A program made the translations under genes and the position numbers. Source: Synechococcus sp. CBW1108 (GTDB taxonomy: Bacteria > Cyanobacteriota > Cyanobacteriia > PCC-6307 > Cyanobiaceae). Taken from it: a DNA stretch of 64,000 bases. The stretch covers positions 2,145,277 through 2,209,276 of the forward strand of contig NZ_CP060395.1 of NCBI RefSeq assembly GCF_015840335.1. Direction: 5' to 3'. Position 1 is the first letter of the stretch. Each line of letters begins with the position of its first letter. Shown here piece by piece: positions 1-64,000 of this stretch. The notes under the pieces were generated by a model. That model searched no databases, was not told the origin of the DNA, and worked only from the letters and a program-made list of their open reading frames with translations.

Positions 1-446
1 AGCAGAACTTTCAATTTGGTGGCCAACAGATCCCGCTCCGAAGCGACCAGAGCCACCCCATCCTGGGTGGTCTGGGGCGTGGCGATCCTTCCCAGCTGCA
101 ACCCACCAAATAGGGACAACTTCACAGTTTTGGCCCCAGCATTAGGTGCCCCAGCTTTAACTAAACTAGTGATTGAGTTGTATTCATCCTGCAGCAGGGT
201 GCCGGACCGCAGGCAGGGCAACTGGGCCCAGAGCTGTTCGCGGTTGAGCGGGGCATTGCTGAAGAAATCGAAGTCCACTGATACGCGGTGTCCCAGACGC
301 AGGGCGATAGCAGTGCCCCCGTAAAGCACGAATCCGAGCTGCCGCAACGGCGCCAGTTCGTCCCAGAGCGCCCGTTGTTCCGCCGGCAGGATGTCGAGTT
401 GGGGCTTTAGGGCCCCGCCTGATTCGCGCGGATCGGTCGGGCTCAT
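1..446 (-). CDS. AbiEii/AbiGii-like nucleotidyltransferase toxin, 3' end cut by the window edge
   Basis: An open frame runs on the minus strand from an ATG at 446 through the left edge of the window, so only about 148 N-terminal codons are visible. The protein shows the nucleotidyltransferase signature of the AbiEii toxin family: LYGGTAIALRLGHR followed by SVDFDFFS, where the two aspartates would bind metal. AbiEii proteins transfer nucleotides and act in abortive-infection or toxin-antitoxin pairs. Its ATG overlaps the stop of the upstream gene (ATGA), so the two are probably translationally coupled. Family assignment rests on these motifs; the partner is not a typical AbiEi antitoxin, so the exact role is inferred. 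Confidence 0.8.
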   Translation of the reverse strand, partial: MSPTDPRESGGALKPQLDILPAEQRALWDELAPLRQLGFVLYGGTAIALRLGHRVSVDFDFFSNAPLNREQLWAQLPCLRSGTLLQDEYNSITSLVKAGAPNAGAKTVKLSLFGGLQLGRIATPQTTQDGVALVASERDLLATKLKVL

Positions 447-766
447 GGCAACTGCCGTTGGGGCAGCGGGGGCAGATCGGGCCCGTGGGGCATCTCCAGG
501 CATAGGTGCCAGAAGTTCCAGGAGCGCCGGTTGAATTCCCCGGGTTGGGCCGTGCGCAGCACGTCACGGAGGATGTCGTCATCGACCACCTCGCGCAGCT
601 GCTCGACGTCCTGCCAGGCCCCTATGTTCATCAGCTGGGCCAGCAGGCGGTGGGGATTGGCAAGGCTCTCGCTCGGTGTTTTCCACCACACATATCGTCT
701 GGCCAGTGGTTCCAGGGCCCGGAGTTGCAGCGGGTTGATCACCATGGAGCCACGCACGGTTCGCAA
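443..766 (-). CDS. Conserved hypothetical protein, DUF6922-like, partner of the AbiEii-like gene
   Basis: A 107-codon protein with many Trp, Leu and Arg residues, including RYVWWKTP, LAQLMNIGAW and FNRRSWNFWH. Small proteins of this kind are commonly encoded just before an AbiEii-type nucleotidyltransferase and may be the antitoxin or partner; I recognise the arrangement rather than a proven function. It overlaps the toxin-like gene by 4 bp, which implies one transcript. An internal ATG at 745 (MVINPLQLR) is an alternative start that would shorten it by seven residues. No catalytic motif is visible. Confidence 0.7.
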   Translation of the reverse strand: MRTVRGSMVINPLQLRALEPLARRYVWWKTPSESLANPHRLLAQLMNIGAWQDVEQLREVVDDDILRDVLRTAQPGEFNRRSWNFWHLCLEMPHGPDLPPLPQRQLP

Positions 767-817
767 TCGCGCTTAACCCAATCCTAGGAAGCTCTCGGGC
801 GGGAGCCTGCCCTGCCG

Positions 818-1141
818 ATGCCCCGCACCCCCTCCTTCGACCAGCAGGTGTATGCCGCCGTCGCCCGCATCCCCCGCGGTCAGCTGGCCACCTACGGCCA
901 GATCGCCGAGCTGATCGGGGCCTATGGCGCGGCGCGCCAGGTGGGTTGGGCGCTGCGGCGGCTGCCCTTGCCGTCGGAGATCCCGTGGCAGAGGGTTGTT
1001 AATGCCAAAGGCCAGATCAGCTTCACCCCCAGCCGCGAGGGCAGCGACTGGATCCAGCGCAAGCTTCTGCTGGCCGAAGGCATCCTCGTCGATGCCGCCG
1101 GCAACCTGCCCCTGGCCCGCCACCGCTGGCAGCCGCGCTAG
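818..1141 (+). CDS. Alkyltransferase-like protein (MGMT family without the acceptor cysteine)
   Basis: A 107-residue protein matching the C-terminal DNA-binding and active-site domain of O6-methylguanine-DNA methyltransferase. The helix-turn-helix region (IPRGQLATYGQIAELIG) is present. The active-site motif, normally PCHRV, reads PWQRV, so the methyl-accepting cysteine is replaced by tryptophan. This is the hallmark of alkyltransferase-like (ATL) proteins, which bind alkylated guanine and hand it to nucleotide excision repair rather than repairing it directly. It sits just upstream of rsmB on the same strand, with 10 bp between them. The ATG at 818 fits the family's N-terminus. Confidence 0.9.
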   Translation: MPRTPSFDQQVYAAVARIPRGQLATYGQIAELIGAYGAARQVGWALRRLPLPSEIPWQRVVNAKGQISFTPSREGSDWIQRKLLLAEGILVDAAGNLPLARHRWQPR

Positions 1142-1151
1142 GTGTGGAGCC

Positions 1152-2510
1152 ATGCCCCAGCCGCCCAGCCCAGATTCCGCAGCGATTGGCCTGGCGCCGC
1201 GCCAGCTGGCCTGGCAGGTGCTGCTGGCGGTGGGGGCCGGGGCCTACGCCGATCTGGCCCTCGAGCGGGAGCTGCAGCGCCATCCCCTCGAAGGGTCCGA
1301 CCGCGCCCTGGCCACCGAACTGGCCTACGGCGCCATCCGCCAGCGGCGCCTGCTCGATGCCTGGCTCGATGCGCTTGGCAAGGTGCCGGCCGCCCGCCAG
1401 CCCCCCAAGCTGCGCTGGCTGCTGCACCTTGGCCTCTACCAACTGCTGTTCAGCAGCCGGGTGCCGGCCTCGGCGGCGGTGAGCACCACGGTGGAGCTGG
1501 CCAAGCAGGGCGGCATGGGCCGGCTGGCGCCGGTGGTCAATGGCTTACTTAGGGCCTGCGGGCGGCGGCGCGCGGGGGCCGGGCCTGAGCCCTGGGACTC
1601 CCTGGGCCCCCTGCCCGCCGACCCCGCCGGCTCCCTGGGTCTGCGCCACTCCCTGCCCGCCTGGCTGGCGGAGCTGGCCGGCCACTGGCCCGAGCCTGAG
1701 CTGTTCGGGGCCGCCTGCAACCAGCCCCCCGCCCTGGACCTGCGCGTCAATCCGCTGCGCAGCACCCCCGCCGCCGTGCTGGCGGCCTTCGCCGCCGCCG
1801 GGGTGGAGGCCGCCCCCCTGGCCGATTTGCCGGCTGGCCTCACGCTCCGTGGTCGCAGCGGCGAGCTGCGCGCCCTGCCCGGCTATGCCGAGGGCCACTG
1901 GTGCGTGCAGGATCGAGCCGCCCAGGCGGTGGGGCTGCTGCTCGATCCCCAGCCCGGCGAACGCATCCTCGATGCTTGCGCTGCCCCCGGCGGCAAGAGC
2001 ACCCATCTGGCCGAGCTGATCGGCAACCAGGGCCAGGTGTGGGCGGTGGACCGCTCCGAAGCGCGCCTGCGCCGGTTGGCGGGCAACGCTGCCCGGCTTG
2101 GCCTGGGCTGCATCCACACCCTGGTGGCCGATGCGGCCCAGCTGGCGGCCGAACAACCCGAGTGGGCCGGCTGGTTTGACCGCATTCTGCTCGATGCCCC
2201 CTGCTCGGGCCTGGGCACCCTGGCCCGCCATGCGGATGCCCGCTGGCGGATCACCCCCGCCCTGATCGGCGAGCTGGTGCGGCTGCAGCGCCAGCTCCTG
2301 GAGGCCCTATTGCCGCTGCTCAAGCCCGGTGGGCAGTTGGTGTATGCCACCTGCACGGTGCATCCGGCTGAAAACAGCCAGCTCCTGGAGGCCTTCGGGC
2401 GCGACCATCCCGATTGGCCATGCCTGCGGCAGTGGCAGCGCTGGCCCGCCCCCGGCGGTGGCGATGGGTTTTTTGCCGCCCTGCTGCAGGCCCCGCCGGC
2501 GGGGCGTTAG
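1152..2510 (+). CDS. rsmB: 16S rRNA (cytosine-967-C5)-methyltransferase RsmB/Sun
   Basis: A 452-residue protein with an N-terminal NusB-like RNA-binding domain (about residues 15-150) and a C-terminal Rossmann-fold methyltransferase. Visible motifs are the SAM-binding DACAAPGGKSTHLAEL, the LLDAPCSGLGTLARH motif IV with its cysteine, and YATCTVHPAENS, which carries the catalytic cysteine of motif VI. RsmB methylates C967 of 16S rRNA. The open frame extends upstream, but the ATG at 1152 (MPQPPSPD) follows the ATL gene and gives the usual length. Its last bases overlap the end of the convergent penicillin-binding protein gene by 4 bp. Confidence 0.95.
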   Translation: MPQPPSPDSAAIGLAPRQLAWQVLLAVGAGAYADLALERELQRHPLEGSDRALATELAYGAIRQRRLLDAWLDALGKVPAARQPPKLRWLLHLGLYQLLFSSRVPASAAVSTTVELAKQGGMGRLAPVVNGLLRACGRRRAGAGPEPWDSLGPLPADPAGSLGLRHSLPAWLAELAGHWPEPELFGAACNQPPALDLRVNPLRSTPAAVLAAFAAAGVEAAPLADLPAGLTLRGRSGELRALPGYAEGHWCVQDRAAQAVGLLLDPQPGERILDACAAPGGKSTHLAELIGNQGQVWAVDRSEARLRRLAGNAARLGLGCIHTLVADAAQLAAEQPEWAGWFDRILLDAPCSGLGTLARHADARWRITPALIGELVRLQRQLLEALLPLLKPGGQLVYATCTVHPAENSQLLEAFGRDHPDWPCLRQWQRWPAPGGGDGFFAALLQAPPAGR

Positions 2511-4606
2511 GGCGGCGAGGCTGGCGCCGGGGGTGGTGGTGGAGCTTCGGGGGCCGGGGCGGCTGCTGGGGGTGCTGCACTCGGCGGTGCGGCTGGCGGG
2601 ATGCTGGGCAGTCCGGCTGGTGCCTGCTGGGCCGGGCCCGGTTCCGCTTCGACGCCGGGGCTGGGATCGAGGTCCAGCGGTTGGGGTGCCCGGTAGGGCA
2701 GGGCATCGGCAGGCACCGGTGCCGGCTTGGCCCGCTCCGGCGGCTTTTTGCCACCCCGGTAGGTGTCCGCCAGCTGCGGCCGAGGCGGGAACTGGCGCAC
2801 GGGCAGGTCTTTGGTGATCGGCGCCATGAAGGCCCGCCAGGCGTAGGTGGCCACAACGCTGGTGTTCTTGGTGGCCCGGCTGTTGTCGAAGCCGAGCCAC
2901 ACCCCGGTGGTGAGCTGGGGAATGGAGCCGATGAACCACAGGTCCCGGCCCCCCTCGGAGGTGCCGGTTTTGCCTGCCACCGGTCGGTTTGGCAGGGCGG
3001 CACCGCCACCGGTGCCCGACTGCACCGCCCGCTGCAACATCCACATCATCATGGCGGCGATGTCGCTGCTCACCGCCCGCTGGCCGGGGTCGCCATCGAC
3101 CCGGCGGCTCCAGAGCAGCTCGCCGTTGGGCCCCAGAATTTCCTCAAACGGTGTGGCTTTGACATAGATACCGCCGTTGTTGATGGCGGCGTAGGCCGCG
3201 GTCATGTCCAGGACGGTTTGCTCGTAGGCGCCCAGGGCCATCGGGTAGAACCGCCCCAGCTCCCTGCTGATGCCGAGGCTCTTGGCCGTGGCGATCACCT
3301 TGTCGAAGCCCAGCTCCTGGAGCAGGGCCACCGCCACCGTGTTGAGCGAGTTCTGCAGGGCCACCACCATCGACACCGAGCCCATGTAGCGGCCGCCGAA
3401 GTTCTTCGGGCAGTAGCCGCGGAAGCAGCGGGCTGAATCGCGCAGGACCCGCTCCGGCAGCATCCCCTCCTTTAGAGCCGTGAGATAGACAAACAACTTG
3501 AAGGTGGAGCCCGGGGAACGCAGGGCCTGGGCCGCCCGGTTGAACTGGCTTTCGAGAAAATCGGTGCCGCCCACCATCGCCCGCACCAGGCCGGTGCCGG
3601 GCTCCATCGCCACCAGGGCCCCCTCCATATCCCCTGTGGCGTAGGTGTTGATCGCCTTCTGCGCCTCCTTCTGCCAGGCCAGGTTGACGCTGCTGCGCAC
3701 GGTCAACCCGCCAACTTCCAGCTGCTCGGGGGTGAGCACCTGGGGCAGTTCCTGCTGCACCCAGCTGCTGAAGTAGGGGGCCTGGCTGTCCCAATACTTG
3801 GGTTCGACAGGCTTGAGCTCCAGGGGGGAAGCCTCGGCCTGTAGTTGTTCGCTGCTGCTGATGAAGCCGGCCTCCTGCATGCGCCGCAGCACCACCGCCC
3901 GGCGCTCCAGGGCCAGATCAGGATTCACCAGGGGGGAATACACCGAGGGTGCCGGCGGCAGCCCGGCGATCAGGGCAGCTTCGGGGAGGTTGAGTTGGTC
4001 GGGGGTTTTCGAGAAGTACACCCAGGCCGCATCGGCCACGCCGTAGGCACTGGAGCCCAGATACACCACATTGAGGTATTCGGTGAGGATCTGGGGTTTG
4101 CTGAGCTGGCGTTCGAGCTTGCCGGCCAGGGCGGCCTCCTTCAGCTTGCGCACCAGGGTGCGGTCCTGGCTGAGGAACACGGTGCGGGCCAGCTGCTGGG
4201 TGATCGTGCTGGCCCCCTCCTCCACCGATCGCTGGCTGATGTTGCGCACCAGGGCGCGGCCGATCCCCACCGGGTCGATGCCGTTGTGCTGGTAGAAGCG
4301 CCGGTCTTCGGCGGCGATGAAGGCCTGCTCCACCAGTTTGGGCAGGGTTTCGGGGGTGAGCTTTTCGCGGGTCACCGGCCCGATCTTGTGCACCACCTGG
4401 CCATCCGCCGAGAGGATCGTGAGGGTGCCTGGGCGGTTGAAATGGTTGATGCCACGGGCATCGGGCAGCAGGCTGTCGAGGCCAGCCACCAGGGCCGCCT
4501 GGCCGCAGGCCACACCGCCCCCGATCAGGGCGGCCAGCAGCCCGGCCTGCACCAGGTTGGGGCGGCGGCGGGGCTTGGGGGCCTGGCGGGTGGCTGCGCC
4601 GCTCAC
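2507..4606 (-). CDS. Class A penicillin-binding protein (PBP1A-type transglycosylase/transpeptidase)
   Basis: A 699-residue bifunctional peptidoglycan synthase. A basic N-terminus is followed by a membrane segment at about residues 20-42. The GT51 glycosyltransferase domain carries EDRRFYQHNGID (from residue 100) and STITQQLARTVFL. The transpeptidase domain has the three penicillin-binding motifs: SPGSTFK (364-370), SLN (420-422) and KTGTS (546-550). The tail beyond about residue 600 is low-complexity Pro/Ala, probably a flexible linker. It polymerises and cross-links peptidoglycan at the periplasmic face of the inner membrane. It starts 1 bp after the stop of chlG, so it probably shares the chlG transcript. 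Confidence 0.95.
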   Translation of the reverse strand: MSGAATRQAPKPRRRPNLVQAGLLAALIGGGVACGQAALVAGLDSLLPDARGINHFNRPGTLTILSADGQVVHKIGPVTREKLTPETLPKLVEQAFIAAEDRRFYQHNGIDPVGIGRALVRNISQRSVEEGASTITQQLARTVFLSQDRTLVRKLKEAALAGKLERQLSKPQILTEYLNVVYLGSSAYGVADAAWVYFSKTPDQLNLPEAALIAGLPPAPSVYSPLVNPDLALERRAVVLRRMQEAGFISSSEQLQAEASPLELKPVEPKYWDSQAPYFSSWVQQELPQVLTPEQLEVGGLTVRSSVNLAWQKEAQKAINTYATGDMEGALVAMEPGTGLVRAMVGGTDFLESQFNRAAQALRSPGSTFKLFVYLTALKEGMLPERVLRDSARCFRGYCPKNFGGRYMGSVSMVVALQNSLNTVAVALLQELGFDKVIATAKSLGISRELGRFYPMALGAYEQTVLDMTAAYAAINNGGIYVKATPFEEILGPNGELLWSRRVDGDPGQRAVSSDIAAMMMWMLQRAVQSGTGGGAALPNRPVAGKTGTSEGGRDLWFIGSIPQLTTGVWLGFDNSRATKNTSVVATYAWRAFMAPITKDLPVRQFPPRPQLADTYRGGKKPPERAKPAPVPADALPYRAPQPLDLDPSPGVEAEPGPAQQAPAGLPSIPPAAPPSAAPPAAAPAPEAPPPPPAPASPP

Positions 4607-4607
4607 T

Positions 4608-5624
4608 TCAGCTGACCAGAGAGCCGGAGCTAACCAGGGTGCCGGAGCTAACCAGGGAGCTGTGGCCGATCGCCAGGGCCGTCACCAGCATGCCCAGCAC
4701 CAGAAAGGGCTGGGCGCTGGCCTGGTATTTGACGTCGAAGGCCACCGGGTCGCGCAGCAGCCAGATGTCCTGGAAGGTGATCTGGGGAATGATCAGCAGC
4801 ACCAGCAACACGGCGGCGAAATGCTGACCGATGGCGATCAGCACGGCCACCATCGCCAGTTGAAACAGATCGATCATGCCTGCACTGATCCAGCTGGCCC
4901 TGGTGATGCCGAAGGCCACCGGCAGGCTCTGCAGGCCCAGGGCCCGGTCGCCCTCAACGCTCTTGAAGTCGTTGACCACGGCGATGCCCAGGCCCGCCAG
5001 GGAGTAGGCCAGGGTGAGGATGGCGGTGGTCCAGGTGAGCTGGCCAAACAGGGCCTGGCCTGCCCACCAGGGCAGGGCGATGTAGCTGGCGCCCAGGGCG
5101 TAGTTGCCGAGCCAGCCGTTCTGCTTGAGCTTCAGCGGCGGTGCCGAATAGATGAAGCTTACAAACGAGCCGCCCAGGGCCAGCAGCAGCAGCACCGGCG
5201 TGCCGTGGCCCGCCCATAGGTCCAGGGCGTAGGCCACGCCGAGGCCCGCCAGCAGCAGGATCCAGATCTGGGCCTTCACCTGGCCCAGGGGGATCGCCCC
5301 TGAGGGAATCGGCCGGTAGGGCTCATTGATCGCGTCGATCTCGCGGTCGTAGTAGTCGTTGAGGGTTTGGGTGTAGCCGGCCAAAAGGGGCCCGCTCATC
5401 AGCATGCAGGCGATCGAGGCGCCCACCTCGCTGAAGGTCCAGTGGAAGTTGCCGGAGGCGGCGGCGCCGCAGAGCTCTCCCCAGATAAGAGGTATCCAGG
5501 TGACCGGCTTCATCAGCTGCAGCCGGATTTTCCAGATGCTGCTGGTGCCGCTGGCACCCTTCATGCCCAGCAGCTGGCGAGCACCGGCGCCGCTGGCAGC
5601 TTCAGGGTTGGGGCTGTTGCTCAA
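4608..5624 (-). CDS. chlG: Chlorophyll synthase ChlG
   Basis: A 338-residue UbiA-family prenyltransferase that esterifies chlorophyllide a with phytyl or geranylgeranyl diphosphate in the thylakoid membrane. The prenyl-diphosphate-binding motif NDYYDREIDAINEPYRPI and the second aspartate motif VVNDFKSVEGD are present, with about eight or nine hydrophobic segments. It defines the organism as a chlorophyll producer. The C-terminus has a short repetitive tail (SSGTLVSSGSLVS) made by an 18-bp tandem repeat. It is followed by the penicillin-binding protein gene and preceded by petP, all on the minus strand. Confidence 0.97.
   Translation of the reverse strand: MSNSPNPEAASGAGARQLLGMKGASGTSSIWKIRLQLMKPVTWIPLIWGELCGAAASGNFHWTFSEVGASIACMLMSGPLLAGYTQTLNDYYDREIDAINEPYRPIPSGAIPLGQVKAQIWILLLAGLGVAYALDLWAGHGTPVLLLLALGGSFVSFIYSAPPLKLKQNGWLGNYALGASYIALPWWAGQALFGQLTWTTAILTLAYSLAGLGIAVVNDFKSVEGDRALGLQSLPVAFGITRASWISAGMIDLFQLAMVAVLIAIGQHFAAVLLVLLIIPQITFQDIWLLRDPVAFDVKYQASAQPFLVLGMLVTALAIGHSSLVSSGTLVSSGSLVS
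4623..4658 (-). repeat. 18-bp tandem repeat in the 3' end of chlG
   Basis: Two adjacent 18-bp units (GCCGGAGCTAACCAGGG plus one base, plus-strand reading) at 4623-4640 and 4641-4658 differ only in the last base, with a degenerate third unit just before them. They encode the repeated tail SSGTLVSSGSLVS of ChlG. The unit length is a multiple of three, so copy-number change would keep the frame. Confidence 0.85.
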
Positions 5625-5635
5625 GGGCCTGGGCC

Positions 5636-5851
5636 TCAGGAGAGGGTGATTTCGTCGTCAAAGAACCAGGCTGTCTGGCCACCGCTGAGGGCCACCACCA
5701 CGCCGATGCCCTTGCCGTCCACGGTGCGGAAGCCGGTCACGGTGCCGGTGGCGTCAGCCTTGAGGGCCTCGACCATCTCCGTGGAAATGCGGTCGCGCAC
5801 CCGGGTGATCCGCACCTTGGAGCCAACGTTGATAGTGGCAGCCTGGGACAT
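5636..5851 (-). CDS. petP: PetP-like protein (DUF2862), cytochrome b6f-associated
   Basis: A 71-residue soluble protein with an SH3-like fold signature: [32 protein letters not shown] and AWFFDDEI. These match PetP, a small cytoplasmic-side subunit of cyanobacterial and red-algal cytochrome b6f complexes linked to electron-flow control. The ATG at 5851 (MSQAATINV) is preferred over the longer open frame because it matches the family's length. It is separated by 11 bp from chlG on the same strand, and it is divergent from hisF with a 56-bp gap that must hold both promoters. Confidence 0.85.
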
Positions 5852-5907
5852 GGCCGGCGCGACTGGAAAGTGGCGCAACATTAACAGCGCCCACCGGAGC
5901 CCCATCC

Positions 5908-6705
5908 ATGGTTGCCAAGCGGATCATCCCCTGTCTCGACGTGGCCGATGGCCGGGTTGTGAAGGGGGTGAACTTCGTGGGTCTGCGGGATGCCGGTGAC
6001 CCGGTGGAACTGGCCTGTCGCTACAGCGCCGCAGGGGCCGATGAGCTGGTTTTTCTCGACATCGCCGCCAGCCACCAGGGGCGCTCCACCCTGGTGGAGC
6101 TGGTGCGTCGCTGCGCCGAGGCCGTCACGATCCCCTTCACCGTGGGTGGCGGCATCAGCAGCGTGGAGGGCATCACCGAGCTGCTGCGGGCCGGCGCCGA
6201 CAAGGTGAGCCTCAACTCCGCCGCCGTGCGTGATCCCGAGCTGGTGGCCCGCGGTGCGGAGCGCTTCGGCTGCCAGTGCATCGTCGTGGCCATCGACGCC
6301 CGGGCCCGCCCTGCCGGTGGCTGGGACGTGTACGTCAAGGGGGGCCGGGAGAACACCGGCCTCGATACGGTCGCCTGGGCCCGCCGGGTGGTAGCGCTGG
6401 GCGCCGGCGAGATCCTGCTCACCTCGATGGATGGCGATGGCACCCAGGCCGGCTACGCCCTTGAGCTCACCAGGGCGGTGGCCGATGCGGTGTCCGTGCC
6501 GGTGATTGCATCCGGCGGGGCCGGCTCGATCGACCACATCGCCCAGGCCCTTGATCCCGGGCCGGAAGGGGGCCATGCTTCAGCAGCTCTGCTGGCTTCC
6601 CTGCTCCATGACGGAGTGCTGACGCTCGAGCAGATCAAGCGTGAGCTGATCTCGCGTCAGCTGTCCATCCGGCCCCTGGCCGGGCCTCCCACGCTGCCCT
6701 GTTAA
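5908..6705 (+). CDS. hisF: Imidazole glycerol phosphate synthase subunit HisF
   Basis: A 265-residue TIM-barrel cyclase of histidine biosynthesis. With HisH it makes IGP and AICAR from PRFAR. The catalytic aspartates lie in [12 protein letters not shown] (N-terminus) and VVAIDA (mid-protein). Phosphate-binding loops [15 protein letters not shown] and VIASGGAGS are all present. Length and start agree with the family. It is a single gene here, divergent from petP, without hisH nearby. Confidence 0.97.
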
Positions 6706-6807
6706 CAGTCGTTACATTGCGAAAAGGGTTGTTGCAACCCACGGTCTTGAGTCCCGCCCTCGCTCATCCCACGCTTACTCACCAAACGGTCACTACCCGG
6801 TCGCCCC

Positions 6808-7116
6808 TTGCTCTCCGCCCTGCCCGCCCTCTCCGCCCCTGCCTCCACGGCCATAGCCCTGGGCATGGTGGCCGCCGTAGTGGCCCTGGTGGCCTGGGCG
6901 CTGCAGCTGATGCAGGCCGCCAGCGATCGGCGTGAATTTTCGCTGATGCTGGCCGGCTGCATGGTGTGTTCGGCGGCCGTGGGGTTGGCCACGGTGATGG
7001 TGCTCACCTTCACCGGGCCCGGCCGCCTCGAGGCCCGGGGCCTGCAGCCGCTGCCGGATCTGGGCGCCGGCATCAGCCTCGACTCCATCGTGCTGCCCTG
7101 GGATGGGCAGCTTTAA
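6808..7116 (+). CDS. Small hypothetical membrane protein upstream of menG
   Basis: A 102-residue protein starting at a TTG, with two hydrophobic segments (about residues 15-37 and 48-68) and a polar C-terminus ending in VLPWDGQL. I do not recognise a named family. Its end overlaps the start of menG by 14 bp, so the two are probably translated from one message. The GC content and codon use match the surrounding core genes, which supports it being real. Confidence 0.65.
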   Translation: MLSALPALSAPASTAIALGMVAAVVALVAWALQLMQAASDRREFSLMLAGCMVCSAAVGLATVMVLTFTGPGRLEARGLQPLPDLGAGISLDSIVLPWDGQL

Positions 7117-7819
7117 GCCGGGCAATTCTGCTTCTGTTCAAGACCTGTTTGAGCAGATCGCGCCCCGCTACGACCAGCTCAACGACCTGCTCAGCTTCGG
7201 CCTCCATCGCCTCTGGAAACGCCAGGCCATAACCTGGCTCCATCCCCGGCCTGGCCAGCAGCTGCTGGATCTGTGCTGCGGCACCGGCGACCTGGCCCTC
7301 GTTCTCGCTGCCCGGGTGCGACCAGGCGGCAGCGTGCTCGGCCTTGATACCGCTGCGGCCCCCCTGGCGGTGGCGGCGCGGCGGGCCGCTCTGCAGCCCT
7401 GGCTGCAGCTCTGCTGGCAGCAGGGCGACGCCATGGCAACCGGATTGGCGAGTGGAAGTTGGGATGGGGCGGTGATTGCCTACGGCCTGCGCAACCTGGC
7501 CGATTCCGCCGCTGGCCTGCGGGAGTTGAGGCGGCTGCTGCGCCCGGCTGCTCGGGCGGCCGTGCTCGATTTCAATCGGCCCGTCGGGCGTGCCAGTTCG
7601 GTGGCAGCCGGGTTCCAGCGCCTCTACCTCCGCCGGGTTGTGGTGCCCATTGCCGAGCAGTTCGGCATTGAGGAGCACTACGCCTACCTGGAAGAGAGCC
7701 TGGCCCGCTTTCCCACAGCCCCGCAGCAGCAGCAGCTGGCCCTGGAGGCGGGCTTCAGTGCTGCGCGCCATCGCAGCCTCGCCGGCGGCCTGATGGGCCT
7801 GCTGGAACTGGTGGCTTGA
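7103..7819 (+). CDS. menG: Demethylphylloquinone/demethylmenaquinone methyltransferase MenG (UbiE family)
   Basis: A 238-residue SAM-dependent methyltransferase. It shows the UbiE/MenG N-terminal signature VQDLFEQIAPRYDQLNDLLSFGLHRLWKR, the SAM loop LLDLCCGTGDLAL and the family block AYGLRNLAD. In cyanobacteria it carries out the last methylation of phylloquinone, the photosystem I quinone. Its start overlaps the preceding small membrane-protein gene by 14 bp. The C-terminus GGLMGLLELVA is typical. Confidence 0.93.
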   Translation: MGSFKPGNSASVQDLFEQIAPRYDQLNDLLSFGLHRLWKRQAITWLHPRPGQQLLDLCCGTGDLALVLAARVRPGGSVLGLDTAAAPLAVAARRAALQPWLQLCWQQGDAMATGLASGSWDGAVIAYGLRNLADSAAGLRELRRLLRPAARAAVLDFNRPVGRASSVAAGFQRLYLRRVVVPIAEQFGIEEHYAYLEESLARFPTAPQQQQLALEAGFSAARHRSLAGGLMGLLELVA

Positions 7820-7925
7820 AGGGCCCGGGATGGGGTTTTGCTGCGGCTTTGCTGTGCCTCTGCTGCGGCTTGCCTGGAGCGGTGATTAGGCTTGACTCAG
7901 CAAAGGGGTATCACTCCTGAGGGCT

Positions 7926-8657
7926 TTGGAAAGCTTCCACATCCAGCCCATCCTTGATCTGGCTTCCGGGCGCATCTGCGGTGGCGAGGTGCTCTGGCGT
8001 CCCAACGACGACCTGCCCACCGCTGAAGAGATCCAGGCCCTGGAGGAAGATCCGGTTCTGAATATCTCCGTTACCCAGGATTCATTTGTTTTTGCCCTGC
8101 GGGCCCTGGACCGAATCCCGGCGAATCTGTGGTTGTCTGTAAATCTCTCCTGCCAATACATCGGTTCGGGCAAGATGTTTTTCAGGCCCATCTCCAAGCA
8201 GGTGCTGGATCTCGAATGCCTCAGGCGCAGGGTGGGCCGCCGCCTGGTGGTGGAAGTCACCGAGGCCAAGGTGGCCGGCGAACATGAGTTGGCCTTCATT
8301 CATGAGCTCACCTCCATTCACACCATCGCAGTAGATGATTTCGGCAGCGGAGATGCGCCCCTCTCCCACATGCTTAATCTCGACTTCAGCAAGGTGAAGC
8401 TGGATCGTTCGATTGTTTCTGGCGTGGATGCTGATTGCTTCCGTCAGCGGTTTGTCAAGTGGCTGGTGGCGGGCTGCCATGCCATTGATGTTGAGGTCAT
8501 CGCTGAGGGAGTGGAAACGGAATCGGAGGCCACTTTCCTGCGCCGCAGCGGGGTTAACCAGGGCCAGGGCTGGCTCTGGAGCAGGGCCATGCCCGCTGGG
8601 GAGTTTGAGGATCTGCTTGCGGTCAGCTCAGGTGCCAAAGGTTCCAAGCTGGGCTGA
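7926..8657 (+). CDS. EAL-domain protein, probable c-di-GMP phosphodiesterase
   Basis: A 243-residue protein that is almost only an EAL domain. The motif itself reads EVL (GGEVLWR). The other metal and catalytic positions look conserved: SVNLS, VEVTE, DDFGSGDA, VKLDRS, IAEGVE and the final NQGQGW. It could therefore hydrolyse cyclic di-GMP. No sensor or GGDEF domain is attached. The best start is a TTG at 7926, with GAGGG just upstream; no ATG is in frame before a stop at 7893. It is transcribed away from menG after a 106-bp gap. Confidence 0.82.
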   Translation: MESFHIQPILDLASGRICGGEVLWRPNDDLPTAEEIQALEEDPVLNISVTQDSFVFALRALDRIPANLWLSVNLSCQYIGSGKMFFRPISKQVLDLECLRRRVGRRLVVEVTEAKVAGEHELAFIHELTSIHTIAVDDFGSGDAPLSHMLNLDFSKVKLDRSIVSGVDADCFRQRFVKWLVAGCHAIDVEVIAEGVETESEATFLRRSGVNQGQGWLWSRAMPAGEFEDLLAVSSGAKGSKLG

Positions 8658-8745
8658 AGGTTGCCGGTGGTTGTATTGGGCAGTTGACTTGGGAATAGTT
8701 GAATTTGGGCGGGGGTAAATCTTTGTATACGGGGTGCGCGATTTT

Positions 8746-9078
8746 CTATTCAGCTCGGCTAAGGGCTTTTTGTAATTCTCCTGCTATTAGCTCGCATCTG
8801 GTCTCGCTGCGCAGCATGGGCTCGGAGCTTCTGACCTCTACCTGGAACTCATTATCTGAACCATTGTTGGCAGATATGATTACGGTGACTCGGGCGGGTA
8901 AGGGGAGCCTGGCCTTTTCTTTGTCCCTCGCAAAGATCATCACACCGCTTGAATACTTCTGGTCTATTTGAAGGCCCAGGCAGTCAACCAGGAAATTCAT
9001 GCGCGCCAGTAGATCTGTATGATCCGCTTCGACGATCCACTGAAAAAGCGCCAAAATTTGCCGTTGTTTCAGCAACAT
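8746..9078 (-). CDS. Conserved hypothetical protein
   Basis: A 110-residue soluble protein ([34 protein letters not shown]) with no motif I recognise. It lies between the EAL gene and glyQ, on the strand opposite both. Its composition is less GC-rich than its neighbours. The ATG at 9078 gives the full frame. Its regular alternation of hydrophobic and charged residues suggests a small alpha/beta fold, but no function can be assigned. Confidence 0.6.
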
Positions 9079-9151
9079 TATTTGGTTTGCCCCCGCAGGC
9101 CGTATCGGTAGCTACCTCAACTCATCCACCCACCCACCCCCAGCCCAGCCC

Positions 9152-10051
9152 GTGCACTTCCAGGACATCACCGCGACCCTGAACAAATTCTGGGCTGAGC
9201 GGGGCTGCCTGATCCTGCAGCCCTACGACACCGAGAAGGGCGCCGGCACCATGAGCCCCCACACGGTGCTTAGGGCAATCGGGCCGGAGCCCTGGGCCGT
9301 GGCCTACCCCGAACCCTGTCGCCGCCCCACCGACGGCCGCTACGGCGACAACCCCAACCGGGCCCAGCACTACTTCCAGTACCAGGTGCTGATCAAGCCG
9401 TCGCCCGATGGCATCCAGGAGACCTACCTGGCCTCCCTGGAGGCCCTGGGCATCTGCGCCAAAGACCACGACATTCGCTTCGTAGAAGACAACTGGGAAT
9501 CGCCGACGCTGGGGGCCTGGGGCGTGGGCTGGGAGGTGTGGCTCGACGGCATGGAGGTGACCCAGTTCACCTACTTCCAGCAGTGCGGCGGCCTCGACTG
9601 CCGGCCCGTGTCGATCGAGATCACCTATGGCCTCGAACGCCTGGCCATGTATCTGCAGGATGTGGAGAGCATCTGGGATCTCGCCTGGGACGGCAACCGC
9701 TCCTACGGGGATATCTGGCTGCCCTTTGAGAAGGGCCACTGCACCTACAACTTCGAGGCCTCCAACCCGGAGCGGCTCAAGCAGCTGTTTGCCATCTATG
9801 AAGCTGAGGCCGCCGATCTGGTGGCGGCCAAGCTGCCGGCCCCAGCCCTCGACTTCGTGCTCAAGTGCAGCCACACCTTCAATTTGCTCGAGGCCCGCGG
9901 TGTGATCTCGGTGACTGAGCGCACCGCCACCATCGGCCGCATCCGCACCCTGGCCCGCCAGGTGGCTGAGGCCTGGCTGGCCGAGCGGGAAGCGCTGGGC
10001 TTTCCGCTGCTGGATTCGGCCAGGCGCCAGCCTGCGGCCGTGGCGCCATGA
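9152..10051 (+). CDS. glyQ: Glycyl-tRNA synthetase alpha subunit GlyQ
   Basis: A 299-residue class II synthetase subunit (alpha2beta2 type). Characteristic blocks are [22 protein letters not shown] at the N-terminus, [20 protein letters not shown] (motif 2 region) and [13 protein letters not shown] (motif 3). It charges glycine to tRNA-Gly together with GlyS, which is not in the window. Translation starts at a GTG (9152). The last four bases overlap the start of the next small gene. Confidence 0.97.
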
Positions 10052-10242
10052 AGCTTGCGCTGCAGCGAGGCCTGTTGCTGCTGGTGCTGGCTGGCGGCAG
10101 CTTCCAGTTGGGGCGCCTGAGTGAGCGGGCGGTGTGGCCCTGCCGGCTGCGGCCGGTGGCGGCGCTGGTGGCACCGCTGCTGGGTCAGCAGATACCCAGC
10201 CGCCAGGCCTGTGACCTGCTGCTCAAGATCCCCAGCCTGTAG
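10048..10242 (+). CDS. Small hypothetical protein coupled to glyQ
   Basis: A 64-residue protein with an N-terminal hydrophobic stretch ([19 protein letters not shown]) that could be a signal anchor, followed by a short domain with two cysteines ([15 protein letters not shown]). Its ATG overlaps the glyQ stop (ATGA), typical of a real coupled gene. No family recognised. Confidence 0.6.
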
Positions 10243-10284
10243 GGGTGTGGGAACCCTGGCTCCCTAACTAACCGGCAGGGGGCA

Positions 10285-12261
10285 GTGGTGGCGAGCGGCA
10301 GCGGGGGCAGGCTGAAACCGCTGGTGTGGGGCCTGCTGCTGGCCCTGCTGCTGATGCGGGTGGTGCTGGTTGCCTGCATGCCGCTCCAGCCCGCTGGGGC
10401 TGACCCGGTGCTGCTGCTGGCGGCCGCCAGCAGCGCAGAGTTGCCGCTCGAGCTCACGGGCACCCTGCTGGGCGATCCGCGCTCAAGCGTTGGCACCGGC
10501 AGTTGCCGGGCCCTGCTGCAGTTGCCGGTGGGGCGCACCGAGCTGCGCTTTGGCGACTGTCCGCCCCTACAGGAGGGCTGGCGCCTGCGGGTGCGGGGCC
10601 GCCTGCGCCGGCCGCTGGCCTCGCCCCATCCGCTGCTGGCAGCCCCCGCCGAACGGCTGGCCCGCCAGGGCGCCTTCAGCCAGCTGCAGGTGCAGGACTT
10701 CAATGTGCTGGAGCGGCCCGCCACGCCGGTGGCCGATCTGCGTCGTCGCATGGCCCAGGCCCTGGTGCGGCAGGCAGGCCCCGAGCGCGGCGGGGTGCTG
10801 GCGGCCCTGGTGCTGGGCAGTGCGGTGGTGCCGGTGCCGGCCGAGCTGCGCGAGGCCTTCCGGGCGTCGGGCCTCTCCCATGCCCTGGCGGCCTCGGGCT
10901 TCCATCTCTCGGTGTTGCTGGGTGTGGTGCTGCCCCTTGGCGCCCGCTTGCCCCAGCCGGCGCGGCTGGGCCTGGCCGCAGCAGCGATGGGCCTGTTCGT
11001 GTTGCTGGCCGGGCCCCAGCCATCGGTGGTGCGGGCGGTGCTGATGGGGGCGCTGGCCCTGGCGGTGCTCGAGAGTGGCCACCGCAGTCGGCCCCTGGGA
11101 ATCCTGGCCGCCAGTGCCCTGGTCCTGTTGCTGGCACGGCCCGATTGGCTGTTGGACGTTGGCTTTCAGCTGAGTGTGGTGGCCACCGCAGCCCTGGTGC
11201 TTTCGGCCCGGCCGCTGGAGCTGGGCCTGCGCCGCTGGCTGCCCGGCTGGCTTCCAGGTTGGTTGGCAGCGGCCACCGCGGTGCCCCTGGCGGCCTCGCT
11301 GTACACCCTGCCGCTGCAGCTGTTGCACTTCGGCGTGGTGCCCCTCTATGCGGTGCCCGCCAACCTGGTGGTGGCGCCGCTGCTGACACCCCTCACCCTG
11401 GGGGCCATGGCCCTGGCCTGTCTGGCGGTGCTGCTGCCGCCGCTGCTGCCCTTGGCCACCGTGCCCGTCGACTGGCTGTGCCGGCTGTTGGTGCTGGTGG
11501 TGCAGGCCTTTGCTGAGCTGCCCATGGCCCAGTGGCAACTGGGCCGGCCGACGCCCGTTTTGGTGCTGCTGCTCAGCCTGGCCCTGTTGGCCTTGGTTCT
11601 GCCGGCCCTGGGCCGGCGCTGGCGCCTGCTGGGGCTTGGCTTGCTGGTAGTGGCCGTGGCCGTCCACCTCAGCCTGCTGGGTGCGGACCAGCTGCTGCTG
11701 GTGCACCAGGGGCGGCTCGACCTGCTGGTGGCACGGCACCGGGGCCGGGCGGCACTGGTGAGTAGCTCCGCCGATGGCTTCAGTTGCAGTCAGGCCAGCC
11801 AGCTAGCCCGGGGTCTGGGGGTGCAGCGCTTCGACTGGGCCCTGCTGCTGGATCCGCTGGCGCCCGAGCAGCCCGACTGCTGGCGGGCCCAGGCAGGCCT
11901 GGTGCTCGCCAGCGCCGATGGCAGCCTGCCCCTTCAGCCGGGTCAACGGCTGGCCAGCGAGGGGCTGAGTGCTGCGCCCGTGGCGATCGAAAGCCGGGCG
12001 ATGGAGTTGCAGTTGGGGCGCTGGCGCTGGTTGCTGTTGCCCGATCGCCAGGCGCTCTGGGCCTGGCAGGAGCGCTACGGCCCTGGCCGCGGCGGTTTTG
12101 ATGGCCTGTGGCTGGGTTTTCGCCCTTCGCAGCGGGAGCGCACCCAGCTGCAGCGGCTTGGGGCCAAGCGGATCTGGTTGAGCGGAGCCTTCCCCTCGGG
12201 CTGGCCAGAAACCTGGGCGGCCAGCGGCCCCAGTGGATCCCTCCAGGCCGTGCGGGGATAA
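10285..12261 (+). CDS. comEC: ComEC/Rec2-like DNA-uptake channel protein
   Basis: A 658-residue membrane protein with an N-terminal OB-like soluble segment, about ten hydrophobic segments forming the competence domain, and a C-terminal soluble domain. The competence-domain signature LREAFRASGLSHALAASGFHLSVLLGV matches the conserved ComEC block (normally SGLSHLLAISGLH). ComEC carries single-stranded DNA across the inner membrane during natural transformation. The C-terminal beta-lactamase-like domain lacks an obvious HxHxDH metal motif, which is common in cyanobacterial versions. It starts at a GTG (10285; 10288 is possible). The tRNA-Ser lies 36 bp downstream. Confidence 0.9.
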   Translation: MVASGSGGRLKPLVWGLLLALLLMRVVLVACMPLQPAGADPVLLLAAASSAELPLELTGTLLGDPRSSVGTGSCRALLQLPVGRTELRFGDCPPLQEGWRLRVRGRLRRPLASPHPLLAAPAERLARQGAFSQLQVQDFNVLERPATPVADLRRRMAQALVRQAGPERGGVLAALVLGSAVVPVPAELREAFRASGLSHALAASGFHLSVLLGVVLPLGARLPQPARLGLAAAAMGLFVLLAGPQPSVVRAVLMGALALAVLESGHRSRPLGILAASALVLLLARPDWLLDVGFQLSVVATAALVLSARPLELGLRRWLPGWLPGWLAAATAVPLAASLYTLPLQLLHFGVVPLYAVPANLVVAPLLTPLTLGAMALACLAVLLPPLLPLATVPVDWLCRLLVLVVQAFAELPMAQWQLGRPTPVLVLLLSLALLALVLPALGRRWRLLGLGLLVVAVAVHLSLLGADQLLLVHQGRLDLLVARHRGRAALVSSSADGFSCSQASQLARGLGVQRFDWALLLDPLAPEQPDCWRAQAGLVLASADGSLPLQPGQRLASEGLSAAPVAIESRAMELQLGRWRWLLLPDRQALWAWQERYGPGRGGFDGLWLGFRPSQRERTQLQRLGAKRIWLSGAFPSGWPETWAASGPSGSLQAVRG

Positions 12262-12297
12262 TCGATCCTTAAAGTGCACAAGGCCCGAGGGGCCGCT

Positions 12298-12382
12298 GGA
12301 GAGGTGGCTGAGTGGTCGAAAGCGAACGACTCGAAATCGTTTGAAGGGAAACCTTCCGTGGGTTCGAATCCCACCCTCTCCG
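12298..12382 (+). tRNA. tRNA-Ser (CGA)
   Basis: An 85-nt class II tRNA. The acceptor stem GGAGAGG pairs with CCTCTCC, followed by discriminator G. The anticodon stem AACGA/TCGTT encloses loop CTCGAAA with anticodon CGA. A long variable arm and the T loop GGTTCGAATCC are visible. CCA is not encoded. The last 19 bases (from 12364) begin the 47-bp repeat that bounds the downstream island, so the tRNA is the integration site and stays intact. Confidence 0.96.
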
Positions 12383-12410
12383 CTTTTGACAAATCTTGAG
12401 ACGGTTCAGA
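12364..12410 (+). repeat. attL: left copy of the 47-bp direct repeat
   Basis: The sequence from TCGAATCCCACCCTCTCCGC to ACGGTTCAGA is identical over 47 bp to 36636-36682. It contains the 3' 19 nt of tRNA-Ser plus 28 bp of flank. Identical repeats in the same orientation, one at a tRNA 3' end beside an integrase gene, mark attachment sites of an integrated element. Confidence 0.93.
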
Positions 12411-12507
12411 TCGTCCGCAATTGTCTCATTGACTGGGTTTCTGGGTTGGTCGCTGTCTCATGAGGGCGCCACCGATGCCATCAGATCCAGATTTTTTATG
12501 GGAGAGA

Positions 12508-12558
12508 TTATGTGAGATGAAAAGCGGTTTTATGTGAGATAGAATCGTTATGTGAGAT
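12508..12558 (+). promoter_or_regulatory. Three TTATGTGAGAT repeats, putative integrase arm sites (left)
   Basis: Perfect copies of TTATGTGAGAT lie at 12508-12518, 12530-12540 and 12548-12558, spaced 22 and 18 bp apart, between attL and the integrase start. Related copies occur just inside attR. Such repeats are typical arm-type binding sites for tyrosine integrases. The third copy sits 11 bp before the chosen integrase ATG, so Int binding there would also repress its own gene. Function is inferred. Confidence 0.7.
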
Positions 12559-12569
12559 GGGTCTTGGGG

Positions 12570-13892
12570 ATGTCCAAACCGCTGACTGACGCTCAAATCC
12601 GCGCTTTGCCTGCCATTCCCAAGGGAGGTAAAAAAACCTCGGATCCCTGCGGAAACGGTTTGCGTATCGTCAACGAACCAGTGGTCGGCAACGTCCCTTG
12701 CAGGCGATTCGTCCACCCATACTCCCAAAAACTACCGAATGGCGTCCGCAAGCAACAGGAACTGCCCCTCGGCACCTACGGCAAAGGAGGAGGGCGTCTG
12801 ACGCTGGTACAAGCGCGTCAGAAGGTGCAAGCGTTCAAGGAATGGCGCAAAGGAATTGGACTGGATGCCCACCACGATCAGTGGTTGGCGCTGAACCGTC
12901 CAAAAGACACGCTTTCTGCTCCGACTCTCAAGCAAGTTTGCGATGCCTGGTTGACGTCACCCTCACGACAAAAAAAAGCGCCGAGCACTCAGAAAGAGTG
13001 CCAGCGCCATCTTGAAAATCATGTCTTTCCAGTTCTTTCTCCTGATCTTCCCATCAAGGAGTTGGAATGGGATTCAGGCGATGGCACTGGTGGAAGACAA
13101 TTCGTTGAGAAGGTGCGCAAAATCATTGACGCAAGGAAGTCTCATGACATGGCGAATCGTGTCATCAGGACTTTGGGGCAAGTTTGCGACTATGCCATTG
13201 AAAAGGGTTGGATGCGGAGGGGGCAAAATCCCTGCACGATTTCACCTGATGATCGCGCTCAGCATGTCCCCAAAGGAAATCCGACAATTACTGCCGAAGA
13301 GGTTCCAGGATTTTTTCAGAAATTATGTGGGTATGGGGATGGTCAGTTTGATCTTGTTCCTACGGCACTGAAGTTGCATCTGCTGCTATGCACACGACCT
13401 GGAGCACTCGTCGCTCTGGAATGGTCTTGGATAGACGAAACGGATTCTCTGATTACGATCCCTGGTGCTACCCCAGGTCTAAAGCGTCCATCCGACCAGA
13501 AACATGTTGATCATCTGATTCCAATCTCTGATGCCGCTAAAGAAATCTTTGATCTACTCAAAAAAGTCAATGGCAAAAGAAAGCACCTGCTTCATAGTCC
13601 AAGAGGTAGAAAGGAATCTCACATCACTCCTTCTGCATTGAATAATTTCTTGAAGGATCAACTGCAAATGGGCGGGATCCTGACAGCACAGGGTTGGAGA
13701 GCGGTTGTGCAAACAGTGGGACAGGATTTATTGGGGTATCAGTGGGAAGTTCCTGATCGACAGTTAGGTCACCTTCATCACAAGAAAGGTGTTCGCGGTC
13801 ACTACGATAATTCTGAACTGCTGGATAAGAGGCGGGAGTTTATGGAAGATTGGTCAAACTGGTGTATTAAGCAAGGACTCGCTATACCGTGA
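12570..13892 (+). CDS. int: Tyrosine recombinase/integrase of the island
   Basis: A 440-residue P4-like integrase. The N-terminal DUF4102-type domain reads LTDAQIRALPAIPKGGKKTSDPCGNGLRI. A central SAM-like core-binding domain (about residues 115-215) is followed by the catalytic domain. Catalytic residues visible are Arg in LLLCTRPGALVALEW, Arg in QGWRAVVQT, His in RQLGHLHHKKG and the nucleophile Tyr in VRGHYDNSEL. The position before the second Arg, usually His (HGFR), is Gln (QGWR). The ATG at 12570 is preferred over the GTG at 12552 because it gives the family's usual MSKPLTDA start. It lies beside attL and should catalyse integration at tRNA-Ser. Confidence 0.93.
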   Translation: MSKPLTDAQIRALPAIPKGGKKTSDPCGNGLRIVNEPVVGNVPCRRFVHPYSQKLPNGVRKQQELPLGTYGKGGGRLTLVQARQKVQAFKEWRKGIGLDAHHDQWLALNRPKDTLSAPTLKQVCDAWLTSPSRQKKAPSTQKECQRHLENHVFPVLSPDLPIKELEWDSGDGTGGRQFVEKVRKIIDARKSHDMANRVIRTLGQVCDYAIEKGWMRRGQNPCTISPDDRAQHVPKGNPTITAEEVPGFFQKLCGYGDGQFDLVPTALKLHLLLCTRPGALVALEWSWIDETDSLITIPGATPGLKRPSDQKHVDHLIPISDAAKEIFDLLKKVNGKRKHLLHSPRGRKESHITPSALNNFLKDQLQMGGILTAQGWRAVVQTVGQDLLGYQWEVPDRQLGHLHHKKGVRGHYDNSELLDKRREFMEDWSNWCIKQGLAIP

Positions 13893-13924
13893 TGCGAGTC
13901 TCTTGCCTCGTCCCAGCAAATTGT

Positions 13925-14116
13925 TCAGGCAGATTGATTTGCCAAAACCTGCTCTTGATACCACTCTTCAATTTCGATGCGTGACCATCGTGCTTGACGA
14001 TTGCCGATAGTGAGTTGCTTGGGAAATCCGCCATCATTTATCATCCGATAGATAGAGGAGCGCGAAAGTGATGTCAGTTTGACGACATCGCAGATCCTTA
14101 GTAGCATTGGTTCCAT
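13925..14116 (-). CDS. AlpA-like excisionase/transcriptional regulator
   Basis: A 63-residue winged helix-turn-helix protein of the AlpA/MerR-like type: LLRICDVVKLTSLSRSSIYRMINDGGFPKQLTIGNRQARW followed by EIEEWYQEQ. AlpA-family proteins act as recombination directionality factors or as activators of integrase genes in P4-like elements. Convergent with int, 32 bp from its end. Most likely the excision factor of this island. Its AT-rich upstream region runs to 14160. Confidence 0.88.
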   Translation of the reverse strand: MEPMLLRICDVVKLTSLSRSSIYRMINDGGFPKQLTIGNRQARWSRIEIEEWYQEQVLANQSA

Positions 14117-14318
14117 GTATAGGTTGTAACGATAATTGCTTTGATATTATAGGACGGAATTGGATGATAGTCAAGGGTATGGATGTCGCTGGGATAACTA
14201 CTTATTGAGGCGCTTTTCCTTCCGATGCTGCACTTCCTGCAATCCAAGCAATCCTTAATTTCGTGAGGATCATAATCTTCTCCTTGCTATAGAGTGATTC
14301 TTGAGACCCTCAGCAGAG

Positions 14319-14435
14319 ATGCTCCAGCGAACCTGCCTGCGCTTCATCGAAGAAGAAGCAACTGCCAAGCGGGCACGGGCACAGATTCGCCCAGGCGATT
14401 GGTCGATGGTTCAGCAGATAGGTCTGAAGACATAA
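14319..14435 (+). CDS. Possible 38-residue small protein
   Basis: An ATG-to-TAA frame encoding MLQRTCLRFIEEEATAKRAR and ending DWSMVQQIGLKT. It is charged, likely helical, and less AT-rich than the surrounding intergenic DNA. It is the only coding candidate in the 411-bp gap between the AlpA gene and the next minus-strand gene. No clear ribosome binding site or family is visible, so it could be a chance frame or a remnant. Confidence 0.3.
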   Translation: MLQRTCLRFIEEEATAKRARAQIRPGDWSMVQQIGLKT

Positions 14436-14439
14436 TAAA

Positions 14440-14459
14440 AGAGGGACGTTAACCCCTCT
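14440..14459 (-). terminator. Probable rho-independent terminator
   Basis: On the minus strand AGAGGG and CCCTCT form a 6-bp stem around loop GTTAACGT, followed directly by TTTATTATG. It lies about 70 bp beyond the stop of the 163-residue gene (14528) and points the right way to end its transcript. Confidence 0.55.
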
Positions 14460-14527
14460 CATTCGGAAATAAACCTCAGAAAATAGAGATTAAAGAAGCG
14501 CCTCAAGATTGAAGAGGTACATCACTA

Positions 14528-15019
14528 TCATTCGGCGAATTGAAACTTAAGTTCCCCATCGTTGCTCAGATAATTTAGATACCAGTCGGCACTAATTCCT
14601 TCACGAGAGTCCTCGACGACTCGGTATGTCTGGATAGTCTTCAAGTCAAAGTCTTGATCTTGGAGGAGGTCAATGAGGATGAGATCATGAACTTCGTCGC
14701 CATATGTATCTGAATCACGGTAGACCTGGAAATCAAGACCTTCGTTGATACCAAGTCGAATAGAAAGGCACTCTTCAATCATGGATTGAATCGCACCTTT
14801 GGCACCATCAGAATCAGCGAAAGCAGTTTGGTCTTCGTTACCGTACGTATCTGCGATATCGTCCCAGTTGCAATCTCCATCTAAATGGTGATGCCCAGAG
14901 AACCAGGTTTTCAAGGACTCAGTTGTGATGCGTTCAATAATTTCTGCGTACTTATTTTCTGCAGAGATCTTGTTAGGAATGGAAATACGAGAAAATGTTT
15001 TCGAAAAAGTGGAAGACAT
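14528..15019 (-). CDS. Hypothetical acidic protein
   Basis: A 163-residue, strongly acidic protein (stretches DGDCNWDDIADTYGNEDQTA and DLLQDQDFDLKTI). Aromatic residues alternate with acids near the C-terminus (SADWYLNYLSNDGELKFQF). No family recognised. The acidic composition is reminiscent of DNA-mimic proteins such as antirestriction factors, but that is only a composition argument. A terminator follows at 14440-14459. It shares orientation with the next gene upstream (15149-15460). Confidence 0.65.
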   Translation of the reverse strand: MSSTFSKTFSRISIPNKISAENKYAEIIERITTESLKTWFSGHHHLDGDCNWDDIADTYGNEDQTAFADSDGAKGAIQSMIEECLSIRLGINEGLDFQVYRDSDTYGDEVHDLILIDLLQDQDFDLKTIQTYRVVEDSREGISADWYLNYLSNDGELKFQFAE

Positions 15020-15148
15020 AATAAAATAAGAGATTTTTAATAAAGTGCTTGGACTCAGGCGTTCATTTATTCGCCGAAGCGACGCGGTTTATCACGCTAA
15101 AGGGTGCAAATGAGACTTGATCTAGGTATCGCTCATTAATGTAACTCC

Positions 15149-15460
15149 TCAAAAGTGAAATCCCTCTTCGTCTATTGTGTAGGAATCAAAGTCTTCTTCA
15201 TCGCGTTTACTTGCATTGATAATCGCCGAAATGAAGTCACATGTTAGATTCTCCGCGGTAGATTCGCAGTTATCGCTAATGTCAGCAAGGCGTTCGAAGG
15301 GCGAAAGATTTTTGTCTCTAATCCCGTGAATCGAATGAAAATCATAGAAGTGCTCAAAGGCACTCTTGTTGTAGTTTTCAAGCAAATCAATTGCTTCACG
15401 CCAAGAAATTAATAAATCGCTTATGTCGGTCGTTGTTGGGTTTGTTTGATCCTTGAGCAT
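15149..15460 (-). CDS. Hypothetical protein
   Basis: A 103-residue protein (MLKDQTNPTTTDISDLLISW, EHFYDFHSIHGIRDKNLSPF), mostly helical and acidic at its C-terminus (KRDEEDFDSYTIDEEGFHF). The frame is open further upstream, but the ATG at 15460 has a strong AGGAG 6 bp before it, which decides the start. No family recognised. It is divergent from the DUF3102-like gene at 15676 across a 215-bp regulatory gap. Confidence 0.65.
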   Translation of the reverse strand: MLKDQTNPTTTDISDLLISWREAIDLLENYNKSAFEHFYDFHSIHGIRDKNLSPFERLADISDNCESTAENLTCDFISAIINASKRDEEDFDSYTIDEEGFHF

Positions 15461-15603
15461 TGTGATTCTCCTGTAATAATGGGTTAAAAGAAATAGAGTT
15501 AAGCAATTGCGGACATTTCGCTGGACCGCATTATGTGTATTCGGTTTTATGGACGACTTGGCGACGATGCGCTTCCGTTCGACAAATGCAGAATACGACG
15601 CTG

Positions 15604-15664
15604 TACGCATCCTGTCGTCCCCTGCTGTGCCAGTTCGCAAAGCGCCATACGCATCCAGTGTCGT
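15604..15664 (+). promoter_or_regulatory. Direct repeats in a divergent intergenic region
   Basis: TACGCATCCTGTCGT at 15604-15618 and TACGCATCCAGTGTCGT at 15648-15664 are near-identical direct repeats just before the start at 15676. They could be operator sites for the adjacent gene product or another island regulator. Only the repetition is observed. Confidence 0.35.
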
Positions 15665-15675
15665 ATAGTAGGCAA

Positions 15676-16572
15676 ATGGATAAGGACACGCGCTTTCAAC
15701 GACTGGAGTCCTCCCTCAAGGCGGCACGGTATGGGTCCTCTGCCAAGGAGGTTCTGGAGACCTGTGCCCTGGTGGCGCAGTACGCGCAGGAGCACACGCC
15801 CGATCAGGTCAAGGCATTTCAGGAGAAGGTCGAGATCAACCCACAGGTGTGGTTGCGTCTTCTCGCTCTTCACCGTGATGAGCGATTACGGAAGTGCCTG
15901 GAGCATCTACCTGCTTCCTATACAACGCTGTATGCCATTCATCGAATGAGCGATGAGGAGATTGACGCAGCAGTCCAACAGGGCGTCATTCACCTCAAAG
16001 CATCCAGTCACGCGATCTTGTCGTGGTCAAAGCAAAACCGACAACGTTCTGGTAATGGTGTTCCACCATGGCGCTGCCTGCTGGTGTTTGATAGGGAGAT
16101 TGAGAAGAAAGAGTTTTCAATAATGCGCTTTCGACTCAATGAGATTGCCAGGGAATATGGAGCATCTTTGATGAGTGAATGGGACTATATAAAGAATGAT
16201 TCTGCCAGTGACGAAAGCAAGCAGCAAGTAATTTCTGAATTGGAAAAGAAGATTCTTGAAATCTCCAGACCTTTTTATGATCGGATGTCAGATGAGGAAA
16301 AGCAGCAAGCGGGCGTGATCCAATTGGAAAACCTGCTTCATCTGGACATAACGACATTTGGTTGGGTAACGCGTCCCGACTCGAAAACAAAGATAGGAAA
16401 GGGTCGTCCATATACACCCCCATATGTTTATAAACTTGCCCTACAGTTCCAGGTGACTGATTCGAGGTCTCAGCGTTTCAATTGCAAACGGCGCTTACGT
16501 GATCTCGCAGAAAAGCAACCTGACCTTAAGGAACTTATTGAAGACGTTCTTGCGACCTATATGACTGCCTGA
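15676..16572 (+). CDS. Hypothetical protein with a DUF3102/ParB-like central segment
   Basis: A 298-residue charged protein. The segment LEHLPASYTTLYAIHRMSDEEIDAAVQQGVIHLKASSHAILSW resembles the LPxSWxTLYxL...I..G.I.P block found in DUF3102-type and ParB-related phage and plasmid proteins. The rest is helical (LRKCLEHL, SELEKKILEISRPFYDRMSDEEKQQAG) and ends in a basic region with repeated Arg and Lys. The ATG at 15676 is chosen over the longer frame because upstream residues overlap repeated, promoter-like DNA. A regulatory or replication-accessory role is possible; the similarity is weak. Confidence 0.6.
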   Translation: MDKDTRFQRLESSLKAARYGSSAKEVLETCALVAQYAQEHTPDQVKAFQEKVEINPQVWLRLLALHRDERLRKCLEHLPASYTTLYAIHRMSDEEIDAAVQQGVIHLKASSHAILSWSKQNRQRSGNGVPPWRCLLVFDREIEKKEFSIMRFRLNEIAREYGASLMSEWDYIKNDSASDESKQQVISELEKKILEISRPFYDRMSDEEKQQAGVIQLENLLHLDITTFGWVTRPDSKTKIGKGRPYTPPYVYKLALQFQVTDSRSQRFNCKRRLRDLAEKQPDLKELIEDVLATYMTA

Positions 16573-16637
16573 ATATCTGGCGGATTTTTTTGTGGGCAAG
16601 GGTAACACTTTATAGATTATGGGGGACCCAATGGTTT

Positions 16638-16991
16638 TTAACTGCCGGGATACTCACGCATCAGAGCACCCAGCACCTGGTCCAGGAGTTGCTCTGGCAT
16701 CTCGTCATCCAGCAAGCGAATCAAACCGCGACCATCAACGCAGAGATAGAAATCTGCCATTCCCTTACTGAACCAAAAAGTTCTGATGATCTGTGGGGTC
16801 TCATCATCGAGGAGGTCGTGAACCAGGTCCAAGGCATAGTCACTGATTTGGCGCTCCAGTGCTGCCTGAATCCCATCCAGGCAATTCAGGGAGGCGATAA
16901 GTTCTTCTAATGTAAGGTATACAAGGGCATCCTCGTATTGGTGCTCAATCGAGAACTTGGTTTTGACAATATCCGCATTCTGTTTCTTCAT
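16638..16991 (-). CDS. Hypothetical protein, last gene of a small-gene operon
   Basis: A 117-residue acidic protein (LTLEELIASLNCLDGIQAAL, LVHDLLDDETPQIIRTFWFS, RLLDDEMPEQLLDQVLGALM). No family recognised. It begins 9 bp after the 50-residue gene, as the last member of a minus-strand operon of four genes (17519 to 16638). It converges on the DUF3102-like gene with 65 bp between the stops. Confidence 0.6.
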   Translation of the reverse strand: MKKQNADIVKTKFSIEHQYEDALVYLTLEELIASLNCLDGIQAALERQISDYALDLVHDLLDDETPQIIRTFWFSKGMADFYLCVDGRGLIRLLDDEMPEQLLDQVLGALMREYPGS

Positions 16992-17000
16992 TTTGGTGTA

Positions 17001-17153
17001 TTAAATTATTTTCTGCTGCTTCATCAGATCATATACGGTCTTTACCGCATAATCTATGACGGCATTCTCATTGATAAACTCCTTTTGACCGGTAATGGGA
17101 CTTTTGATTTTAAGTTGGATTTCCCGCAGGAGGGTTCTGGTTTTGGTGTTCAT
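17001..17153 (-). CDS. 50-residue hypothetical protein, overlapping gene
   Basis: MNTKTRTLLREIQLKIKSPI, then TGQKEFINENAVIDYAVKTV and YDLMKQQKII. A basic helical protein. It lies within a compact operon and starts inside the end of the 70-residue gene (44-bp overlap, different frame). The reading frame, start codon and operon position support it being real despite its size. The pattern ENAVIDYAVKTVYDLMK resembles an antitoxin or ribbon-helix-helix dimerisation helix, without proof. Confidence 0.5.
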   Translation of the reverse strand: MNTKTRTLLREIQLKIKSPITGQKEFINENAVIDYAVKTVYDLMKQQKII

Positions 17154-17322
17154 TGTTTAGTTCCTGATAAAAGTCTTGAATCTTACTTGCGACCAGTTCT
17201 CTTTGTTGATTATCCATCTCTGCCATCAGGAACTGGTAGGTATCAGGCAGGTAGTGCTCCAGTGAATCCAGTTCCTTCTGGAGAAAGTTGATGCGTTGCT
17301 GAATCTGCCATTGAGTGCTCAT
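17110..17322 (-). CDS. 70-residue hypothetical protein, coiled-coil-like
   Basis: MSTQWQIQQRINFLQKELDS is followed by LEHYLPDTYQFLMAEMDNQQ and RELVASKIQDFYQEL. It is very rich in Gln, Leu and Glu, and probably helical or coiled coil. Its start overlaps the stop of the upstream gene by 4 bp (ATGA). No family recognised. Confidence 0.55.
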   Translation of the reverse strand: MSTQWQIQQRINFLQKELDSLEHYLPDTYQFLMAEMDNQQRELVASKIQDFYQELNNEHQNQNPPAGNPT

Positions 17323-17519
17323 AACCAGTCCTTGACGAAGGCAGCGGGAATAGTTTCTGGTTTTCTTAGAAAGTATTCTTCCTTTTTAATCAGGAACTTT
17401 ACCAGATCAGACTTATTGAGGTTGTAGTGAGTACATAGGAAGTTCCAGGATTCCCGAATGTGACCTTCGCGTTGCTTAAAGGAGACCTGTTCACGAATTG
17501 AGTTGGATTGATCTCTCAT
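17319..17519 (-). CDS. 66-residue hypothetical protein, first gene of the small-gene operon
   Basis: MRDQSNSIREQVSFKQREGH and SWNFLCTHYNLNKSDLVKFL, then IKKEEYFLRKPE. Basic, helical; the segment NLNKSDLVKFLIKKEEYFL resembles a small DNA-binding or antitoxin helix pair. First of four overlapping minus-strand genes, followed with a 4-bp overlap by the 70-residue gene. No family recognised. Confidence 0.55.
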   Translation of the reverse strand: MRDQSNSIREQVSFKQREGHIRESWNFLCTHYNLNKSDLVKFLIKKEEYFLRKPETIPAAFVKDWL

Positions 17520-17677
17520 TGGGTTCTCTGTATTGCTATTGGTATTTAGTGGTGTAGATGAATGCTGGTGATCTTGTTGGGGTTCTTATGATGTGCTGCC
17601 TTAGGTGGGTTCAATAGAGGTCTCATATATGTTTCTTTAGATGTTTCTAATTAAGTTTCAGATCAGTTTCAGGTGGA

Positions 17678-17694
17678 ATGTCCTTCGGACATTG
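17678..17694. other. Short perfect hairpin in the non-coding gap before the IS
   Basis: AATGTCC and GGACATT flank a 3-nt loop. The gap 17520-17786 between the operon promoter side and the insertion sequence otherwise shows no gene. It could be a terminator-like or operator structure; there is no T tract on either side. Confidence 0.3.
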
Positions 17695-17786
17695 CCTGCG
17701 GCAACTCTTGTGTCTGGGAATTGTGAATCTGGTTTGCGTTAGTGGAGTCTTATAGAACCTTAAACCTTGGTTGAAACTACTACGTA

Positions 17787-19543
17787 GGGCTTGCTGAATT
17801 TCATTCGCGGGTTTTTCGTCCGCGCCAAGGGCCGCGATCTCAGCCTGCAGCGCCAAGCGCTGGTGACCTCAATTTTCTCCTAGAAGCTGACTAAGCAGCC
17901 CACAGAAGCGCTGGACGGCGCCAGGAGGCGAGCAAATAGAGCATCAGGATGTACACAGAGACAAGAATAGAGAATAAGAGGCGCAGTAGCCTGAGAACCT
18001 TCTCGGCATTCATCACAAAGAACGCCATCGTGATCACCGTTCTTGATGTTTCAATCAGCTTGGTCATGATCCGATCCAGTCCATATTTCCGTTTGCTCGT
18101 TCCGATTCTTCCCTCGATCACGGAACGCTTTCTCAAGTCTGATTTAAAAAGCTCTTGTTGCTCTGCTGTCTGCACCTCGGCCTCTACCTGCTTCTTGCGT
18201 GGACGGCCACTGAGTCTGATGTTATTTTCTGCGCAGAACTTCTTGTTGCCTAATGTCATATAGATTGAATCGGCACAGATTCGTGCTGGATAGTACCCTC
18301 GCTCTTCCTTGTATTGCTTGGCACGTGCGATCAGGTCGTTGGCTTCATTGTAGTTGTCCCAGCTGATTCGATCCACATCGACAAAGCCATTATCATCTGA
18401 TATTGAGATCTTCGCACCGAACTCTGTTCGCCTTCCCGCCTTGCCCCTCACGATCGGCCGCACGTGTGGTTTTGACAAATTGACAATCCGATCGTCGATG
18501 CGCCGGCTATCAGCGTCATACATCTCCTGCTGCTTCCGGTACAGTTCACTGGTGATCAGCAGCTTGCGGTAGAGCTGGGTTCCAAGCTCCAAAAGCATGG
18601 CACCGCAGTGGATCATCTGATCAATTGCTCTGAGGTTTCTCCGAATCTCGTTGAGCTTAAAGCGCTTGACCTCACGGATCTCGGCGCATTTGGGCTTTTT
18701 CTTCTTGATGATCGCCAGAAACCGATTCCGAGCTTTATCCCGGTTGCAGCGGGGTTTACGATTGATCTTTCCCTGCAACTGCTTGAACAGTTCGTCGATG
18801 ATCTTCTCAGTGGCCTCTCTCGCTTCGTTGAGCAACCTCAGATCTACTGGGTAGGGAATGTCATCAGGCACGCAGGTTGCATCAAGAATCAGAGTACCCC
18901 AGTTACTTTCAGGATCCAACGTTGCAGGCTTCACCCCTAGCGCTTCGTCGATGGCAGCAAGCTGTTGCTCCTCTTCTTGTTCGCTATCATCCTCCTCCGC
19001 CGAAACCAGCATCTCTTTAATCATCGCAATGCCATTGGCCTTGGTCATGTCATTGCAGATCTTGATCAGATCAGGGCCAATGCGCTTACGAAAATGCACC
19101 ATCATCGATGGATCAAACGGGGGCATTGCCTGGTATGCACTCAAGCCAATGAAAAATTGTAGATACGGTGATTCCGTGATCAGCTGAACTGTTTCGCGGT
19201 CTGTCACTCCCAGGCGTTGCTGGATGTACAGCGCACCGAACGCTATCTGAAACGGCTTGGCCGGTGCTCCTGTCTTGGCACTGAATTGGGGTGCATACTG
19301 GCTTTCCAGCGGCATCCATGGAATCAGGTTACGAAGCAGAACCCAGCGATTATTAGGATCTAGTTTGCCGCCGAAGGGCGTGTAAAACTCCTCGATCGAT
19401 AGCTGACCTGCGTGCTGAAAAACGTACATTGGCGTGTCAGCAGATTATTCTAAGCCAGGAATGGCTCCATTTGGCTCATTTTAACGTGAGACCATCCCTG
19501 GAATCAACTGCGGCGCAATGGATATCGGTTCCTCAGCAAGCCC
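17787..19543 (-). mobile_element. Insertion sequence, DUF772-type transposase (IS5/IS1182-like), 1757 bp
   Basis: The ends are GGGCTTGCTGA (left) and its complement TCAGCAAGCCC (right). The element is flanked by 6-bp target duplications TACGTA at 17781-17786 and 19544-19549. It contains one transposase gene on the minus strand. It is related to the element at 40770-42530, which has the same length class and also a 6-bp duplication. It sits between genes and disrupts no obvious frame. Confidence 0.9.
17891..19429 (-). CDS. DDE transposase with DUF772 N-terminal domain
   Basis: A 512-residue transposase. The DUF772-type N-terminus includes LSIEEFYTPFGGKLDPNNRW, YAPQFSAKTGAPAKPFQIAF and FDPSMMVHFRKRI. 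The catalytic core shows LILDATCVPDDIPYP (first Asp), later RICADSIYM and the final Glu region RSVIEGRIGTSKRKYGL. It appears intact. About half identical by eye to the transposase at 40885. Assigned to the IS5/IS1182-like superfamily; the exact family name needs a database. Confidence 0.9.
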   Translation of the reverse strand: MYVFQHAGQLSIEEFYTPFGGKLDPNNRWVLLRNLIPWMPLESQYAPQFSAKTGAPAKPFQIAFGALYIQQRLGVTDRETVQLITESPYLQFFIGLSAYQAMPPFDPSMMVHFRKRIGPDLIKICNDMTKANGIAMIKEMLVSAEEDDSEQEEEQQLAAIDEALGVKPATLDPESNWGTLILDATCVPDDIPYPVDLRLLNEAREATEKIIDELFKQLQGKINRKPRCNRDKARNRFLAIIKKKKPKCAEIREVKRFKLNEIRRNLRAIDQMIHCGAMLLELGTQLYRKLLITSELYRKQQEMYDADSRRIDDRIVNLSKPHVRPIVRGKAGRRTEFGAKISISDDNGFVDVDRISWDNYNEANDLIARAKQYKEERGYYPARICADSIYMTLGNKKFCAENNIRLSGRPRKKQVEAEVQTAEQQELFKSDLRKRSVIEGRIGTSKRKYGLDRIMTKLIETSRTVITMAFFVMNAEKVLRLLRLLFSILVSVYILMLYLLASWRRPALLWAA

Positions 19544-19637
19544 TACGTAGTTATTTATAAGATTCAATATTTACACTTAAACCAGTCTCTGAAACACTGT
19601 CGTAGTTATTCTACTCCTATTCTACCATTCTGTCAAG

Positions 19638-19666
19638 TTGACTTATACGCAGATATGCCTTATAAT
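19638..19666 (+). promoter_or_regulatory. Sigma-70 promoter
   Basis: TTGACT (19638-19643) and TATAAT (19661-19666) are separated by exactly 17 bp, a near-consensus housekeeping promoter. Transcription would begin at about 19673. This makes the ATG at 19655 impossible for the next gene and favours the one at 19697. Confidence 0.8.
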
Positions 19667-19696
19667 TACACCTGTAGGTTTATCAATAGCGATTGT

Positions 19697-20149
19697 ATGA
19701 ATATTTCAGAGTCACCAATTGACGAGAGATACAGGTTGAGATTATTTGCGTATTATCTACGGAATCCGCTCTATGGTATCTCTGGTAATGGCAGTCCAAA
19801 GTGGCAGTTTATTTGCCCATTCTGTGGATCTATCACCAGCAAGGAATATAAGAAGAAGCATCGTAAGGCAGCACTTCTTTGGAATACCACTCAGAACTCC
19901 TGGTTATTCTCCTGTGCCAGAAAGAAGTCTGCCCAGTGTAGTTCAGTAATGAACTTTAGCAATCTCATCAGTGCTCTTAATCCTGCTCTTGGAGAGGCAT
20001 ACAGGCAGGAGAGATACCATTCGGGCACCACTGGGAAAGGACATAACTGTAGGGCACCACAGGGGATTACAGCACTATCTAAGGGTTATTCTGGGGTAGG
20101 GAGAATAAAGATGCCACAGCGTGATTTGGGTTCTCAAGAGACTCAATAA
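19697..20149 (+). CDS. Hypothetical zinc-ribbon-like protein
   Basis: A 150-residue basic protein with cysteine pairs: ICPFCGSITSKEYKKKHRKA and LFSCARKKSAQC, which could bind one zinc. The phrase LLWNTTQNSWLFSCARKKSA resembles DNA primase or phage zinc-ribbon modules that precede a nucleic-acid-binding domain, and similar small proteins occur in cyanophage and cyanobacterial islands. The start at 19697 (MNISESPIDERY) is chosen because a strong promoter ends at 19666. Convergence with any partner is absent; the next gene follows 30 bp later on the same strand. Confidence 0.6.
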   Translation: MNISESPIDERYRLRLFAYYLRNPLYGISGNGSPKWQFICPFCGSITSKEYKKKHRKAALLWNTTQNSWLFSCARKKSAQCSSVMNFSNLISALNPALGEAYRQERYHSGTTGKGHNCRAPQGITALSKGYSGVGRIKMPQRDLGSQETQ

Positions 20150-20179
20150 ATAATTCTGGAGTATCCATCTATTGCCAAT

Positions 20180-20620
20180 TTGACATACAGCAAGAACCGC
20201 CATATCTGGAATACCATACAAAGAGTGCTCAGGGAGCAGCGTTTTCGAGTTCGCTTAAATCTGCTTGAGAACCTCTCTTTTTATGTCTACCGCACTGATA
20301 CTAATGCGGTCCTCGCTCGGGGCATTGATGGTTATGAAGCAGCGAAGACAAGGGCAAATGATTTGCGTAAGCAATATGGATTGAAATGGGACCAGGTGAA
20401 GTTCAAATCAGAGCGTGGGAACCAAAGCAGTGGCGAGTCTGGTGGGTCAACAGCAGCAGCATCCAAGAAGCGGTTTGGGGTGAATCAAGATGGCAAAACC
20501 TTCACCAATACTTCTGGTCAGAGTGGCAGGGTGGATTATGCCAGGCACTACAACCCATCAAAGGGTCGCAGATTCAGAGGATATACGGATGCACAGGGCA
20601 ACTATCACGATATTGACTGA
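20180..20620 (+). CDS. Hypothetical basic protein
   Basis: A 146-residue protein starting at a TTG. The N-terminal half is helical and basic (RHIWNTIQRVLREQRFRVRL), with RGIDGYEAAKTRANDLRKQY in the middle. The C-terminus is rich in Gly, Ser and Asn (GRVDYARHYNPSKGRRFRGY). No family recognised. Same strand as the zinc-ribbon gene, likely co-transcribed. Stops converge with the 151-residue gene 1 bp away. Confidence 0.55.
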   Translation: MTYSKNRHIWNTIQRVLREQRFRVRLNLLENLSFYVYRTDTNAVLARGIDGYEAAKTRANDLRKQYGLKWDQVKFKSERGNQSSGESGGSTAAASKKRFGVNQDGKTFTNTSGQSGRVDYARHYNPSKGRRFRGYTDAQGNYHDID

Positions 20621-20621
20621 C

Positions 20622-21077
20622 TCAACCAAATCCTTTGCCACTTCTATTTGTGCCACGTGGATTGTATTTGATAATAGGTCTATTATGGATCAGCGAATCC
20701 TCATAGTCTGAATAAAACGACAGATACTCAAGATCCTCAAGGGTGTCATAGAAGACCTCGCAGGGATCTTCATCGGTGTCTATCCACTTGTTGACTGCCT
20801 CAATCACCAGTGCTTCTATTTCTAGGGTGCTGCCCTTCCAGTAAATCATCGGCAATTCCAGCATCGCTGGTTTGTATTGATGCTCGGTTCCGAACTTTTC
20901 AGCGATGAACGCAACGAACCCTGAGACCTCTGGAATGTTTTTGAGTGTGATTCCGATCACTGCTTCCCGCTTGCCGTCTTTTCCTTCAAAGAGAGCGATT
21001 GCGGTGTAGTCCTCAAGTTTGCCGCTGCCACCAATGGTGTAATAGTTCTCTCGTTTCTCTGGAAGTGGTTCGGGCAT
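20622..21077 (-). CDS. Hypothetical protein, last gene of the Rad52-like operon
   Basis: A 151-residue acidic protein: MPEPLPEKRENYYTIGGSGK, GKDGKREAVIGITLKNIPEV, and a long acidic stretch KWIDTDEDPCEVFYDTLEDL. No family recognised. It follows the 56-residue gene by 16 bp and the Rad52-like gene on the same strand, suggesting a shared role in DNA handling or defence. Confidence 0.6.
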   Translation of the reverse strand: MPEPLPEKRENYYTIGGSGKLEDYTAIALFEGKDGKREAVIGITLKNIPEVSGFVAFIAEKFGTEHQYKPAMLELPMIYWKGSTLEIEALVIEAVNKWIDTDEDPCEVFYDTLEDLEYLSFYSDYEDSLIHNRPIIKYNPRGTNRSGKGFG

Positions 21078-21093
21078 CAGCAGGACAGAGGTC

Positions 21094-21264
21094 TTATGGG
21101 TTCAGGATATCCATCAGATTTCCATTGTCACCTACCAGGCGGTGGCGCTTTTTTGTTGACTCAGCACGACGCTGAGCAACCCGATAGGCGTCTGCCTGAT
21201 TCTGCTTGCTCTGGTAGTGATGCCAGTTGCCGTTTTGGTCTTGCCATTCAATGTTGATGGTCAT
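21094..21264 (-). CDS. 56-residue hypothetical protein
   Basis: MTINIEWQDQNGNWHHYQSK is followed by QNQADAYRVAQRRAESTKKR. An N-terminal beta segment and a C-terminal basic helix. It lies 4 bp after the stop of the Rad52-like gene. The ATG at 21264 is preferred over 21291, which would overlap that gene. No family recognised. Confidence 0.5.
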   Translation of the reverse strand: MTINIEWQDQNGNWHHYQSKQNQADAYRVAQRRAESTKKRHRLVGDNGNLMDILNP

Positions 21265-21268
21265 CGGA

Positions 21269-21688
21269 TCATCCCCACAACTCCAACCCAAGACCTGCCA
21301 ACGCTGCCGCCCTCCTCAAGCAAGAGGAAGCGGCAACCTCAGCAGCAGGTGCCTTGGATGCCGACTCCAGCGGTTCTGATGCCACCGCTGAGTAGTGGAG
21401 CAGGTCTCCATCTGCGGTAGGGATGGTCAAACGCCCCGTGACTACAACGGCACCGCCAACCTCCTGAACCGACTGAACCTCCCAACACCAACCAGGGGCA
21501 CGGTGGTGAAGGTGACGGGCAATGGTGTTCCAAGGGCAGTAGGTCAGGGTCGCGGTTCCCTGCTTCCTGGTCTTGAGGTGCCGAGGGTCAATGGGACGAG
21601 ACAGATCTGCCAGCGTTTCGGCAGTAGGTCGCAAGGAAAACTTGATGGCAGTGGTTGCCTGAGTGCCGTTGTTGGATGTCTTGAGCAT
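21269..21688 (-). CDS. Rad52/22-like single-strand annealing protein
   Basis: A 139-residue protein. The block CPWNTIARHLHHRAPGWCWE, then GAVVVTGRLTIPTADGDLLHYSAVASEPLESASKAPAAEVAASSCLRRAAALAGLGLELW, matches the Rad52/22 annealing fold: an aromatic/APGW loop, a GRLTIP strand, and the AESxxLRRAAxxxGLG helix. Such proteins anneal complementary single strands and are common in phages and mobile islands. First gene of a minus-strand operon; TATAAT on the minus strand near 21725 and CACAGAGG before the ATG serve as promoter and ribosome binding site. Short compared with full Rad52, typical for the mobile-element type. Confidence 0.72.
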   Translation of the reverse strand: MLKTSNNGTQATTAIKFSLRPTAETLADLSRPIDPRHLKTRKQGTATLTYCPWNTIARHLHHRAPGWCWEVQSVQEVGGAVVVTGRLTIPTADGDLLHYSAVASEPLESASKAPAAEVAASSCLRRAAALAGLGLELWG

Positions 21689-21773
21689 TTGATTGACCCT
21701 CTGTGGAGTTCAGTGAGTAAATTATAGTGCTTAATGCTGCTGGTGTGAAGTTATGTGCTCTGCGCCCTGACGC

Positions 21774-22067
21774 TTGAGTAGGTTTGGTTCCGCTTGGTCG
21801 CTCTGCCTGGAGAACTCCTCGCCGCCACTCCTGGATGCTCTGGATCACCTCTGTCACTTGGTAGAAGGTGATCCAGAGTTTGAGAAGGAGTTCTATGCCG
21901 CCTCAACGCCTGATGAGATGGTCACCCTGGCAGTGGATGGCGGCATCTTGATTGACGCAGATGATTTCCGTGCTCTGCTGAGAAGCGGCAGCACTGAGTT
22001 TTGGTTGGTTCGTGGTGAGGAGAGTGCCAATCCCATCGCCCACCTACAGCAGGTCTTTAGCGTCTGA
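21774..22067 (+). CDS. Nif11-like domain protein
   Basis: A 97-residue protein. The segment LDALDHLCHLVEGDPEFEKEFYAASTPDEMVTLAVDGGILIDADDF fits the Nif11 pattern (Phe-rich helix, then Dx-L..., then D.E.V.LA...G..I..DD). Nif11 domains occur in cyanobacterial natural-product leader peptides and as small stand-alone proteins. No GG cleavage motif or short core peptide follows, and no maturase lies nearby, so a leader role is doubtful. It starts at a TTG. Divergent from the Rad52-like operon. Confidence 0.6.
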   Translation: MSRFGSAWSLCLENSSPPLLDALDHLCHLVEGDPEFEKEFYAASTPDEMVTLAVDGGILIDADDFRALLRSGSTEFWLVRGEESANPIAHLQQVFSV

Positions 22068-22498
22068 TGCTGGAGGGGGAGTATCAGGTCTCCTGTGTCA
22101 AACACAGATATGTGCTCACCAGTGGTTGTGCTCTCCCATCCCGTTGTGCCTGACCCTGAAGACCCTTGATGGCATCACGAACTTCTGGGTTGTATTCCCA
22201 ACTAGTTCTTGATCGTTGCTTGAGGACCCAACCACCAGGGGCACGAACACCAAAGCGTAGTTCAGCATCGCCAAAGGTGGTCAGTAGTTCGGCGTCAATT
22301 ACCTGCCTTTCCTGCTCCAGGGTCTTGATGGTGCCTGTGACCTCCACCCGCCGCTGAATCAGTTGGTCGGCATTGAGGTCTGCCAGATGCGGGTATGGGT
22401 CTTGTCCGCCGACAATGAAGTTGGCCGGTCGGCGACAAGCTCGTTGGCCGGTGGGGTGAGTGCTGGAGACCCTGGTGCCGATGCGCAGGGACCAGGTG

Positions 22499-24097
22499 AT
22501 GCCGGCACCACTGACAAGCCACCAACGCAATCTGTTCATGACGAAACGACGAGGCGGCAGCAGCCAGGAGGCTGCTGCCGCGGCGGCGGGCATCTCAGTG
22601 CGCAGTGCTCGCCGGATTGAATGCAATCAGCTGCAGCCGCGGGCGAACCAGCCCCGTGGCCGCACCCGCCCCGATCCGCTGGTAGGGGTATGGGAGGAGG
22701 AGCTGGTGCCGTTGCTGCAGCGCTCACCCGCGCTGACGCCGATCACGCTCCTGGAGCATCTGCAGCAGCAGAAACCTGATGTGGACTGGATTCCGCTACA
22801 GCGCACCCTGCAGCGCCGGGTGCGGGAGTGGAAGGCACTGCACGGCCCGGCGCCGGAGGTGATCTTCCCTTTGAGCTATGAGCCTGGCGAAATTGCCTTC
22901 TGTGACTTCACCCAGCTCAAGGGGGTGGAGGTGACGATCGCCGGCCAGGTGTTCCCCCATCTGCTGTTCCACTACCGCCTGGCCTGGAGCGGCTGGAGCT
23001 ATGCGCAGGTGGTCCAGGGCGGCGAGAGTTTTGCAGCCCTCTCCGAGGGTCTGCAGAACGCTCTGGCTGCCTGCGGCGGGGTGCCAGGTGAACTGCGCAC
23101 CGACCGGTTATCAGCAGCGTGCCGTAACCGCAACGGCAGTTTCAGCTCCGACATCACCCGCCGTTATCACGCCCTCTGCAGCCACTACAGCCTGGCCTAC
23201 AGCCGCAACAACCTGGGGGTGGCGCATGAGAACGGCCGTGTGGAGAGTCCCCATGGCCATCTCAAGCGGCGGATCGAGCAGGCGTTGCTGCTGCGCGGCA
23301 GCAGTGATTTCGAGTCGCTGGCTGAATACCAGGCTTTTCTGGCCGCGGTGATTGACCAGTACAACAGGCCGCGCCTGATCCGGCTGGAGCAGGAGCAGGC
23401 GGCGCTGCGGCCACTACCGCGGTTTCGTTTTGCCGACTACGACATTGAACAGCTCACGGTGCGGCGCACCAGCACGATCGAGGTACGCAGAGTCGTGTAT
23501 TCGGTGCCGCCGCGGCTGATCGACCAGCGGCTGACGGTGCGGATCTTCCACGACCGGCTGCAGCTGCTTCTGGGCCGGCAGATCGCCTGCGAACTGGAGC
23601 GGCGCCACGGCGGTGTCGAGCGTCATGGGCGGGCGTGGAGCATCGATCTGGAGCACCTGATCGATGCGCTCAGGCGAAAACCCCGGGCATTGCTGCACTG
23701 CAGTTACCAGCGGGAGCTGTTCCCCGATGAGCGCTGGTGGCAGCTGTGGCAGCAGCTGCGCAATGGCGGTGACCGTGACGCCGCCGCCCGATTGATGGTC
23801 GAGGCGCTGTATGTGGGCTGCCGCCTGGCGGGCTACGAGCCAGTGCTGGTTTGGCTCGAGAAGGCCCATCAACGGCAGGGGCTGTCGCTGGCGGCGCTGC
23901 AGCAACGCTTCCGGCTGCCGCCCCATCGCCCCCACCCGCCGCAACGCATTTCCCAACACACGCTGCAGAGCTATGACGACCTCCTTGCCCTCCATCCCGC
24001 GGCCCCAGGCGGCGGAAGCCGCCCTGCCGATCCTGCTGCGACAGCTGCGGTTGGCATGGATCCGCTGCCACTGGCAGAGCATCGCCTCGCAGGCTGA
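22499..24097 (+). CDS. istA: IS21 transposase IstA
   Basis: About 532 residues. The N-terminal helix-turn-helix reads QEAAAAAAGISVRSARRIE. The DDE integrase-core domain has Asp in IAFCDFTQLKG, Asp in LRTDRLSAA and Glu in NNLGVAHENGRVESPHGHLK. The ATG at 22499 (MPAPLTSHQ) is preferred to a GTG at 22460, because the DNA before it is terminal-repeat sequence of the IS. It overlaps the start of istB by 125 bp in another frame. It looks intact. Confidence 0.9.
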   Translation: MPAPLTSHQRNLFMTKRRGGSSQEAAAAAAGISVRSARRIECNQLQPRANQPRGRTRPDPLVGVWEEELVPLLQRSPALTPITLLEHLQQQKPDVDWIPLQRTLQRRVREWKALHGPAPEVIFPLSYEPGEIAFCDFTQLKGVEVTIAGQVFPHLLFHYRLAWSGWSYAQVVQGGESFAALSEGLQNALAACGGVPGELRTDRLSAACRNRNGSFSSDITRRYHALCSHYSLAYSRNNLGVAHENGRVESPHGHLKRRIEQALLLRGSSDFESLAEYQAFLAAVIDQYNRPRLIRLEQEQAALRPLPRFRFADYDIEQLTVRRTSTIEVRRVVYSVPPRLIDQRLTVRIFHDRLQLLLGRQIACELERRHGGVERHGRAWSIDLEHLIDALRRKPRALLHCSYQRELFPDERWWQLWQQLRNGGDRDAAARLMVEALYVGCRLAGYEPVLVWLEKAHQRQGLSLAALQQRFRLPPHRPHPPQRISQHTLQSYDDLLALHPAAPGGGSRPADPAATAAVGMDPLPLAEHRLAG

Positions 24098-24764
24098 GGG
24101 CGAGGGCTGGAGCCCCAGTCAGTTTCTCTATGCCCTGTGCGAGCAGGAAATGGAGCAACGCCAGCAGGCCCGCCAGCACCGGCTGCTGCGCGCGGCCCAG
24201 CTGCCCTGGAGCAAAGCGCTGGCGGACTACGACCATGGCGGCCGGATCGAGGCGCACCGATGGCAGGAACTGGAGGCCTTGAGCCGCCAGAGCGAGTGGC
24301 TGCAGCGGGGCGAGAACGTGCTGCTGTTCGGCCCCAGCGGTGTGGGCAAGACGCACCTGGCGGTCGGCATCGCCTTGGCGCAGATCGGCCTGGATCAGGC
24401 CTGCCGCTTCTATCCCGCCACGAGCCTGGTGCAGGAGCTGCAGAAGGCCCGCGCCGAATACAACCTGCCGGCAGCGCTGGAGCGGCTGGATCGCTACCCG
24501 CTGCTGCTGATCGATGACATTGGCTATGTGCGGCGGGATGAACAGGAGAGCAGCGTGCTGTTTGAGCTGATCTGCCACCGCTACGAGCGCCGATCGCTGC
24601 TGATCACCGCCAATCAGCCGTTCACCGCCTGGGATGAGATCTTCCCCAGCAGCTCAATGACCGTGGCGGCGGTGGACCGGCTGGTGCACCACTGCCACAT
24701 CGTCGAGATCAGCGGCGACAGCCACCGCCGCGCCCAAGCAAGCCGGCGCAGCGGCAGCAAATAG
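23973..24764 (+). CDS. istB: IS21 helper ATPase IstB
   Basis: A 263-residue AAA+ ATPase. Walker A GPSGVGKTHL and Walker B YPLLLIDDIGYV are clear, with the sensor residue in LLITANQPFTAWDEIF. IstB assists IstA in target capture and transposition. It starts at the ATG at 23973 inside the 3' part of istA, the usual IS21 arrangement. It looks intact. Confidence 0.92.
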   Translation: MTTSLPSIPRPQAAEAALPILLRQLRLAWIRCHWQSIASQAEGEGWSPSQFLYALCEQEMEQRQQARQHRLLRAAQLPWSKALADYDHGGRIEAHRWQELEALSRQSEWLQRGENVLLFGPSGVGKTHLAVGIALAQIGLDQACRFYPATSLVQELQKARAEYNLPAALERLDRYPLLLIDDIGYVRRDEQESSVLFELICHRYERRSLLITANQPFTAWDEIFPSSSMTVAAVDRLVHHCHIVEISGDSHRRAQASRRSGSK

Positions 24765-24840
24765 CCACAGCAGCCGTAGAGAAGCGGAGAACAGCCCGGG
24801 AGATTGTCGTCCGGCGACAACCTGGTGCCGATGGTGCCAG

Positions 24841-25134
24841 ACCCCGGCGGGGAGCTCCGCGCTGCCGGCGGACTGTGCGGTCCGCCGGCTCGTGCGCTCC
24901 AGGGCAAGGCTCAGCAGAGGTCTCGGCGCCTAACCGGCCAACGTGGTTGTCGCCTGGTGCCGATCAGAGGAAGTCAGTGCTGGCAATGGCTCGGACTGAT
25001 GTGTGGCTCAGTTTTCGTGTCGCCTCCAGCGTCATCGCCCCCCAGTTGTCGCCGGCGACAACTGGGGGGCGATCAGTTCCCCTCACCGGCCAACTTGATT
25101 GACGCCAATCGGCCAAGGGGGTTGACGCGGGACA
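24841..25134. repeat. IS21 right-end segment, repeated at 42991-43284
   Basis: 294 bp identical to 42991-43284. It contains a 10-bp perfect stem (24864-24873 with 24880-24889) and, at 25034-25073, a 40-bp perfect palindrome centred on GTCGC/GCGAC. It ends with the terminal bases GGGACA of the IS. At the second location it is flanked by its own 6-bp duplication, so it has moved on its own. Confidence 0.9.
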
Positions 25135-25204
25135 GGGTCTGGTGCCTCTGGTGGCAGGGTCTTGAGAACCCGCTGAAGATCAGATGGGGAGATTGGTTGA
25201 GTCA

Positions 25205-25396
25205 TCAGTCATTTTTGATTGCGCCCTCATTCACCAATCGGTTGTAGTGACACTGGATGGCGTCCTCCACGATTGAGGAGAGGGTGATGGGTTGATTGGT
25301 GCGCTGGCGGAAATGCTGGATATGGGAAACCAGTTTCATCGTCTCTTCACTGAGGCGGATGCCGAACTGCTTTGGAGCATCGGGATGGTCGTTCAT
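25205..25396 (-). CDS. Ribbon-helix-helix-like DNA-binding protein
   Basis: A 63-residue protein: KQFGIRLSEETMKLVSHIQH then FRQRTNQPITLSSIVEDAIQ. A beta strand (FGIRL) followed by two helices fits a CopG/Arc-type fold, as found in antitoxins and plasmid repressors. The ATG at 25396 (MNDHPDAPK) is chosen; a longer frame begins at 25456 with a hydrophobic stretch that overlaps the leader module. Its stop overlaps the ATG of the split 127-codon gene (TGATG), so the two formed an operon. Confidence 0.6.
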   Translation of the reverse strand: MNDHPDAPKQFGIRLSEETMKLVSHIQHFRQRTNQPITLSSIVEDAIQCHYNRLVNEGAIKND

Positions 25397-25472
25397 TGCT
25401 GCTGAAGCGAGTGGTTTGAGTGTGGCAGGGGATTCCGCCAGCACCAGCAGGAACAAGGAAGCGCATCGGATT

Positions 25473-25577
25473 GAACCTCTGTGGGTTTCTGGGAAAAGGG
25501 TTGGAGGGGCGAACTGCTATGAGTTTCTTGCCCCTCAACACTGGAATTATAGCGCCAAAGCAGCAGGATGTGGTGCC
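25473..25577 (-). promoter_or_regulatory. Leader module copy 2 (promoter, hairpin and ribosome binding site)
   Basis: On the minus strand: a conserved CACTTGGCAC, TATAAT (plus-strand 25546-25551), a hairpin with arms GAGGGGC/GCCCCTC (25530-25536 and 25504-25510), then CCAGAAACCCACAGAGGTTC. The same order occurs upstream of the 115-residue gene (25943-26052). It leads into the ribbon-helix-helix gene; an alternative ATG at 25469 lies just after the AGAGG and opens a different frame. Confidence 0.65.
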
Positions 25578-25593
25578 AAGTGCTGAAAAGTCA

Positions 25594-25941
25594 TCAAACC
25601 GCAACCAGTTCAGGCACCTCCTGTGCTGCCGCCACCTCCAGAGCAACCGCATCCAGCACCTGATCGGCAACTGAGCGGTGAGTGGTGTGGGTCAGGTCGC
25701 CAAAGCGGGCATTGAGTGCCTTGGAGAACAGATTCGTGAACTCGGTGCTGATCGTGGTGGAAAGCAGGTCAGCAGCAAACGCCCAGTGCTTGACCATCAC
25801 AGCATTGGTGAGGTTGCCGTCGGTAGCGAGATCAGAAGATTTTTGCTCCCACTCACATACCTTGTGGCGGATGGAGGCAACGATGACCTCGTGAGCGGCG
25901 TTGATGGTGCCCAGGTCAATGGCGGAGAAGTCGGTCGGCAT
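25594..25941 (-). CDS. Hypothetical protein downstream of leader module copy 1
   Basis: A 115-residue helical protein: MPTDFSAIDLGTINAAHEVI, SDLATDGNLTNAVMVKHWAF, then SKALNARFGDLTHTTHRSVA. No family recognised. The ATG at 25941 is preceded by AGAGG at good spacing within leader module copy 1. It lies upstream of, and in the same orientation as, the ribbon-helix-helix gene. Its expression is probably co-regulated with it because both have the same type of leader. Confidence 0.6.
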   Translation of the reverse strand: MPTDFSAIDLGTINAAHEVIVASIRHKVCEWEQKSSDLATDGNLTNAVMVKHWAFAADLLSTTISTEFTNLFSKALNARFGDLTHTTHRSVADQVLDAVALEVAAAQEVPELVAV

Positions 25942-25942
25942 T

Positions 25943-26052
25943 TGGAACCTCTGTGGGTTTCTGGAGTGGGTTGAGAGGGCGGGTTTCTAATGAACCTCTT
26001 GCCCTCAGCACTGAAATCATAGCACAGGGGACTGAGCATAGTGTGCCAAGTG
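25943..26052 (-). promoter_or_regulatory. Leader module copy 1 (promoter, hairpin and ribosome binding site)
   Basis: Minus-strand order: CACTTGGCAC, TATGAT, hairpin arms GAGGGC/GCCCTC (26001-26006 and 25975-25980), then CCAGAAACCCACAGAGGTTCC before the ATG at 25941. Compared with copy 2, one arm has lost a G and the other the matching C, so pairing is kept. This suggests a selected RNA or DNA structure. Confidence 0.65.
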
Positions 26053-26116
26053 CTTTTAGATTGCGGAATGTTCCATTTGGTTCTGCTGTGCTTCCTGCCT
26101 CACGCCTCTCTTTAGG

Positions 26117-26132
26117 TTTGCTTTAGAAATGG
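26117..26132 (+). promoter_or_regulatory. Conserved motif before a 29-codon gene (copy 1)
   Basis: TTTGCTTTAGAAATGG occurs here, 20 bp before the ATG at 26152, and again at 38249-38264 before the paralogous small gene. The two are otherwise in different surroundings, so the motif probably belongs to the small-gene unit. Confidence 0.5.
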
Positions 26133-26151
26133 GGTGTTAAGCGGAGTCGTT

Positions 26152-26241
26152 ATGGTTACAACTGGTTTTCCATCGCTTCTTGCCTTGGTCGCTCTGGTGG
26201 GGTTTGTCGTGGTGGAAGCAGTGCTTATGTTTGGCGCCTAA
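26152..26241 (+). CDS. 29-residue single-pass membrane peptide (copy 1)
   Basis: MVTTGFPSLLALVALVGFVV, then VEAVLMFGA: nearly all hydrophobic, a single membrane span. It aligns over its full length with a 29-residue peptide at 38284-38373 (shared PSLLA, ALVGFV and AVL), and both share an upstream motif. Length and pattern resemble small membrane toxins or complex-stabilising peptides, but no function is known. The conservation of two copies argues that it is a real gene. Confidence 0.55.
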   Translation: MVTTGFPSLLALVALVGFVVVEAVLMFGA

Positions 26242-26326
26242 CGCTCTGCTCTCTGTGTCAGGCACGAGAGCATAGGCAGCAAGCACTGCTTTGCCCTTTC
26301 ATGGTGCTTGAGGTATTGTGCACCTT

Positions 26327-26578
26327 ATGGCAAAGCAAGTTCGTCTGACACTCGCCAAAGCACTCGCCAAGGCAAATCTGCACCGTGCGGAGGCAGGTGA
26401 GAAGGCAATCACAATGAACTCGCTGGCAGTGGCGGCAGGCGTGGCAGCGACCACCATCACCCGACTGGCACGGAACGATCACAAGGCGGCATCAGCACTT
26501 TCCTTGGATTTGGCGGGGAAGATCGTGACGGTGCTGGATTGTGGGATTGAGGATTTATTGGAAGTTGTAGAGGCGTAG
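26327..26578 (+). CDS. HTH-type (Cro/C1-like) regulator
   Basis: An 83-residue helix-turn-helix protein: MNSLAVAAGVAATTITRLAR, then LSLDLAGKIVTVLDCGIEDL. It matches the small XRE-type repressors where AxxAGVxxxTIxRLxR is the recognition unit and DLLEV the end. The ATG at 26327 (MAKQVRLTL) is chosen over 26318. It is convergent with the end of hsdR (8 bp apart). It may control restriction-modification or island genes. Confidence 0.82.
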   Translation: MAKQVRLTLAKALAKANLHRAEAGEKAITMNSLAVAAGVAATTITRLARNDHKAASALSLDLAGKIVTVLDCGIEDLLEVVEA

Positions 26579-27155
26579 TGCCCGTTCAGAATTGCTTTTC
26601 CAAAGCATCGGCAACAACCGCCTGAATCTTGTTCCCCAAATCCTCTTTCGACCACTCCTCAGAAATCATCTCGGTCTGCTGGAGCACCAAGTCAATCGCT
26701 GCTGCCTCCTGATCAGGCGGATACTTGTAGCGTTTGAGCAGTGCCTTAATCGTCGTTCGCAGTCGTGCCCGAACGTTCTCTTTGTATTGCCAGTCGATGC
26801 TGAGGTTGCCCCTGAGTTTTTCTGCCAGTTCCCGTGCCATCTTCATCAGCACCTTATCGCCCATCAGATCGTGTGCTGACTGGTTGTTCGCCAGGGCGTC
26901 GTAGAAGGCAACCTCAGCAACCGACAACCCCATCGCCGCCACTTTTTCTGCTTCATCACGGAACTGCTTTGCCATCGCAATCAGTTCCTCAATCACCTGT
27001 GCCGCTTCAATCGAACGGTTGGCGTATTTGTTCAGGGATGCCTGGAGCAGTTCACTAAATCGCTTCTGCTTCACCACATTGGTCTTGAAGCGGGTCTGAA
27101 CCTCTTCCCTCAGCAACGGTGACTTTCAGGAAAGTTGTCACTCCTTGGCTGCCAT

Positions 27156-28256
27156 TCAGGCGGCCTTGATTAAGGGTAGCGCCAGGACCGGATCGGGCTC
27201 TTCTGTTGGCTTGTTTATCCACACTTCTGCCGGTTGATTCCAGCAGCGGGTGGCACCGCTCCAGCGCGTTGGATTGGCACGGCGGGCGGCCTCGTAGACA
27301 TCAGTGCGCTGCTGGCAAATTGCCGCGGCAGCCCCACTGTGGCGCTGGTGGGGCGTCACGAATTTGATCGCGCTGTGGTGGTGCCGGTGGTTGTACCAAT
27401 CCACAAATGCTGCCACCCATTCACAGGCCTCGCCCTTGCTGGCAAAGGGCCGGCTCGGGTAATCAGGCCGGTATTTGACCGTACGGAACAGGGATTCCGA
27501 GTACGGGTTGTCGTTTGAGACCCTTGGCCGGGAGAAGGATCTGAGCACGCCCATCTCCTCGAGCCGTGATTCCAGCGTGGCCCCACGCATTGCATTGCCG
27601 TTGTCGGCGTGGAGTATTAGGGGCTGCTGCTGGCACTGGCGGCTGCCAAAGCCGCTGGGGCGGTGGTAGCGCTCCTTGAGGCAGGCCCGCTGCACCAGAT
27701 CCGCTGCGATCTGGGCCGATTCCACCTCGGCCACATCCCATGCCACCACTTTGCGGCTCCAGACATCGACCACCAAATAGAGGTAGAGCCACACACCTCG
27801 CACCGTGGTCGGCAGAAAGGTGATGTCCCAGCTCCAAACCTGGTTCGGGCCATCCGCCCTGAGGCGCGGCACCGAGCGCGGTTCTTGAGGCAGCCTGGCC
27901 CTCCCCCGGCGGTGGCACTGACCCGCCTGGTGCAGCACCCGATAGAAGCTGCTCTCTGAAGCAATAAAGAGCTTTTGATCGGACAGTGCCGGCACGATCT
28001 GCCCTGGCGGCAGCGCGGCGTACTCCGGCTGGTTGCACGTCAGCAGGATTCGCTGGCGCTCTTCCTCGCTCAGGCGGTGACCCACCAGGCGAGCACTGCC
28101 TTTACGGCGATCCACGCCGTCCCCATCACCCAGGAAGGCTTTCCGCCAGCGTTTGAGGGTGCGCAGGCAGATGCCGATCACACCACAGGCCCTCACCAGG
28201 CCGGCGCCCGCAGCATTGGCCTCCCCGATCAGCTCGATCACCTTCCGCCGGTGCAC
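27156..28256 (-). CDS. IS3 transposase OrfB (integrase core), copy 1
   Basis: About 366 residues from a GTG at 28256 (VHRRKVIELIGEA). The DDE core shows Asp in NQVWSWDITFLPT, Asp in LILHADNGNAM and Glu in NPYSESLFRTVKYRP. It lies in the -1 frame relative to orfA. A run of seven A residues (28302-28308 on the coding strand) near the end of orfA is a likely slippery site that fuses the two as OrfAB. Confidence 0.9.
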   Translation of the reverse strand: MHRRKVIELIGEANAAGAGLVRACGVIGICLRTLKRWRKAFLGDGDGVDRRKGSARLVGHRLSEEERQRILLTCNQPEYAALPPGQIVPALSDQKLFIASESSFYRVLHQAGQCHRRGRARLPQEPRSVPRLRADGPNQVWSWDITFLPTTVRGVWLYLYLVVDVWSRKVVAWDVAEVESAQIAADLVQRACLKERYHRPSGFGSRQCQQQPLILHADNGNAMRGATLESRLEEMGVLRSFSRPRVSNDNPYSESLFRTVKYRPDYPSRPFASKGEACEWVAAFVDWYNHRHHHSAIKFVTPHQRHSGAAAAICQQRTDVYEAARRANPTRWSGATRCWNQPAEVWINKPTEEPDPVLALPLIKAA

Positions 28257-28264
28257 GGCGCTGG

Positions 28265-28771
28265 TCAGCCTTCCGCGTCCTCCGAACAGAAGGCATCCCA
28301 CTTTTTTTGCAGCACCAGCAAAGCCGCCATCTCCGCCATGGCCTTCTCCTTGCGCTGCAGCTCCTTTTTTAGGGCTTTGATCTCCCGCTGGTCCTGGGCG
28401 CGGAGCTTCTCGAGCTCCTTCTGTTCGGCCATCGTCAGCACCGGCTTGGCGTTGGCATCCTGGGCCGCCTGCCGCCAACGGCTCACCTGCTCAGGGAACA
28501 GGCCCCGCTCGCGGCAGTAGGCGCTGAGTTCGGTGGCATTGAGCCCGGCGCTTTCCAGCACCACCGTGAACTTGTCGGCGGCGTTCCAGCCCTCTGGTTC
28601 CTTCTCGGATGCCGGCACCACCTCTCCCTGCAACCGCCAGGCCTTCCTCCATTTGTAGAGGGTCATCACGTGGATGCCCAGCTCCTCTGAAATCCGGGCA
28701 ACGCTCTGCCTGTGGGGCGGGTGCATCCGTCTCCTCACATCAGCCTTAACGGCCTCGCTGTATCGGCGCAT
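28265..28771 (-). CDS. IS3 transposase OrfA, copy 1
   Basis: A 168-residue protein with an N-terminal helix-turn-helix (VARISEELGIHVMTLYKWRK), a second one (LNATELSAYCRERGLFPEQVSRWRQ) and a leucine-zipper-like helix (LEKLRAQDQREIKALKKELQ) as in IS3 OrfA proteins. The ATG at 28771 follows the left end by 65 bp. It ends in SEDAEG; copy 2 ends SEEEEG. Confidence 0.88.
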   Translation of the reverse strand: MRRYSEAVKADVRRRMHPPHRQSVARISEELGIHVMTLYKWRKAWRLQGEVVPASEKEPEGWNAADKFTVVLESAGLNATELSAYCRERGLFPEQVSRWRQAAQDANAKPVLTMAEQKELEKLRAQDQREIKALKKELQRKEKAMAEMAALLVLQKKWDAFCSEDAEG

Positions 28772-31474
28772 TGGTCATGTCCTCAAGCCCCCGGATGGAT
28801 GGATCAAAGGGGTGACATCTTTCCTGAAACCGGGGGAACCGCTGGAGCAGTTCAACCGCCAGGTTCTTCTGGGGGATCTTGCTGACCTCTGCCAAAAACT
28901 GATCCGACAGGATGCTGAGATCAGGTTTTTGTAGACCTGCGACCTTGAAGACATCAGTGATTCCATCTGCCACCAGGGCATCAGACATTAGTTGCCGCAA
29001 CTGAAAATCAACATTCTTGGGGGCACCACCATCACCGCCATCTGTGCCATCACCTTTGACCAGTGGTGCTCGGATCGCCTGAAGGAAAGTCACCTCATCA
29101 TTGAGCGCCATCGCTTCATCAAGCGTTCCGCACAGGGCAAATGCTTTGGTCATCGCCAGCACGGTGTCGCAATACCGCTGCTTGCCATCTGGTAGTTCAA
29201 GGATGTGATCCAGGCAGTTGGGCAGAAGTGCCATTGCTGTCTTGGGATCCCTGAACCCACTCCAATCAATCGGGTGGAGCAGGTCACGGGCAACCTGGAG
29301 TTTCTCTTTGAGGATCCGCACCGCCTCACTGGTGTCGATGGTCGGAAGACCTTTGCCCTTCGATGCGGTGTAGGTCGCCAGTGCTTCCTTGAGTTGAGGT
29401 GCGATGCCGATGTAATCGACCACCAGACCGCCGGGTTTGTCTTTGAAGACCCTGTTGACTCGGGCAATCGCCTGCGCCAGGTTTGCCCCCTTCATCGGTT
29501 TATCCACATACATCGTCGCCAGACAGGGAGCGTCAAACCCCGTCAACCACATATCCCGCACCAGCACGATCTTGAGCGGGTCGGCAGGATCCTTGAACCG
29601 TTTCTCCAGATCTTTCTTCTGCTGCTTGGTGGTGTGGTGGGGTTGGAGATATTGCTCATCCGATGCCGATGCCGTCATCACCACCTTGATGGCACCTTTT
29701 TTGGGGTCGTCATCGTGCCAGTCAGGGCGCAGGGCAACGATTGCCTCATAGAGGCGGGCACAGATATCTCTGCTCATCGCCACCACCATCGCCTTGCCTG
29801 GTTGGGTGCGTGAGCGTTGCTCAAAGTGGGCAATCAAATCTGCTGCCACTTGCTGTAGGCGTGGTTCAGCGCCCACCAGTGCTTCCAGTGCTGCCCACCT
29901 GCTCTTTGCCCGTTCAGCAGCAGGAATGTCGTCTTCATCTGAGAAGAGTTCATTCACCTGCTCATCCACCTGGGGGAGCAGTGGTTCCTTGAGCGCCAGT
30001 TTTGCCAGGCGGGATTCGTAGTAGATCGGCACCGTGGCACCGTCTTCCACTGCCTGCTGAATGTCGTAGACGGAGACGTAGTGCCCGAAGACCGCCTGGG
30101 TGTCACGGTCGTCTTGGGAGATAGGTGTTCCCGTGAACGCAAGGAAGGTCGCCTGGGGCAGGGCATCTCTGAGTGCCTTTGCCAACCCGTATTTGATCTC
30201 CCCTGTCTTGGTGTCGAAGCGACCCTTGAACCCGTATTGGGTGCGGTGCGCTTCGTCGCAGATCACCACGACGTTGTGGCGGTCGGTGAGGGCAGGGAAC
30301 TTGTCTTCTTCAGGGTCGGTGGCGAACTTCTGAATGGTGGTGAAGATGATGCCGCCACTGGGTCGGTTGCCCAGTAGTTCCCTGAGTTCTTGGCGACTGT
30401 CTGCCTGCTTAGGGGGTTCACCCAATAGGTCACCCGCCCCAGCAAAGACCCCGAACAGTTGACCATCCAGGTCTTGGCGGTCTGTGACCATCACCAGGGT
30501 CGGATTCTCCAGGCGTGGATCGGTGAGCAACTTGCCCGCCAGACACGCCATCTCAATGCTCTTGCCAGCACCTTGGGTGTGCCAGACCACCCCGCCCTTC
30601 TTATCGCCGTCAGGTTTGCTTGCTTCCACCACCCGCTCCACTGCTGCTTGAACGGCGTGGAACTGGTGGTAGGCAGCGATCTTTTTGATGATCTGCCCGT
30701 CTTCCTCAAACAGACAGAAGGAGCGGATGAAATCCAGAAGACGCCCCTTGTCGAACATCCCTCGCACCAAGGTCTCCAGATCACGGTGAGCACCCAGTGG
30801 ATCGAGGTCGTTCTCCCCTGAGATCGTGCGCCACCGCAGGAATCGCTCTCGATCAGCAGTCAGCGAACCGACCCGTGCCTGGATGCCATCGCTGATCACC
30901 AGCAGCACATTGGGCGTGAAGAGGTCTGGGATGTCTTGCTTGTAGGTCTGGAGTTGGTTGAACGCCGCCCAGATGTCTGCTTTCTCATCGGCAGGGTTCT
31001 TCAGTTCGATCACTGCCAGGGGCAAACCGTTCAGGTAGACCACCACATCAGGGCGGCGGTTGTGCTTGCTGCCCTGGATCGCCAACTGGTTCACCACCAA
31101 CCAGTCGTTGGAGGCAGAGTCGTCGAATCCGATGACCTTGAGACGGATGCCAACCTGCTGGTTCCCATCCATATAGGTGATGGGCAAACCCTGGGTCATC
31201 CAGCGGTGGAACTGACGGTTGGATGCCAGCAGACCAGGCACGTTGGGATTCGCCAGTTGGAGCACCGCTGACTCGATGGTGCTCTCTGGAACTTCTGGGT
31301 TCAGGCGCTGGAGTGCTGAACGGAGTCGCCCAGTGAGGATGACCTGCCTGAAGTCGGTGCGTTCTGGGGAGGTGCCGTCGCTATCGAGTTGGGGGGCGAA
31401 GACGTGGGTGTATCCCAGTTCCGTGAACCACTCACAGCACTGCTGCTCCAGATGGTCTTCTGTGATAAGTGCCA

Positions 31475-32710
31475 TCAGACCCCAACCTCCTCAATCATCC
31501 GCTGGGCATCGGGGATTCGGATTTCACCTGAGATGAGTTTGGGGAGGAGGGCGTCTCGTATGGAAGAGAGACGAACCGAATATTCGCAACCCATCTTTAT
31601 ACGTTCAATGAGTGAATAAAACTGAATGTCAAACTCCTTCAGCAAGCGTGGCGTAGGTATGGCGATTGGGAACTCGCACATATCCCCCCAACTTGTTCTC
31701 GGCATCCTGGTTCCTGTGGATGCTGCGACCGTGAAATCAATAAATGGGTCACTTGCCAATAAGCAACAGATAAAACCAGTGCCACTGTCTCCCTTCTTCC
31801 TTGTGACAACGATGTCTGTGGAGCACACTCCATCAAACTGAGCGTAACCTGTCTTTTTGAAATATGGTCGCAGTTTCCCGTAGAGAATATCGCCTTCTCT
31901 GAATCTATTCTTGTTACTCTCCAGTTCCTCTGCTTCCCCTGACTCGCCAAGGCAAATGCTGCCTCGGGGCATATGCTCTAATCCTATATAGCGATCAGTT
32001 GAATCCATCTCGCCTGGTTTCGCTGTTTCTCTGGGATTTAGTGCGACCTCGTCAAGTGAACCAGTTCTCCATCCACTCGGTATCTCACCCAGTTCTGAAT
32101 CTTCAAATGAATCAGGGAATAGATCGCTGATTTCTGCTGGCAATCCAGTGGATCGACCTTCTGCCTTTGCTCTGACTGAATCGAAATCCACAAACCACGA
32201 CTTGAAGAGCGCCTTTGCCATCGCCTCCAAGGTTTCGTTGGTCTTGCGGTTGAGTTCGATCTTGCCGTCAAGGGTGCCGAGGATATGGGCGATTGCCGTG
32301 CGCTCTTCAGGATTTGAGTGCCAAAATATTTCCTTCTTGTTCAAGTGCCCCATCGTTATCTGGGGTTGCGCTGAACCAGTCGTTACATCAGTAAAATCTG
32401 TATTAAGTAGCGAGTAATAGAGATACTTGCTTGACTGTTGACTCTGACTGGGGAGAACTATCGCCATTGCGTTATTTGAAATATGCGCCCTGCCACCAGA
32501 CCACTGAACAAGACCGCATCCATTGCCTCTACAGGTCACCAGCGGTTGTGCTTCTTCGTATGTAGCATTCTGGGTATACCCTAAGATTCCATTGGCACCC
32601 CAGACGGGCACTTTTGAGTGCTCAGTCGGTCTTTCGCTGAGTTCATTTGGTGATGTATAGCGACCTTGTTTGATCTGGGCAATCTTCTCAATCTGTCTAA
32701 GTTCACTCAT
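31475..32710 (-). CDS. hsdS: Type I restriction-modification specificity subunit HsdS
   Basis: A 411-residue protein with two target-recognition domains, each followed by a conserved helix: [42 protein letters not shown] in the middle, and [17 protein letters not shown] near the C-terminus. HsdS decides the DNA sequence recognised. It overlaps hsdM by 8 bp and touches hsdR (TGA/ATG), a classic single operon. It appears intact; with HsdM it could still methylate DNA. Confidence 0.93.
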
Positions 32711-34589
32711 ATCCCAACCTCCTCAGATTCTCAGAAATCTGCTGATCCAACCTTGCTCCTTCTTCCTGTTGCTGCTTGAGCAACCCAGTTAGGCGCTTCA
32801 TCTTCTCATCAAATGCCTCACCATCGTCTTCAACATCCGCTGCACCCACATAACGACCAGGCGTGAGCACAAAACCATTCTTCTCGATCTCTTCTAACTT
32901 GGCGTTGTAGCAGAAACCAGCGACATCCTCATAAGCATCAGACACCTCACCATCACCACGCCAGGCGTGAACGGTGTCTCCAATCTTGGCAATATCCTCA
33001 TTCGTCAACACTCGCTCAACCCGTGTCTTCATCGTGCCCATCTGGCGGGCATCAATGAACAGCGTCTCTCCACGGCGATCTCGACCACGCTGGGTCTTGT
33101 CATTCGTCAGGAACCAAAGGCAGACAGGAATCTGAGTGTTGAGGAACAACTGCCCAGGCAGAGCAACCATCACCTCAACCACATCACCACGCACCATCGC
33201 CTCACGGATCTGCCCCTCACCACTTTGGTTGGAACTCATTGATCCGTTTGCCAGCACTACACCTGCTTCACCACCAGGGCGTAGTTTCCAGAGCATATGT
33301 TGTAACCAGGCATAGTTCGCATTGCCTACAGGTGGTCTCCCATAAACCCAGCGTGGATCACTTTCGTATTTCTCACCACCCCAATCCGAAATGTTGAACG
33401 GTGGGTTAGCAAGGATGTAGTCAAACTTCTGATCTGGGAACTGGTCTCTGGCAAAGGTGTCAGCAGGTTCCTGACCCAGATCAGCAGCAAAACCACGAAT
33501 CGCCAGGTTCATCGCTGCCAACCGCCAGGTGGTTGGATTGCTCTCCTGCCCGTAAATCGAAGCATCATCCCGCTTGCCCCCGTGCGCCTGAATGAACTTC
33601 TCGCTCTGAACGAACATCCCACCTGAACCACAGCAGGGGTCATAGATCCGACCCTTATGGGGTGCCAGCACAGCAACCAGCGTTTTGACGACGTGAGCAG
33701 GTGTATAGAACTGACCGCCCTTCTTGCCTTCTGCGCTGGCGAACTGACCCAGGAAGTATTCGTAGACCTCACCCAGCACATCACCTGATCGCTGGTCGTC
33801 AGCAAATCCAATAGTGGAGATCAGATCCACCAGTTCACCCAGTCGCCCTGGTTCCAGTTGGGCACCGCCAAACCGTTTATCCAACTTGCCCCTCAAGGGA
33901 AGGTTCTCGTTCTCGATGGCAACCAGTGCCTTATCGATCAGTTGACCAATATCAGGTTGCTTTGCCCGTGCCCGCAGCGATTCCCAACGAGCATCAGCAG
34001 GAACCCAGAACACGTTCTCCTGGGTGTAGTAGTCACGGTCTTCCAGTGCCGCCTGATGGTCGGCAGCGTCATCGCCCACATAGTTGTCAGAGGCAGGGTC
34101 GCTGACCATCAGCAGCACCTTGCCTTGTTGGGCGGCAAAGGTGTCTGAGATGTATTTGAGGAAGATCAGACCCAGAACCAGATGCTTGTATTCCGCCGCA
34201 TCCATCTGGGCACGAAGTTTGTCGGCACTCGCCCAGAGCACTGCCTTGAAATCCTTGGCGGGTGCTTCCTTCTTCGCTCTACCTCGACCGTTGCCATTGG
34301 TGCTGGGTGCTGAGGGTGCCTCGTAGCGACTGCCGCCCTCGATGCCTTCTGCCAGGCGCACGGATCCACCACGCCCCTGCCCCTTGAGGATCAGACCCAG
34401 ACCCACCAGGCGGTCTTTGACTGCTGAATATTCCTCTTCGCTGATCTGGCGCTCTGCTGCCCCACTCAGCGCCTCCCGTGCTGACTGGTTGCCCATCGTG
34501 CTGCCATCACCAGGGAGCACCTCCAGGAGCAGGTCACTCAGATCCTCGCCGTCTGCTTCGGGTGTCGTGAAGTTCGCTGAGTCGGTCAC
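32703..34589 (-). CDS. hsdM: Type I restriction-modification methyltransferase subunit HsdM
   Basis: A 628-residue N6-adenine methyltransferase. An N-terminal extension is followed by the HsdM helical domain ([36 protein letters not shown]). The SAM motif reads [17 protein letters not shown] and the catalytic motif NPPF is in [15 protein letters not shown]. It methylates the target set by HsdS. First gene of the hsdMSR operon; upstream is a 220-bp gap with inverted repeats. It looks intact. Confidence 0.95.
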
Positions 34590-34680
34590 TCGGTCTGGTC
34601 ACTTCCGCCCATTCTCGCCTGCTGGACTGGGTTTTGCCCGTTATGCGGTTCTCGCATAGTCCATCTCAATTCTCATAGCA

Positions 34681-34695
34681 GCGCAACGGTTGCGC
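34681..34695. promoter_or_regulatory. Inverted repeat upstream of hsdM
   Basis: GCGCAACGGTTGCGC is a perfect 7-bp inverted repeat around one base, about 90 bp before hsdM. Nearby, TATGCGGT occurs twice (near 34641 and 34700) and ATGCG/CGCAT forms another pair. The cluster looks like an operator or promoter region of the restriction-modification operon. The rest of 34590-34809 shows no gene. Confidence 0.4.
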
Positions 34696-34809
34696 CTCTA
34701 TGCGGTCACAACCGTTTTGCCAAAAAAAAGCGGACCCGTCCAGGACCACTCGATGACCATAGCGACATTCTATGAAGTTCTGTAACCGAATGCGAGCGGT
34801 CCTGCCTGA

Positions 34810-34997
34810 TCAGCGTTTCTTCCTCCAAATCCGCTCCAGGGTCTTGCGGAACTCGCCCTCGCTCAAGGGTCGTGCCAGGTCTCGCCTACTAAAGATGTAT
34901 CCAGAGTAACGCTACTGATCCACCAGACCTGAAGACCGCCAAAGACAAGGGCGACCAGTCCCAGTTGGATGTATCCAGAGTTCAGATATTCAATCAA
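34810..34997 (-). pseudogene. Small membrane-protein gene, frameshifted by a templated 14-bp insertion
   Basis: A 57-residue protein is predicted if 14 bp are removed: an N-terminal membrane helix (GYIQLGLVALVFGGLQVWWI) followed by SRRDLARPLSEGEFRKTLER. It is a paralogue of the gene split at 38589-40162. The sequence GATGTATCCAGAGT (plus strand) at 34893-34906 repeats 34968-34981 exactly. Removing it restores SSVFSRRDLARP, matching the paralogue's SSVFRRRDLARP. It starts at a TTG (34997). Function unknown. Confidence 0.75.
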
Positions 34998-35040
34998 CTT
35001 ATATTGCCTGGGTAAAGCAACTTGATCCGCGTCGTTAATT

Positions 35041-35196
35041 CTACTGGCGCGAAGTCTGTCTTTTCAGGAGGGAAGACAATTCATCGCTTCCCGCTTCTGC
35101 CTCATTCGTCAATGCCGACAGCACGTATTCAAGATCTTCGCTCTCCAGATCACCTGTTTGGTTCCAGTTGAGTGAAAACAGAATTGACGAAGACAC
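35041..35196 (-). CDS. 51-residue hypothetical protein (family A, island copy)
   Basis: Starts at a GTG. ILFSLNWNQTGDLESEDLEY is followed by VLSALTNEAEAGSDELSSLL. It aligns with the 51-residue product of 46407-46562 (shared FSLNWN, GxL..EDLEYVL.A, SGxDEL..LL). Conservation of two copies argues that it is a real gene. It is acidic and helical. No known family. Confidence 0.65.
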   Translation of the reverse strand: MSSSILFSLNWNQTGDLESEDLEYVLSALTNEAEAGSDELSSLLKRQTSRQ

Positions 35197-35386
35197 GATA
35201 CTGAAAGTCTGCCTTTCCTTGAGGCATGATGCTTGAGTTTCACAAATCTAACCAATTTGACTTGGCGCCAGTTGTCCTCGTGGACATTTTTCTTGTGAAG
35301 AAATGGTGAAACTGCTCTCTGTGAACACAACGAGTTGAAACCCCTGCTGTGTCGCCAGTTCCGATCTCCTCTTTGGTCTACTGCTT

Positions 35387-35545
35387 CTATCTGCTTGGGC
35401 ACCTCAGGGCGCTTTGTGCCCCTTGGCATTCCTTGCCCTGCTGGTGCTGCTTCAGTGCACACTGGGTGCCCTTCACGACTATTCCGCAGTGCTCACAGAC
35501 CGTTATAGGCACTTCTTTATCCCAGTTGGCAGGTCGCTCACCCAC
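35387..35545 (-). CDS. 52-residue small zinc-finger-like protein
   Basis: A GTG start opens MGERPANWDKEVPITVCEHC, then GIVVKGTQCALKQHQQGKEC and QGAQSALRCPSR. Four cysteines and two histidines (CEHC, QC, QH, EC) could hold a zinc ion in a C2H2-like knuckle. The frame is free of stops from 35386 to about 35578. No strong ribosome binding site is seen. Family unknown; possible nucleic-acid binding is only an inference. Confidence 0.45.
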   Translation of the reverse strand: MGERPANWDKEVPITVCEHCGIVVKGTQCALKQHQQGKECQGAQSALRCPSR

Positions 35546-35648
35546 CAGTTCTCTGCGTGAGGTGTCTATGCCACTGCCCTAATTGGACTGGGACGTGTCA
35601 AAAAATTGGCATCTCCCTCTATTGTCATCCCCGCGCCAACGCAACGGG

Positions 35649-35858
35649 ATGAGGATTTCGCATTCTGACGGTGAGCATCTGGTTATGTTGAGTGACGCAG
35701 AAGCGTCAGCGCTTGTTGATGCGACTGCTCTTCTGGTGGTCGCTTCCCAGTCCGTTCCTGGGGCAGCACTGCCACCAAGGATGGCAACTGTGCTGGGAGA
35801 ACTCTTTGAAGGACTCAAGGTGTCTACTGCCGTCACTGCGCCGCGGCAGGACGCCTGA
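35649..35858 (+). CDS. Small hypothetical protein (family B, island copy)
   Basis: A 69-residue protein: MRISHSDGEHLVMLSDAEAS, ALVDATALLVVASQSVPGAA, then LFEGLKVSTAVT. It aligns with 47649-47861 (MRVVHSGGDHLLVLNDAEAA...LFEGLRVAS) and more loosely with the next gene. A short beta hairpin followed by helices is likely. Function unknown; the repeated occurrence supports it being real. Confidence 0.65.
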   Translation: MRISHSDGEHLVMLSDAEASALVDATALLVVASQSVPGAALPPRMATVLGELFEGLKVSTAVTAPRQDA

Positions 35859-35878
35859 GTTCAACTGAAGCAAGAACC

Positions 35879-36148
35879 ATGCGGGTTTCATCAGTCGGCA
35901 CCAACCACCTCCTCTGCCTCAGCGATGAAGAGGTAGGACTGCTGGTTGATCTGTGCCACGCAGGTGCCTTCTCTGAGCACATCGCCTCTTCTGCTGAACG
36001 GCGGGAGCGTGTGGATGCATTTATGTGGCAGGTCCAGCAGTCGCTTTTGCCTGCGGTTCAGAAGCGATACGGCAAAAAGGTGTTGAAGCGAACTGGGGCG
36101 CCAAGGGTCTCAATGGACTCCTTGACCATCCCGCCACATTGCGAGTAG
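35879..36148 (+). CDS. Small hypothetical protein, related to family B
   Basis: An 89-residue protein. The N-terminus MRVSSVGTNHLLCLSDEEVG LLVDLCHAG has the same pattern as the preceding gene (MRxSxxGxxHLLxLSDxE). The C-terminal half is basic and different (VQKRYGKKVLKRTGAPRVSM). It follows the preceding gene by 20 bp on the same strand, so they are probably one transcript. Function unknown. Confidence 0.6.
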   Translation: MRVSSVGTNHLLCLSDEEVGLLVDLCHAGAFSEHIASSAERRERVDAFMWQVQQSLLPAVQKRYGKKVLKRTGAPRVSMDSLTIPPHCE

Positions 36149-36172
36149 TACAGGTGTATCCGCTCTTGTGTG

Positions 36173-36439
36173 ATGCCTGCTGTCCGCCCTGTGCCACCTG
36201 CGACCCCCGCTGAGGAGTGGGAGTTCCTGGAGTGGGATGTCCTCAAACCATCCCGCTCCTCAAGCGTCTGCATCACCTGTCAGCACTTCCGTTACGAGGT
36301 GGGAAGGCACTGCGTCACCTTGCTGACCTGTCCGATTCACCAGGGTCTGATTCCTCAAGGCGAGCACCTGACCAAGCGATGCGCTCAGTGGGTGGCACGG
36401 CGGGAGGTTCGCCAGGGGTGGTGTCCTGAGGGTGGGTGA
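36173..36439 (+). CDS. Hypothetical cysteine-rich protein
   Basis: An 88-residue protein with CITCQHFRYEVGRHCVTLLT, CPIHQGLIPQGEHLTKRCAQ, W and a late GWCPEGG. Four conserved-looking cysteines and several histidines suggest a zinc-binding knuckle. Similar small proteins are frequent in cyanobacterial islands. The ATG at 36173 is chosen; a GTG lies directly before it. Last gene inside attR. Confidence 0.6.
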   Translation: MPAVRPVPPATPAEEWEFLEWDVLKPSRSSSVCITCQHFRYEVGRHCVTLLTCPIHQGLIPQGEHLTKRCAQWVARREVRQGWCPEGG

Positions 36440-36548
36440 CAGACCACATGCCATACCGACGGATCCGAAATTGTTTTCGATTTAACATCCGTTGGTCTGG
36501 ATCAGATGTCCCTGCTTATCCCTTGCGGTTTCATTGAATCTCGATGCA

Positions 36549-36584
36549 TTGTGTGAGATATTATGTGAGATATCATTGTGAGAC
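36549..36584 (+). promoter_or_regulatory. TGTGAGAT-type repeats, putative integrase arm sites (right)
   Basis: TTGTGTGAGAT (36549-36559), TTATGTGAGAT (36561-36571, identical to the left-end repeat) and CATTGTGAGAC (36574-36584) lie 52 bp before attR. They mirror the three repeats next to attL. Together they suggest integrase or excisionase binding on both arms. Confidence 0.65.
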
Positions 36585-36635
36585 TGAACCGAAACTGTCC
36601 CAAATCATTCCGGCAAGAACCTTCTTGTTTTCAAG

Positions 36636-36682
36636 TCGAATCCCACCCTCTCCGCTTTTGACAAATCTTGAGACGGTTCAGA
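36636..36682 (+). repeat. attR: right copy of the 47-bp direct repeat
   Basis: 47 bp identical to 12364-12410, in the same orientation. Only the tRNA's last 19 bases are present here, without the rest of the tRNA. It marks the right end of the island. Confidence 0.93.
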
Positions 36683-37008
36683 CTGTTATGAATCGTTCCT
36701 GTAGCTGGGAATTTCAGGGCCTTCCTTGCCTCAGGGAGGCCCTCGATGTGCCGATTGGCCGCAGATAATTTTTGGGAGATTTGCTTCCATGATGCTTACA
36801 AACTTCTGACGAATGCTCAGATCCATCCAGGCATTGCCTTCAATTCACAATTCAGGGAAGAAAATCAATAACATCTGAGGTGGTGACCTGTTCGTTGTCA
36901 GTCTGCTCGTTGTATTTCTGTGCTTTGCCAATGAATGATCCAACCCCTTAGAGGAACCCCAGCTGGAACACAAAAATGATAAATTAGCAGTCCCTTTTGG
37001 TGGATGGA
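36683..37008. other. Non-coding stretch to the right of attR
   Basis: I see no gene. Near 36718-36743, AGGGCCT pairs with AGGCCCT as a possible hairpin. The rest is AT-rich without a recognisable signal. Confidence 0.5.
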
Positions 37009-37212
37009 ATGCCCTTTGCGATCTACACCCACGACTCCTGGGGCGTCGTCAAGGTTGCTTCATTTACGACCCTGGGCGAGGCGCAACAGGTTTTCTCCGC
37101 AGTCTGCTGTGATCCTTGGTATCAACAAGATGGAGGCGTCAAGGGCGTGGAGTTGGTTCAGAATGCCGAGGATGGAGCAAGTCAAAGACTGGACTGGTTT
37201 GCTTTCAGGTAG
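37009..37212 (+). CDS. Hypothetical small protein
   Basis: A 67-residue protein: MPFAIYTHDSWGVVKVASFT, TLGEAQQVFSAVCCDPWYQQ, then GVKGVELVQNAEDGASQRLD. A mixed alpha/beta pattern similar to small cyanobacterial proteins of unknown role. The ATG at 37009 is preferred to a GTG at 36997. Codon use fits a real gene. Confidence 0.55.
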   Translation: MPFAIYTHDSWGVVKVASFTTLGEAQQVFSAVCCDPWYQQDGGVKGVELVQNAEDGASQRLDWFAFR

Positions 37213-37294
37213 TTGTCAGTAGATTGCTGCCTAGACTTCTGCGCCCTCTGACACCGCATGGACTGATAATGTTTCTGTATTGGCTTTGACGATT

Positions 37295-37600
37295 ATGGAT
37301 CTAAGGGTAGATACCACTTCAGACGAGGTTGAAGGCTTGCGCATCGTGAGAGAAATATGTTGGAGCGTTATTGATCCAGCTACACTCATCGGCAGGGATA
37401 CGAAAACCCACTTTGATATTTTAGTGGACCAAGACGGGCTGAAAACTATTGTGAGATTTCACTTTTTTGGTGGCAGTAAAAAAGTTGAGATCCATGACGG
37501 CGCAGATCCAACATTCGTAGAACTTGCCTCAGTCTCTGATCTCCGCAAATATGGGGAAAGATTTCGCGCTTCCCTCATGAAAATACTAAGAACGAAATAA
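37295..37600 (+). CDS. Hypothetical protein resembling the C-terminal domain of a restriction-type nuclease
   Basis: About 101 residues: EGLRIVREICWSVIDPATLI, GRDTKTHFDILVDQDGLKTI, VRFHFFGGSKKVEIHD and LRKYGERFRASLMK. The order of a helix, a DT-x-FxILxD strand pair, an RxxFF strand and a final helix resembles the C-terminal piece of some HsdR-N-like predicted restriction proteins. No nuclease domain is present, so it may be a fragment or a free-standing small protein. The similarity is from memory and uncertain. Confidence 0.45.
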   Translation: MDLRVDTTSDEVEGLRIVREICWSVIDPATLIGRDTKTHFDILVDQDGLKTIVRFHFFGGSKKVEIHDGADPTFVELASVSDLRKYGERFRASLMKILRTK

Positions 37601-37762
37601 CCTGGGGAAACTATGTGCTCAAGGTTTCGGTGCTTTAGTTAGCAGAAGGAGTGCAAATATTACGCTTACCTTGAAATACACAACCTGAAGAGAATATCAG
37701 CCCTAGTGTGGATAACATTTTGGCAAATATAGGAAAAATTTAGCTAGAAAGGAGTTTTAAAC

Positions 37763-38062
37763 TTAGTAGTCGTCACCGTATTTTAGGTCTGATTTGGAGT
37801 TCATCAATTCCACTGTCGTTTGGTATCCCTGGGCCACGGTTACCTCGTGCTGAATGCCGATATCTCGCAGAGCGGTGACATCATATTCAGGGGCGGTGAT
37901 CCAGCTAAATCCCTTGCCAAAAGTGTTGTCGGGATTCACTACATACCAGTGACAGGCGGTGTCAGGCACGGCTACAGAACACTTGGTCCAATCGTTGCTC
38001 CATTGCGGCACCTGAACAAAGGAAAGCATTGCGAACAGAACTCCCAGGAAACCAGTGATCAT
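37763..38062 (-). CDS. Hypothetical secreted protein
   Basis: A 99-residue protein with an N-terminal signal sequence (MITGFLGVLFAMLSFVQV) followed by QWSNDWTKCSVAVPDTACHW, where the two cysteines could form a disulphide bond. The C-terminus is polar and acidic (SKSDLKYGDDY). No family recognised. Likely exported. Confidence 0.55.
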   Translation of the reverse strand: MITGFLGVLFAMLSFVQVPQWSNDWTKCSVAVPDTACHWYVVNPDNTFGKGFSWITAPEYDVTALRDIGIQHEVTVAQGYQTTVELMNSKSDLKYGDDY

Positions 38063-38248
38063 GGCGCTTTAATTTTTCATATTGTAGCCGATTTGTTGCG
38101 TGATGGTGAGCATCGCGGTCAAATGGCCGTTTTTCTGCCGCCAGCTCCAGGCGTCCAGCCCCCGCCGCTTGGCGGCCTGGAATGTCGGCAAAAATCCTGA
38201 ATGTGCTTTTTCGCACTGATGTATGTATCGCTACGGCATCCTTTGGGA

Positions 38249-38264
38249 TTTGCTTTAGAAATGG
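38249..38264 (+). promoter_or_regulatory. Conserved motif before a 29-codon gene (copy 2)
   Basis: TTTGCTTTAGAAATGG again, 20 bp before the ATG at 38284 once the start is set. The spacing is the same as in copy 1 (26117-26132). Confidence 0.5.
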
Positions 38265-38283
38265 ATCCATGTGGGGCCGCCTT

Positions 38284-38373
38284 ATGGATTTGTCTGGTTC
38301 TCCCTCCTTGCTTGCCTTTGCGGCCTTGGTGGGGTTTGTTTTGGTTCAGGCGGTGCTGAAGTTCGCTTTTTGA
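38284..38373 (+). CDS. 29-residue single-pass membrane peptide (copy 2)
   Basis: MDLSGSPSLLAFAALVGFVL followed by VQAVLKFAF. A single hydrophobic span, the same length as the peptide at 26152-26241. The next gene, also a small membrane protein, starts 5 bp later, so they share a transcript. Confidence 0.55.
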   Translation: MDLSGSPSLLAFAALVGFVLVQAVLKFAF

Positions 38374-38378
38374 AGACG

Positions 38379-38552
38379 ATGGCCCTGATCCCTCGCTGGC
38401 GCTTCATGACCGATGAGGCCAAGGCGCTCACAAAGCGCACTGGGATTTCGGCCCTGTTGGTTCTGCTGGTATGGCTGGTCTTTCGATCACTGGTGCCTTG
38501 GGTTCTGTTGGCAGTGGTTGCTTGGTGGATCTGGAATGCAGTTCGTAGCTAG
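38379..38552 (+). CDS. Small hypothetical membrane protein
   Basis: A 57-residue protein: MALIPRWRFMTDEAKALTKR, TGISALLVLLVWLVFRSLVP, then WVLLAVVAWWIWNAVRS. A cytoplasmic basic N-terminus and two membrane spans. The ATG at 38379 follows the 29-codon gene closely. No family recognised. Confidence 0.6.
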   Translation: MALIPRWRFMTDEAKALTKRTGISALLVLLVWLVFRSLVPWVLLAVVAWWIWNAVRS

Positions 38553-38680
38553 TTGCCCCTGGGCAGTATCGACGCCTGCTATGCGGCTCTAACGCCGCCC
38601 CTGTTCCTTCCCCCAGATCTTTTCCAGGGTTTTGCGGAACTCTCCAGCACTTTGGGGCCGCGCCAGGTCACGTCTTCTAA

Positions 38681-40070
38681 GAGTTTGCGGAAAAACTGCC
38701 TGAAAGGCCGCGTTTTTCCCTCCAGAGAGCTGATTGTGCTCCGTTCGGGCTGAAATGATGCGTTTCAGCGGTTCAGAACGCCCGATTTCAGGCGTTTTGC
38801 CCCGTTGGGGCTTCCTGGAGGCCGCCTCATTGGCACACCTCTGGGCAACCACCTGTTCATGCCGCCGCCATCGCCGGTCACTCCTTCGGAGAAGGCTGCG
38901 CCAAGAGCAGGTTGCCCAGCCGGATCAGGTTGTAGGCGATCACGTGCAGGCCAAACACCGCACTCACCTTGTCGGTGCCGCGCAGTTTGAATTGGCGCAG
39001 ACCGCCCCACTGTTTGATCCAACCAAACACCTTCTCGATACCGCGGCGGGCATTGATCGACTTGGCGTAGCCCTCGTGGCGCGTGGTGCGGCCATCAATG
39101 GCGGAGCCACCAGAGCGGGCGGTGTTCTGAGCGACGTGCGGCGTCACGGCGATGCGACGCATCTCGGCGACAAAGCCCTTGGTGTCGTAGTTCTTGTCGG
39201 CACCGATGGTTTTTTGGTGGGCACCGGGGATGTCAGCCGCCATCGCTTTGGCGGCATCCCGCTCCCCGGTACCCACTGCTTGGGTAACGCGGCAATCGAC
39301 GATCAGGGCATGGCGGTTGTCCATGAGCACGTGGCCTCGGTAGCTGGGTTGGGCCGGGTGGGAATTGGACTTGCGGGCCAGCAAGGCGTCTGGATCGACG
39401 CTGGAGCGGTGGGTCTTGTTGCTGAGCTTGATGCCGCGGAAGTCACCCTTGGCCCGCTTCTTACCGGGCTTTGGAGCGCCAAAGCCCTCGCCAGGGCCTG
39501 ACGACGGTGGCGGTGGGTCCTGCTGACCATCGGTCCGCTCCAGTGAGGCATGGGACGCCCAGGCCTGCAGCAGGGTGCCATCCACTGAGAAGTGTTCGTC
39601 GCTGAGTAGCGGCTTGACCTCCGGAGCACCCATCAGCTTCTCCAGGAAGCGCCCCATGACCTGCTCGTTCAGCAACCGCTCCCGATTTTTGGTGAATGTG
39701 GTGGGGTGCCAGATCGGATCATCCGGGCTCAGGCCCACAAACCAGCGGTACAGCAGGTTGTAGTGCAGCTGCTCCAGCAACAGCCGCTCCGAGCGAATCC
39801 CGTAGAACGCCTGCAGCAACGAGGCCAGCAGCAGCTGTTCTGGCGGCACCGAGGGCCGGCCTTCTGCGGCGTAGAGCGCGCAAAAGGTGGGATTGAGCCG
39901 ATCGAGGGCCTGATCCGCCAGTTTCCGGATCCGCCGCAGCGGATGACTGGCCGGGATCCGCTCCTCAATCGACACGTAGGAGAACAGGGAGCCGCTGCGC
40001 TCCCGGTGACCTCGCATCTGGGCTGGGCGGTTAATCCATTTTCGCGCAGGCTTGGTTTTTCAGCAAACTC
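38681..40070 (-). mobile_element. IS5-family insertion sequence, copy A (1390 bp)
   Basis: Ends GAGTTTGCGGAAAAAC and (complement) GAGTTTGCTGAAAAACC. It is flanked by CTAA duplications (38677-38680, 40071-40074), which match the YTAR target preference of the IS5 subgroup. It carries one transposase gene on the minus strand. It is closely related to copy B (44991-46356). Confidence 0.92.
38878..40017 (-). CDS. IS5-family transposase, copy A
   Basis: A 379-residue DDE transposase. The N-terminal DUF772-type domain (SLFSYVSIEERIPASHPLRR, FYGIRSERLLLEQLHYNLLYRWFVGL) is followed by Asp in DEHFSVDGTLLQAWAS, Asp in TIGADKNYDTKGFVAEMRR and the Glu-bearing SINARRGIEKVFGWIKQWGGLRQ. It appears intact. 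Confidence 0.93.
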   Translation of the reverse strand: MRGHRERSGSLFSYVSIEERIPASHPLRRIRKLADQALDRLNPTFCALYAAEGRPSVPPEQLLLASLLQAFYGIRSERLLLEQLHYNLLYRWFVGLSPDDPIWHPTTFTKNRERLLNEQVMGRFLEKLMGAPEVKPLLSDEHFSVDGTLLQAWASHASLERTDGQQDPPPPSSGPGEGFGAPKPGKKRAKGDFRGIKLSNKTHRSSVDPDALLARKSNSHPAQPSYRGHVLMDNRHALIVDCRVTQAVGTGERDAAKAMAADIPGAHQKTIGADKNYDTKGFVAEMRRIAVTPHVAQNTARSGGSAIDGRTTRHEGYAKSINARRGIEKVFGWIKQWGGLRQFKLRGTDKVSAVFGLHVIAYNLIRLGNLLLAQPSPKE

Positions 40071-40263
40071 CTAAACACGCTGCTGAACCACCACACCTGC
40101 AGGCCGCCAAACATCAAGGCGACCAGTCCAAGTTGGATATATCCCCAATTCAACTGGTCCATTTCTCAAACAGACATTTAATTGAGTGGGCTGTTGCCGT
40201 GGGAATGGTGTTGCCGTGAGGATGGGGGCCTGCGTCCCCCGCAGTGGTGTAATTCCCCTGGGC

Positions 40264-40290
40264 CTCAGCCCCGGCGTAGCCGGGGCTGAG
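40264..40290. other. Perfect 12-bp hairpin in the 40163-40439 gap
   Basis: CTCAGCCCCGGC and GCCGGGGCTGAG enclose the 3-base loop GTA. It may belong to the left end of the IS256-family element or end an older transcript. There is no T run. The gap otherwise holds no gene; the left IS256 end is not clearly defined. Confidence 0.4.
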
Positions 40291-40769
40291 CGTCCGCACC
40301 TCAAGCGATCGGCTCAGCGGCTGGCGTTGCAAGGGGCGGGGCACCCCGCGAATTCAGCGCCTCGGGCGCTGGATTCGTGGGGACCCCGGGTGGGCAGGCC
40401 CGTTTCCCTGGTTCGAGTACCACCTCAACCAGACGAACCATGCCCAAGCACCATGCTGCCGTGCCTGAACTGGCGGCGCTACTCGATGGCAGCAGCGCCG
40501 GTGAGCTGATCCCCGAGCTGGCCCGCTACGGCCTGCAGCAGCTGATCGAACTGGAGGCCTCCGCTGTGGTCGGTGCCGATCGCCATGAGCGCAGCGAGGA
40601 GCGGGTCAACCAACGCAATGGCTACCGGCCTCGCACCCTGACCACCCAGGTGGGGGATCTCGCCCTGCAGATCCCCAAACTGCGAGCCGGCAGCTTCCTG
40701 CCCACGATCCTCGAGCCCCGCCGCAGGGTCGATCAGGCCCTGTACGCGGTGATCATGGAGGCCTACATC

Positions 40770-42530
40770 GGGACTCCTGAAAAAGCCAAATCGACTGCAG
40801 CGCAGCTTGTTTCAGCGATCTAAATTTGATAAACTGGGCTCGTTCAGGGCAATTGACGATTGCTACAACTGCTGAGCACTGCAGATGTACCAGAAACGCC
40901 ATAACGGGCAGCTCTCAATCGAGGATTTCCATCTGCCTTTTGGCGGCACGTTGGACACGGACAATCGCTGGGTAATCTTCTCCTCCCTGATGCCATGGGA
41001 AGAGTTGGAGGAATCATATGCACCTCAGTTCAATCCCACCACTGGCGCCCCAGCAAAGCCTGTACGGCTGGCATTTGGTGCGCTGTTCATCAAGCAGCGG
41101 CTTGGTCTGACCGACGAGGAGACCGTTGAGCAGATCCGAGAAAACGCTTACATGCAGTATTTCCTTGGCTATGCCGGCTATTCCAGCAAGGCACCATTCG
41201 ACCCATCAATGATGGTTCATTTCCGCAAGCGTTTCTCCGAAGAGGAACTCACCCGGATCAATGAACTCATTGCCGAGCGGGGCAAGGCCATGCTGATGGA
41301 GGTTGTGGCGTCACAACAAGATGACGACGACACTAACGATCCAAGTGCCTATGCTGACAACCAGCTCTCACTTGACGACTTTGTGAAGCCGGCCGATTGG
41401 CCAGAAGGCAAGAATTGGGGAACACTCAGCATTGACGCCTCGTGCACACCAGCCGACATTACCTATCCAACTGATTTGAAGTTGCTCAACGAAGCGAGGG
41501 AGTCGACCGAACGGATCATCGACGATCTCTGCGAACAGAATTCAGACCTACGGAAACACAGTCCCCGATATGACCGTGGCAAGGCGCGTGCCAATTTCCT
41601 CAGGGTTGCTAAGCAGAAAAAGCCGCGTCGCCGCAAAATCAAAGCCACGATACGACGCCAGCTGGACTATCTGCAGCGGAATCTTGATGCTATTGATGCC
41701 CTGATCCACTCCGGGGCAATGCTTTCGGGCTTGAAGACCCATTGGTGGCAGAAGCTCCTCGTGATCAGCGAGCTGCACCGCCAGCAAAGCATCCTGCTGT
41801 ACTCGAAAACGCGCAGCATGCCCGATCGTATCGTGAACTTGGTTCAGCGACACGTTCGGCCCATGGTTCGTGGTAAAACGAGAGCTGCTGTTGAGTTTGG
41901 CGCCAAAATTAGTGTTTCTGTGCGAAATGGCTTTGCCTTCCTGCACAGGATCAGCTGGGATCCATACAACGAATCCGAAGACTTAATTCCACAGGCCATG
42001 AAATACAAGCAAGAGCATGGCTGCTACCCCGAGCGAATCTGCGCTGATCGAATCTACATCAATACCAAGAACCGAAACTTCTGCACTCGGAACGATATAC
42101 GGCTCTCTGGTAAGCGATTGGGGAGGCCGCCGAAGAATCCAGAGATCAGTGCTGCTCACAAGCAGCAGCTAAGCGCTGACCAGCGGAGGCGAAATGAAGT
42201 GGAGGGATGCTTTGGATCAGGGAAGAGGAAGTATTCACTGGACTTGATTATGGCTCGGCTGAGCAAAGGTGCAGAGAACTCCATCTCCATGGCCTTTGTG
42301 GTGATGTGCGCAGAGAAGATCCGGAGGCTCCTCCGCCTCTTTTTTATCACTATTTTTGCCTGGTTATGTACCTGGAAATGGCCAGGTAGTCTCTGGATGG
42401 GGCTCAGGAACATTTGGCAGCTTGAAACAAACCAATCACTGGCCACTGGATAACCGTGCGTTTGGGCTGCCTACGCCCTGCTATTTGGCTGCGATCGGAT
42501 CCAGGTTGCGGTTCTTTTTTCAGGAGTCCC
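40770..42530 (+). mobile_element. Insertion sequence, DUF772-type (IS5/IS1182-like), 1761 bp, inside the IS256 gene
   Basis: Ends GGGACTCCTGAAAAAG and (complement) GGGACTCCTGAAAAAAG. Flanked by 6-bp duplications TACATC (40764-40769 and 42531-42536). Related to the element at 17787-19543, with the same duplication length. It splits the IS256-family transposase gene after ...MEAYI. Confidence 0.92.
40885..42453 (+). CDS. DDE transposase with DUF772 N-terminal domain, second type
   Basis: A 522-residue transposase with LSIEDFHLPFGGTLDTDNRW, YAPQFNPTTGAPAKPVRLAF, FDPSMMVHFRKRF, LSIDASCTPADITYPTD (first Asp), RICADRIYINTKNR and NEVEGCFGSGKRKYSLD (Glu). It appears intact. Similar in layout to 17891-19429, but a different element: the ends and many residues differ. 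Confidence 0.9.
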   Translation: MYQKRHNGQLSIEDFHLPFGGTLDTDNRWVIFSSLMPWEELEESYAPQFNPTTGAPAKPVRLAFGALFIKQRLGLTDEETVEQIRENAYMQYFLGYAGYSSKAPFDPSMMVHFRKRFSEEELTRINELIAERGKAMLMEVVASQQDDDDTNDPSAYADNQLSLDDFVKPADWPEGKNWGTLSIDASCTPADITYPTDLKLLNEARESTERIIDDLCEQNSDLRKHSPRYDRGKARANFLRVAKQKKPRRRKIKATIRRQLDYLQRNLDAIDALIHSGAMLSGLKTHWWQKLLVISELHRQQSILLYSKTRSMPDRIVNLVQRHVRPMVRGKTRAAVEFGAKISVSVRNGFAFLHRISWDPYNESEDLIPQAMKYKQEHGCYPERICADRIYINTKNRNFCTRNDIRLSGKRLGRPPKNPEISAAHKQQLSADQRRRNEVEGCFGSGKRKYSLDLIMARLSKGAENSISMAFVVMCAEKIRRLLRLFFITIFAWLCTWKWPGSLWMGLRNIWQLETNQSLATG

Positions 42531-42992
42531 TACATCAGTGGCGTCTCGACCCGCAAGGTGGATTCCCTAGTGGCGGCGCTGGGTTCCCAGAGCGGCATCT
42601 CCAAGTCGCAGGTGAGCCGCATCTGTCAGGACATCGACCAGCAGGTGCAGGCGTTCCTGGGCCGGCCGCTGGAGAGCAGCAGCTACGCCTACGTCTACCT
42701 GGATGCCACCTACCTCAAGGGGCGCCTGGGCAAGGCCCAGCAGGTCTGCTCCCGCGCTGTCGTCGTCGCCATGGGGGTCAACGAGGACGGGCGCCGGGAG
42801 TTGCTGGGCCTCAAGGTGGGTAACAGTGAGAGCGAGCCCTTCTGGGCGGAGTTCATCTCCCACCTCAAAGAGCGGGGTCTGGGTGGCGTCAAGCTGGTGA
42901 TCTCTGACGCCCACAGCGGCCTCACCAAGGCGATCCGCAGGCAATTGCAGGGCTGCGTCTGGCAGCGCTGCCGGGTGCATTTTGCCCGCAAC

Positions 42993-43284
42993 CCCGGCGG
43001 GGAGCTCCGCGCTGCCGGCGGACTGTGCGGTCCGCCGGCTCGTGCGCTCCAGGGCAAGGCTCAGCAGAGGTCTCGGCGCCTAACCGGCCAACGTGGTTGT
43101 CGCCTGGTGCCGATCAGAGGAAGTCAGTGCTGGCAATGGCTCGGACTGATGTGTGGCTCAGTTTTCGTGTCGCCTCCAGCGTCATCGCCCCCCAGTTGTC
43201 GCCGGCGACAACTGGGGGGCGATCAGTTCCCCTCACCGGCCAACTTGATTGACGCCAATCGGCCAAGGGGGTTGACGCGGGACA
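42993..43284. mobile_element. Solo IS21 right-end fragment (292 bp) inside the IS256 gene
   Basis: Identical to the last 292 bp of the IS21 element at 22403-25134. It is flanked by CGCAAC at 42987-42992 and 43285-43290, the same 6-bp duplication length as the full IS. It holds the 40-bp palindrome (43184-43223) but no transposase. Its left end, CCCGGCGGGG, does not resemble the IS21 terminus. It is either a non-autonomous derivative or a one-ended transposition product. Confidence 0.85.
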
Positions 43285-43735
43285 CGCAACCTGCTGCAGT
43301 GTGTTCCCAGGGCTCACCAAGGCATGGTCACCGCTGCCCTGCGCAGCGTGTTCGCCCAAGAAACCGCTGAGGAGATCGAGTCGCGCTGGGATGATCTGGC
43401 GGCCTCGCTGGCGGAGCGCTTCCCCAAGGCCGCTGCGCTCATGCACGAGGCCAAGGAGGACGTGCTGGCTTTCCGCCACTTCCCCAAGGACCACTGGCGC
43501 AAGATCTGGAGCACCAACCTGCTGGAGCGGGTGAACGAGGAGATCAAGCGCCGCACCAGGGTCGTGGGCATTTTTCCCACCCAACGACCCTGCGATCATC
43601 CGCCTAGTCGGGGCGGTGTTGCTGGAGCAACACGAGCACTGGCAGCTGGAGGGCCGCCGCATGTTCTCCGCCGAGAGCATGGCGACCATCCCCGAACTGG
43701 GCGACACCCCTACCCTCCAGGCCGCCGGCGCCTGA

Positions 43736-44058
43736 GAGCTGCAGGAAACAGGCCCCAGGTGATCGAGGCTGCAGCGCCTCTACAGGGCGCAGCGGTCTTG
43801 ATCGCCGCCCGGGGGCCGGGGCAACAACCTGTGGCTGGTGCCAGCCACTCCAGAACACAACACATCCGCGATCGGGCGAAAGACTTGACAAGTCAATCGC
43901 CCTTGATTCAAGGTGAAAAAACGAGGTGCATCTGCGCCTCCGGAATGACAGCCCGTCATTCCACCCTGTTCACCCTCTGATCAGGGCATTCGGGCCTCGG
44001 GTTTTACACCACGCAAAGGGACGCGGTCGGATGGGGCCCTATTTATTCGCAATATGAA
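43736..44058. other. Gap after the IS256 pseudogene
   Basis: No gene seen. GGAATGAC and GTCATTCC (43942-43949 and 43955-43962) form a perfect 8-bp hairpin with a 5-base loop. The right end of the IS256-family element should lie in this gap but could not be fixed. Confidence 0.4.
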
Positions 44059-44717
44059 TTAAAATCTATAGCGAATCCCAAGGTCCAGGCTGTGCTGAAT
44101 TCGTGTTTTTGTGGTTGGCTTGTCACTCCAAAAGTCAAGGCTAGTGCCGCCGGCAATGCTTAGAAGCCGGTAGCCAAAATAAATCTCTGTATTTGGGCTT
44201 GCCGCGTAACTAATTCCTACTTTCGCTTGCCCAGCAAATGTTGTGCCTGTCTGTGAGCCCTCTGGAACGCTATATCGACTGCTGGCAAAGCCAACTCCTC
44301 CGCCAATGTAAGGAGTTGCCTTTGAGTTTGTAGGTATGTCTTTTAATATGTTAATCTGCACAGCGTTTGTGTCCACCTTGCCTCCGCCAACGCTGTAGTC
44401 AATTCCACCGAGGGTAAATTGGTTAGACGATTCACCGAAGTAGCCAACATATTCCAGCTCCGCCCTCCATGCCCCTGGAAAGCTGTAACCAATTGCCACA
44501 ATGGGAGCGATTGTAGGATCGGTCTGAAAGACTCGTTTGAGAAGGCCGAATTACTGGGGTCGTTTATTGGTACTGAACCTTCGCTTCCTACCGATATCCC
44601 CACAGACGTATAAAAACCAGTGGCTGCAGGCTTTGCCACCGGTTTTTTCTCCTTCGCATTGGCATTGGGTGTAGTAGTAAAAAGAAGCGCCCATGCCAGC
44701 CCAAGCTTGATAAGCAT
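44059..44717 (-). pseudogene. Outer-membrane beta-barrel protein gene with a frameshift
   Basis: An N-terminal signal peptide (MLIKLGLAWALLFTTTPNAN A) and first strand (GFYTSVGISVGSEGSVPIND) lie in one frame. From about 44550 the frame shifts, and the barrel continues: AIGYSFPGAWRAELEYVGYF, YIGGGVGFASSRYSVP, KVGISYAASPNTEIYFGYRL, ending HSLDLGIRYRF with the terminal Phe of outer-membrane barrels. Total about 219 residues if repaired. It resembles OmpA-like or opacity-type barrels. A real frameshift or a sequencing error could explain it. Confidence 0.7.
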
Positions 44718-44990
44718 ATTGCCGGATATGTGCTGAATTATATAATTTTTTAGATCTGATCGCCATGCTTGGCTTCTTTTAATCTTATAACCCCCAATCA
44801 CAAATCCCTGAATCCTTTGCGGCACTGGTGCTGGTTCACTTCTGCTAGTGGCATTGCTTCTAATGGAAGGATCCTGGCTAAGCAGGGTGCTTTCGCTGGC
44901 AATAGCTAACTGGTATTAATGACGAATATTCGAGCTAAAGTGTGAATTCCTTGTCTGCCCGTTGGCCGCATGGGGGGCTCCCCGGCTTAA

Positions 44991-46356
44991 GAGTTTGCTG
45001 AAAAACCAAGCCTGCGCGAAAATGGATTAACCGCCCAGTCCAGATGCGAGGTCACCGGGAGCGCAGCGGCTCCCTGTTCTCCTACGTGTCGATCGAGGAG
45101 CGGATCCCGGCCAGCCATCCGCTGCGGCGTATTCGGAAACTGGCCGATCAGGCCCTCGATCGTCTCAATCCCACCTTCTGTGAGCTCTACGCCGCAGAAG
45201 GTCGGCCCTCGGTGCCGCCAGAACAGCTGCTGCTGGCCTCGTTGCTGCAGGCTTTCTATGGGATCCGCTCCGAGCGGCTGTTGCTGGAGCAGCTCCACTA
45301 CAACCTGCTCTACCGCTGGTTTGTAGGGCTCAGCCCGGATGATCCGATCTGGCACCCCACCACGTTCACCAAGAACCGCGAACGGCTGCTCAATGACGAC
45401 GTCATGGGCCGCTTCCTGGAGAAACTGATGGCTGCCCCGGAAGTCAAGCCGCTGCTCAGCGACGAACACTTCTCAGTGGATGGCACCCTGCTGCAGGCCT
45501 GGGCGTCCCATGCCTCACTGGAGCGGATCGATGGAGAAGAGGACCCACCGCCCCCGCCGTCAGGCCCTGGCGAGGGCTTTGGCGCTCCAAAGCCCGGTAA
45601 GAAGCGGGCCAAGGGTGACTTCCGCGGCATCAAGCTCAGCAACAAGACCCACCGCTCCAGCGTCGATCCAGACGCCTTGCTGGCCCGCAAGTCCAATGCC
45701 CACCCGGCTCAACCCAGCTACCGGGGCCACGTGCTCATGGACAACCGCCATGCGCTGATCGTGGACTGCCGCGTCACCCAAGCAGTGGGTACCGGGGAGC
45801 GGGATGCCGCCAAAGCGATGGCGGCTGACATCCCCGGTGCCCACCAAAAAACCATCGGTGCCGACAAGAACTACGACACCAAGGGCTTTGTCGCCGAGAT
45901 GCGTCGCATCGCCGTGACGCCGCACGTCGCTCAGAACACCGCCCGCTCTGGTGGGTCCGCCATTGATGGCCGCACCACGCGCCACGAGGGCTACGCCAAG
46001 TCGATCAATGCCCGCCGCGGTATCGAGAAGGTGTTTGGTTGGATCAAACAGTGGGGCGGTCTGCGCCAATTCAAACTGCGCGGCACCGACAAGGTGAGTG
46101 CGGTGTTTGGCCTGCACGTAATCGCCTACAACCTGATCCGGCTGGGCAACCTGCTCAGGCCGGCAATGGCGGCGGCATGAACAGGCGGTTGCCCAGAGGT
46201 GTGGCCAGACGGCAGCGATCAGGCAGCTCCGCCGGGGCAGAACGCCTGAAATCAGGCGTTCTGAACGGCTGAAACAATGAAAACCATCCCGAACGGAGCG
46301 CAATCAGCTCTCCGGAGGAAAAAACGCGGCTGGTCAGGCGGTTTTTCCGCAAACTC
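44991..46356 (+). mobile_element. IS5-family insertion sequence, copy B (1366 bp)
   Basis: Ends GAGTTTGCTGAAAAACC and GGTTTTTCCGCAAACTC. Flanked by TTAA (44987-44990 and 46357-46360), again a YTAR target. It carries one intact transposase in the plus direction. It is slightly shorter than copy A after the transposase gene. Confidence 0.92.
45044..46180 (+). CDS. IS5-family transposase, copy B
   Basis: A 378-residue DDE transposase, nearly identical to copy A over its whole length. It shows a few substitutions (for example RIDGEEDPPPPPSG instead of RTDGQQDPPPPSSG) and ends LLRPAMAAA instead of LLLAQPSPKE. Catalytic blocks are as in copy A. Confidence 0.93.
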   Translation: MRGHRERSGSLFSYVSIEERIPASHPLRRIRKLADQALDRLNPTFCELYAAEGRPSVPPEQLLLASLLQAFYGIRSERLLLEQLHYNLLYRWFVGLSPDDPIWHPTTFTKNRERLLNDDVMGRFLEKLMAAPEVKPLLSDEHFSVDGTLLQAWASHASLERIDGEEDPPPPPSGPGEGFGAPKPGKKRAKGDFRGIKLSNKTHRSSVDPDALLARKSNAHPAQPSYRGHVLMDNRHALIVDCRVTQAVGTGERDAAKAMAADIPGAHQKTIGADKNYDTKGFVAEMRRIAVTPHVAQNTARSGGSAIDGRTTRHEGYAKSINARRGIEKVFGWIKQWGGLRQFKLRGTDKVSAVFGLHVIAYNLIRLGNLLRPAMAAA

Positions 46357-46406
46357 TTAAGCCCCCAGCCCGACCTAGGAAGCTTCGCTAGCCCCGATTG
46401 GTGTGG

Positions 46407-46562
46407 CTATGGGTAGGAGGATTTCTTGTTGAGGAGCAGCGTTAATTCATCATTGCCTGATTCCATGGCGCTAGACATTGCGATCAGCACGTATTCGAGA
46501 TCTTCGCCGCTTAGCTCGCCAATAGAATTCCAGTTTAGGGAAAAGAGAAGCGATGAATCCAT
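46407..46562 (-). CDS. 51-residue hypothetical protein (family A, chromosomal copy)
   Basis: MDSSLLFSLNWNSIGELSGE, then DLEYVLIAMSSAMESGNDEL TLLLNKKSSYP. Paralogue of 35041-35196 with the same length and conserved FSLNWN and EDLEYVL. The start at 46562 matches the paralogue; the longer frame adds nine residues. Function unknown. Confidence 0.65.
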   Translation of the reverse strand: MDSSLLFSLNWNSIGELSGEDLEYVLIAMSSAMESGNDELTLLLNKKSSYP

Positions 46563-46720
46563 GACGAAGAGCATTAACTCCCTTCGCACGAGGTTGGTGT
46601 ATTTGTCCTGAAAACCTAACCGCCCAGCCCGCCCTGTGCCCTTTTATTGGGGTTTTCGGGGGTTAAGAGATTATGAAAAAGATTCTGATGAACTTTTTTA
46701 ATCGATTTTGCCCCCGGGTG

Positions 46721-47341
46721 TCAGTGGTCGAAAAGGTCGATTTCTTTTCCAGGTGTCGCGACGACAGGCGTTGCCACATGGCACTTACGGCACCTGGCCT
46801 CGTAGGCGCCGGCGGCACCGACCACCACCCTCTCCTCCGAGTGAGTCAATCGCTGGCTGCGGTTTGCGGGGTTGCCACACACCACGCAGATCGCCAGCTC
46901 CTTGGTGATGAGCTCAGCGATAGCCAGCAGCTGGGGCATCGGTTCGAACGGCTTGCCCTGGTAGTCCTGGTCCAGCCCGGCGCAGATCACGCGTAACCCG
47001 CGGCTGGCTAGGACCTGCACCACTGACACCAGCTCCATGCCGAAGAATTGCACCTCGTCAATGCCCACCACTTTGGTGTCGGCCTCCACCGCTTGGAGAA
47101 TCTGCAAGGCGTGCTGCACAGATGTGGCAGAGATCTTTAGCTGTGAGTGACTGACCACCGCCAGTTCGTCGTAGCGGTTGTCGATCTGCGGCTTGAAAAC
47201 CTGCACCCTCTGCTGGCCGTACAGCGCCCGCTTCAGCCGGCGGATCAGCTCTTCTGTTTTGCCCGAGTACATCGAACCGCAGATCACTTCGATCCAGCCG
47301 GTGTCTTGGGCAAACTGTGAAATCATCTTCGAGCCGTGCAA
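46721..47341 (-). CDS. tdk: Thymidine kinase
   Basis: A 206-residue type II thymidine kinase that phosphorylates thymidine to dTMP in salvage. Walker A is GSMYSGKTEELIRR, the Walker B-like motif VVGIDEVQFF, the lasso region follows VVVGAAGAYEARC, and zinc cysteines are in CVVCGNPANRSQR and CRKC. Length is normal. The ATG at 47341 is used; MISQFAQ at 47326 is an alternative. It stands alone between small unknown genes. Confidence 0.93.
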   Translation of the reverse strand: MHGSKMISQFAQDTGWIEVICGSMYSGKTEELIRRLKRALYGQQRVQVFKPQIDNRYDELAVVSHSQLKISATSVQHALQILQAVEADTKVVGIDEVQFFGMELVSVVQVLASRGLRVICAGLDQDYQGKPFEPMPQLLAIAELITKELAICVVCGNPANRSQRLTHSEERVVVGAAGAYEARCRKCHVATPVVATPGKEIDLFDH

Positions 47342-47648
47342 GCGGTTGCTAATGGTGGGCCGGTTCCCAACCCATCATGAGCGATGACCTTCAGCACCAA
47401 CGCCCAAAATTGCTGCATTACAGGGACCAGCCACTTTAAACCCTTGCCGGAGCTGCAAAGAACTCTTGAGCGCCCTGCGCATTGCCGTTCCCTCGCTATC
47501 ACCGAAAACCCTTTTCGATGTCGCCTGGGCCCCATTGAAAATAAGTTTGCGAGGCCCCTGAATTCTTTATGTTTTCTCTTGGTTTCGGGCTTGATTTTGG
47601 ATGCCAGGTTGGCGTAGGAACATTTCTGCTTTTCTTTCCCGCTTTGCC
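47342..47648. other. Gap upstream of tdk
   Basis: No gene seen. It should hold the tdk promoter and that of the next small gene; no clear -35/-10 pair or repeat stands out. Confidence 0.4.
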
Positions 47649-47861
47649 ATGAGGGTTGTTCATTCTGGCGGTGACCACCTCCTCGTGCTCAATGATGCTG
47701 AAGCTGCTTCAGTTGCAGAGGCCTGTGCATTGATGGTTTTGGCCGTGAAGTCCGACGGCCGCCTCTCGATGCCTCCGGTGATGAACAGGGTGCTTTGTGA
47801 CCTCTTTGAAGGGCTGAGGGTTGCCTCCCCCGCTCTACCAGGCCTCGGCCAAGACGTCTGA
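47649..47861 (+). CDS. Small hypothetical protein (family B, chromosomal copy)
   Basis: A 70-residue protein: MRVVHSGGDHLLVLNDAEAA, SVAEACALMVLAVKSDGRLS, then LCDLFEGLRVASPA. It aligns over its length with 35649-35858. The ATG at 47649 is chosen because it matches the paralogue's start, although the frame is open upstream. Function unknown. Confidence 0.65.
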   Translation: MRVVHSGGDHLLVLNDAEAASVAEACALMVLAVKSDGRLSMPPVMNRVLCDLFEGLRVASPALPGLGQDV

Positions 47862-47929
47862 GCGTAACTTTCTGGTTGGCTGGCGGCTGACCAGGGGTGG
47901 GAACACTGTTAGGAGCTCCCCCTACCAAC

Positions 47930-48151
47930 ATGACTTTGTTCCCCTCTGCCGCCATCACCACCAGCGCCTTGCCCCTGGAGGTGTTGCGTGACAGCCTGCT
48001 GGCCCTAGAGCAGGTAAATTCCGGCGTCACCATGCTGGCTCTGATCGCTGCAGGCCGGCCAGAGCAATCCCCACGGCTGAGGTGCTTGTTGCAGGGACTG
48101 ATCGCCCTGGTTGAGTCGTGCGAGAACGATTTGGGCGCTTTTTCGCGCTGA
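47930..48151 (+). CDS. Small hypothetical protein
   Basis: A 73-residue protein: MTLFPSAAITTSALPLEVLR, DSLLALEQVNSGVTMLALIA, then LQGLIALVESCENDLGAF. Helical, with leucine repeats. It follows the family B gene by 68 bp on the same strand. No family recognised. Confidence 0.55.
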   Translation: MTLFPSAAITTSALPLEVLRDSLLALEQVNSGVTMLALIAAGRPEQSPRLRCLLQGLIALVESCENDLGAFSR

Positions 48152-48191
48152 CAAGATTCGCCAAGAAGTTAGTTTCGATACGGAACCAAAT

Positions 48192-48220
48192 CTAAACTAT
48201 GCGGAATCTGCATAGTTTAG
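48192..48220. promoter_or_regulatory. Inverted repeat upstream of the LysR gene
   Basis: CTAAACTATGC and GCATAGTTTAG form perfect 11-bp arms around GGAATCT, 74 bp before the LysR-type gene. LysR-type regulators often bind such interrupted palindromes. A further GCATAG lies at 48241. Confidence 0.6.
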
Positions 48221-48294
48221 GCCACCGCAATGCACTGTCTGCATAGGGACGTTTACAGGATCCTGTGTAAAATGCTCTCGTTGAAACAGGCAAT

Positions 48295-49179
48295 GTGGTC
48301 GTCTCGATTGAGGAACTAGCCTGTCTTGACACTTTGATTTGGTTGCGTTCCGGTGCAGTTGCCGCCGCCCGGTTAGGCGTTTCCCAGTCAACGATCAGTA
48401 GACGTGTTAATCATTTGGCTGAATTGCTGAATCTTCGTTTTTTCAAGCCAAATGGAGAATGGGAGACGCTTGGTGATCAAACTATACTTAATCTTGAGCG
48501 ATTGGTGCACCAGCGATATCGCTGGATTCATGATAGGGTTTTAAGAATAGAGGCCCAATACTACTCAGGGCCATTGTTCTGTGATCCCGTCCCTGATGGA
48601 TGGACTCCTGGCAATTTTGATTTCATGGAAATTCACACACCGTTGAGGCTGCTTCGCAACGGCGTGATTGATGCCTGGATTGGATGCTACCCCGACGTGC
48701 CTGACGAAGATGACTCCGAGTTGGCTTGCTTTCATCTGACTCGATTGCCAAGCCATCTGGTTGTGGCAGTGGATCACCCGCTGCTGTGTTTGGGAGATCA
48801 CATAACTCTCGAGGATGTCAGGCGCTACCCATCAGTTGCTTTGCCCGACAATGCTTTCCCTAAAGTTCAGAAGATTCTGCAGGAGTTGGGTCTTTGGAAT
48901 CTGCCCATGCCAGTCCGGCGTTACAGCAGCGATAAGTGGGAGGGCTTGATGACGCAGGATTTAAGGGTTGGTTATGCCAATTCCTTCACCATGCACCTTT
49001 TCTCTGCGCCCCACGTCGTTTTGCCTATCGATATTCCCTTGGAAACGGGTGACACCCTGGTTGTGCCTCGGGCCTATGTCAAGCATTTGCGCTTGCTGGA
49101 GTTGCTCGCCCACCTGAATGGCAAGGCGGTTATTCTGGCGGATCGATTCCCAGAGGTGCGCGTGGTAGGCGATGGTTGA
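48295..49179 (+). CDS. LysR-family transcriptional regulator
   Basis: A 294-residue regulator. The winged helix-turn-helix reads GAVAAARLGVSQSTISRRVN. The C-terminal half has the effector-binding pattern (DAWIGCYPDVPDEDDSELAC, VAVDHPLLCLGDHITLEDVR). It starts at a GTG. No biosynthetic or metabolic gene lies divergently next to it, so its targets are unknown; a strong inverted repeat just upstream suggests autoregulation. Less GC-rich than the core genes. Confidence 0.85.
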   Translation: MVVSIEELACLDTLIWLRSGAVAAARLGVSQSTISRRVNHLAELLNLRFFKPNGEWETLGDQTILNLERLVHQRYRWIHDRVLRIEAQYYSGPLFCDPVPDGWTPGNFDFMEIHTPLRLLRNGVIDAWIGCYPDVPDEDDSELACFHLTRLPSHLVVAVDHPLLCLGDHITLEDVRRYPSVALPDNAFPKVQKILQELGLWNLPMPVRRYSSDKWEGLMTQDLRVGYANSFTMHLFSAPHVVLPIDIPLETGDTLVVPRAYVKHLRLLELLAHLNGKAVILADRFPEVRVVGDG

Positions 49180-49228
49180 GATTGGCGTTCTTGGAATTGT
49201 TTAGCCAATCGTTCTGGGCTAGGGGTCT

Positions 49229-49645
49229 TCAATCTAGATAGAAAAATGTCAGGTGAATGCCCTTGCCCACGTATTCATGCTTGTATCCACCTTCGTAGCT
49301 TGTGCCCCTGTAGTAAGCGTTAATCGCTTTGCTATTGCCAGGAGGGGTGATGATTTTTGCATTGCAGGTGCGGATGCGTTCGGACACTTTTTTGCAGGAC
49401 AGCTCATTTCTGAGTAGTTCGTATACGGAGTGGTCTGCAAAGGTGAGGATGTCAAAAGCCTGCTTTTCAGTAGTTGCCCCCGCCAGCGGCGTAATGGCGC
49501 AATAGTCGCTCTTGCCGTTTCGCTGGCAGTTTGGCGACCACTGGGCCTGGGCCCTATCTATCCCTATACCCATCCCTATCCCTTGCCAGGCGATTATGAG
49601 CAGCAGGGAACGGCCCCACAGTTTTGCAGATCCTTGCTCTGTCAT
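49229..49645 (-). CDS. Hypothetical secreted protein
   Basis: A 138-residue protein. The N-terminal signal sequence (LLLIIAWQGIGMGIGIDRAQA) is followed by SPNCQRNGKSDYCAITPLAG and SCKKVSERIRTCNAKIITPP, with four cysteines that could form two disulphides. The C-terminus ends YVGKGIHLTFFYLD. The ATG at 49645 is chosen. The second IS3 element ends 57 bp upstream and may have removed its promoter. Confidence 0.6.
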   Translation of the reverse strand: MTEQGSAKLWGRSLLLIIAWQGIGMGIGIDRAQAQWSPNCQRNGKSDYCAITPLAGATTEKQAFDILTFADHSVYELLRNELSCKKVSERIRTCNAKIITPPGNSKAINAYYRGTSYEGGYKHEYVGKGIHLTFFYLD

Positions 49646-49766
49646 GGTTTCCGATGGGTGTTCGATCACCCCATCCTCGACCTTTGCTTTGCTCCCAGAG
49701 ACCCCCGGTTTCAGGAAAGATGTCACCCCTTTGATCCATCCATCCGGGGGCTTGAGGACATGACCA

Positions 49767-50273
49767 ATGCGCCGATACAGCGAGGCCGTTAAGGCTGATG
49801 TGAGGAGACGGATGCACCCGCCCCACAGGCAGAGCGTGGCCCGGATTTCAGAGGAGCTGGGCATTCACGTGATGACCCTCTACAAATGGAGGAAGGCCTG
49901 GCGGTTGCAGGGAGAGGTGGTGCCGGCATCCGAGAAGGAACCAGAGGGCTGGAACGCCGCCGACAAGTTCACGGTGGTGCTGGAAAGCGCCGGGCTCAAT
50001 GCCACCGAACTCAGCGCCTACTGCCGCGAGCGGGGCCTGTTCCCTGAGCAGGTGAGCCGTTGGCGGCAGGCGGCCCAGGATGCCAACGCCAAGCCGGTGC
50101 TGACGATGGCCGAACAGAAGGAGCTCGAGAAGCTCCGCGCCCAGGACCAGCGGGAGATCAAAGCCCTCAGAAAGGAGCTGCAGCGCAAGGAGAAGGCCAT
50201 GGCGGAGATGGCGGCTTTGCTGGTGCTGCAAAAAAAGTGGGATGCCTTCTGTTCGGAGGAAGAGGAAGGCTGA
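49767..50273 (+). CDS. IS3 transposase OrfA, copy 2
   Basis: A 168-residue protein, the same as copy 1 except for a few residues (LRKELQ for LKKELQ, SEEEEG for SEDAEG). Helix-turn-helix motifs and the C-terminal leucine-zipper-like helix are intact. It ends 8 bp before the GTG of orfB. Confidence 0.9.
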   Translation: MRRYSEAVKADVRRRMHPPHRQSVARISEELGIHVMTLYKWRKAWRLQGEVVPASEKEPEGWNAADKFTVVLESAGLNATELSAYCRERGLFPEQVSRWRQAAQDANAKPVLTMAEQKELEKLRAQDQREIKALRKELQRKEKAMAEMAALLVLQKKWDAFCSEEEEG

Positions 50274-50281
50274 CCAGCGCC

Positions 50282-51382
50282 GTGCACCGGCGGAAGGTGA
50301 TCGAGCTGATCGGGGAGGCCAATGCTGCGGGCGCCGGCCTGGTGAGGGCCTGTGGTGTGATCGGCATCTGCCTGCGCACCCTCAAACGCTGGCGGAAGGC
50401 CTTCCTGGGTGATGGGGACGGCGTGGATCGCCGTAAAGGCAGTGCTCGGCTGGTGGGTCACCGCCTGAGCGAGGAAGAGCGCCAGCGAATCCTGCTGACG
50501 TGCAACCAGCCGGAGTACGCCGCGCTGCCGCCAGGGCAGATCGTGCCGGCACTGTCCGATCAAAAGCTCTTTATTGGTTCAGAGAGCAGCTTCTATCGGG
50601 TGCTGCACCAGGCGGGTCAGTGCCACCGCCGGGGGAGGGCCAGGCTGCCTCAAGAACCGCGCTCGGTGCCGCGCCTCAGGGCGGATGGCCCGAACCAGGT
50701 TTGGAGCTGGGACATCAGCTTCCTGCCGACCACGGTGCGGGGTGTGTGGCTCTACCTCTACCTGGTGATCGACGTCTGGAGCCGCAAAGTGGTGGCCTGG
50801 GATGTGGCCGAGGTGGAGTCGGCTCAGATCGCCGCGGATCTGGTGCAGCGGGCCTGCCTCAAGGAGCGCTACCACCGCCCCAACGGCTTTGGCCGCCGCC
50901 AGTGCCAGCAGCAGCCACTAATCCTCCACGCCGACAACGGCAATGCAATGCGCGGGGCGACGCTGGAATCACGGCTCGAGGAGATGGGCGTGCTCAGATC
51001 CTTCTCCCGGCCAAGGGTCTCAAACGACAACCCATACTCGGAATCCCTTTTCCGTACGGTCAAATACCGCCCCGACTACCCCAGCCGGCCATTCGCCAAC
51101 AAAGAGGAGGCCTGTGAATGGGTGGCAGCATTTGTGGATTGGTACAACCACCGGCACCACCACAGCGCGATCAAATTCGTGACGCCCCACCAGCGCCACA
51201 GTGGAGCTGCCAAGGCCATTTGCCAGCAGCGCACTGATGTCTACGAGGCCGCCCGCCGTGCCAATCCAACGCGCTGGAGCGGTGCCACCCGCTGCTGGAG
51301 TCAACCGGCAGAAGTGTGGATAAACAAGCCAACAGAAGAGCCCGATCCGGTCCTGGCGCTACCCTTAATCAAGGCCGCCTGA
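50282..51382 (+). CDS. IS3 transposase OrfB, copy 2
   Basis: 366 residues from the GTG at 50282. Asp in NQVWSWDISFLPTT, Asp in LILHADNGNAM and Glu in NPYSESLFRTVKYRP form the DDE triad. It is read mainly as an OrfAB fusion through -1 slippage at the A run (50230-50236), as is usual for IS3. Confidence 0.9.
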   Translation: MHRRKVIELIGEANAAGAGLVRACGVIGICLRTLKRWRKAFLGDGDGVDRRKGSARLVGHRLSEEERQRILLTCNQPEYAALPPGQIVPALSDQKLFIGSESSFYRVLHQAGQCHRRGRARLPQEPRSVPRLRADGPNQVWSWDISFLPTTVRGVWLYLYLVIDVWSRKVVAWDVAEVESAQIAADLVQRACLKERYHRPNGFGRRQCQQQPLILHADNGNAMRGATLESRLEEMGVLRSFSRPRVSNDNPYSESLFRTVKYRPDYPSRPFANKEEACEWVAAFVDWYNHRHHHSAIKFVTPHQRHSGAAKAICQQRTDVYEAARRANPTRWSGATRCWSQPAEVWINKPTEEPDPVLALPLIKAA

Positions 51383-51445
51383 ATGGCAGCCAAGGAGTGA
51401 CAACTTTCCTGAAAGTCACCGAGACCCGTGGCCCCTACTTTAGTT

Positions 51446-51710
51446 AGGTGAGTGCGGTGTTTGGCCTGCACGTGATCGCCTACAACCTGATCCGGCTGGG
51501 CAACCTGCTCAAACCGGCGATGGCGGCGGCATGAACAGGTGGTTGCCCAGAGGTGTGCCAATGAGGCGGCCTCCAGGAAGCCCCAACGGGGCAAAACGCC
51601 TGAAATCGGGCGTTCTGAACCGCTGAAACGCATCATTTCAGCCCGAACGGAGCACAATCAGCTCTCTGGAGGGAAAAACGCGGCCTTTCAGGCAGTTTTT
51701 CCGCAAACTC
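51446..51710 (+). mobile_element. Remnant of a third IS5-family copy
   Basis: Matches the last 265 bp of copy B: the C-terminal codons VSAVFGLHVIAYNLIRLGNL with an intact TGA, and the right end GTTTTTCCGCAAACTC. The rest of the element is missing, and the second IS3 element lies 25 bp to the left. It marks the edge of the IS-rich region. Confidence 0.85.
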
Positions 51711-51730
51711 TTAGGCCCCCATCGTTGGTC

Positions 51731-52036
51731 ATGCCCTGGTTTGTCAAGCTCGAGACCGGTCTGGTTGGTAAGGCACAATTTGATGCGGTGATCCCTGCCC
51801 ATCTGGCCTGGCTGGCGGAGCTGGAGCGGTTGGGTCATCGGCCCCGCAGCGGCTACTGGGCTGAGCGGGTGGGTCGCAGCGGTGATGGCGCTGGCGGCAT
51901 GTTGCTCTTTTTTGCCCCCAACTGGGCTGCAGCCGAAGCCCTAGTGCAAACCGATCCCCTGATTCAGGAGGGTTGCGTCAGCTGGTGCCTGCATGAATGG
52001 GCCGTGGTCTTCCCGCAGCCAGATGATCAGCTGTGA
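51731..52036 (+). CDS. YciI-like protein
   Basis: A 101-residue YCII-related protein: MPWFVKLETGLVGKAQFDAV, then IPAHLAWLAELERLGHRPRS GYWAER, and LVQTDPLIQEGCVSWCLHEW. The HxxWL histidine and the DP..xxG pattern fit the family, whose exact reactions are mostly unknown. The ATG at 51731 is chosen over a longer frame that runs back into the IS remnant. First conserved chromosomal gene after the accessory region. Confidence 0.75.
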   Translation: MPWFVKLETGLVGKAQFDAVIPAHLAWLAELERLGHRPRSGYWAERVGRSGDGAGGMLLFFAPNWAAAEALVQTDPLIQEGCVSWCLHEWAVVFPQPDDQL

Positions 52037-52039
52037 AAA

Positions 52040-52282
52040 TCAGCTGTGAAAAAGCAACACCAGCCCCGCCTTGAGCTGGTGAAATTCCCGCTCTTCCCGG
52101 CTCAGGTCCAGCCCCACCTGCAGCCCTTCCTTGAGGGCGTCATCAAAGGGCGGGGCGGTGGGAGCAGCGCCCGCTTGCCAGAGGGCAGCTATCCCCACCG
52201 GCGTGGCATGCCAGCGGAAGCAGGGCGTTTGGCCGATTTCCGGCTCCAGCAGGGCATCTTCCAACAGCTCGCGAATTGCCAT
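52040..52282 (-). CDS. Conserved hypothetical protein next to cobD
   Basis: An 80-residue protein: MAIRELLEDALLEPEIGQTP, CFRWHATPVGIAALWQAGAA, then EGLQVGLDLSREEREFHQLK. GC-rich, like the core genes. Convergent with the YciI-like gene (3-bp gap) and on the same strand as cobD. No family recognised. Confidence 0.65.
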   Translation of the reverse strand: MAIRELLEDALLEPEIGQTPCFRWHATPVGIAALWQAGAAPTAPPFDDALKEGLQVGLDLSREEREFHQLKAGLVLLFHS

Positions 52283-52331
52283 GGGCCCATCAACCTGCCT
52301 GCAGCATCGGCAGGCGCTGGCGGCCGGGCAA

Positions 52332-53315
52332 TCAGCTGAGAGTTTTTGTGATGAATGCCAGCATGGCCGCCATAGCCAGCCATACCAGCTCCAGGCGCCT
52401 GCTCAGCTCGAGCATGTGGCGCACGGCGGTCCCATCGGGGGCAGGTAGCCCTTTTGCCAGCACGGGTTTGCTGGTTAGTTGGCCGCCATAGCGGTTGCAG
52501 CCGCCCAGTTGCACCCCGGCAGCATGGGCATAGGCGGCCTGGGATACCCCCGCATTGGGGGAAGGGTCGGCGGCCCCGTCCCTCAGGGCAGCGGCCAGCA
52601 GGGAGAAGCAGTGCCCCGGTTGCCCGGCCGCCAGGGGCAGGCCCAGGGCCACCAGGCGGCAGGGCAGCCACACCAGCAGGTCGTCGAGACGGGCGCCGGC
52701 CGTGCCCAGCCAGCGCAACCGGCCGCGCCGGTAGCCCAGCATCGAATCGAGGGTGCTGGCCGCCTTGAAGCCCCAGGCCAGCGCCAGCGGGCCCGGCAGG
52801 GCGGGGTTCAGGCTCCAGATTCCGGCCCCCACCAGCATCCAGAACAGCGGCGCAAACAGGCCGTCCACCCCGTTCTCGCTGGCGGTTTCGGCGGCTGCCC
52901 GCAGGATCTCCGGGGCGTCGAGATCGGCCGTGTCGCGGCCCACTATCCAGGCCAGGGCCTGGCGGGCAGGCTGAAGGGCCGCCAACCTGGGGTTATCGCC
53001 AGCGACGTTTGCCTGGTTCTGTAAAGCTTGTACGGAATTGGGGAGGGCCTCCAGCACCTGCAATACCGCCTGCTCGAGGCTGCGGCCGGCCAGGGCGCTG
53101 GCCAGGGCCACCACCAGCAGGAGTGTGGGGGCCAGCCGCTCCACGACCCAGCCCGCCAGGCCACTGCCGCCCACCAGCACCAGCGTGATCAAGCCCCCTG
53201 CCAGCCGCAGCTTCCAGGCTCTGGTGCCAGCCCAGGCCTCAGCGCCGCGGCGCAGCAGGGTGATCCACCAGCCCATCACCACCACCGGATGGGGGCACCA
53301 GCGCGGGTCCCCCAC
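52332..53315 (-). CDS. cobD: Adenosylcobinamide-phosphate synthase CobD/CbiB
   Basis: A polytopic membrane protein of at least 327 residues, for the cobalamin-pathway step that attaches aminopropanol to adenosylcobyric acid. Signatures: GDPRWCPHPVVVMGWWI at the N-terminus, AAAETASENGVDGLFAPLFW and ALRDGAADPSPNAGVSQAAY. The GTG at 53315 opens at GDPRW, but CobD normally has about 20 residues before this, and the codons up to the ilvC stop (LLSNPLLLVSLACGLDRL) fit, so translation may begin at a CTG or ATC near 53378. Confidence 0.92.
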   Translation of the reverse strand: MGDPRWCPHPVVVMGWWITLLRRGAEAWAGTRAWKLRLAGGLITLVLVGGSGLAGWVVERLAPTLLLVVALASALAGRSLEQAVLQVLEALPNSVQALQNQANVAGDNPRLAALQPARQALAWIVGRDTADLDAPEILRAAAETASENGVDGLFAPLFWMLVGAGIWSLNPALPGPLALAWGFKAASTLDSMLGYRRGRLRWLGTAGARLDDLLVWLPCRLVALGLPLAAGQPGHCFSLLAAALRDGAADPSPNAGVSQAAYAHAAGVQLGGCNRYGGQLTSKPVLAKGLPAPDGTAVRHMLELSRRLELVWLAMAAMLAFITKTLS

Positions 53316-53377
53316 CAGGCGATCGAGGCCGCAGGCGAGGGAGACCAGCAGCAGGGGGTTGCTCAGCAGGGGCTGGA

Positions 53378-55006
<1,629 letters not shown>

Positions 55007-55039
55007 GTTTAGAAATTTGGTCTTGAGAGGGCCTGGGCC

Positions 55040-55426
55040 CTAGAAGCGATCGGTGTGGTGATGCACCACACGCCAGTGGCCAGCCTCCTTGCGGAAGATC
55101 GTGGTGGCCCGGATGTCGATCCGGAGCGCCTCACCGGCCCGGGTCATGCCGCTGGTGCGCTCCATGCACACCATGTAGCCCATATCTGAGCTTTCAACGA
55201 AGCGACGATCGTCTGCCACCAAGGTGCCATCGAAGCCCATCCCAGACTCCCTGGTGAACTGCTCAAACACCGCCTTGCGTCCAGTGCAGAGATTGCCGGT
55301 GGGGCCGAGGTGGCTGATGTCGTCACCCTCAGACCAGATCTCCGCATAGGGGTCGCAATCGCCTGCAAGCATCTTGTTGCCCGCGGCGTAAAAAAGGTCG
55401 GCAGCCTCGGAGAGGGTGTTGGGCAT
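55040..55426 (-). CDS. NTF2-fold protein (SnoaL/DUF4440-like)
   Basis: A 128-residue protein: LSEAADLFYAAGNKMLAGDC, DPYAEIWSEGDDISHLGPTG, and IDIRATTIFRKEAGHWRVVH HHTDRF. The ending WRVVHHHTDRF is typical of this fold. Convergent with the other NTF2-fold gene, so the two form a pair of related small enzymes of unknown substrate. Confidence 0.75.
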   Translation of the reverse strand: MPNTLSEAADLFYAAGNKMLAGDCDPYAEIWSEGDDISHLGPTGNLCTGRKAVFEQFTRESGMGFDGTLVADDRRFVESSDMGYMVCMERTSGMTRAGEALRIDIRATTIFRKEAGHWRVVHHHTDRF

Positions 55427-55485
55427 GGCGAGGGTCAGCGGCTAGGCAGTCAGAGAAGAGGCAGCCAGCGGCAGGCCTGGGCTCT

Positions 55486-56088
55486 TCAGGCCTCTCCGGG
55501 GTGGGCGATCACCCGGTCGATCAGGCCGTATTCCTTGGCTTCTGTGGCGCTGAGGAAGTAGTCGCGGTCGGTGTCCTTCTCAATCTTCTCGAAGGGCTGG
55601 CCGGTCATGTCGGCCATGCTGTGGTTGAGCATGTCCTTGATGCGCAGAATTTCGCGCGCTTCGATTTCGATGTCACTGGCCTGGCGCTGGCTGGTGCCGC
55701 CCAAGGGCTGGTGAATCATGATCCGGCTGTGGGGCAGGGCCAGCCGTTTGCCTTTTGTGCCTGCCGCCAGCAGGAAGGCACCCATTGAGGCCGCCAGGCC
55801 GACGCAGATGGTCACCACGTCACTCTTGACGTATTGCATGGTGTCGTAGATCGCCAGACCGGCGGTCACCGACCCCCCCGGGGAGTTGATGTAGAGGTAG
55901 ATCGGCTTGGAGTTGTCGTCCGAGTCGAGGTAGAGCATCTGGGCCACCAGGGCATTGGCCACGGCGTCATTGACCTCCGAGCCCATGAACAGGATCCGCT
56001 CCACGCCCAGCCGGGTGTAGATGTCAACCCAGCGCTCGTACTGGCTGCCGGGCAGGCGGTAGGGAACGCTGGGGGTGCCGATGGGCAT
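55486..56088 (-). CDS. clpP: ATP-dependent Clp protease proteolytic subunit ClpP
   Basis: A 200-residue serine peptidase. Catalytic Ser in [20 protein letters not shown], His in [14 protein letters not shown] and Asp in the DTDRDYF region are all present. It forms the chamber of the Clp protease with an AAA+ partner. In cyanobacteria it is paired with the inactive ClpR, encoded just upstream (57 bp apart, same strand). Confidence 0.95.
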
Positions 56089-56145
56089 GGGTCTGGGGTG
56101 GAGAGGGGGCGCGAGGGTTCGGTGCTGAAACTCAGAGGTGCAGGT

Positions 56146-56853
56146 TCAGCCCAGGGCTGCCGCGGTTGGGGGGGGAGTGGGCAGGCCCTTGAGGCTGGTG
56201 AGCACCCGGTCGATTAGGCCGTACTCCTTGGCCTCCTCGGCGGTGAGGTAGGTCATCCGGTCTGAGTCGCGGGAGAGCTGCTCCACCGACTTGCCCGTAT
56301 TCAGCGAAAGCATCTCCAGCAGGGTGCGTTTGTTGTGCAGCACCTCCTGGGCCCGAATCTGGATATCGGTGGCCTGGCCGCGGGCACCGCTGCGGGGCTG
56401 GTGCAGCACGATCGAGGCATGGGGCAAAGCGGCCCGCTGGCCCTTGGTGCCGGCGCTGAGGATCATGGCCGCGGTTCCCATGGCCTGGCCGATGCAGATT
56501 GTGTGCACCGGCGGCTTTACATAGCGGATCGTGTCGGCGATGGCGAAGGCTTCGGTTTCAAAGCCGATGGCATCTCCGGTGAACCAGGAGGTGCCGGTGG
56601 AGTTGATGTAGAAAAAGATCGGCTTCTCCGGGTTGTCAAATTCCAGATACAGCAGCTGGGCAATGATCAGCTCGGTGACGTCGATGCCCATCTGGCGTTT
56701 GGCATCGCCGTCGCTGAACAGAGGCAGGCCCAGGTAGACGATCCGCTCCTTCAGCAGCAGGCTCGGCAGGTCTGGCGGCGGGGTGCGCATGACCGCGGAA
56801 TCGCCGTAGTAGGGGGCTGACACAGAGGCTGACATCGAGGCTGACACCGGCAT
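56146..56853 (-). CDS. clpR: ClpP-like inactive subunit ClpR
   Basis: A 235-residue ClpP homologue. The active-site block reads ICIGQAMGTAAMILSAGTKG: the position of the catalytic serine is glycine. The His region (ALPHASIVLHQPRSG) is kept. ClpR subunits form mixed rings with ClpP3 and are structural. The ATG at 56853 (MPVSASMSASVSAPYYG) is chosen, although later Met codons are possible. Co-oriented with clpP. Confidence 0.92.
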   Translation of the reverse strand: MPVSASMSASVSAPYYGDSAVMRTPPPDLPSLLLKERIVYLGLPLFSDGDAKRQMGIDVTELIIAQLLYLEFDNPEKPIFFYINSTGTSWFTGDAIGFETEAFAIADTIRYVKPPVHTICIGQAMGTAAMILSAGTKGQRAALPHASIVLHQPRSGARGQATDIQIRAQEVLHNKRTLLEMLSLNTGKSVEQLSRDSDRMTYLTAEEAKEYGLIDRVLTSLKGLPTPPPTAAALG

Positions 56854-56884
56854 CCGCGGTTGACCGAAAGCACGTTTGCGGAGC

Positions 56885-58063
56885 CTAGCGGGGGCTACCG
56901 GCCTGCGGATCGCTGGAGCCCGAATTGGCAGGGCTCGACCTGTTGCGCTCAGCCCGTTGTTTGCGCTTCGGGCCGGCTTCGGCATTGGGCTCTGCCAGCG
57001 GGCCATCGGTGCGGGCAAAGACAATCCGGCCGGTGGGGTTCTGCAGGGCGCCGGTGACGACCACCTCGAGCCGCTCGCCGATCCGGCCCCGGGCCCCTTC
57101 CACCACCACCATGGTCCCGTCGTCGAGGTAGCCGACGCCCTGGTCTGCTTCCTTGCCGTCGCGGGCAATCTTGAGCAGCAGCTCATCGCCGGGCCGCACC
57201 TCGGGGCGCAGGGCGATGACCAGCTCACTGAGGTTGAGCACCTTGAGAGCCTTCACCTCGGCCACCTTGGCCAGGTTGTAGTCGGCGGTCAACAGGGTGC
57301 CGCCGGTATCGGCGGTGAGCAGCAGCAGCTTGTCGTCGACCCCCTTGCCCTCGTAGCGGGTGCTGTTCACAACCAGGCGCCGGCCATAGATCTCCCGCAG
57401 CTCGCTGAGCAGCTTGAGGCCGCGCCGGCCCCGGCCGCGCTTCTCGCCATTGGCCGAATCGGCCAGGGCCTGGAGCTCATCGATCACGCTCTGGGCGACG
57501 ATCACCTGGCCCTCCAGCAGGCCCGAATCCAGCAGGCCGCGGATGCGGCCATCAATGATCACGCTGGTGTCGAGGATCTTGGCGCTGGCCGGCTGCAGCA
57601 CCCCTTCGGCCACCAGCAGGGCCTCGGTGCTGCTGGGGTTGAACAGGCGCAGCAGGGTGCGGCCGTGAACTTCGGCCAGGTTGCAGCCCGACACCCCAAA
57701 GAAAACATTGCTGAGCACCGCCGCCAGCGGTTTGACGAACACCACCTCCCAGGGCAGGGGCAGCAGCAGGATCGGCGCCAGCAGCAGGTTGGCCACCAGC
57801 AGGCCCAGGATCAGGCCGACGGCGCGGCTCACCAGCAGGTCGGTGGGCATCGAGCGCACCTGGGCCATCAGCCGGCGGCGCAGCTGGCCGAAGAAGAAGC
57901 CCGCCAGCAGGCCGAAGAAGGCCCCGAAGCCCCCCAGGACCGTGCGTAGGCCCTCCGGTTTGTCCACCTGCAGCAGCAGCGGTTCCGGCAGCAGGTCCAC
58001 CCCCAGCCAGCCAGCGGCCGTGCCGGAGACAACAAACAGGATCAGGATGAGGGTGTCCACCAT
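56885..58063 (-). CDS. PIN/TRAM-domain membrane protein (YacL-like)
   Basis: A 392-residue protein. Four hydrophobic segments occupy about residues 5-125, followed by a PIN domain (ILDTSVIIDGRIRGLLDSGL, then VIDELQALADSANG and LLLTADTGGTLLTADYNLAK), whose acidic residues could bind metal, and a C-terminal TRAM domain (ARPEVRPGDEL...DDGTMVVVEGARGRIGE). The tail is basic and low-complexity. This architecture is typical in cyanobacteria; RNA or DNA cleavage is inferred. The ATG at 58063 is chosen over the longer frame. Confidence 0.88.
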   Translation of the reverse strand: MVDTLILILFVVSGTAAGWLGVDLLPEPLLLQVDKPEGLRTVLGGFGAFFGLLAGFFFGQLRRRLMAQVRSMPTDLLVSRAVGLILGLLVANLLLAPILLLPLPWEVVFVKPLAAVLSNVFFGVSGCNLAEVHGRTLLRLFNPSSTEALLVAEGVLQPASAKILDTSVIIDGRIRGLLDSGLLEGQVIVAQSVIDELQALADSANGEKRGRGRRGLKLLSELREIYGRRLVVNSTRYEGKGVDDKLLLLTADTGGTLLTADYNLAKVAEVKALKVLNLSELVIALRPEVRPGDELLLKIARDGKEADQGVGYLDDGTMVVVEGARGRIGERLEVVVTGALQNPTGRIVFARTDGPLAEPNAEAGPKRKQRAERNRSSPANSGSSDPQAGSPR

Positions 58064-58164
58064 TCCTGTCTCGCCTGGAACCCTGTCGTTCAGGTGCGCA
58101 GCATGCCCGATTACGGGACCTTTGGCCCCAGGGTGGTTCCCGCCCTTAATGATGTCTTCGCCCC

Positions 58165-59436
58165 GTGTTCCCCCCCCGCAGCGCCTACCTGCATATTCCC
58201 TTCTGCCACCGGCGCTGCTTCTACTGCGATTTTCCCGTGGTGCCGCTGGGCGACAGGGCCAGCGCCGAGCCCGGAGCGCCGGGTGCCGCTTCGATCGCGG
58301 CCTATCTGACCCTGCTGCTCGGGGAGATCGCCGCTGCCCCCCCTGGCCCGCCCCTATCCACCGTGTATCTCGGCGGCGGCACCCCATCCCTGCTGCTGCC
58401 CGCCCAGGTGGGGGCCCTGCTGGCCGCCCTGCGGCAGCGTTTCGGCCTGGTTCCCGGTGCCGAGATCAGCCTGGAGCTCGATCCGGCCAGCTTTGATCAA
58501 ACCCGCCTGGCGGCCTACCTGCAGTCGGGGGTGAACCGGGTCAGCCTGGGCGGCCAGAGCTTTGACGATGGGGTGCTGGCGGGTCTGGGTCGTCGCCACC
58601 GCGGCGCCGACCTGCGGGAGGCCGCCGGCTGGCTGGCCGCGGCCCAGCGCCAGGGGGCGCTGGCCAGCTGGAGCCTGGATCTCATCCAGGGGCTGCCCGG
58701 GCAGACCGTGCCTGGCCAGGCCCTCGCCAGCTGGCGCCAGCAGTTGGGCCAGGCGATCGCCCTGGCGCCGCCCCATCTCTCCATCTACGACCTCAGCCTG
58801 GAACCTGGCACTGTTTTTGCCCGCCGCCATGGCCGGGGCCAGCTGGAGCTTCCCGATGCCGATCTGGGCGCCGACCTGATGGAGCTCACCTGGGCCGAGC
58901 TCAGCGCCGCGGGCTACGGCCACTACGAGATCTCCAATTACGCCCTGCCCGGCCATGCCTGCCGCCACAACCGCGTCTACTGGAGCGGTGCGGGCTGGTG
59001 GGGCTTCGGCATGGGCGCTACCTCGGCCCCCTGGGGCGAGCGGCTGGCCCGGCCCCGCAGCCGCGATGGCTATGTCGCCTGGCTGGCCGAGCCCGTGCGG
59101 GAGGGCGGCTCCGGTGTGCCCGTGGACGAGCGACTGCTGGTGGGTTTGCGCCGCCGCGAAGGGGTGCACCTGCCCCTGCTGCTGGCCCAGGTTGGGGTTG
59201 GGGCGCTGCGGCAGCGGCTGCAGCCCTGGCTTGAGGCCGGCCTGTTGCGCATTGAGGGGCCCCGCTGGCGACTCACCGATCCAGCCGGCTTGGCCCTCAG
59301 CAATGGGGTGCTGCGGGAGTTGCTGGCCTGGTGGCAGGAGCAGCAGGAGGGGCTTGAGCTGGCTGGGGCCAGGAGCCAATCCAGCTGCGCAGCGCCTCCA
59401 GCGCCAGGGCCCGGCCTGGCAGCAGCGCTGGACTGA
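58165..59436 (+). CDS. hemW: Heme chaperone HemW (radical SAM)
   Basis: A 423-residue protein related to coproporphyrinogen III oxidase HemN. The N-terminal iron-sulphur motif is [20 protein letters not shown] (CxxxCxxC). Further conserved blocks are [28 protein letters not shown] and [11 protein letters not shown]. HemW binds heme and delivers it to proteins, and does not make heme itself. It starts at a GTG. Its 3' 140 bp overlap the convergent panB. Confidence 0.92.
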
Positions 59437-60148
59437 AGGGCGGCTGGCGGCTGGTGAGGCCCAGCAGGTCGGCGGTGACGCGCACCTGGCCGTCGCAAGC
59501 CTCGCCGGCGCCGATGCCGATTACCGGCAACGCCAGGGCCCGCTGCAGGTCAGCGCCGAGCTCCGGGGGCACGTGTTCCAGCACCAGGGCAAAGCAACCA
59601 GCCACCTGCAGGGCCAGCGCCTGGCGCCGCAGTTTCTCCCGGCTGACATCGTCGTTGCCCTGGCGGCGGTAGCCGAGCTGGTGCACCGACTGGGGCGTCA
59701 GGCCGATGTGGCCCATCACCGGAATGCCGCTGCGCACCAGCCGGTCGATCACCGCCAGGGTTTCCGGTTCGGCGCCCTCGAGCTTGACGGCGGCGGCGGG
59801 GGTTTCCTTCAGAACCCGACCAGCGGCCGCAACGGCCGCGTCGGCGCTGCACTGGTAGCTGAGGAAGGGCAGATCACAGATCAGCAGCGGCTCCTGGCCG
59901 GGCGAGCAGACGCTGGCCAGGCCCCTGCCGGTGGCCCTGGTGTGGTGCAACATCTCCTCGAGGGTCACCGGCAGGGTGGTGGCGTGGCCCAGCACCGTCA
60001 TCGCCAGCGAATCGCCCACGAGCACCGCATCGGCACCGGCTTCGGCCACCAGCGCTCCCGAGAGGGAATCCCAGGCCGTCAACACCGTGATCGGCAGTCC
60101 GGCCAGTTTGCGGCTCGCCAGGTCTGCGGGGCGCAGGGGCACGGGCAT
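59297..60148 (-). CDS. panB: 3-methyl-2-oxobutanoate hydroxymethyltransferase PanB
   Basis: A 283-residue TIM-barrel enzyme of pantothenate synthesis. Metal and substrate residues are in [31 protein letters not shown] and [19 protein letters not shown]. The C-terminus ([20 protein letters not shown]) is a long proline/alanine tail beyond the normal end, and lies opposite the end of hemW. The core is complete. Confidence 0.95.
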
Positions 60149-60187
60149 CGGTGCGGGGGGATGCCATTGCTAACATCCAAACGACTC

Positions 60188-60277
60188 GGACCCATGCGGC
60201 TCCGACGCCCAAACCTGGTCAGAACCGGAAGGCAGCAGCCACACGGGATGCTCAGGGCAGGCGTGGACTCCGGGTCA
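60188..60277 (+). ncRNA. ffs: Signal recognition particle RNA (4.5S type)
   Basis: The conserved core reads CCTGGTCAGAACCGGAAGGC AGCAGCC, then GGGATGCTCAGGGC; the GGAA tetraloop and asymmetric loop bind Ffh. The arms GGACCC...GGGTCC-like sequence and CTCCGACGCC with GGCGTGGACTCC close the hairpin, about 90 nt. It lies between panB and ftsZ, on the opposite strand. Exact ends are estimated. Confidence 0.88.
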
Positions 60278-60318
60278 CCCCATTTGAGGAACCCCTAATT
60301 GGGGCAAACCAGCCGGAC

Positions 60319-61476
60319 CTAGAGGTTGGCCTGGTTCTGGCGGTTGAGCAGAAAGGGCGGGATCTTGGCGCCCCTCTCCTCCTGGCTGTTGTTGTATAGC
60401 TTGTTGGCACTGAAGCTCGAGGTGCTGCGCTCACTCATGTAGAAGGCGCCGCTCTCGAAGCCGGTGGCGATCACGGTCACGTGGATCTCCCCCTCTAGCC
60501 GCTCGTCCACAACGGCGCCCACGATGATGTTGGCGTCGGGATCCACCACCTCGTAGATCACCTCCGAGGCGGTGGTCATGTCCTCGAGGGTCATGTCCTT
60601 ACCGCCGCTGATGTTGATCACGCAGCCCTTGGCGCCGTCAATGCGGGCCGACTCCAGCAGGGGACTGCTGATCGCCGCCTGGGCTGCTTCGATGGCGCGG
60701 GAGCGACCGGAGCCCACGCCGATGCCCAGCAGGGCCGTGCCGGCGTCGGCCATCACCGAGCGCACATCGGCGAAGTCAACGTTGACCAGCCCCGGCTTGG
60801 TGATGATGTCGCTGATTCCCTTGACGCCCATGCGCAGCACGTCGTCGGCGGTGCGGAAGGCCTCCTGCAGGGGGGCTCCGGCGATCGCATCCCGCAGGCG
60901 GTCGTTGGGGATGACGATCAGGGTGTCCACGCTCTCGGCCAGACGGGCGATGCCTTCTTCGGCCTGACGCATCCGCTTACGGCCCTCGAAGCTGAAGGGC
61001 TTGGTGACGATGCCCACAGTGAGTGCGCCCACTTCCTTGGCCACCTCCGCCAGGATCGGCGCAGCGCCGGTGCCGGTTCCTCCGCCCATGCCGACGGCAA
61101 TGAACACCAGATCGGTGCCTTGGAGCGACTCCTGCAGCTCGGCCCTGGACTCCTCAGCAGCCTTCTGGCCGATCACCGGATTGCCCCCAGCCCCCAGGCC
61201 CCGGGTCAGCTTCATCCCCAGCTGGATGCGTTTCTGCGAAGCCGACTGCAACAGGGCCTGGGCGTCGGTGTTGAGTACCCGATAGCCCACCCCCTGGAGA
61301 TCGGAGGCGATCATTCGATTCACCGCATTGCTGCCGCCGCCGCCAACCCCAATCACTTCAATCCTGGCCGTTTGGCTCGGTACGATCCCGCCCGAGGGCT
61401 GGGTTCCATTGGTGGGGATTGGGCTTTCGGTCATAACGGCATCGGAGAAGGCGGAGCTTGGAACTGGCGGCTGCAT
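60319..61476 (-). CDS. ftsZ: Cell division protein FtsZ
   Basis: A 385-residue tubulin-like GTPase. The GTP signature [13 protein letters not shown]-terminal [16 protein letters not shown] and T7-loop [11 protein letters not shown] are present. It forms the Z-ring. The C-terminal peptide is not the usual conserved ending in clear form (ending [13 protein letters not shown]). The ATG at 61476 (MQPPVPSS) is used; 61434 is possible. FtsQ follows upstream on the same strand. Confidence 0.97.
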
Positions 61477-61555
61477 TATGACCGTGATTGATGTCCCTGG
61501 ATTTGGGCAGTGTCCCACCTTTGCAGAGGCAGCGGCGCAACCGCTGCTCGAATGC

Positions 61556-62374
61556 TCATGAAGGGGGCTGGGGCGGCGCTGCCGCCGGGCCGGGCAGGCC
61601 GAGTTCCGGCTGCTCCGGATCGCTGAGGTCGATTGATGGAAGCCGGCGGGCCTTTATCTGCGCTGGCAATTGCTTCTGCAGGTGGCCGAGCACCTCCAGC
61701 CGCCGGGCCAGTTGGCCGTCTGCCGGGCCCAGACGCACCTGGCCCAGGCTGGCGCTCTCCAGCCAGATGTTGCCCCCGGGATCGAAGCGAATCTGGCGGA
61801 GATCGGAGCCCAGCTCAAGGCGCTCCCGCTGGGCCAGCACCAGGGCAAGAACTGGGCGATAGCTGGGCTGCCAGCCCAAAACCAGAAATCCCTTGCTGCC
61901 CTTGGTGGCCAGCGCCCTGCTCTGGCGAATGCTCAGCCAGTGGCCGAATCGGTCGACGTAGCCCTGTTCAATTCCCTTGGCGGTGCGGCGCTGGGCCCGG
62001 GCCACCGCCTGGCGATCCACCAGCTCGATGCGCAGCCGGGGCGGCGCCATCAGCCGGCGCACCTGCACCTGCTCCACCGGCAGGGCATTCACCACTGCGG
62101 TGGCGATCCGCTTGGGCTCCAGTGCCAGCAGGGGCTGGGGAAAGGTCAGCTGGGCAGCCTGCACCACGTGCTTTGGCCTCACCAGCTCACTGCCGATGAC
62201 CTCCACCTGGCTGGGCCCGCTCAACATCCAGCCCTGCCGCAGCAGGCCATAGCCCAGGCCGCCGGAGAGGGCGAGCAGCACCACCAGCCGCCAGGAGTTG
62301 CGTAGCCGCTCCCTGATCCGCTGCTGACGCAGCTGGCGCCGGCGTTCCGACCCGGGCGGCGAAGGGGTGCTCAC
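61556..62374 (-). CDS. ftsQ: Cell division protein FtsQ (POTRA domain)
   Basis: A 272-residue protein: a basic cytoplasmic N-terminus, one membrane span (about residues 28-47), a POTRA domain ([20 protein letters not shown]) and a beta domain ([20 protein letters not shown]). It is part of the divisome that links FtsK to FtsL/FtsB. It lies between the hypothetical gene and ftsZ in the classic division cluster. Confidence 0.88.
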
Positions 62375-62396
62375 CTCAAAAAGCCCCGCAACTGGC

Positions 62397-62807
62397 TCAA
62401 AGTTCGCAGCGGGAGCGAGACATCAGCTCCTCGATCCAGCGCCGCGCCCTCTCGGCATCGGCGAAGGGCAGATCTTTGCGCGCCCCTCCCCCCACCAGCC
62501 GCAGCCGGCAGGCCCCCTGGCTCTCATCGGTGAGGGGGGCTTCGCCGGAGTGCAGGGAAAGGAGCTCCACCAGTTCCAGGTTTTTGATGACAAAGGAGCC
62601 CTCTTCCTGGATCTGGCCGGCTTCAAAGCGGCACCAACTGAGCACCCCATCCACCAGTCGGGCGCCGCCGCAGCTGTCGAGCTTGGCCAGTTCCGAGCCC
62701 TCAGCCCATTCGCGGAACAGCCGCTGGCGCCGTCGTTCCAACCAGCCCAGGGCCGTGACCAGCACAAAGACCAGCAGCAGGGGAAGCCAGAGCAGACCTT
62801 CTGTCAT
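62397..62807 (-). CDS. Hypothetical membrane-anchored protein between ddl and ftsQ
   Basis: A 136-residue protein. An N-terminal membrane segment ([20 protein letters not shown]) is followed by a basic coiled stretch and a soluble domain ([40 protein letters not shown]). Its start overlaps the ddl stop by 4 bp (ATGA). Conserved position in the division cluster suggests an envelope role; no family recognised. Confidence 0.75.
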
Positions 62808-63919
62808 GGCGTTGGCACTCCCAGGGATGGCTGGTGCCATTCTCGGGCCCCCTCGATCAATTCGCACACCAGTTGCGGCAGGGGAATGCCACTGGAGGCC
62901 CAAAGCATCGGGTACATGCTCTGGCTGGTGAAACCGGGCATGGTGTTGATCTCGTTGAGCCACAGCTCGCCGCTGGCTTCGCTGTAGAAGAAATCCACCC
63001 GGGCCAGGCCCATCGCCCCAACGGCCCCACAGGCCTCGATGGCCATGGCGCGGGCCCGCTCGGTGATCGCTTCGGGCACCTTCGCCGGGATCACGGTGTG
63101 ACTCTTGCCCTCGCTGTATTTCGTGTCGTAGTCGTACCAGTCGGCATCGAAACAGATCTCCCCCAGCACCGAGGCCTGCAGGGGTGCGCCGCCGCCTCCT
63201 TTCACTGCGCATTCCAGCTCCCGGGCGGCCACGCCCTGCTCCACCACCAGGCGCGGGTCGAGGGCCGCGGCGGTGCGCAGGCCGTTCAGCAGGCTGGCCC
63301 GGTCGGTGGCCTTGCTGATCCCCACCGAGGAGCCCAGATTGGCCGGCTTGACGAAACAGGGGTAGCCGAGCTGGGTTTCGAGCTTCCCCATCAGGGCTTC
63401 GGGATCTGACGCCACCTGGCTGGCACTGACGCAGGCATAGGCCACCTGGGGCAGGCCGGTGGCGGCGAAGGCGGCTTTCATAGCCTGTTTGTCCATGCCC
63501 ACGGCCGAGCCCAGTACCCCCGAACCCACGAAAGGCACCTGCATCAGGGTGAATAGTCCCTGGATGGTGCCGTCTTCGCCGTTGGGGCCATGCAGCACCG
63601 GAAACCACACCTCGATCTCCAGGGCTGCAGCTGGGAAGCCACGGAAGCCGCCGCGCGCCAGGGAGTGGCCGCTCTGCCGCGCCGCCGCCTCCAGTTGCTC
63701 GGCGCTGGCTGGGCTGCCCTGGGCCAGCACCGCGTCGGCCAGTTCGGGGCCCCACCAGCGCCCCTGGGGATCGATGTAGAAACAGTGCAGCGCGTAGCGA
63801 GCCGCGTTGGAGGGATGGCGCAGGGCGGCGGCCACGGTGGCGGCGGAGCGAATCGAGACCTCGTGCTCACCGGAGGCTCCCCCCAGGATCAGACCAACGG
63901 CGGTGGGGAAGCTGTTCAT
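62804..63919 (-). CDS. ddl: D-alanine-D-alanine ligase
   Basis: A 371-residue ATP-grasp enzyme that makes D-Ala-D-Ala for peptidoglycan. Signatures: [54 protein letters not shown] and [26 protein letters not shown]. It is first (from the right) in the cluster leading to ftsQ and ftsZ. Start and length are typical. Confidence 0.95.
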
Positions 63920-63950
63920 GCCGATCGGCTGGTGCCCACGGGGCCAAAAC

Positions 63951-64000
63951 TCAGGCCAGTTTGCCGCTGAGGGAGAAGGGGCGCACCTCTTCGATTTGGA
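63951..64000 (-). CDS. miaB: C-terminal end of a gene, probably miaB
   Basis: The last codons read [15 protein letters not shown] and end with a TGA at 63951. This fits the C-terminal TRAM strand of MiaB, the tRNA methylthiotransferase, whose gene often precedes ddl in picocyanobacteria. Only 15 residues lie within the window, so this is tentative. Confidence 0.5.

Follow-up and report, generated by a model that had tools for sequence, protein, structure and literature searches.

A small mobile recombination gene cassette of Synechococcus sp. CBW1108 and other picocyanobacteria carries, in the leaders of its genes A, B and D, what is probably a protein-binding RNA hairpin serving as a translational operator, as judged from comparison with the leaders of its relatives. 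The hairpin takes a 17-nt form, comprising a G, one bulged base, four base pairs, the loop CAN(1-3)AG(A/C) and a closing C, and occurs twice per leader, as P2 atop a long stem (P1) and as P3 over the ribosome-binding site, with a single P3 before D. A conserved hairpin overlapping the ribosome site, a covarying stem and a conserved loop, as expected of such an operator, were all found among 49 P3 (17 before A, 16 before B and 16 before D) and 26 P2 hairpins collected from 20 loci. Coordinates refer to the window, the whole 64,000-nucleotide stretch of contig NZ_CP060395.1 that was analysed.

Table 1. Leaders, hairpins and genes of the cassette in the window
Feature	Position	Strand	Remarks
Leader of gene A	25942..26026	-	extended -10 (hexamer 26021-26016), P1/P2, P3; R1 87.0 bits (R1 training row); aligned with 28 others
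CACTTGGCAC, copy A	26052-26043	-	
P1 arms, leader A	26006-26001 and 25980-25975	-	GAGGGC/GCCCTC
P2, leader A	25981..25998	-	G-A-GGUU-CAUUAGA-AACC-C atop P1; motif scan, covariation
CCAGAAACCCACAGAGGTTC box, copy A	25964-25945	-	
P3, leader A	25945..25961	-	G-A-AACC-CACAGA-GGUU-C; overlaps Shine-Dalgarno GAGG; 3 nt to AUG of A
Leader of gene B	25470..25556	-	-10 TATAAT (25551-25546), P1/P2, P3; R1 102.3 bits (R1 training row)
CACTTGGCAC, copy B	25582-25573	-	
P1 arms, leader B	25536-25530 and 25510-25504	-	GAGGGGC/GCCCCTC
P2, leader B	25511..25527	-	G-A-AACU-CAUAGC-AGUU-C atop P1; motif scan, covariation
CCAGAAACCCACAGAGGTTC box, copy B	25492-25473	-	
P3, leader B	25473..25489	-	G-A-AACC-CACAGA-GGUU-C; 6 nt to ATG at 25466
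Leader of gene D	21692..21752	-	P3 only; TATAAT 21726-21721; R1 18.0 bits, E 0.014
P3, leader D	21711-21695	-	GAACTCCACAGAGGGTC; G-A-ACUC-CACAGA-GGGU-C, fully paired; 6 nt to ATG of D
Gene A	25594..25941	-	115 aa, MPTDF...; predicted helical hairpin, no known family
Gene B	25205..25396	-	KQFGIRLSEETM...; start codon chosen by us; ribbon-helix-helix-like by eye only
Small ORF	25347..25466	-	MRFLVPAGAGG...; starts right 3' of leader B P3, overlaps B start in another frame
Gene C, main part	22090..22401	-	first 26 codons at 25128-25205; tblastn
Gene D	21269..21688	-	Sak/DUF1071-type single-strand annealing protein; PF06378 E 0.0068, below cut-off (weak)
Cro/C1-type HTH gene	26318..26578	+	divergent, cassette head; PF13443 E 7.1e-07
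Nif11-like ORF	21774..22067	+	within cassette, absent from some relatives; synteny

An earlier note on this DNA had described two copies of about 105 bp before adjacent minus-strand genes, and both could be located at 25473-26052 on the minus strand, upstream of the short genes A and B, alignable across about 105 bp and spaced 470 bp apart. Each consists, in order, of a -10 box, the long hairpin, a short linker and the CCAGAAACCCACAGAGGTTC box, with a start codon close behind. The order of -10 box, hairpin and CCAGAAACCCACAGAGGTTC agrees with that note, but CACTTGGCAC, which it placed first in the module, is only loosely kept in other genomes, and with one mismatch allowed it occurs five times in the window against 5.92 expected by chance, which is no excess. 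By eye, many leaders have, about 22 bp 5' of the A and B -10 boxes, a loosely kept element AGCRYNNNRCRC, which in the window reads CACTTGGCAC and is possibly a DNA site for the HTH protein. The 20-mer CCAGAAACCCACAGAGGTTC, with up to three mismatches, matches twice in the window against a shuffle mean of 0.01, with no further site across the 3.2-Mb genome of the strain. The hairpin that tops the long stem and the one in the CCAGAAACCCACAGAGGTTC box look to be the same, a point that had been overlooked. Copy A has an extended -10 (TGC-TATGAT) and copy B a plain TATAAT with no TG ahead; a two-hexamer sigma-70 promoter match was not found within 25400-26400. The long hairpin appears to begin a few bases past the inferred transcript start. 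Folded as single sequences, the two window leaders show no unusual stability (z -0.19 and -0.94).

The cassette, conserved at the related loci that were read, comprises the divergent Cro/C1-type HTH gene, A, B, C, often an opposite-strand Nif11-like ORF, and then D. Protein A is modelled as two long helices (mean pLDDT 79.6), and comparison against the PDB gave no fold match at E <= 0.001 and no convincing sequence match (best E 0.23); no function is therefore inferred for it. A ribbon-helix-helix identity for B found no confirmation in Pfam, Foldseek or PDB sequence searches, and a binder of this type, as suggested in the earlier note, has no support. The small ORF behind leader B P3 encodes 19-42 aa among the relatives and is replaced by another short gene in one G005 cassette, G203 and G143 (GTG start); translational coupling is possible. 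Gene C is split in the window by the insertion of an ORF pair (22460-24764), IS21-like by eye. The D proteins of the cassettes match Pfam at E 0.0057-0.0068, below the cut-off, and their distant plasmid relatives are mostly annotated as DUF1071. Matches of the Nif11-like ORF of the L076 relative (Pfam E 0.035, NCBIfam E 0.0016) are likewise below cut-off. Among A to D, D is the most basic protein (pI 8.96), A is acidic and B and C are near neutral, with the HTH protein at 8.75. A second copy of the cassette occurs in the same genome (G000:C1:1849039-1861131; L085, L102, L103), with a decayed A and P2 and with a D leader about 11 kb away.

Around the cassette, a type I restriction HsdR-like gene (26586-31475, minus strand) is seemingly split, with its C-terminal domain at 26586-27116 (PF11867, E 1.3e-58) and its main part, by eye, at 28746-31475, the two pieces being parted by a transposase that reads as IS3-like. 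A perfect palindrome of 20+20 bp with no spacer lies at 25034-25073, amid related inverted repeats (24802-25055). At 12298-13892 a tRNA-Ser(CGA) stands ahead of an integrase of phage type (PF22022, E 5.1e-09), and the pair likely marks an edge of the island.

The P1 stems of the two window leaders differ by one pair, which the earlier note had read as a compensating change. Pairing is indeed kept, but one G and one C were gained or lost jointly, without base substitution, and since the extra G/C pair tracks leader type in twenty leaders, it is by this comparison an old difference between the A and B types and not a compensating substitution; as evidence for selection the stem change is weak. 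Mean identities among ten A and ten B leaders are 0.85 (A-A), 0.90 (B-B) and 0.70 (A-B), with the window copies at 0.76 to each other. The window A leader is 0.72-0.91 identical to the nine other A leaders, with one below 0.76, and is nearer to them than to window B in 8/9 cases, and the window B leader is 0.83-0.99 identical to the nine other B leaders and nearer to these in 9/9. Where A-type genes of G122 and G325 possess the long hairpin, its stem is of the four-G form. That the leaders are a recent simple duplication without function, as two similar copies 470 bp apart might suggest, is thus scarcely credible, being refuted by this cross-genome comparison, in which the two types are distinct in ten leaders each, and opposed by the strong covariation of the hairpins.

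Among the 75 hairpins collected, eleven distinct four-pair stems could be distinguished (distinct stems being counted, not independent events, and one hairpin with an N excluded), in which 44/44 pairs are standard, against a mean of 31.0 when the arms are shuffled. Shuffles pairing equally well numbered 0 of 20,000 for the combined set, 13 of 20,000 for P3 alone and 55 of 20,000 for P2 alone. Two false hits, L079:10385-10403 and a second register of the L035 D leader, were removed before the count. The search pattern fixed the loop and closing bases and left the pairing free, and the constancy of the loop is thus partly a product of selection by the pattern. The stems before D include ACUC/GAGU, ACUC/GGGU, AACC/GGUU, AAUC/GAUU and GACU/AGUC, and the D leader of G255 has AUCC/GGAU where its congener G045 has AACC/GGUU. 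In stems changed to GAUU or AGUC, the Shine-Dalgarno sequence is poorer by eye, with pairing retained. The common loop, its length variation and the bulge are found in both P2 and P3, even though P2 plays no part at a Shine-Dalgarno sequence. That loop and bulge are fixed and one-sided, while the stem varies freely and yet stays paired, suggests recognition as RNA.

Leaders with the long hairpin number 29 and derive from 13 genomes of six genera, always upstream of the same two genes, A and B; two decayed copies of the host genome (L071) and one of G005 (L021) are included, and none was dropped after collection. Of the 567 cells in their alignment, 93.1% pair, whereas shuffles reach 87.5% and slid versions no more than 57.6%. 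Double changes in the named structure amount to 45 against 16.2 in shuffles, and the covariation score is 0.241 against 0.138, a value reached by 0/500 shuffles, although these controls leave the relatedness of the 29 leaders in. Further pair types show no excess (16 against 17.6 in shuffles). Changes on both sides are seen at 4/5 pairs of P2 and 2/5 pairs of P3. P1 is weaker (87.7% paired), partly as a result of MAFFT misplacing the three-G and four-G arms. Without a supplied structure, RNAalifold recovers P2, P3 and the upper part of P1. The 29 leaders and the strong covariation of P2 and P3 support the selected RNA or operator structure before island genes proposed in the earlier note, and they contradict the outcome that it had named as refuting, two copies only and no covariation.

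P3 is present in 17/21 matches of A; those without it are contig 50 of G001, where P2 and P3 are deleted and A has an internal stop, the fragments of G004 and G209, and the distant G124 and G191. Likewise, 16/22 of the D places read have P3, and it is absent from the truncated L042, the partial homologies L082 and L083, and the distant G124, G191 and G287. The D relatives of these last three are 53-59% identical and have no hairpin; in G124 and G191 the hairpin is likewise missing before A. The pattern, and with it the count of 49 P3, did not take in two B leaders, that of G325, whose paired hairpin (AACC/GGUU) has a loop of nine bases, and that of G164, which has an A-U closing pair. A P2 matching the pattern is absent from 7/33 A and B leaders, two of them decayed and five natural, namely the G122 B leader and four A leaders with P3 only and neither P1 nor P2 (G143, G140, G045 and the first A copy of G325). 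The B leaders of G122 (L077:9700-9735) and G325 (L081:10185-10215) have no P1/P2 and show another, G/C-rich hairpin (GGAGGGG.../...CCCCTCC), which sits directly after gene A. An alternative pairing between the arms of P2 and P3 suits some leaders and, by eye, fails with a P3 of AUCC/GGAU or a P2 of AAUC/GAUU, and was rejected.

In 19 loci (361,487 bases) the paired motif has 59 matches, 52 of them within cassette leaders, with three for a permuted-loop control. The P3 pattern occurs at eight places in the strain's own genome, five of which are cassette leaders; by eye, none of the remaining three stands before a start, two lying at the end of a transposase-like frame and one within apparent coding sequence. 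When the pattern was relaxed to a looser 17-mer, this genome had 151 matches against 75 for the reversed pattern, and among the matches listed, four of the 90 distinct 17-mers checked are fully paired, two of these being cassette copies; within that listed set a host regulon was rejected. The model of the full leader, R1, matches 19/400 genomes of the family, its 29 strong matches being its own 29 training rows and therefore no new evidence. Six weak extra matches have E values of 7e-7 to 5e-4; four (G268, G146, G124 and G231) precede apparent remnants of A, B or the small ORF, that of G406 adjoins the HTH gene, and that of G307 has no identified gene. Among 291 genomes of the class, four were matched, all from the host's family. 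R1 searches of more than 40 genomes used stricter filters, under which weak matches are lost. The weaker version that the earlier note saw before the Rad52-like gene (D) is found by this leader-built model (Table 1). Against Rfam 15, the whole window gave only tRNA and SRP RNA at the gathering threshold, and 25400-26100 gave no match at E up to 10, so that the leader was not assigned to any Rfam family. In the open-licence literature searched, no paper was recognised as treating this motif.

The CCAGAAACCCACAGAGGTTC box, with up to three mismatches, is found in 31/119 genomes including the strain's own, many of these matches being isolated and probably due to chance; close matches in the host's genus are often paired about 475 bp apart (G005 twice, G010, G012 and G015). 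Gene A occurs in 17/300 and gene C in 21/300 genomes of the family, fragments counted. Relatives of D are encoded in Synechococcus sp. CS-1330, CS-1331, 8F6 and Cruz CV12-2, as well as in Cyanobium usitatum Tous, Cyanobium sp. CH-040 and two MAGs, the motif scan covering all but Tous. A phage origin of the cassette was rejected, no relative of A, B or D being found in IMG/VR viral contigs, and none of B or D in phage records. Distant D relatives are present in nine plasmid records, and a hairpin motif scan of three of these plasmids found nothing. In two PLSDB records, L143 (NC_010479.1) and L145 (NZ_CP016475.1), a 171-bp ORF before the DUF1071 gene is labelled 'ACT-82 beta-lactamase, 100% identity', which looks like an annotation artefact.

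We propose that the hairpin is a cassette-shared translational operator over the Shine-Dalgarno sequences of A, B and D, read by a putative protein that would recognise the loop and bulge. On the ribosome-site copy, P3, the protein would block the ribosome, and the upstream copy, P2, which in most A and B transcripts would lie close to the inferred 5' end, may be its first landing site, from which bound protein would help to load P3. Control would thus take the form of repression by free protein. This protein is probably a product of the cassette itself, because in the strain's own genome the P3 pattern was seen ahead of start codons only in cassette copies, and since the three genes with sites, A, B and D, belong to a single cassette, a cassette protein is the likely reader of the hairpin. 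As a first guess this could be the annealing protein D, with C and B next, because D is of a nucleic-acid-binding type, its own gene carries the operator and there is a precedent in T4 gp32 and gp43; its high basicity was also counted in its favour, and its relatives with 53-59% identity but no hairpin were counted against it. By eye, it is C that tracks the motif most closely in its distribution.

It is unlikely that the hairpin acts alone, with no dedicated protein, by protecting the 5' end of the mRNA or by half closing the ribosome site in the manner of a thermometer. Only a few bases would separate the long hairpin from the inferred start of the transcript, and P3 is short and overlaps the Shine-Dalgarno sequence, but neither role requires a common loop and bulge in P2 and P3, which are kept while the stems vary. 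As the loop is kept at P2, where there is no ribosome site, a protein reader is preferred. Imperfect palindromes in DNA, bound by the divergent HTH protein or by protein B, would likewise change symmetrically, their half-sites co-changing, and an HTH gene stands divergently at the head of most cassettes. The repeats are nonetheless quite improbable as DNA operators: such palindromes should have conserved half-sites around a free spacer, whereas here the half-sites vary and the spacer is nearly fixed and asymmetric, the orientation is constant, the extra base lies 5' in every case, and the arms of P2 and P3 within one leader differ or are reversed (GGUU/AACC above AACC/GGUU). The near-fixed loop, drifting arms, same-side extra base and reversed arms thus point to RNA rather than DNA. 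Furthermore, the HTH protein, named in the earlier note as a candidate binder, has no support, its gene not being found in the 20-kb G045 locus, which retains the hairpins.

Two mostly hexaloop hairpins in one leader also recall the ANTAR-type antitermination element, bound by a dimer, which in the account of PMC3369931 drawn on here has two hexaloop hairpins with A1 and G4, the second competing with a terminator. This explanation is very remote and was discarded on the loop positions and the absent terminator: the cassette loop, C-A-N-A-G-A/C, has its A and G at positions 2 and 5 and not 1 and 4, and a simple consensus scan found no terminator-like site in 25400-26400. Moreover, the 16 motif-bearing D leaders have one hairpin only, and the cassette proteins scanned gave no ANTAR match. 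A PF03861 (ANTAR) search of the strain's own genome found no match, but since its control matched nowhere either, this does not count against an ANTAR protein.

The protein-read operator preferred here is likened in its working to the translational operators of phages and is not placed in any named family. Among the coat-protein operators of RNA phages (PP7, MS2), that of PP7 presents a hexaloop on an upper stem of 4 bp, with an A bulged out 5', a geometry with which the cassette hairpin agrees, but the loop sequences differ; no coat-protein-like gene was seen in the cassette in Pfam, PHROGs, PADLOC and NCBIfam scans. CsrA/Rsm proteins read a loop-presented motif (GGA) in a Shine-Dalgarno hairpin, with several sites per leader, whereas the cassette loop CAN(1-3)AG(A/C) contains no GGA. 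According to PMC3014915 and PMC535899, the T4 replication and recombination proteins gp43 and gp32 bind structured RNA at or just 5' of their own ribosome site, and the gp43 operator hairpin has key loop bases. Each of these proteins acts on its own mRNA, whereas the cassette hairpin recurs before three genes and is doubled in most A and B leaders. T4 RegA, according to PMC3014915, is one protein acting at the ribosome sites of several genes that belong to one element, but its sites have no RNA structure, whereas those of the cassette are conserved hairpins.

There is a minor chance that one loop and bulge hairpin code on three genes, read by the annealing protein of the cassette, makes up a post-transcriptional regulon of its own, in which free annealing protein would turn the cassette off once single-stranded DNA has run out. 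If so, it would be a further case beside T4 gp32 of the synthesis of a recombination protein following free single-stranded DNA. To our knowledge, protein-read RNA operators come mainly from phages and ribosomal-protein operons. The motif would provide a ready probe for its RNA-binding protein, and adds to the known structured RNAs one without a match in Rfam 15, a probable cyanobacterial cassette operator repeated on three genes.
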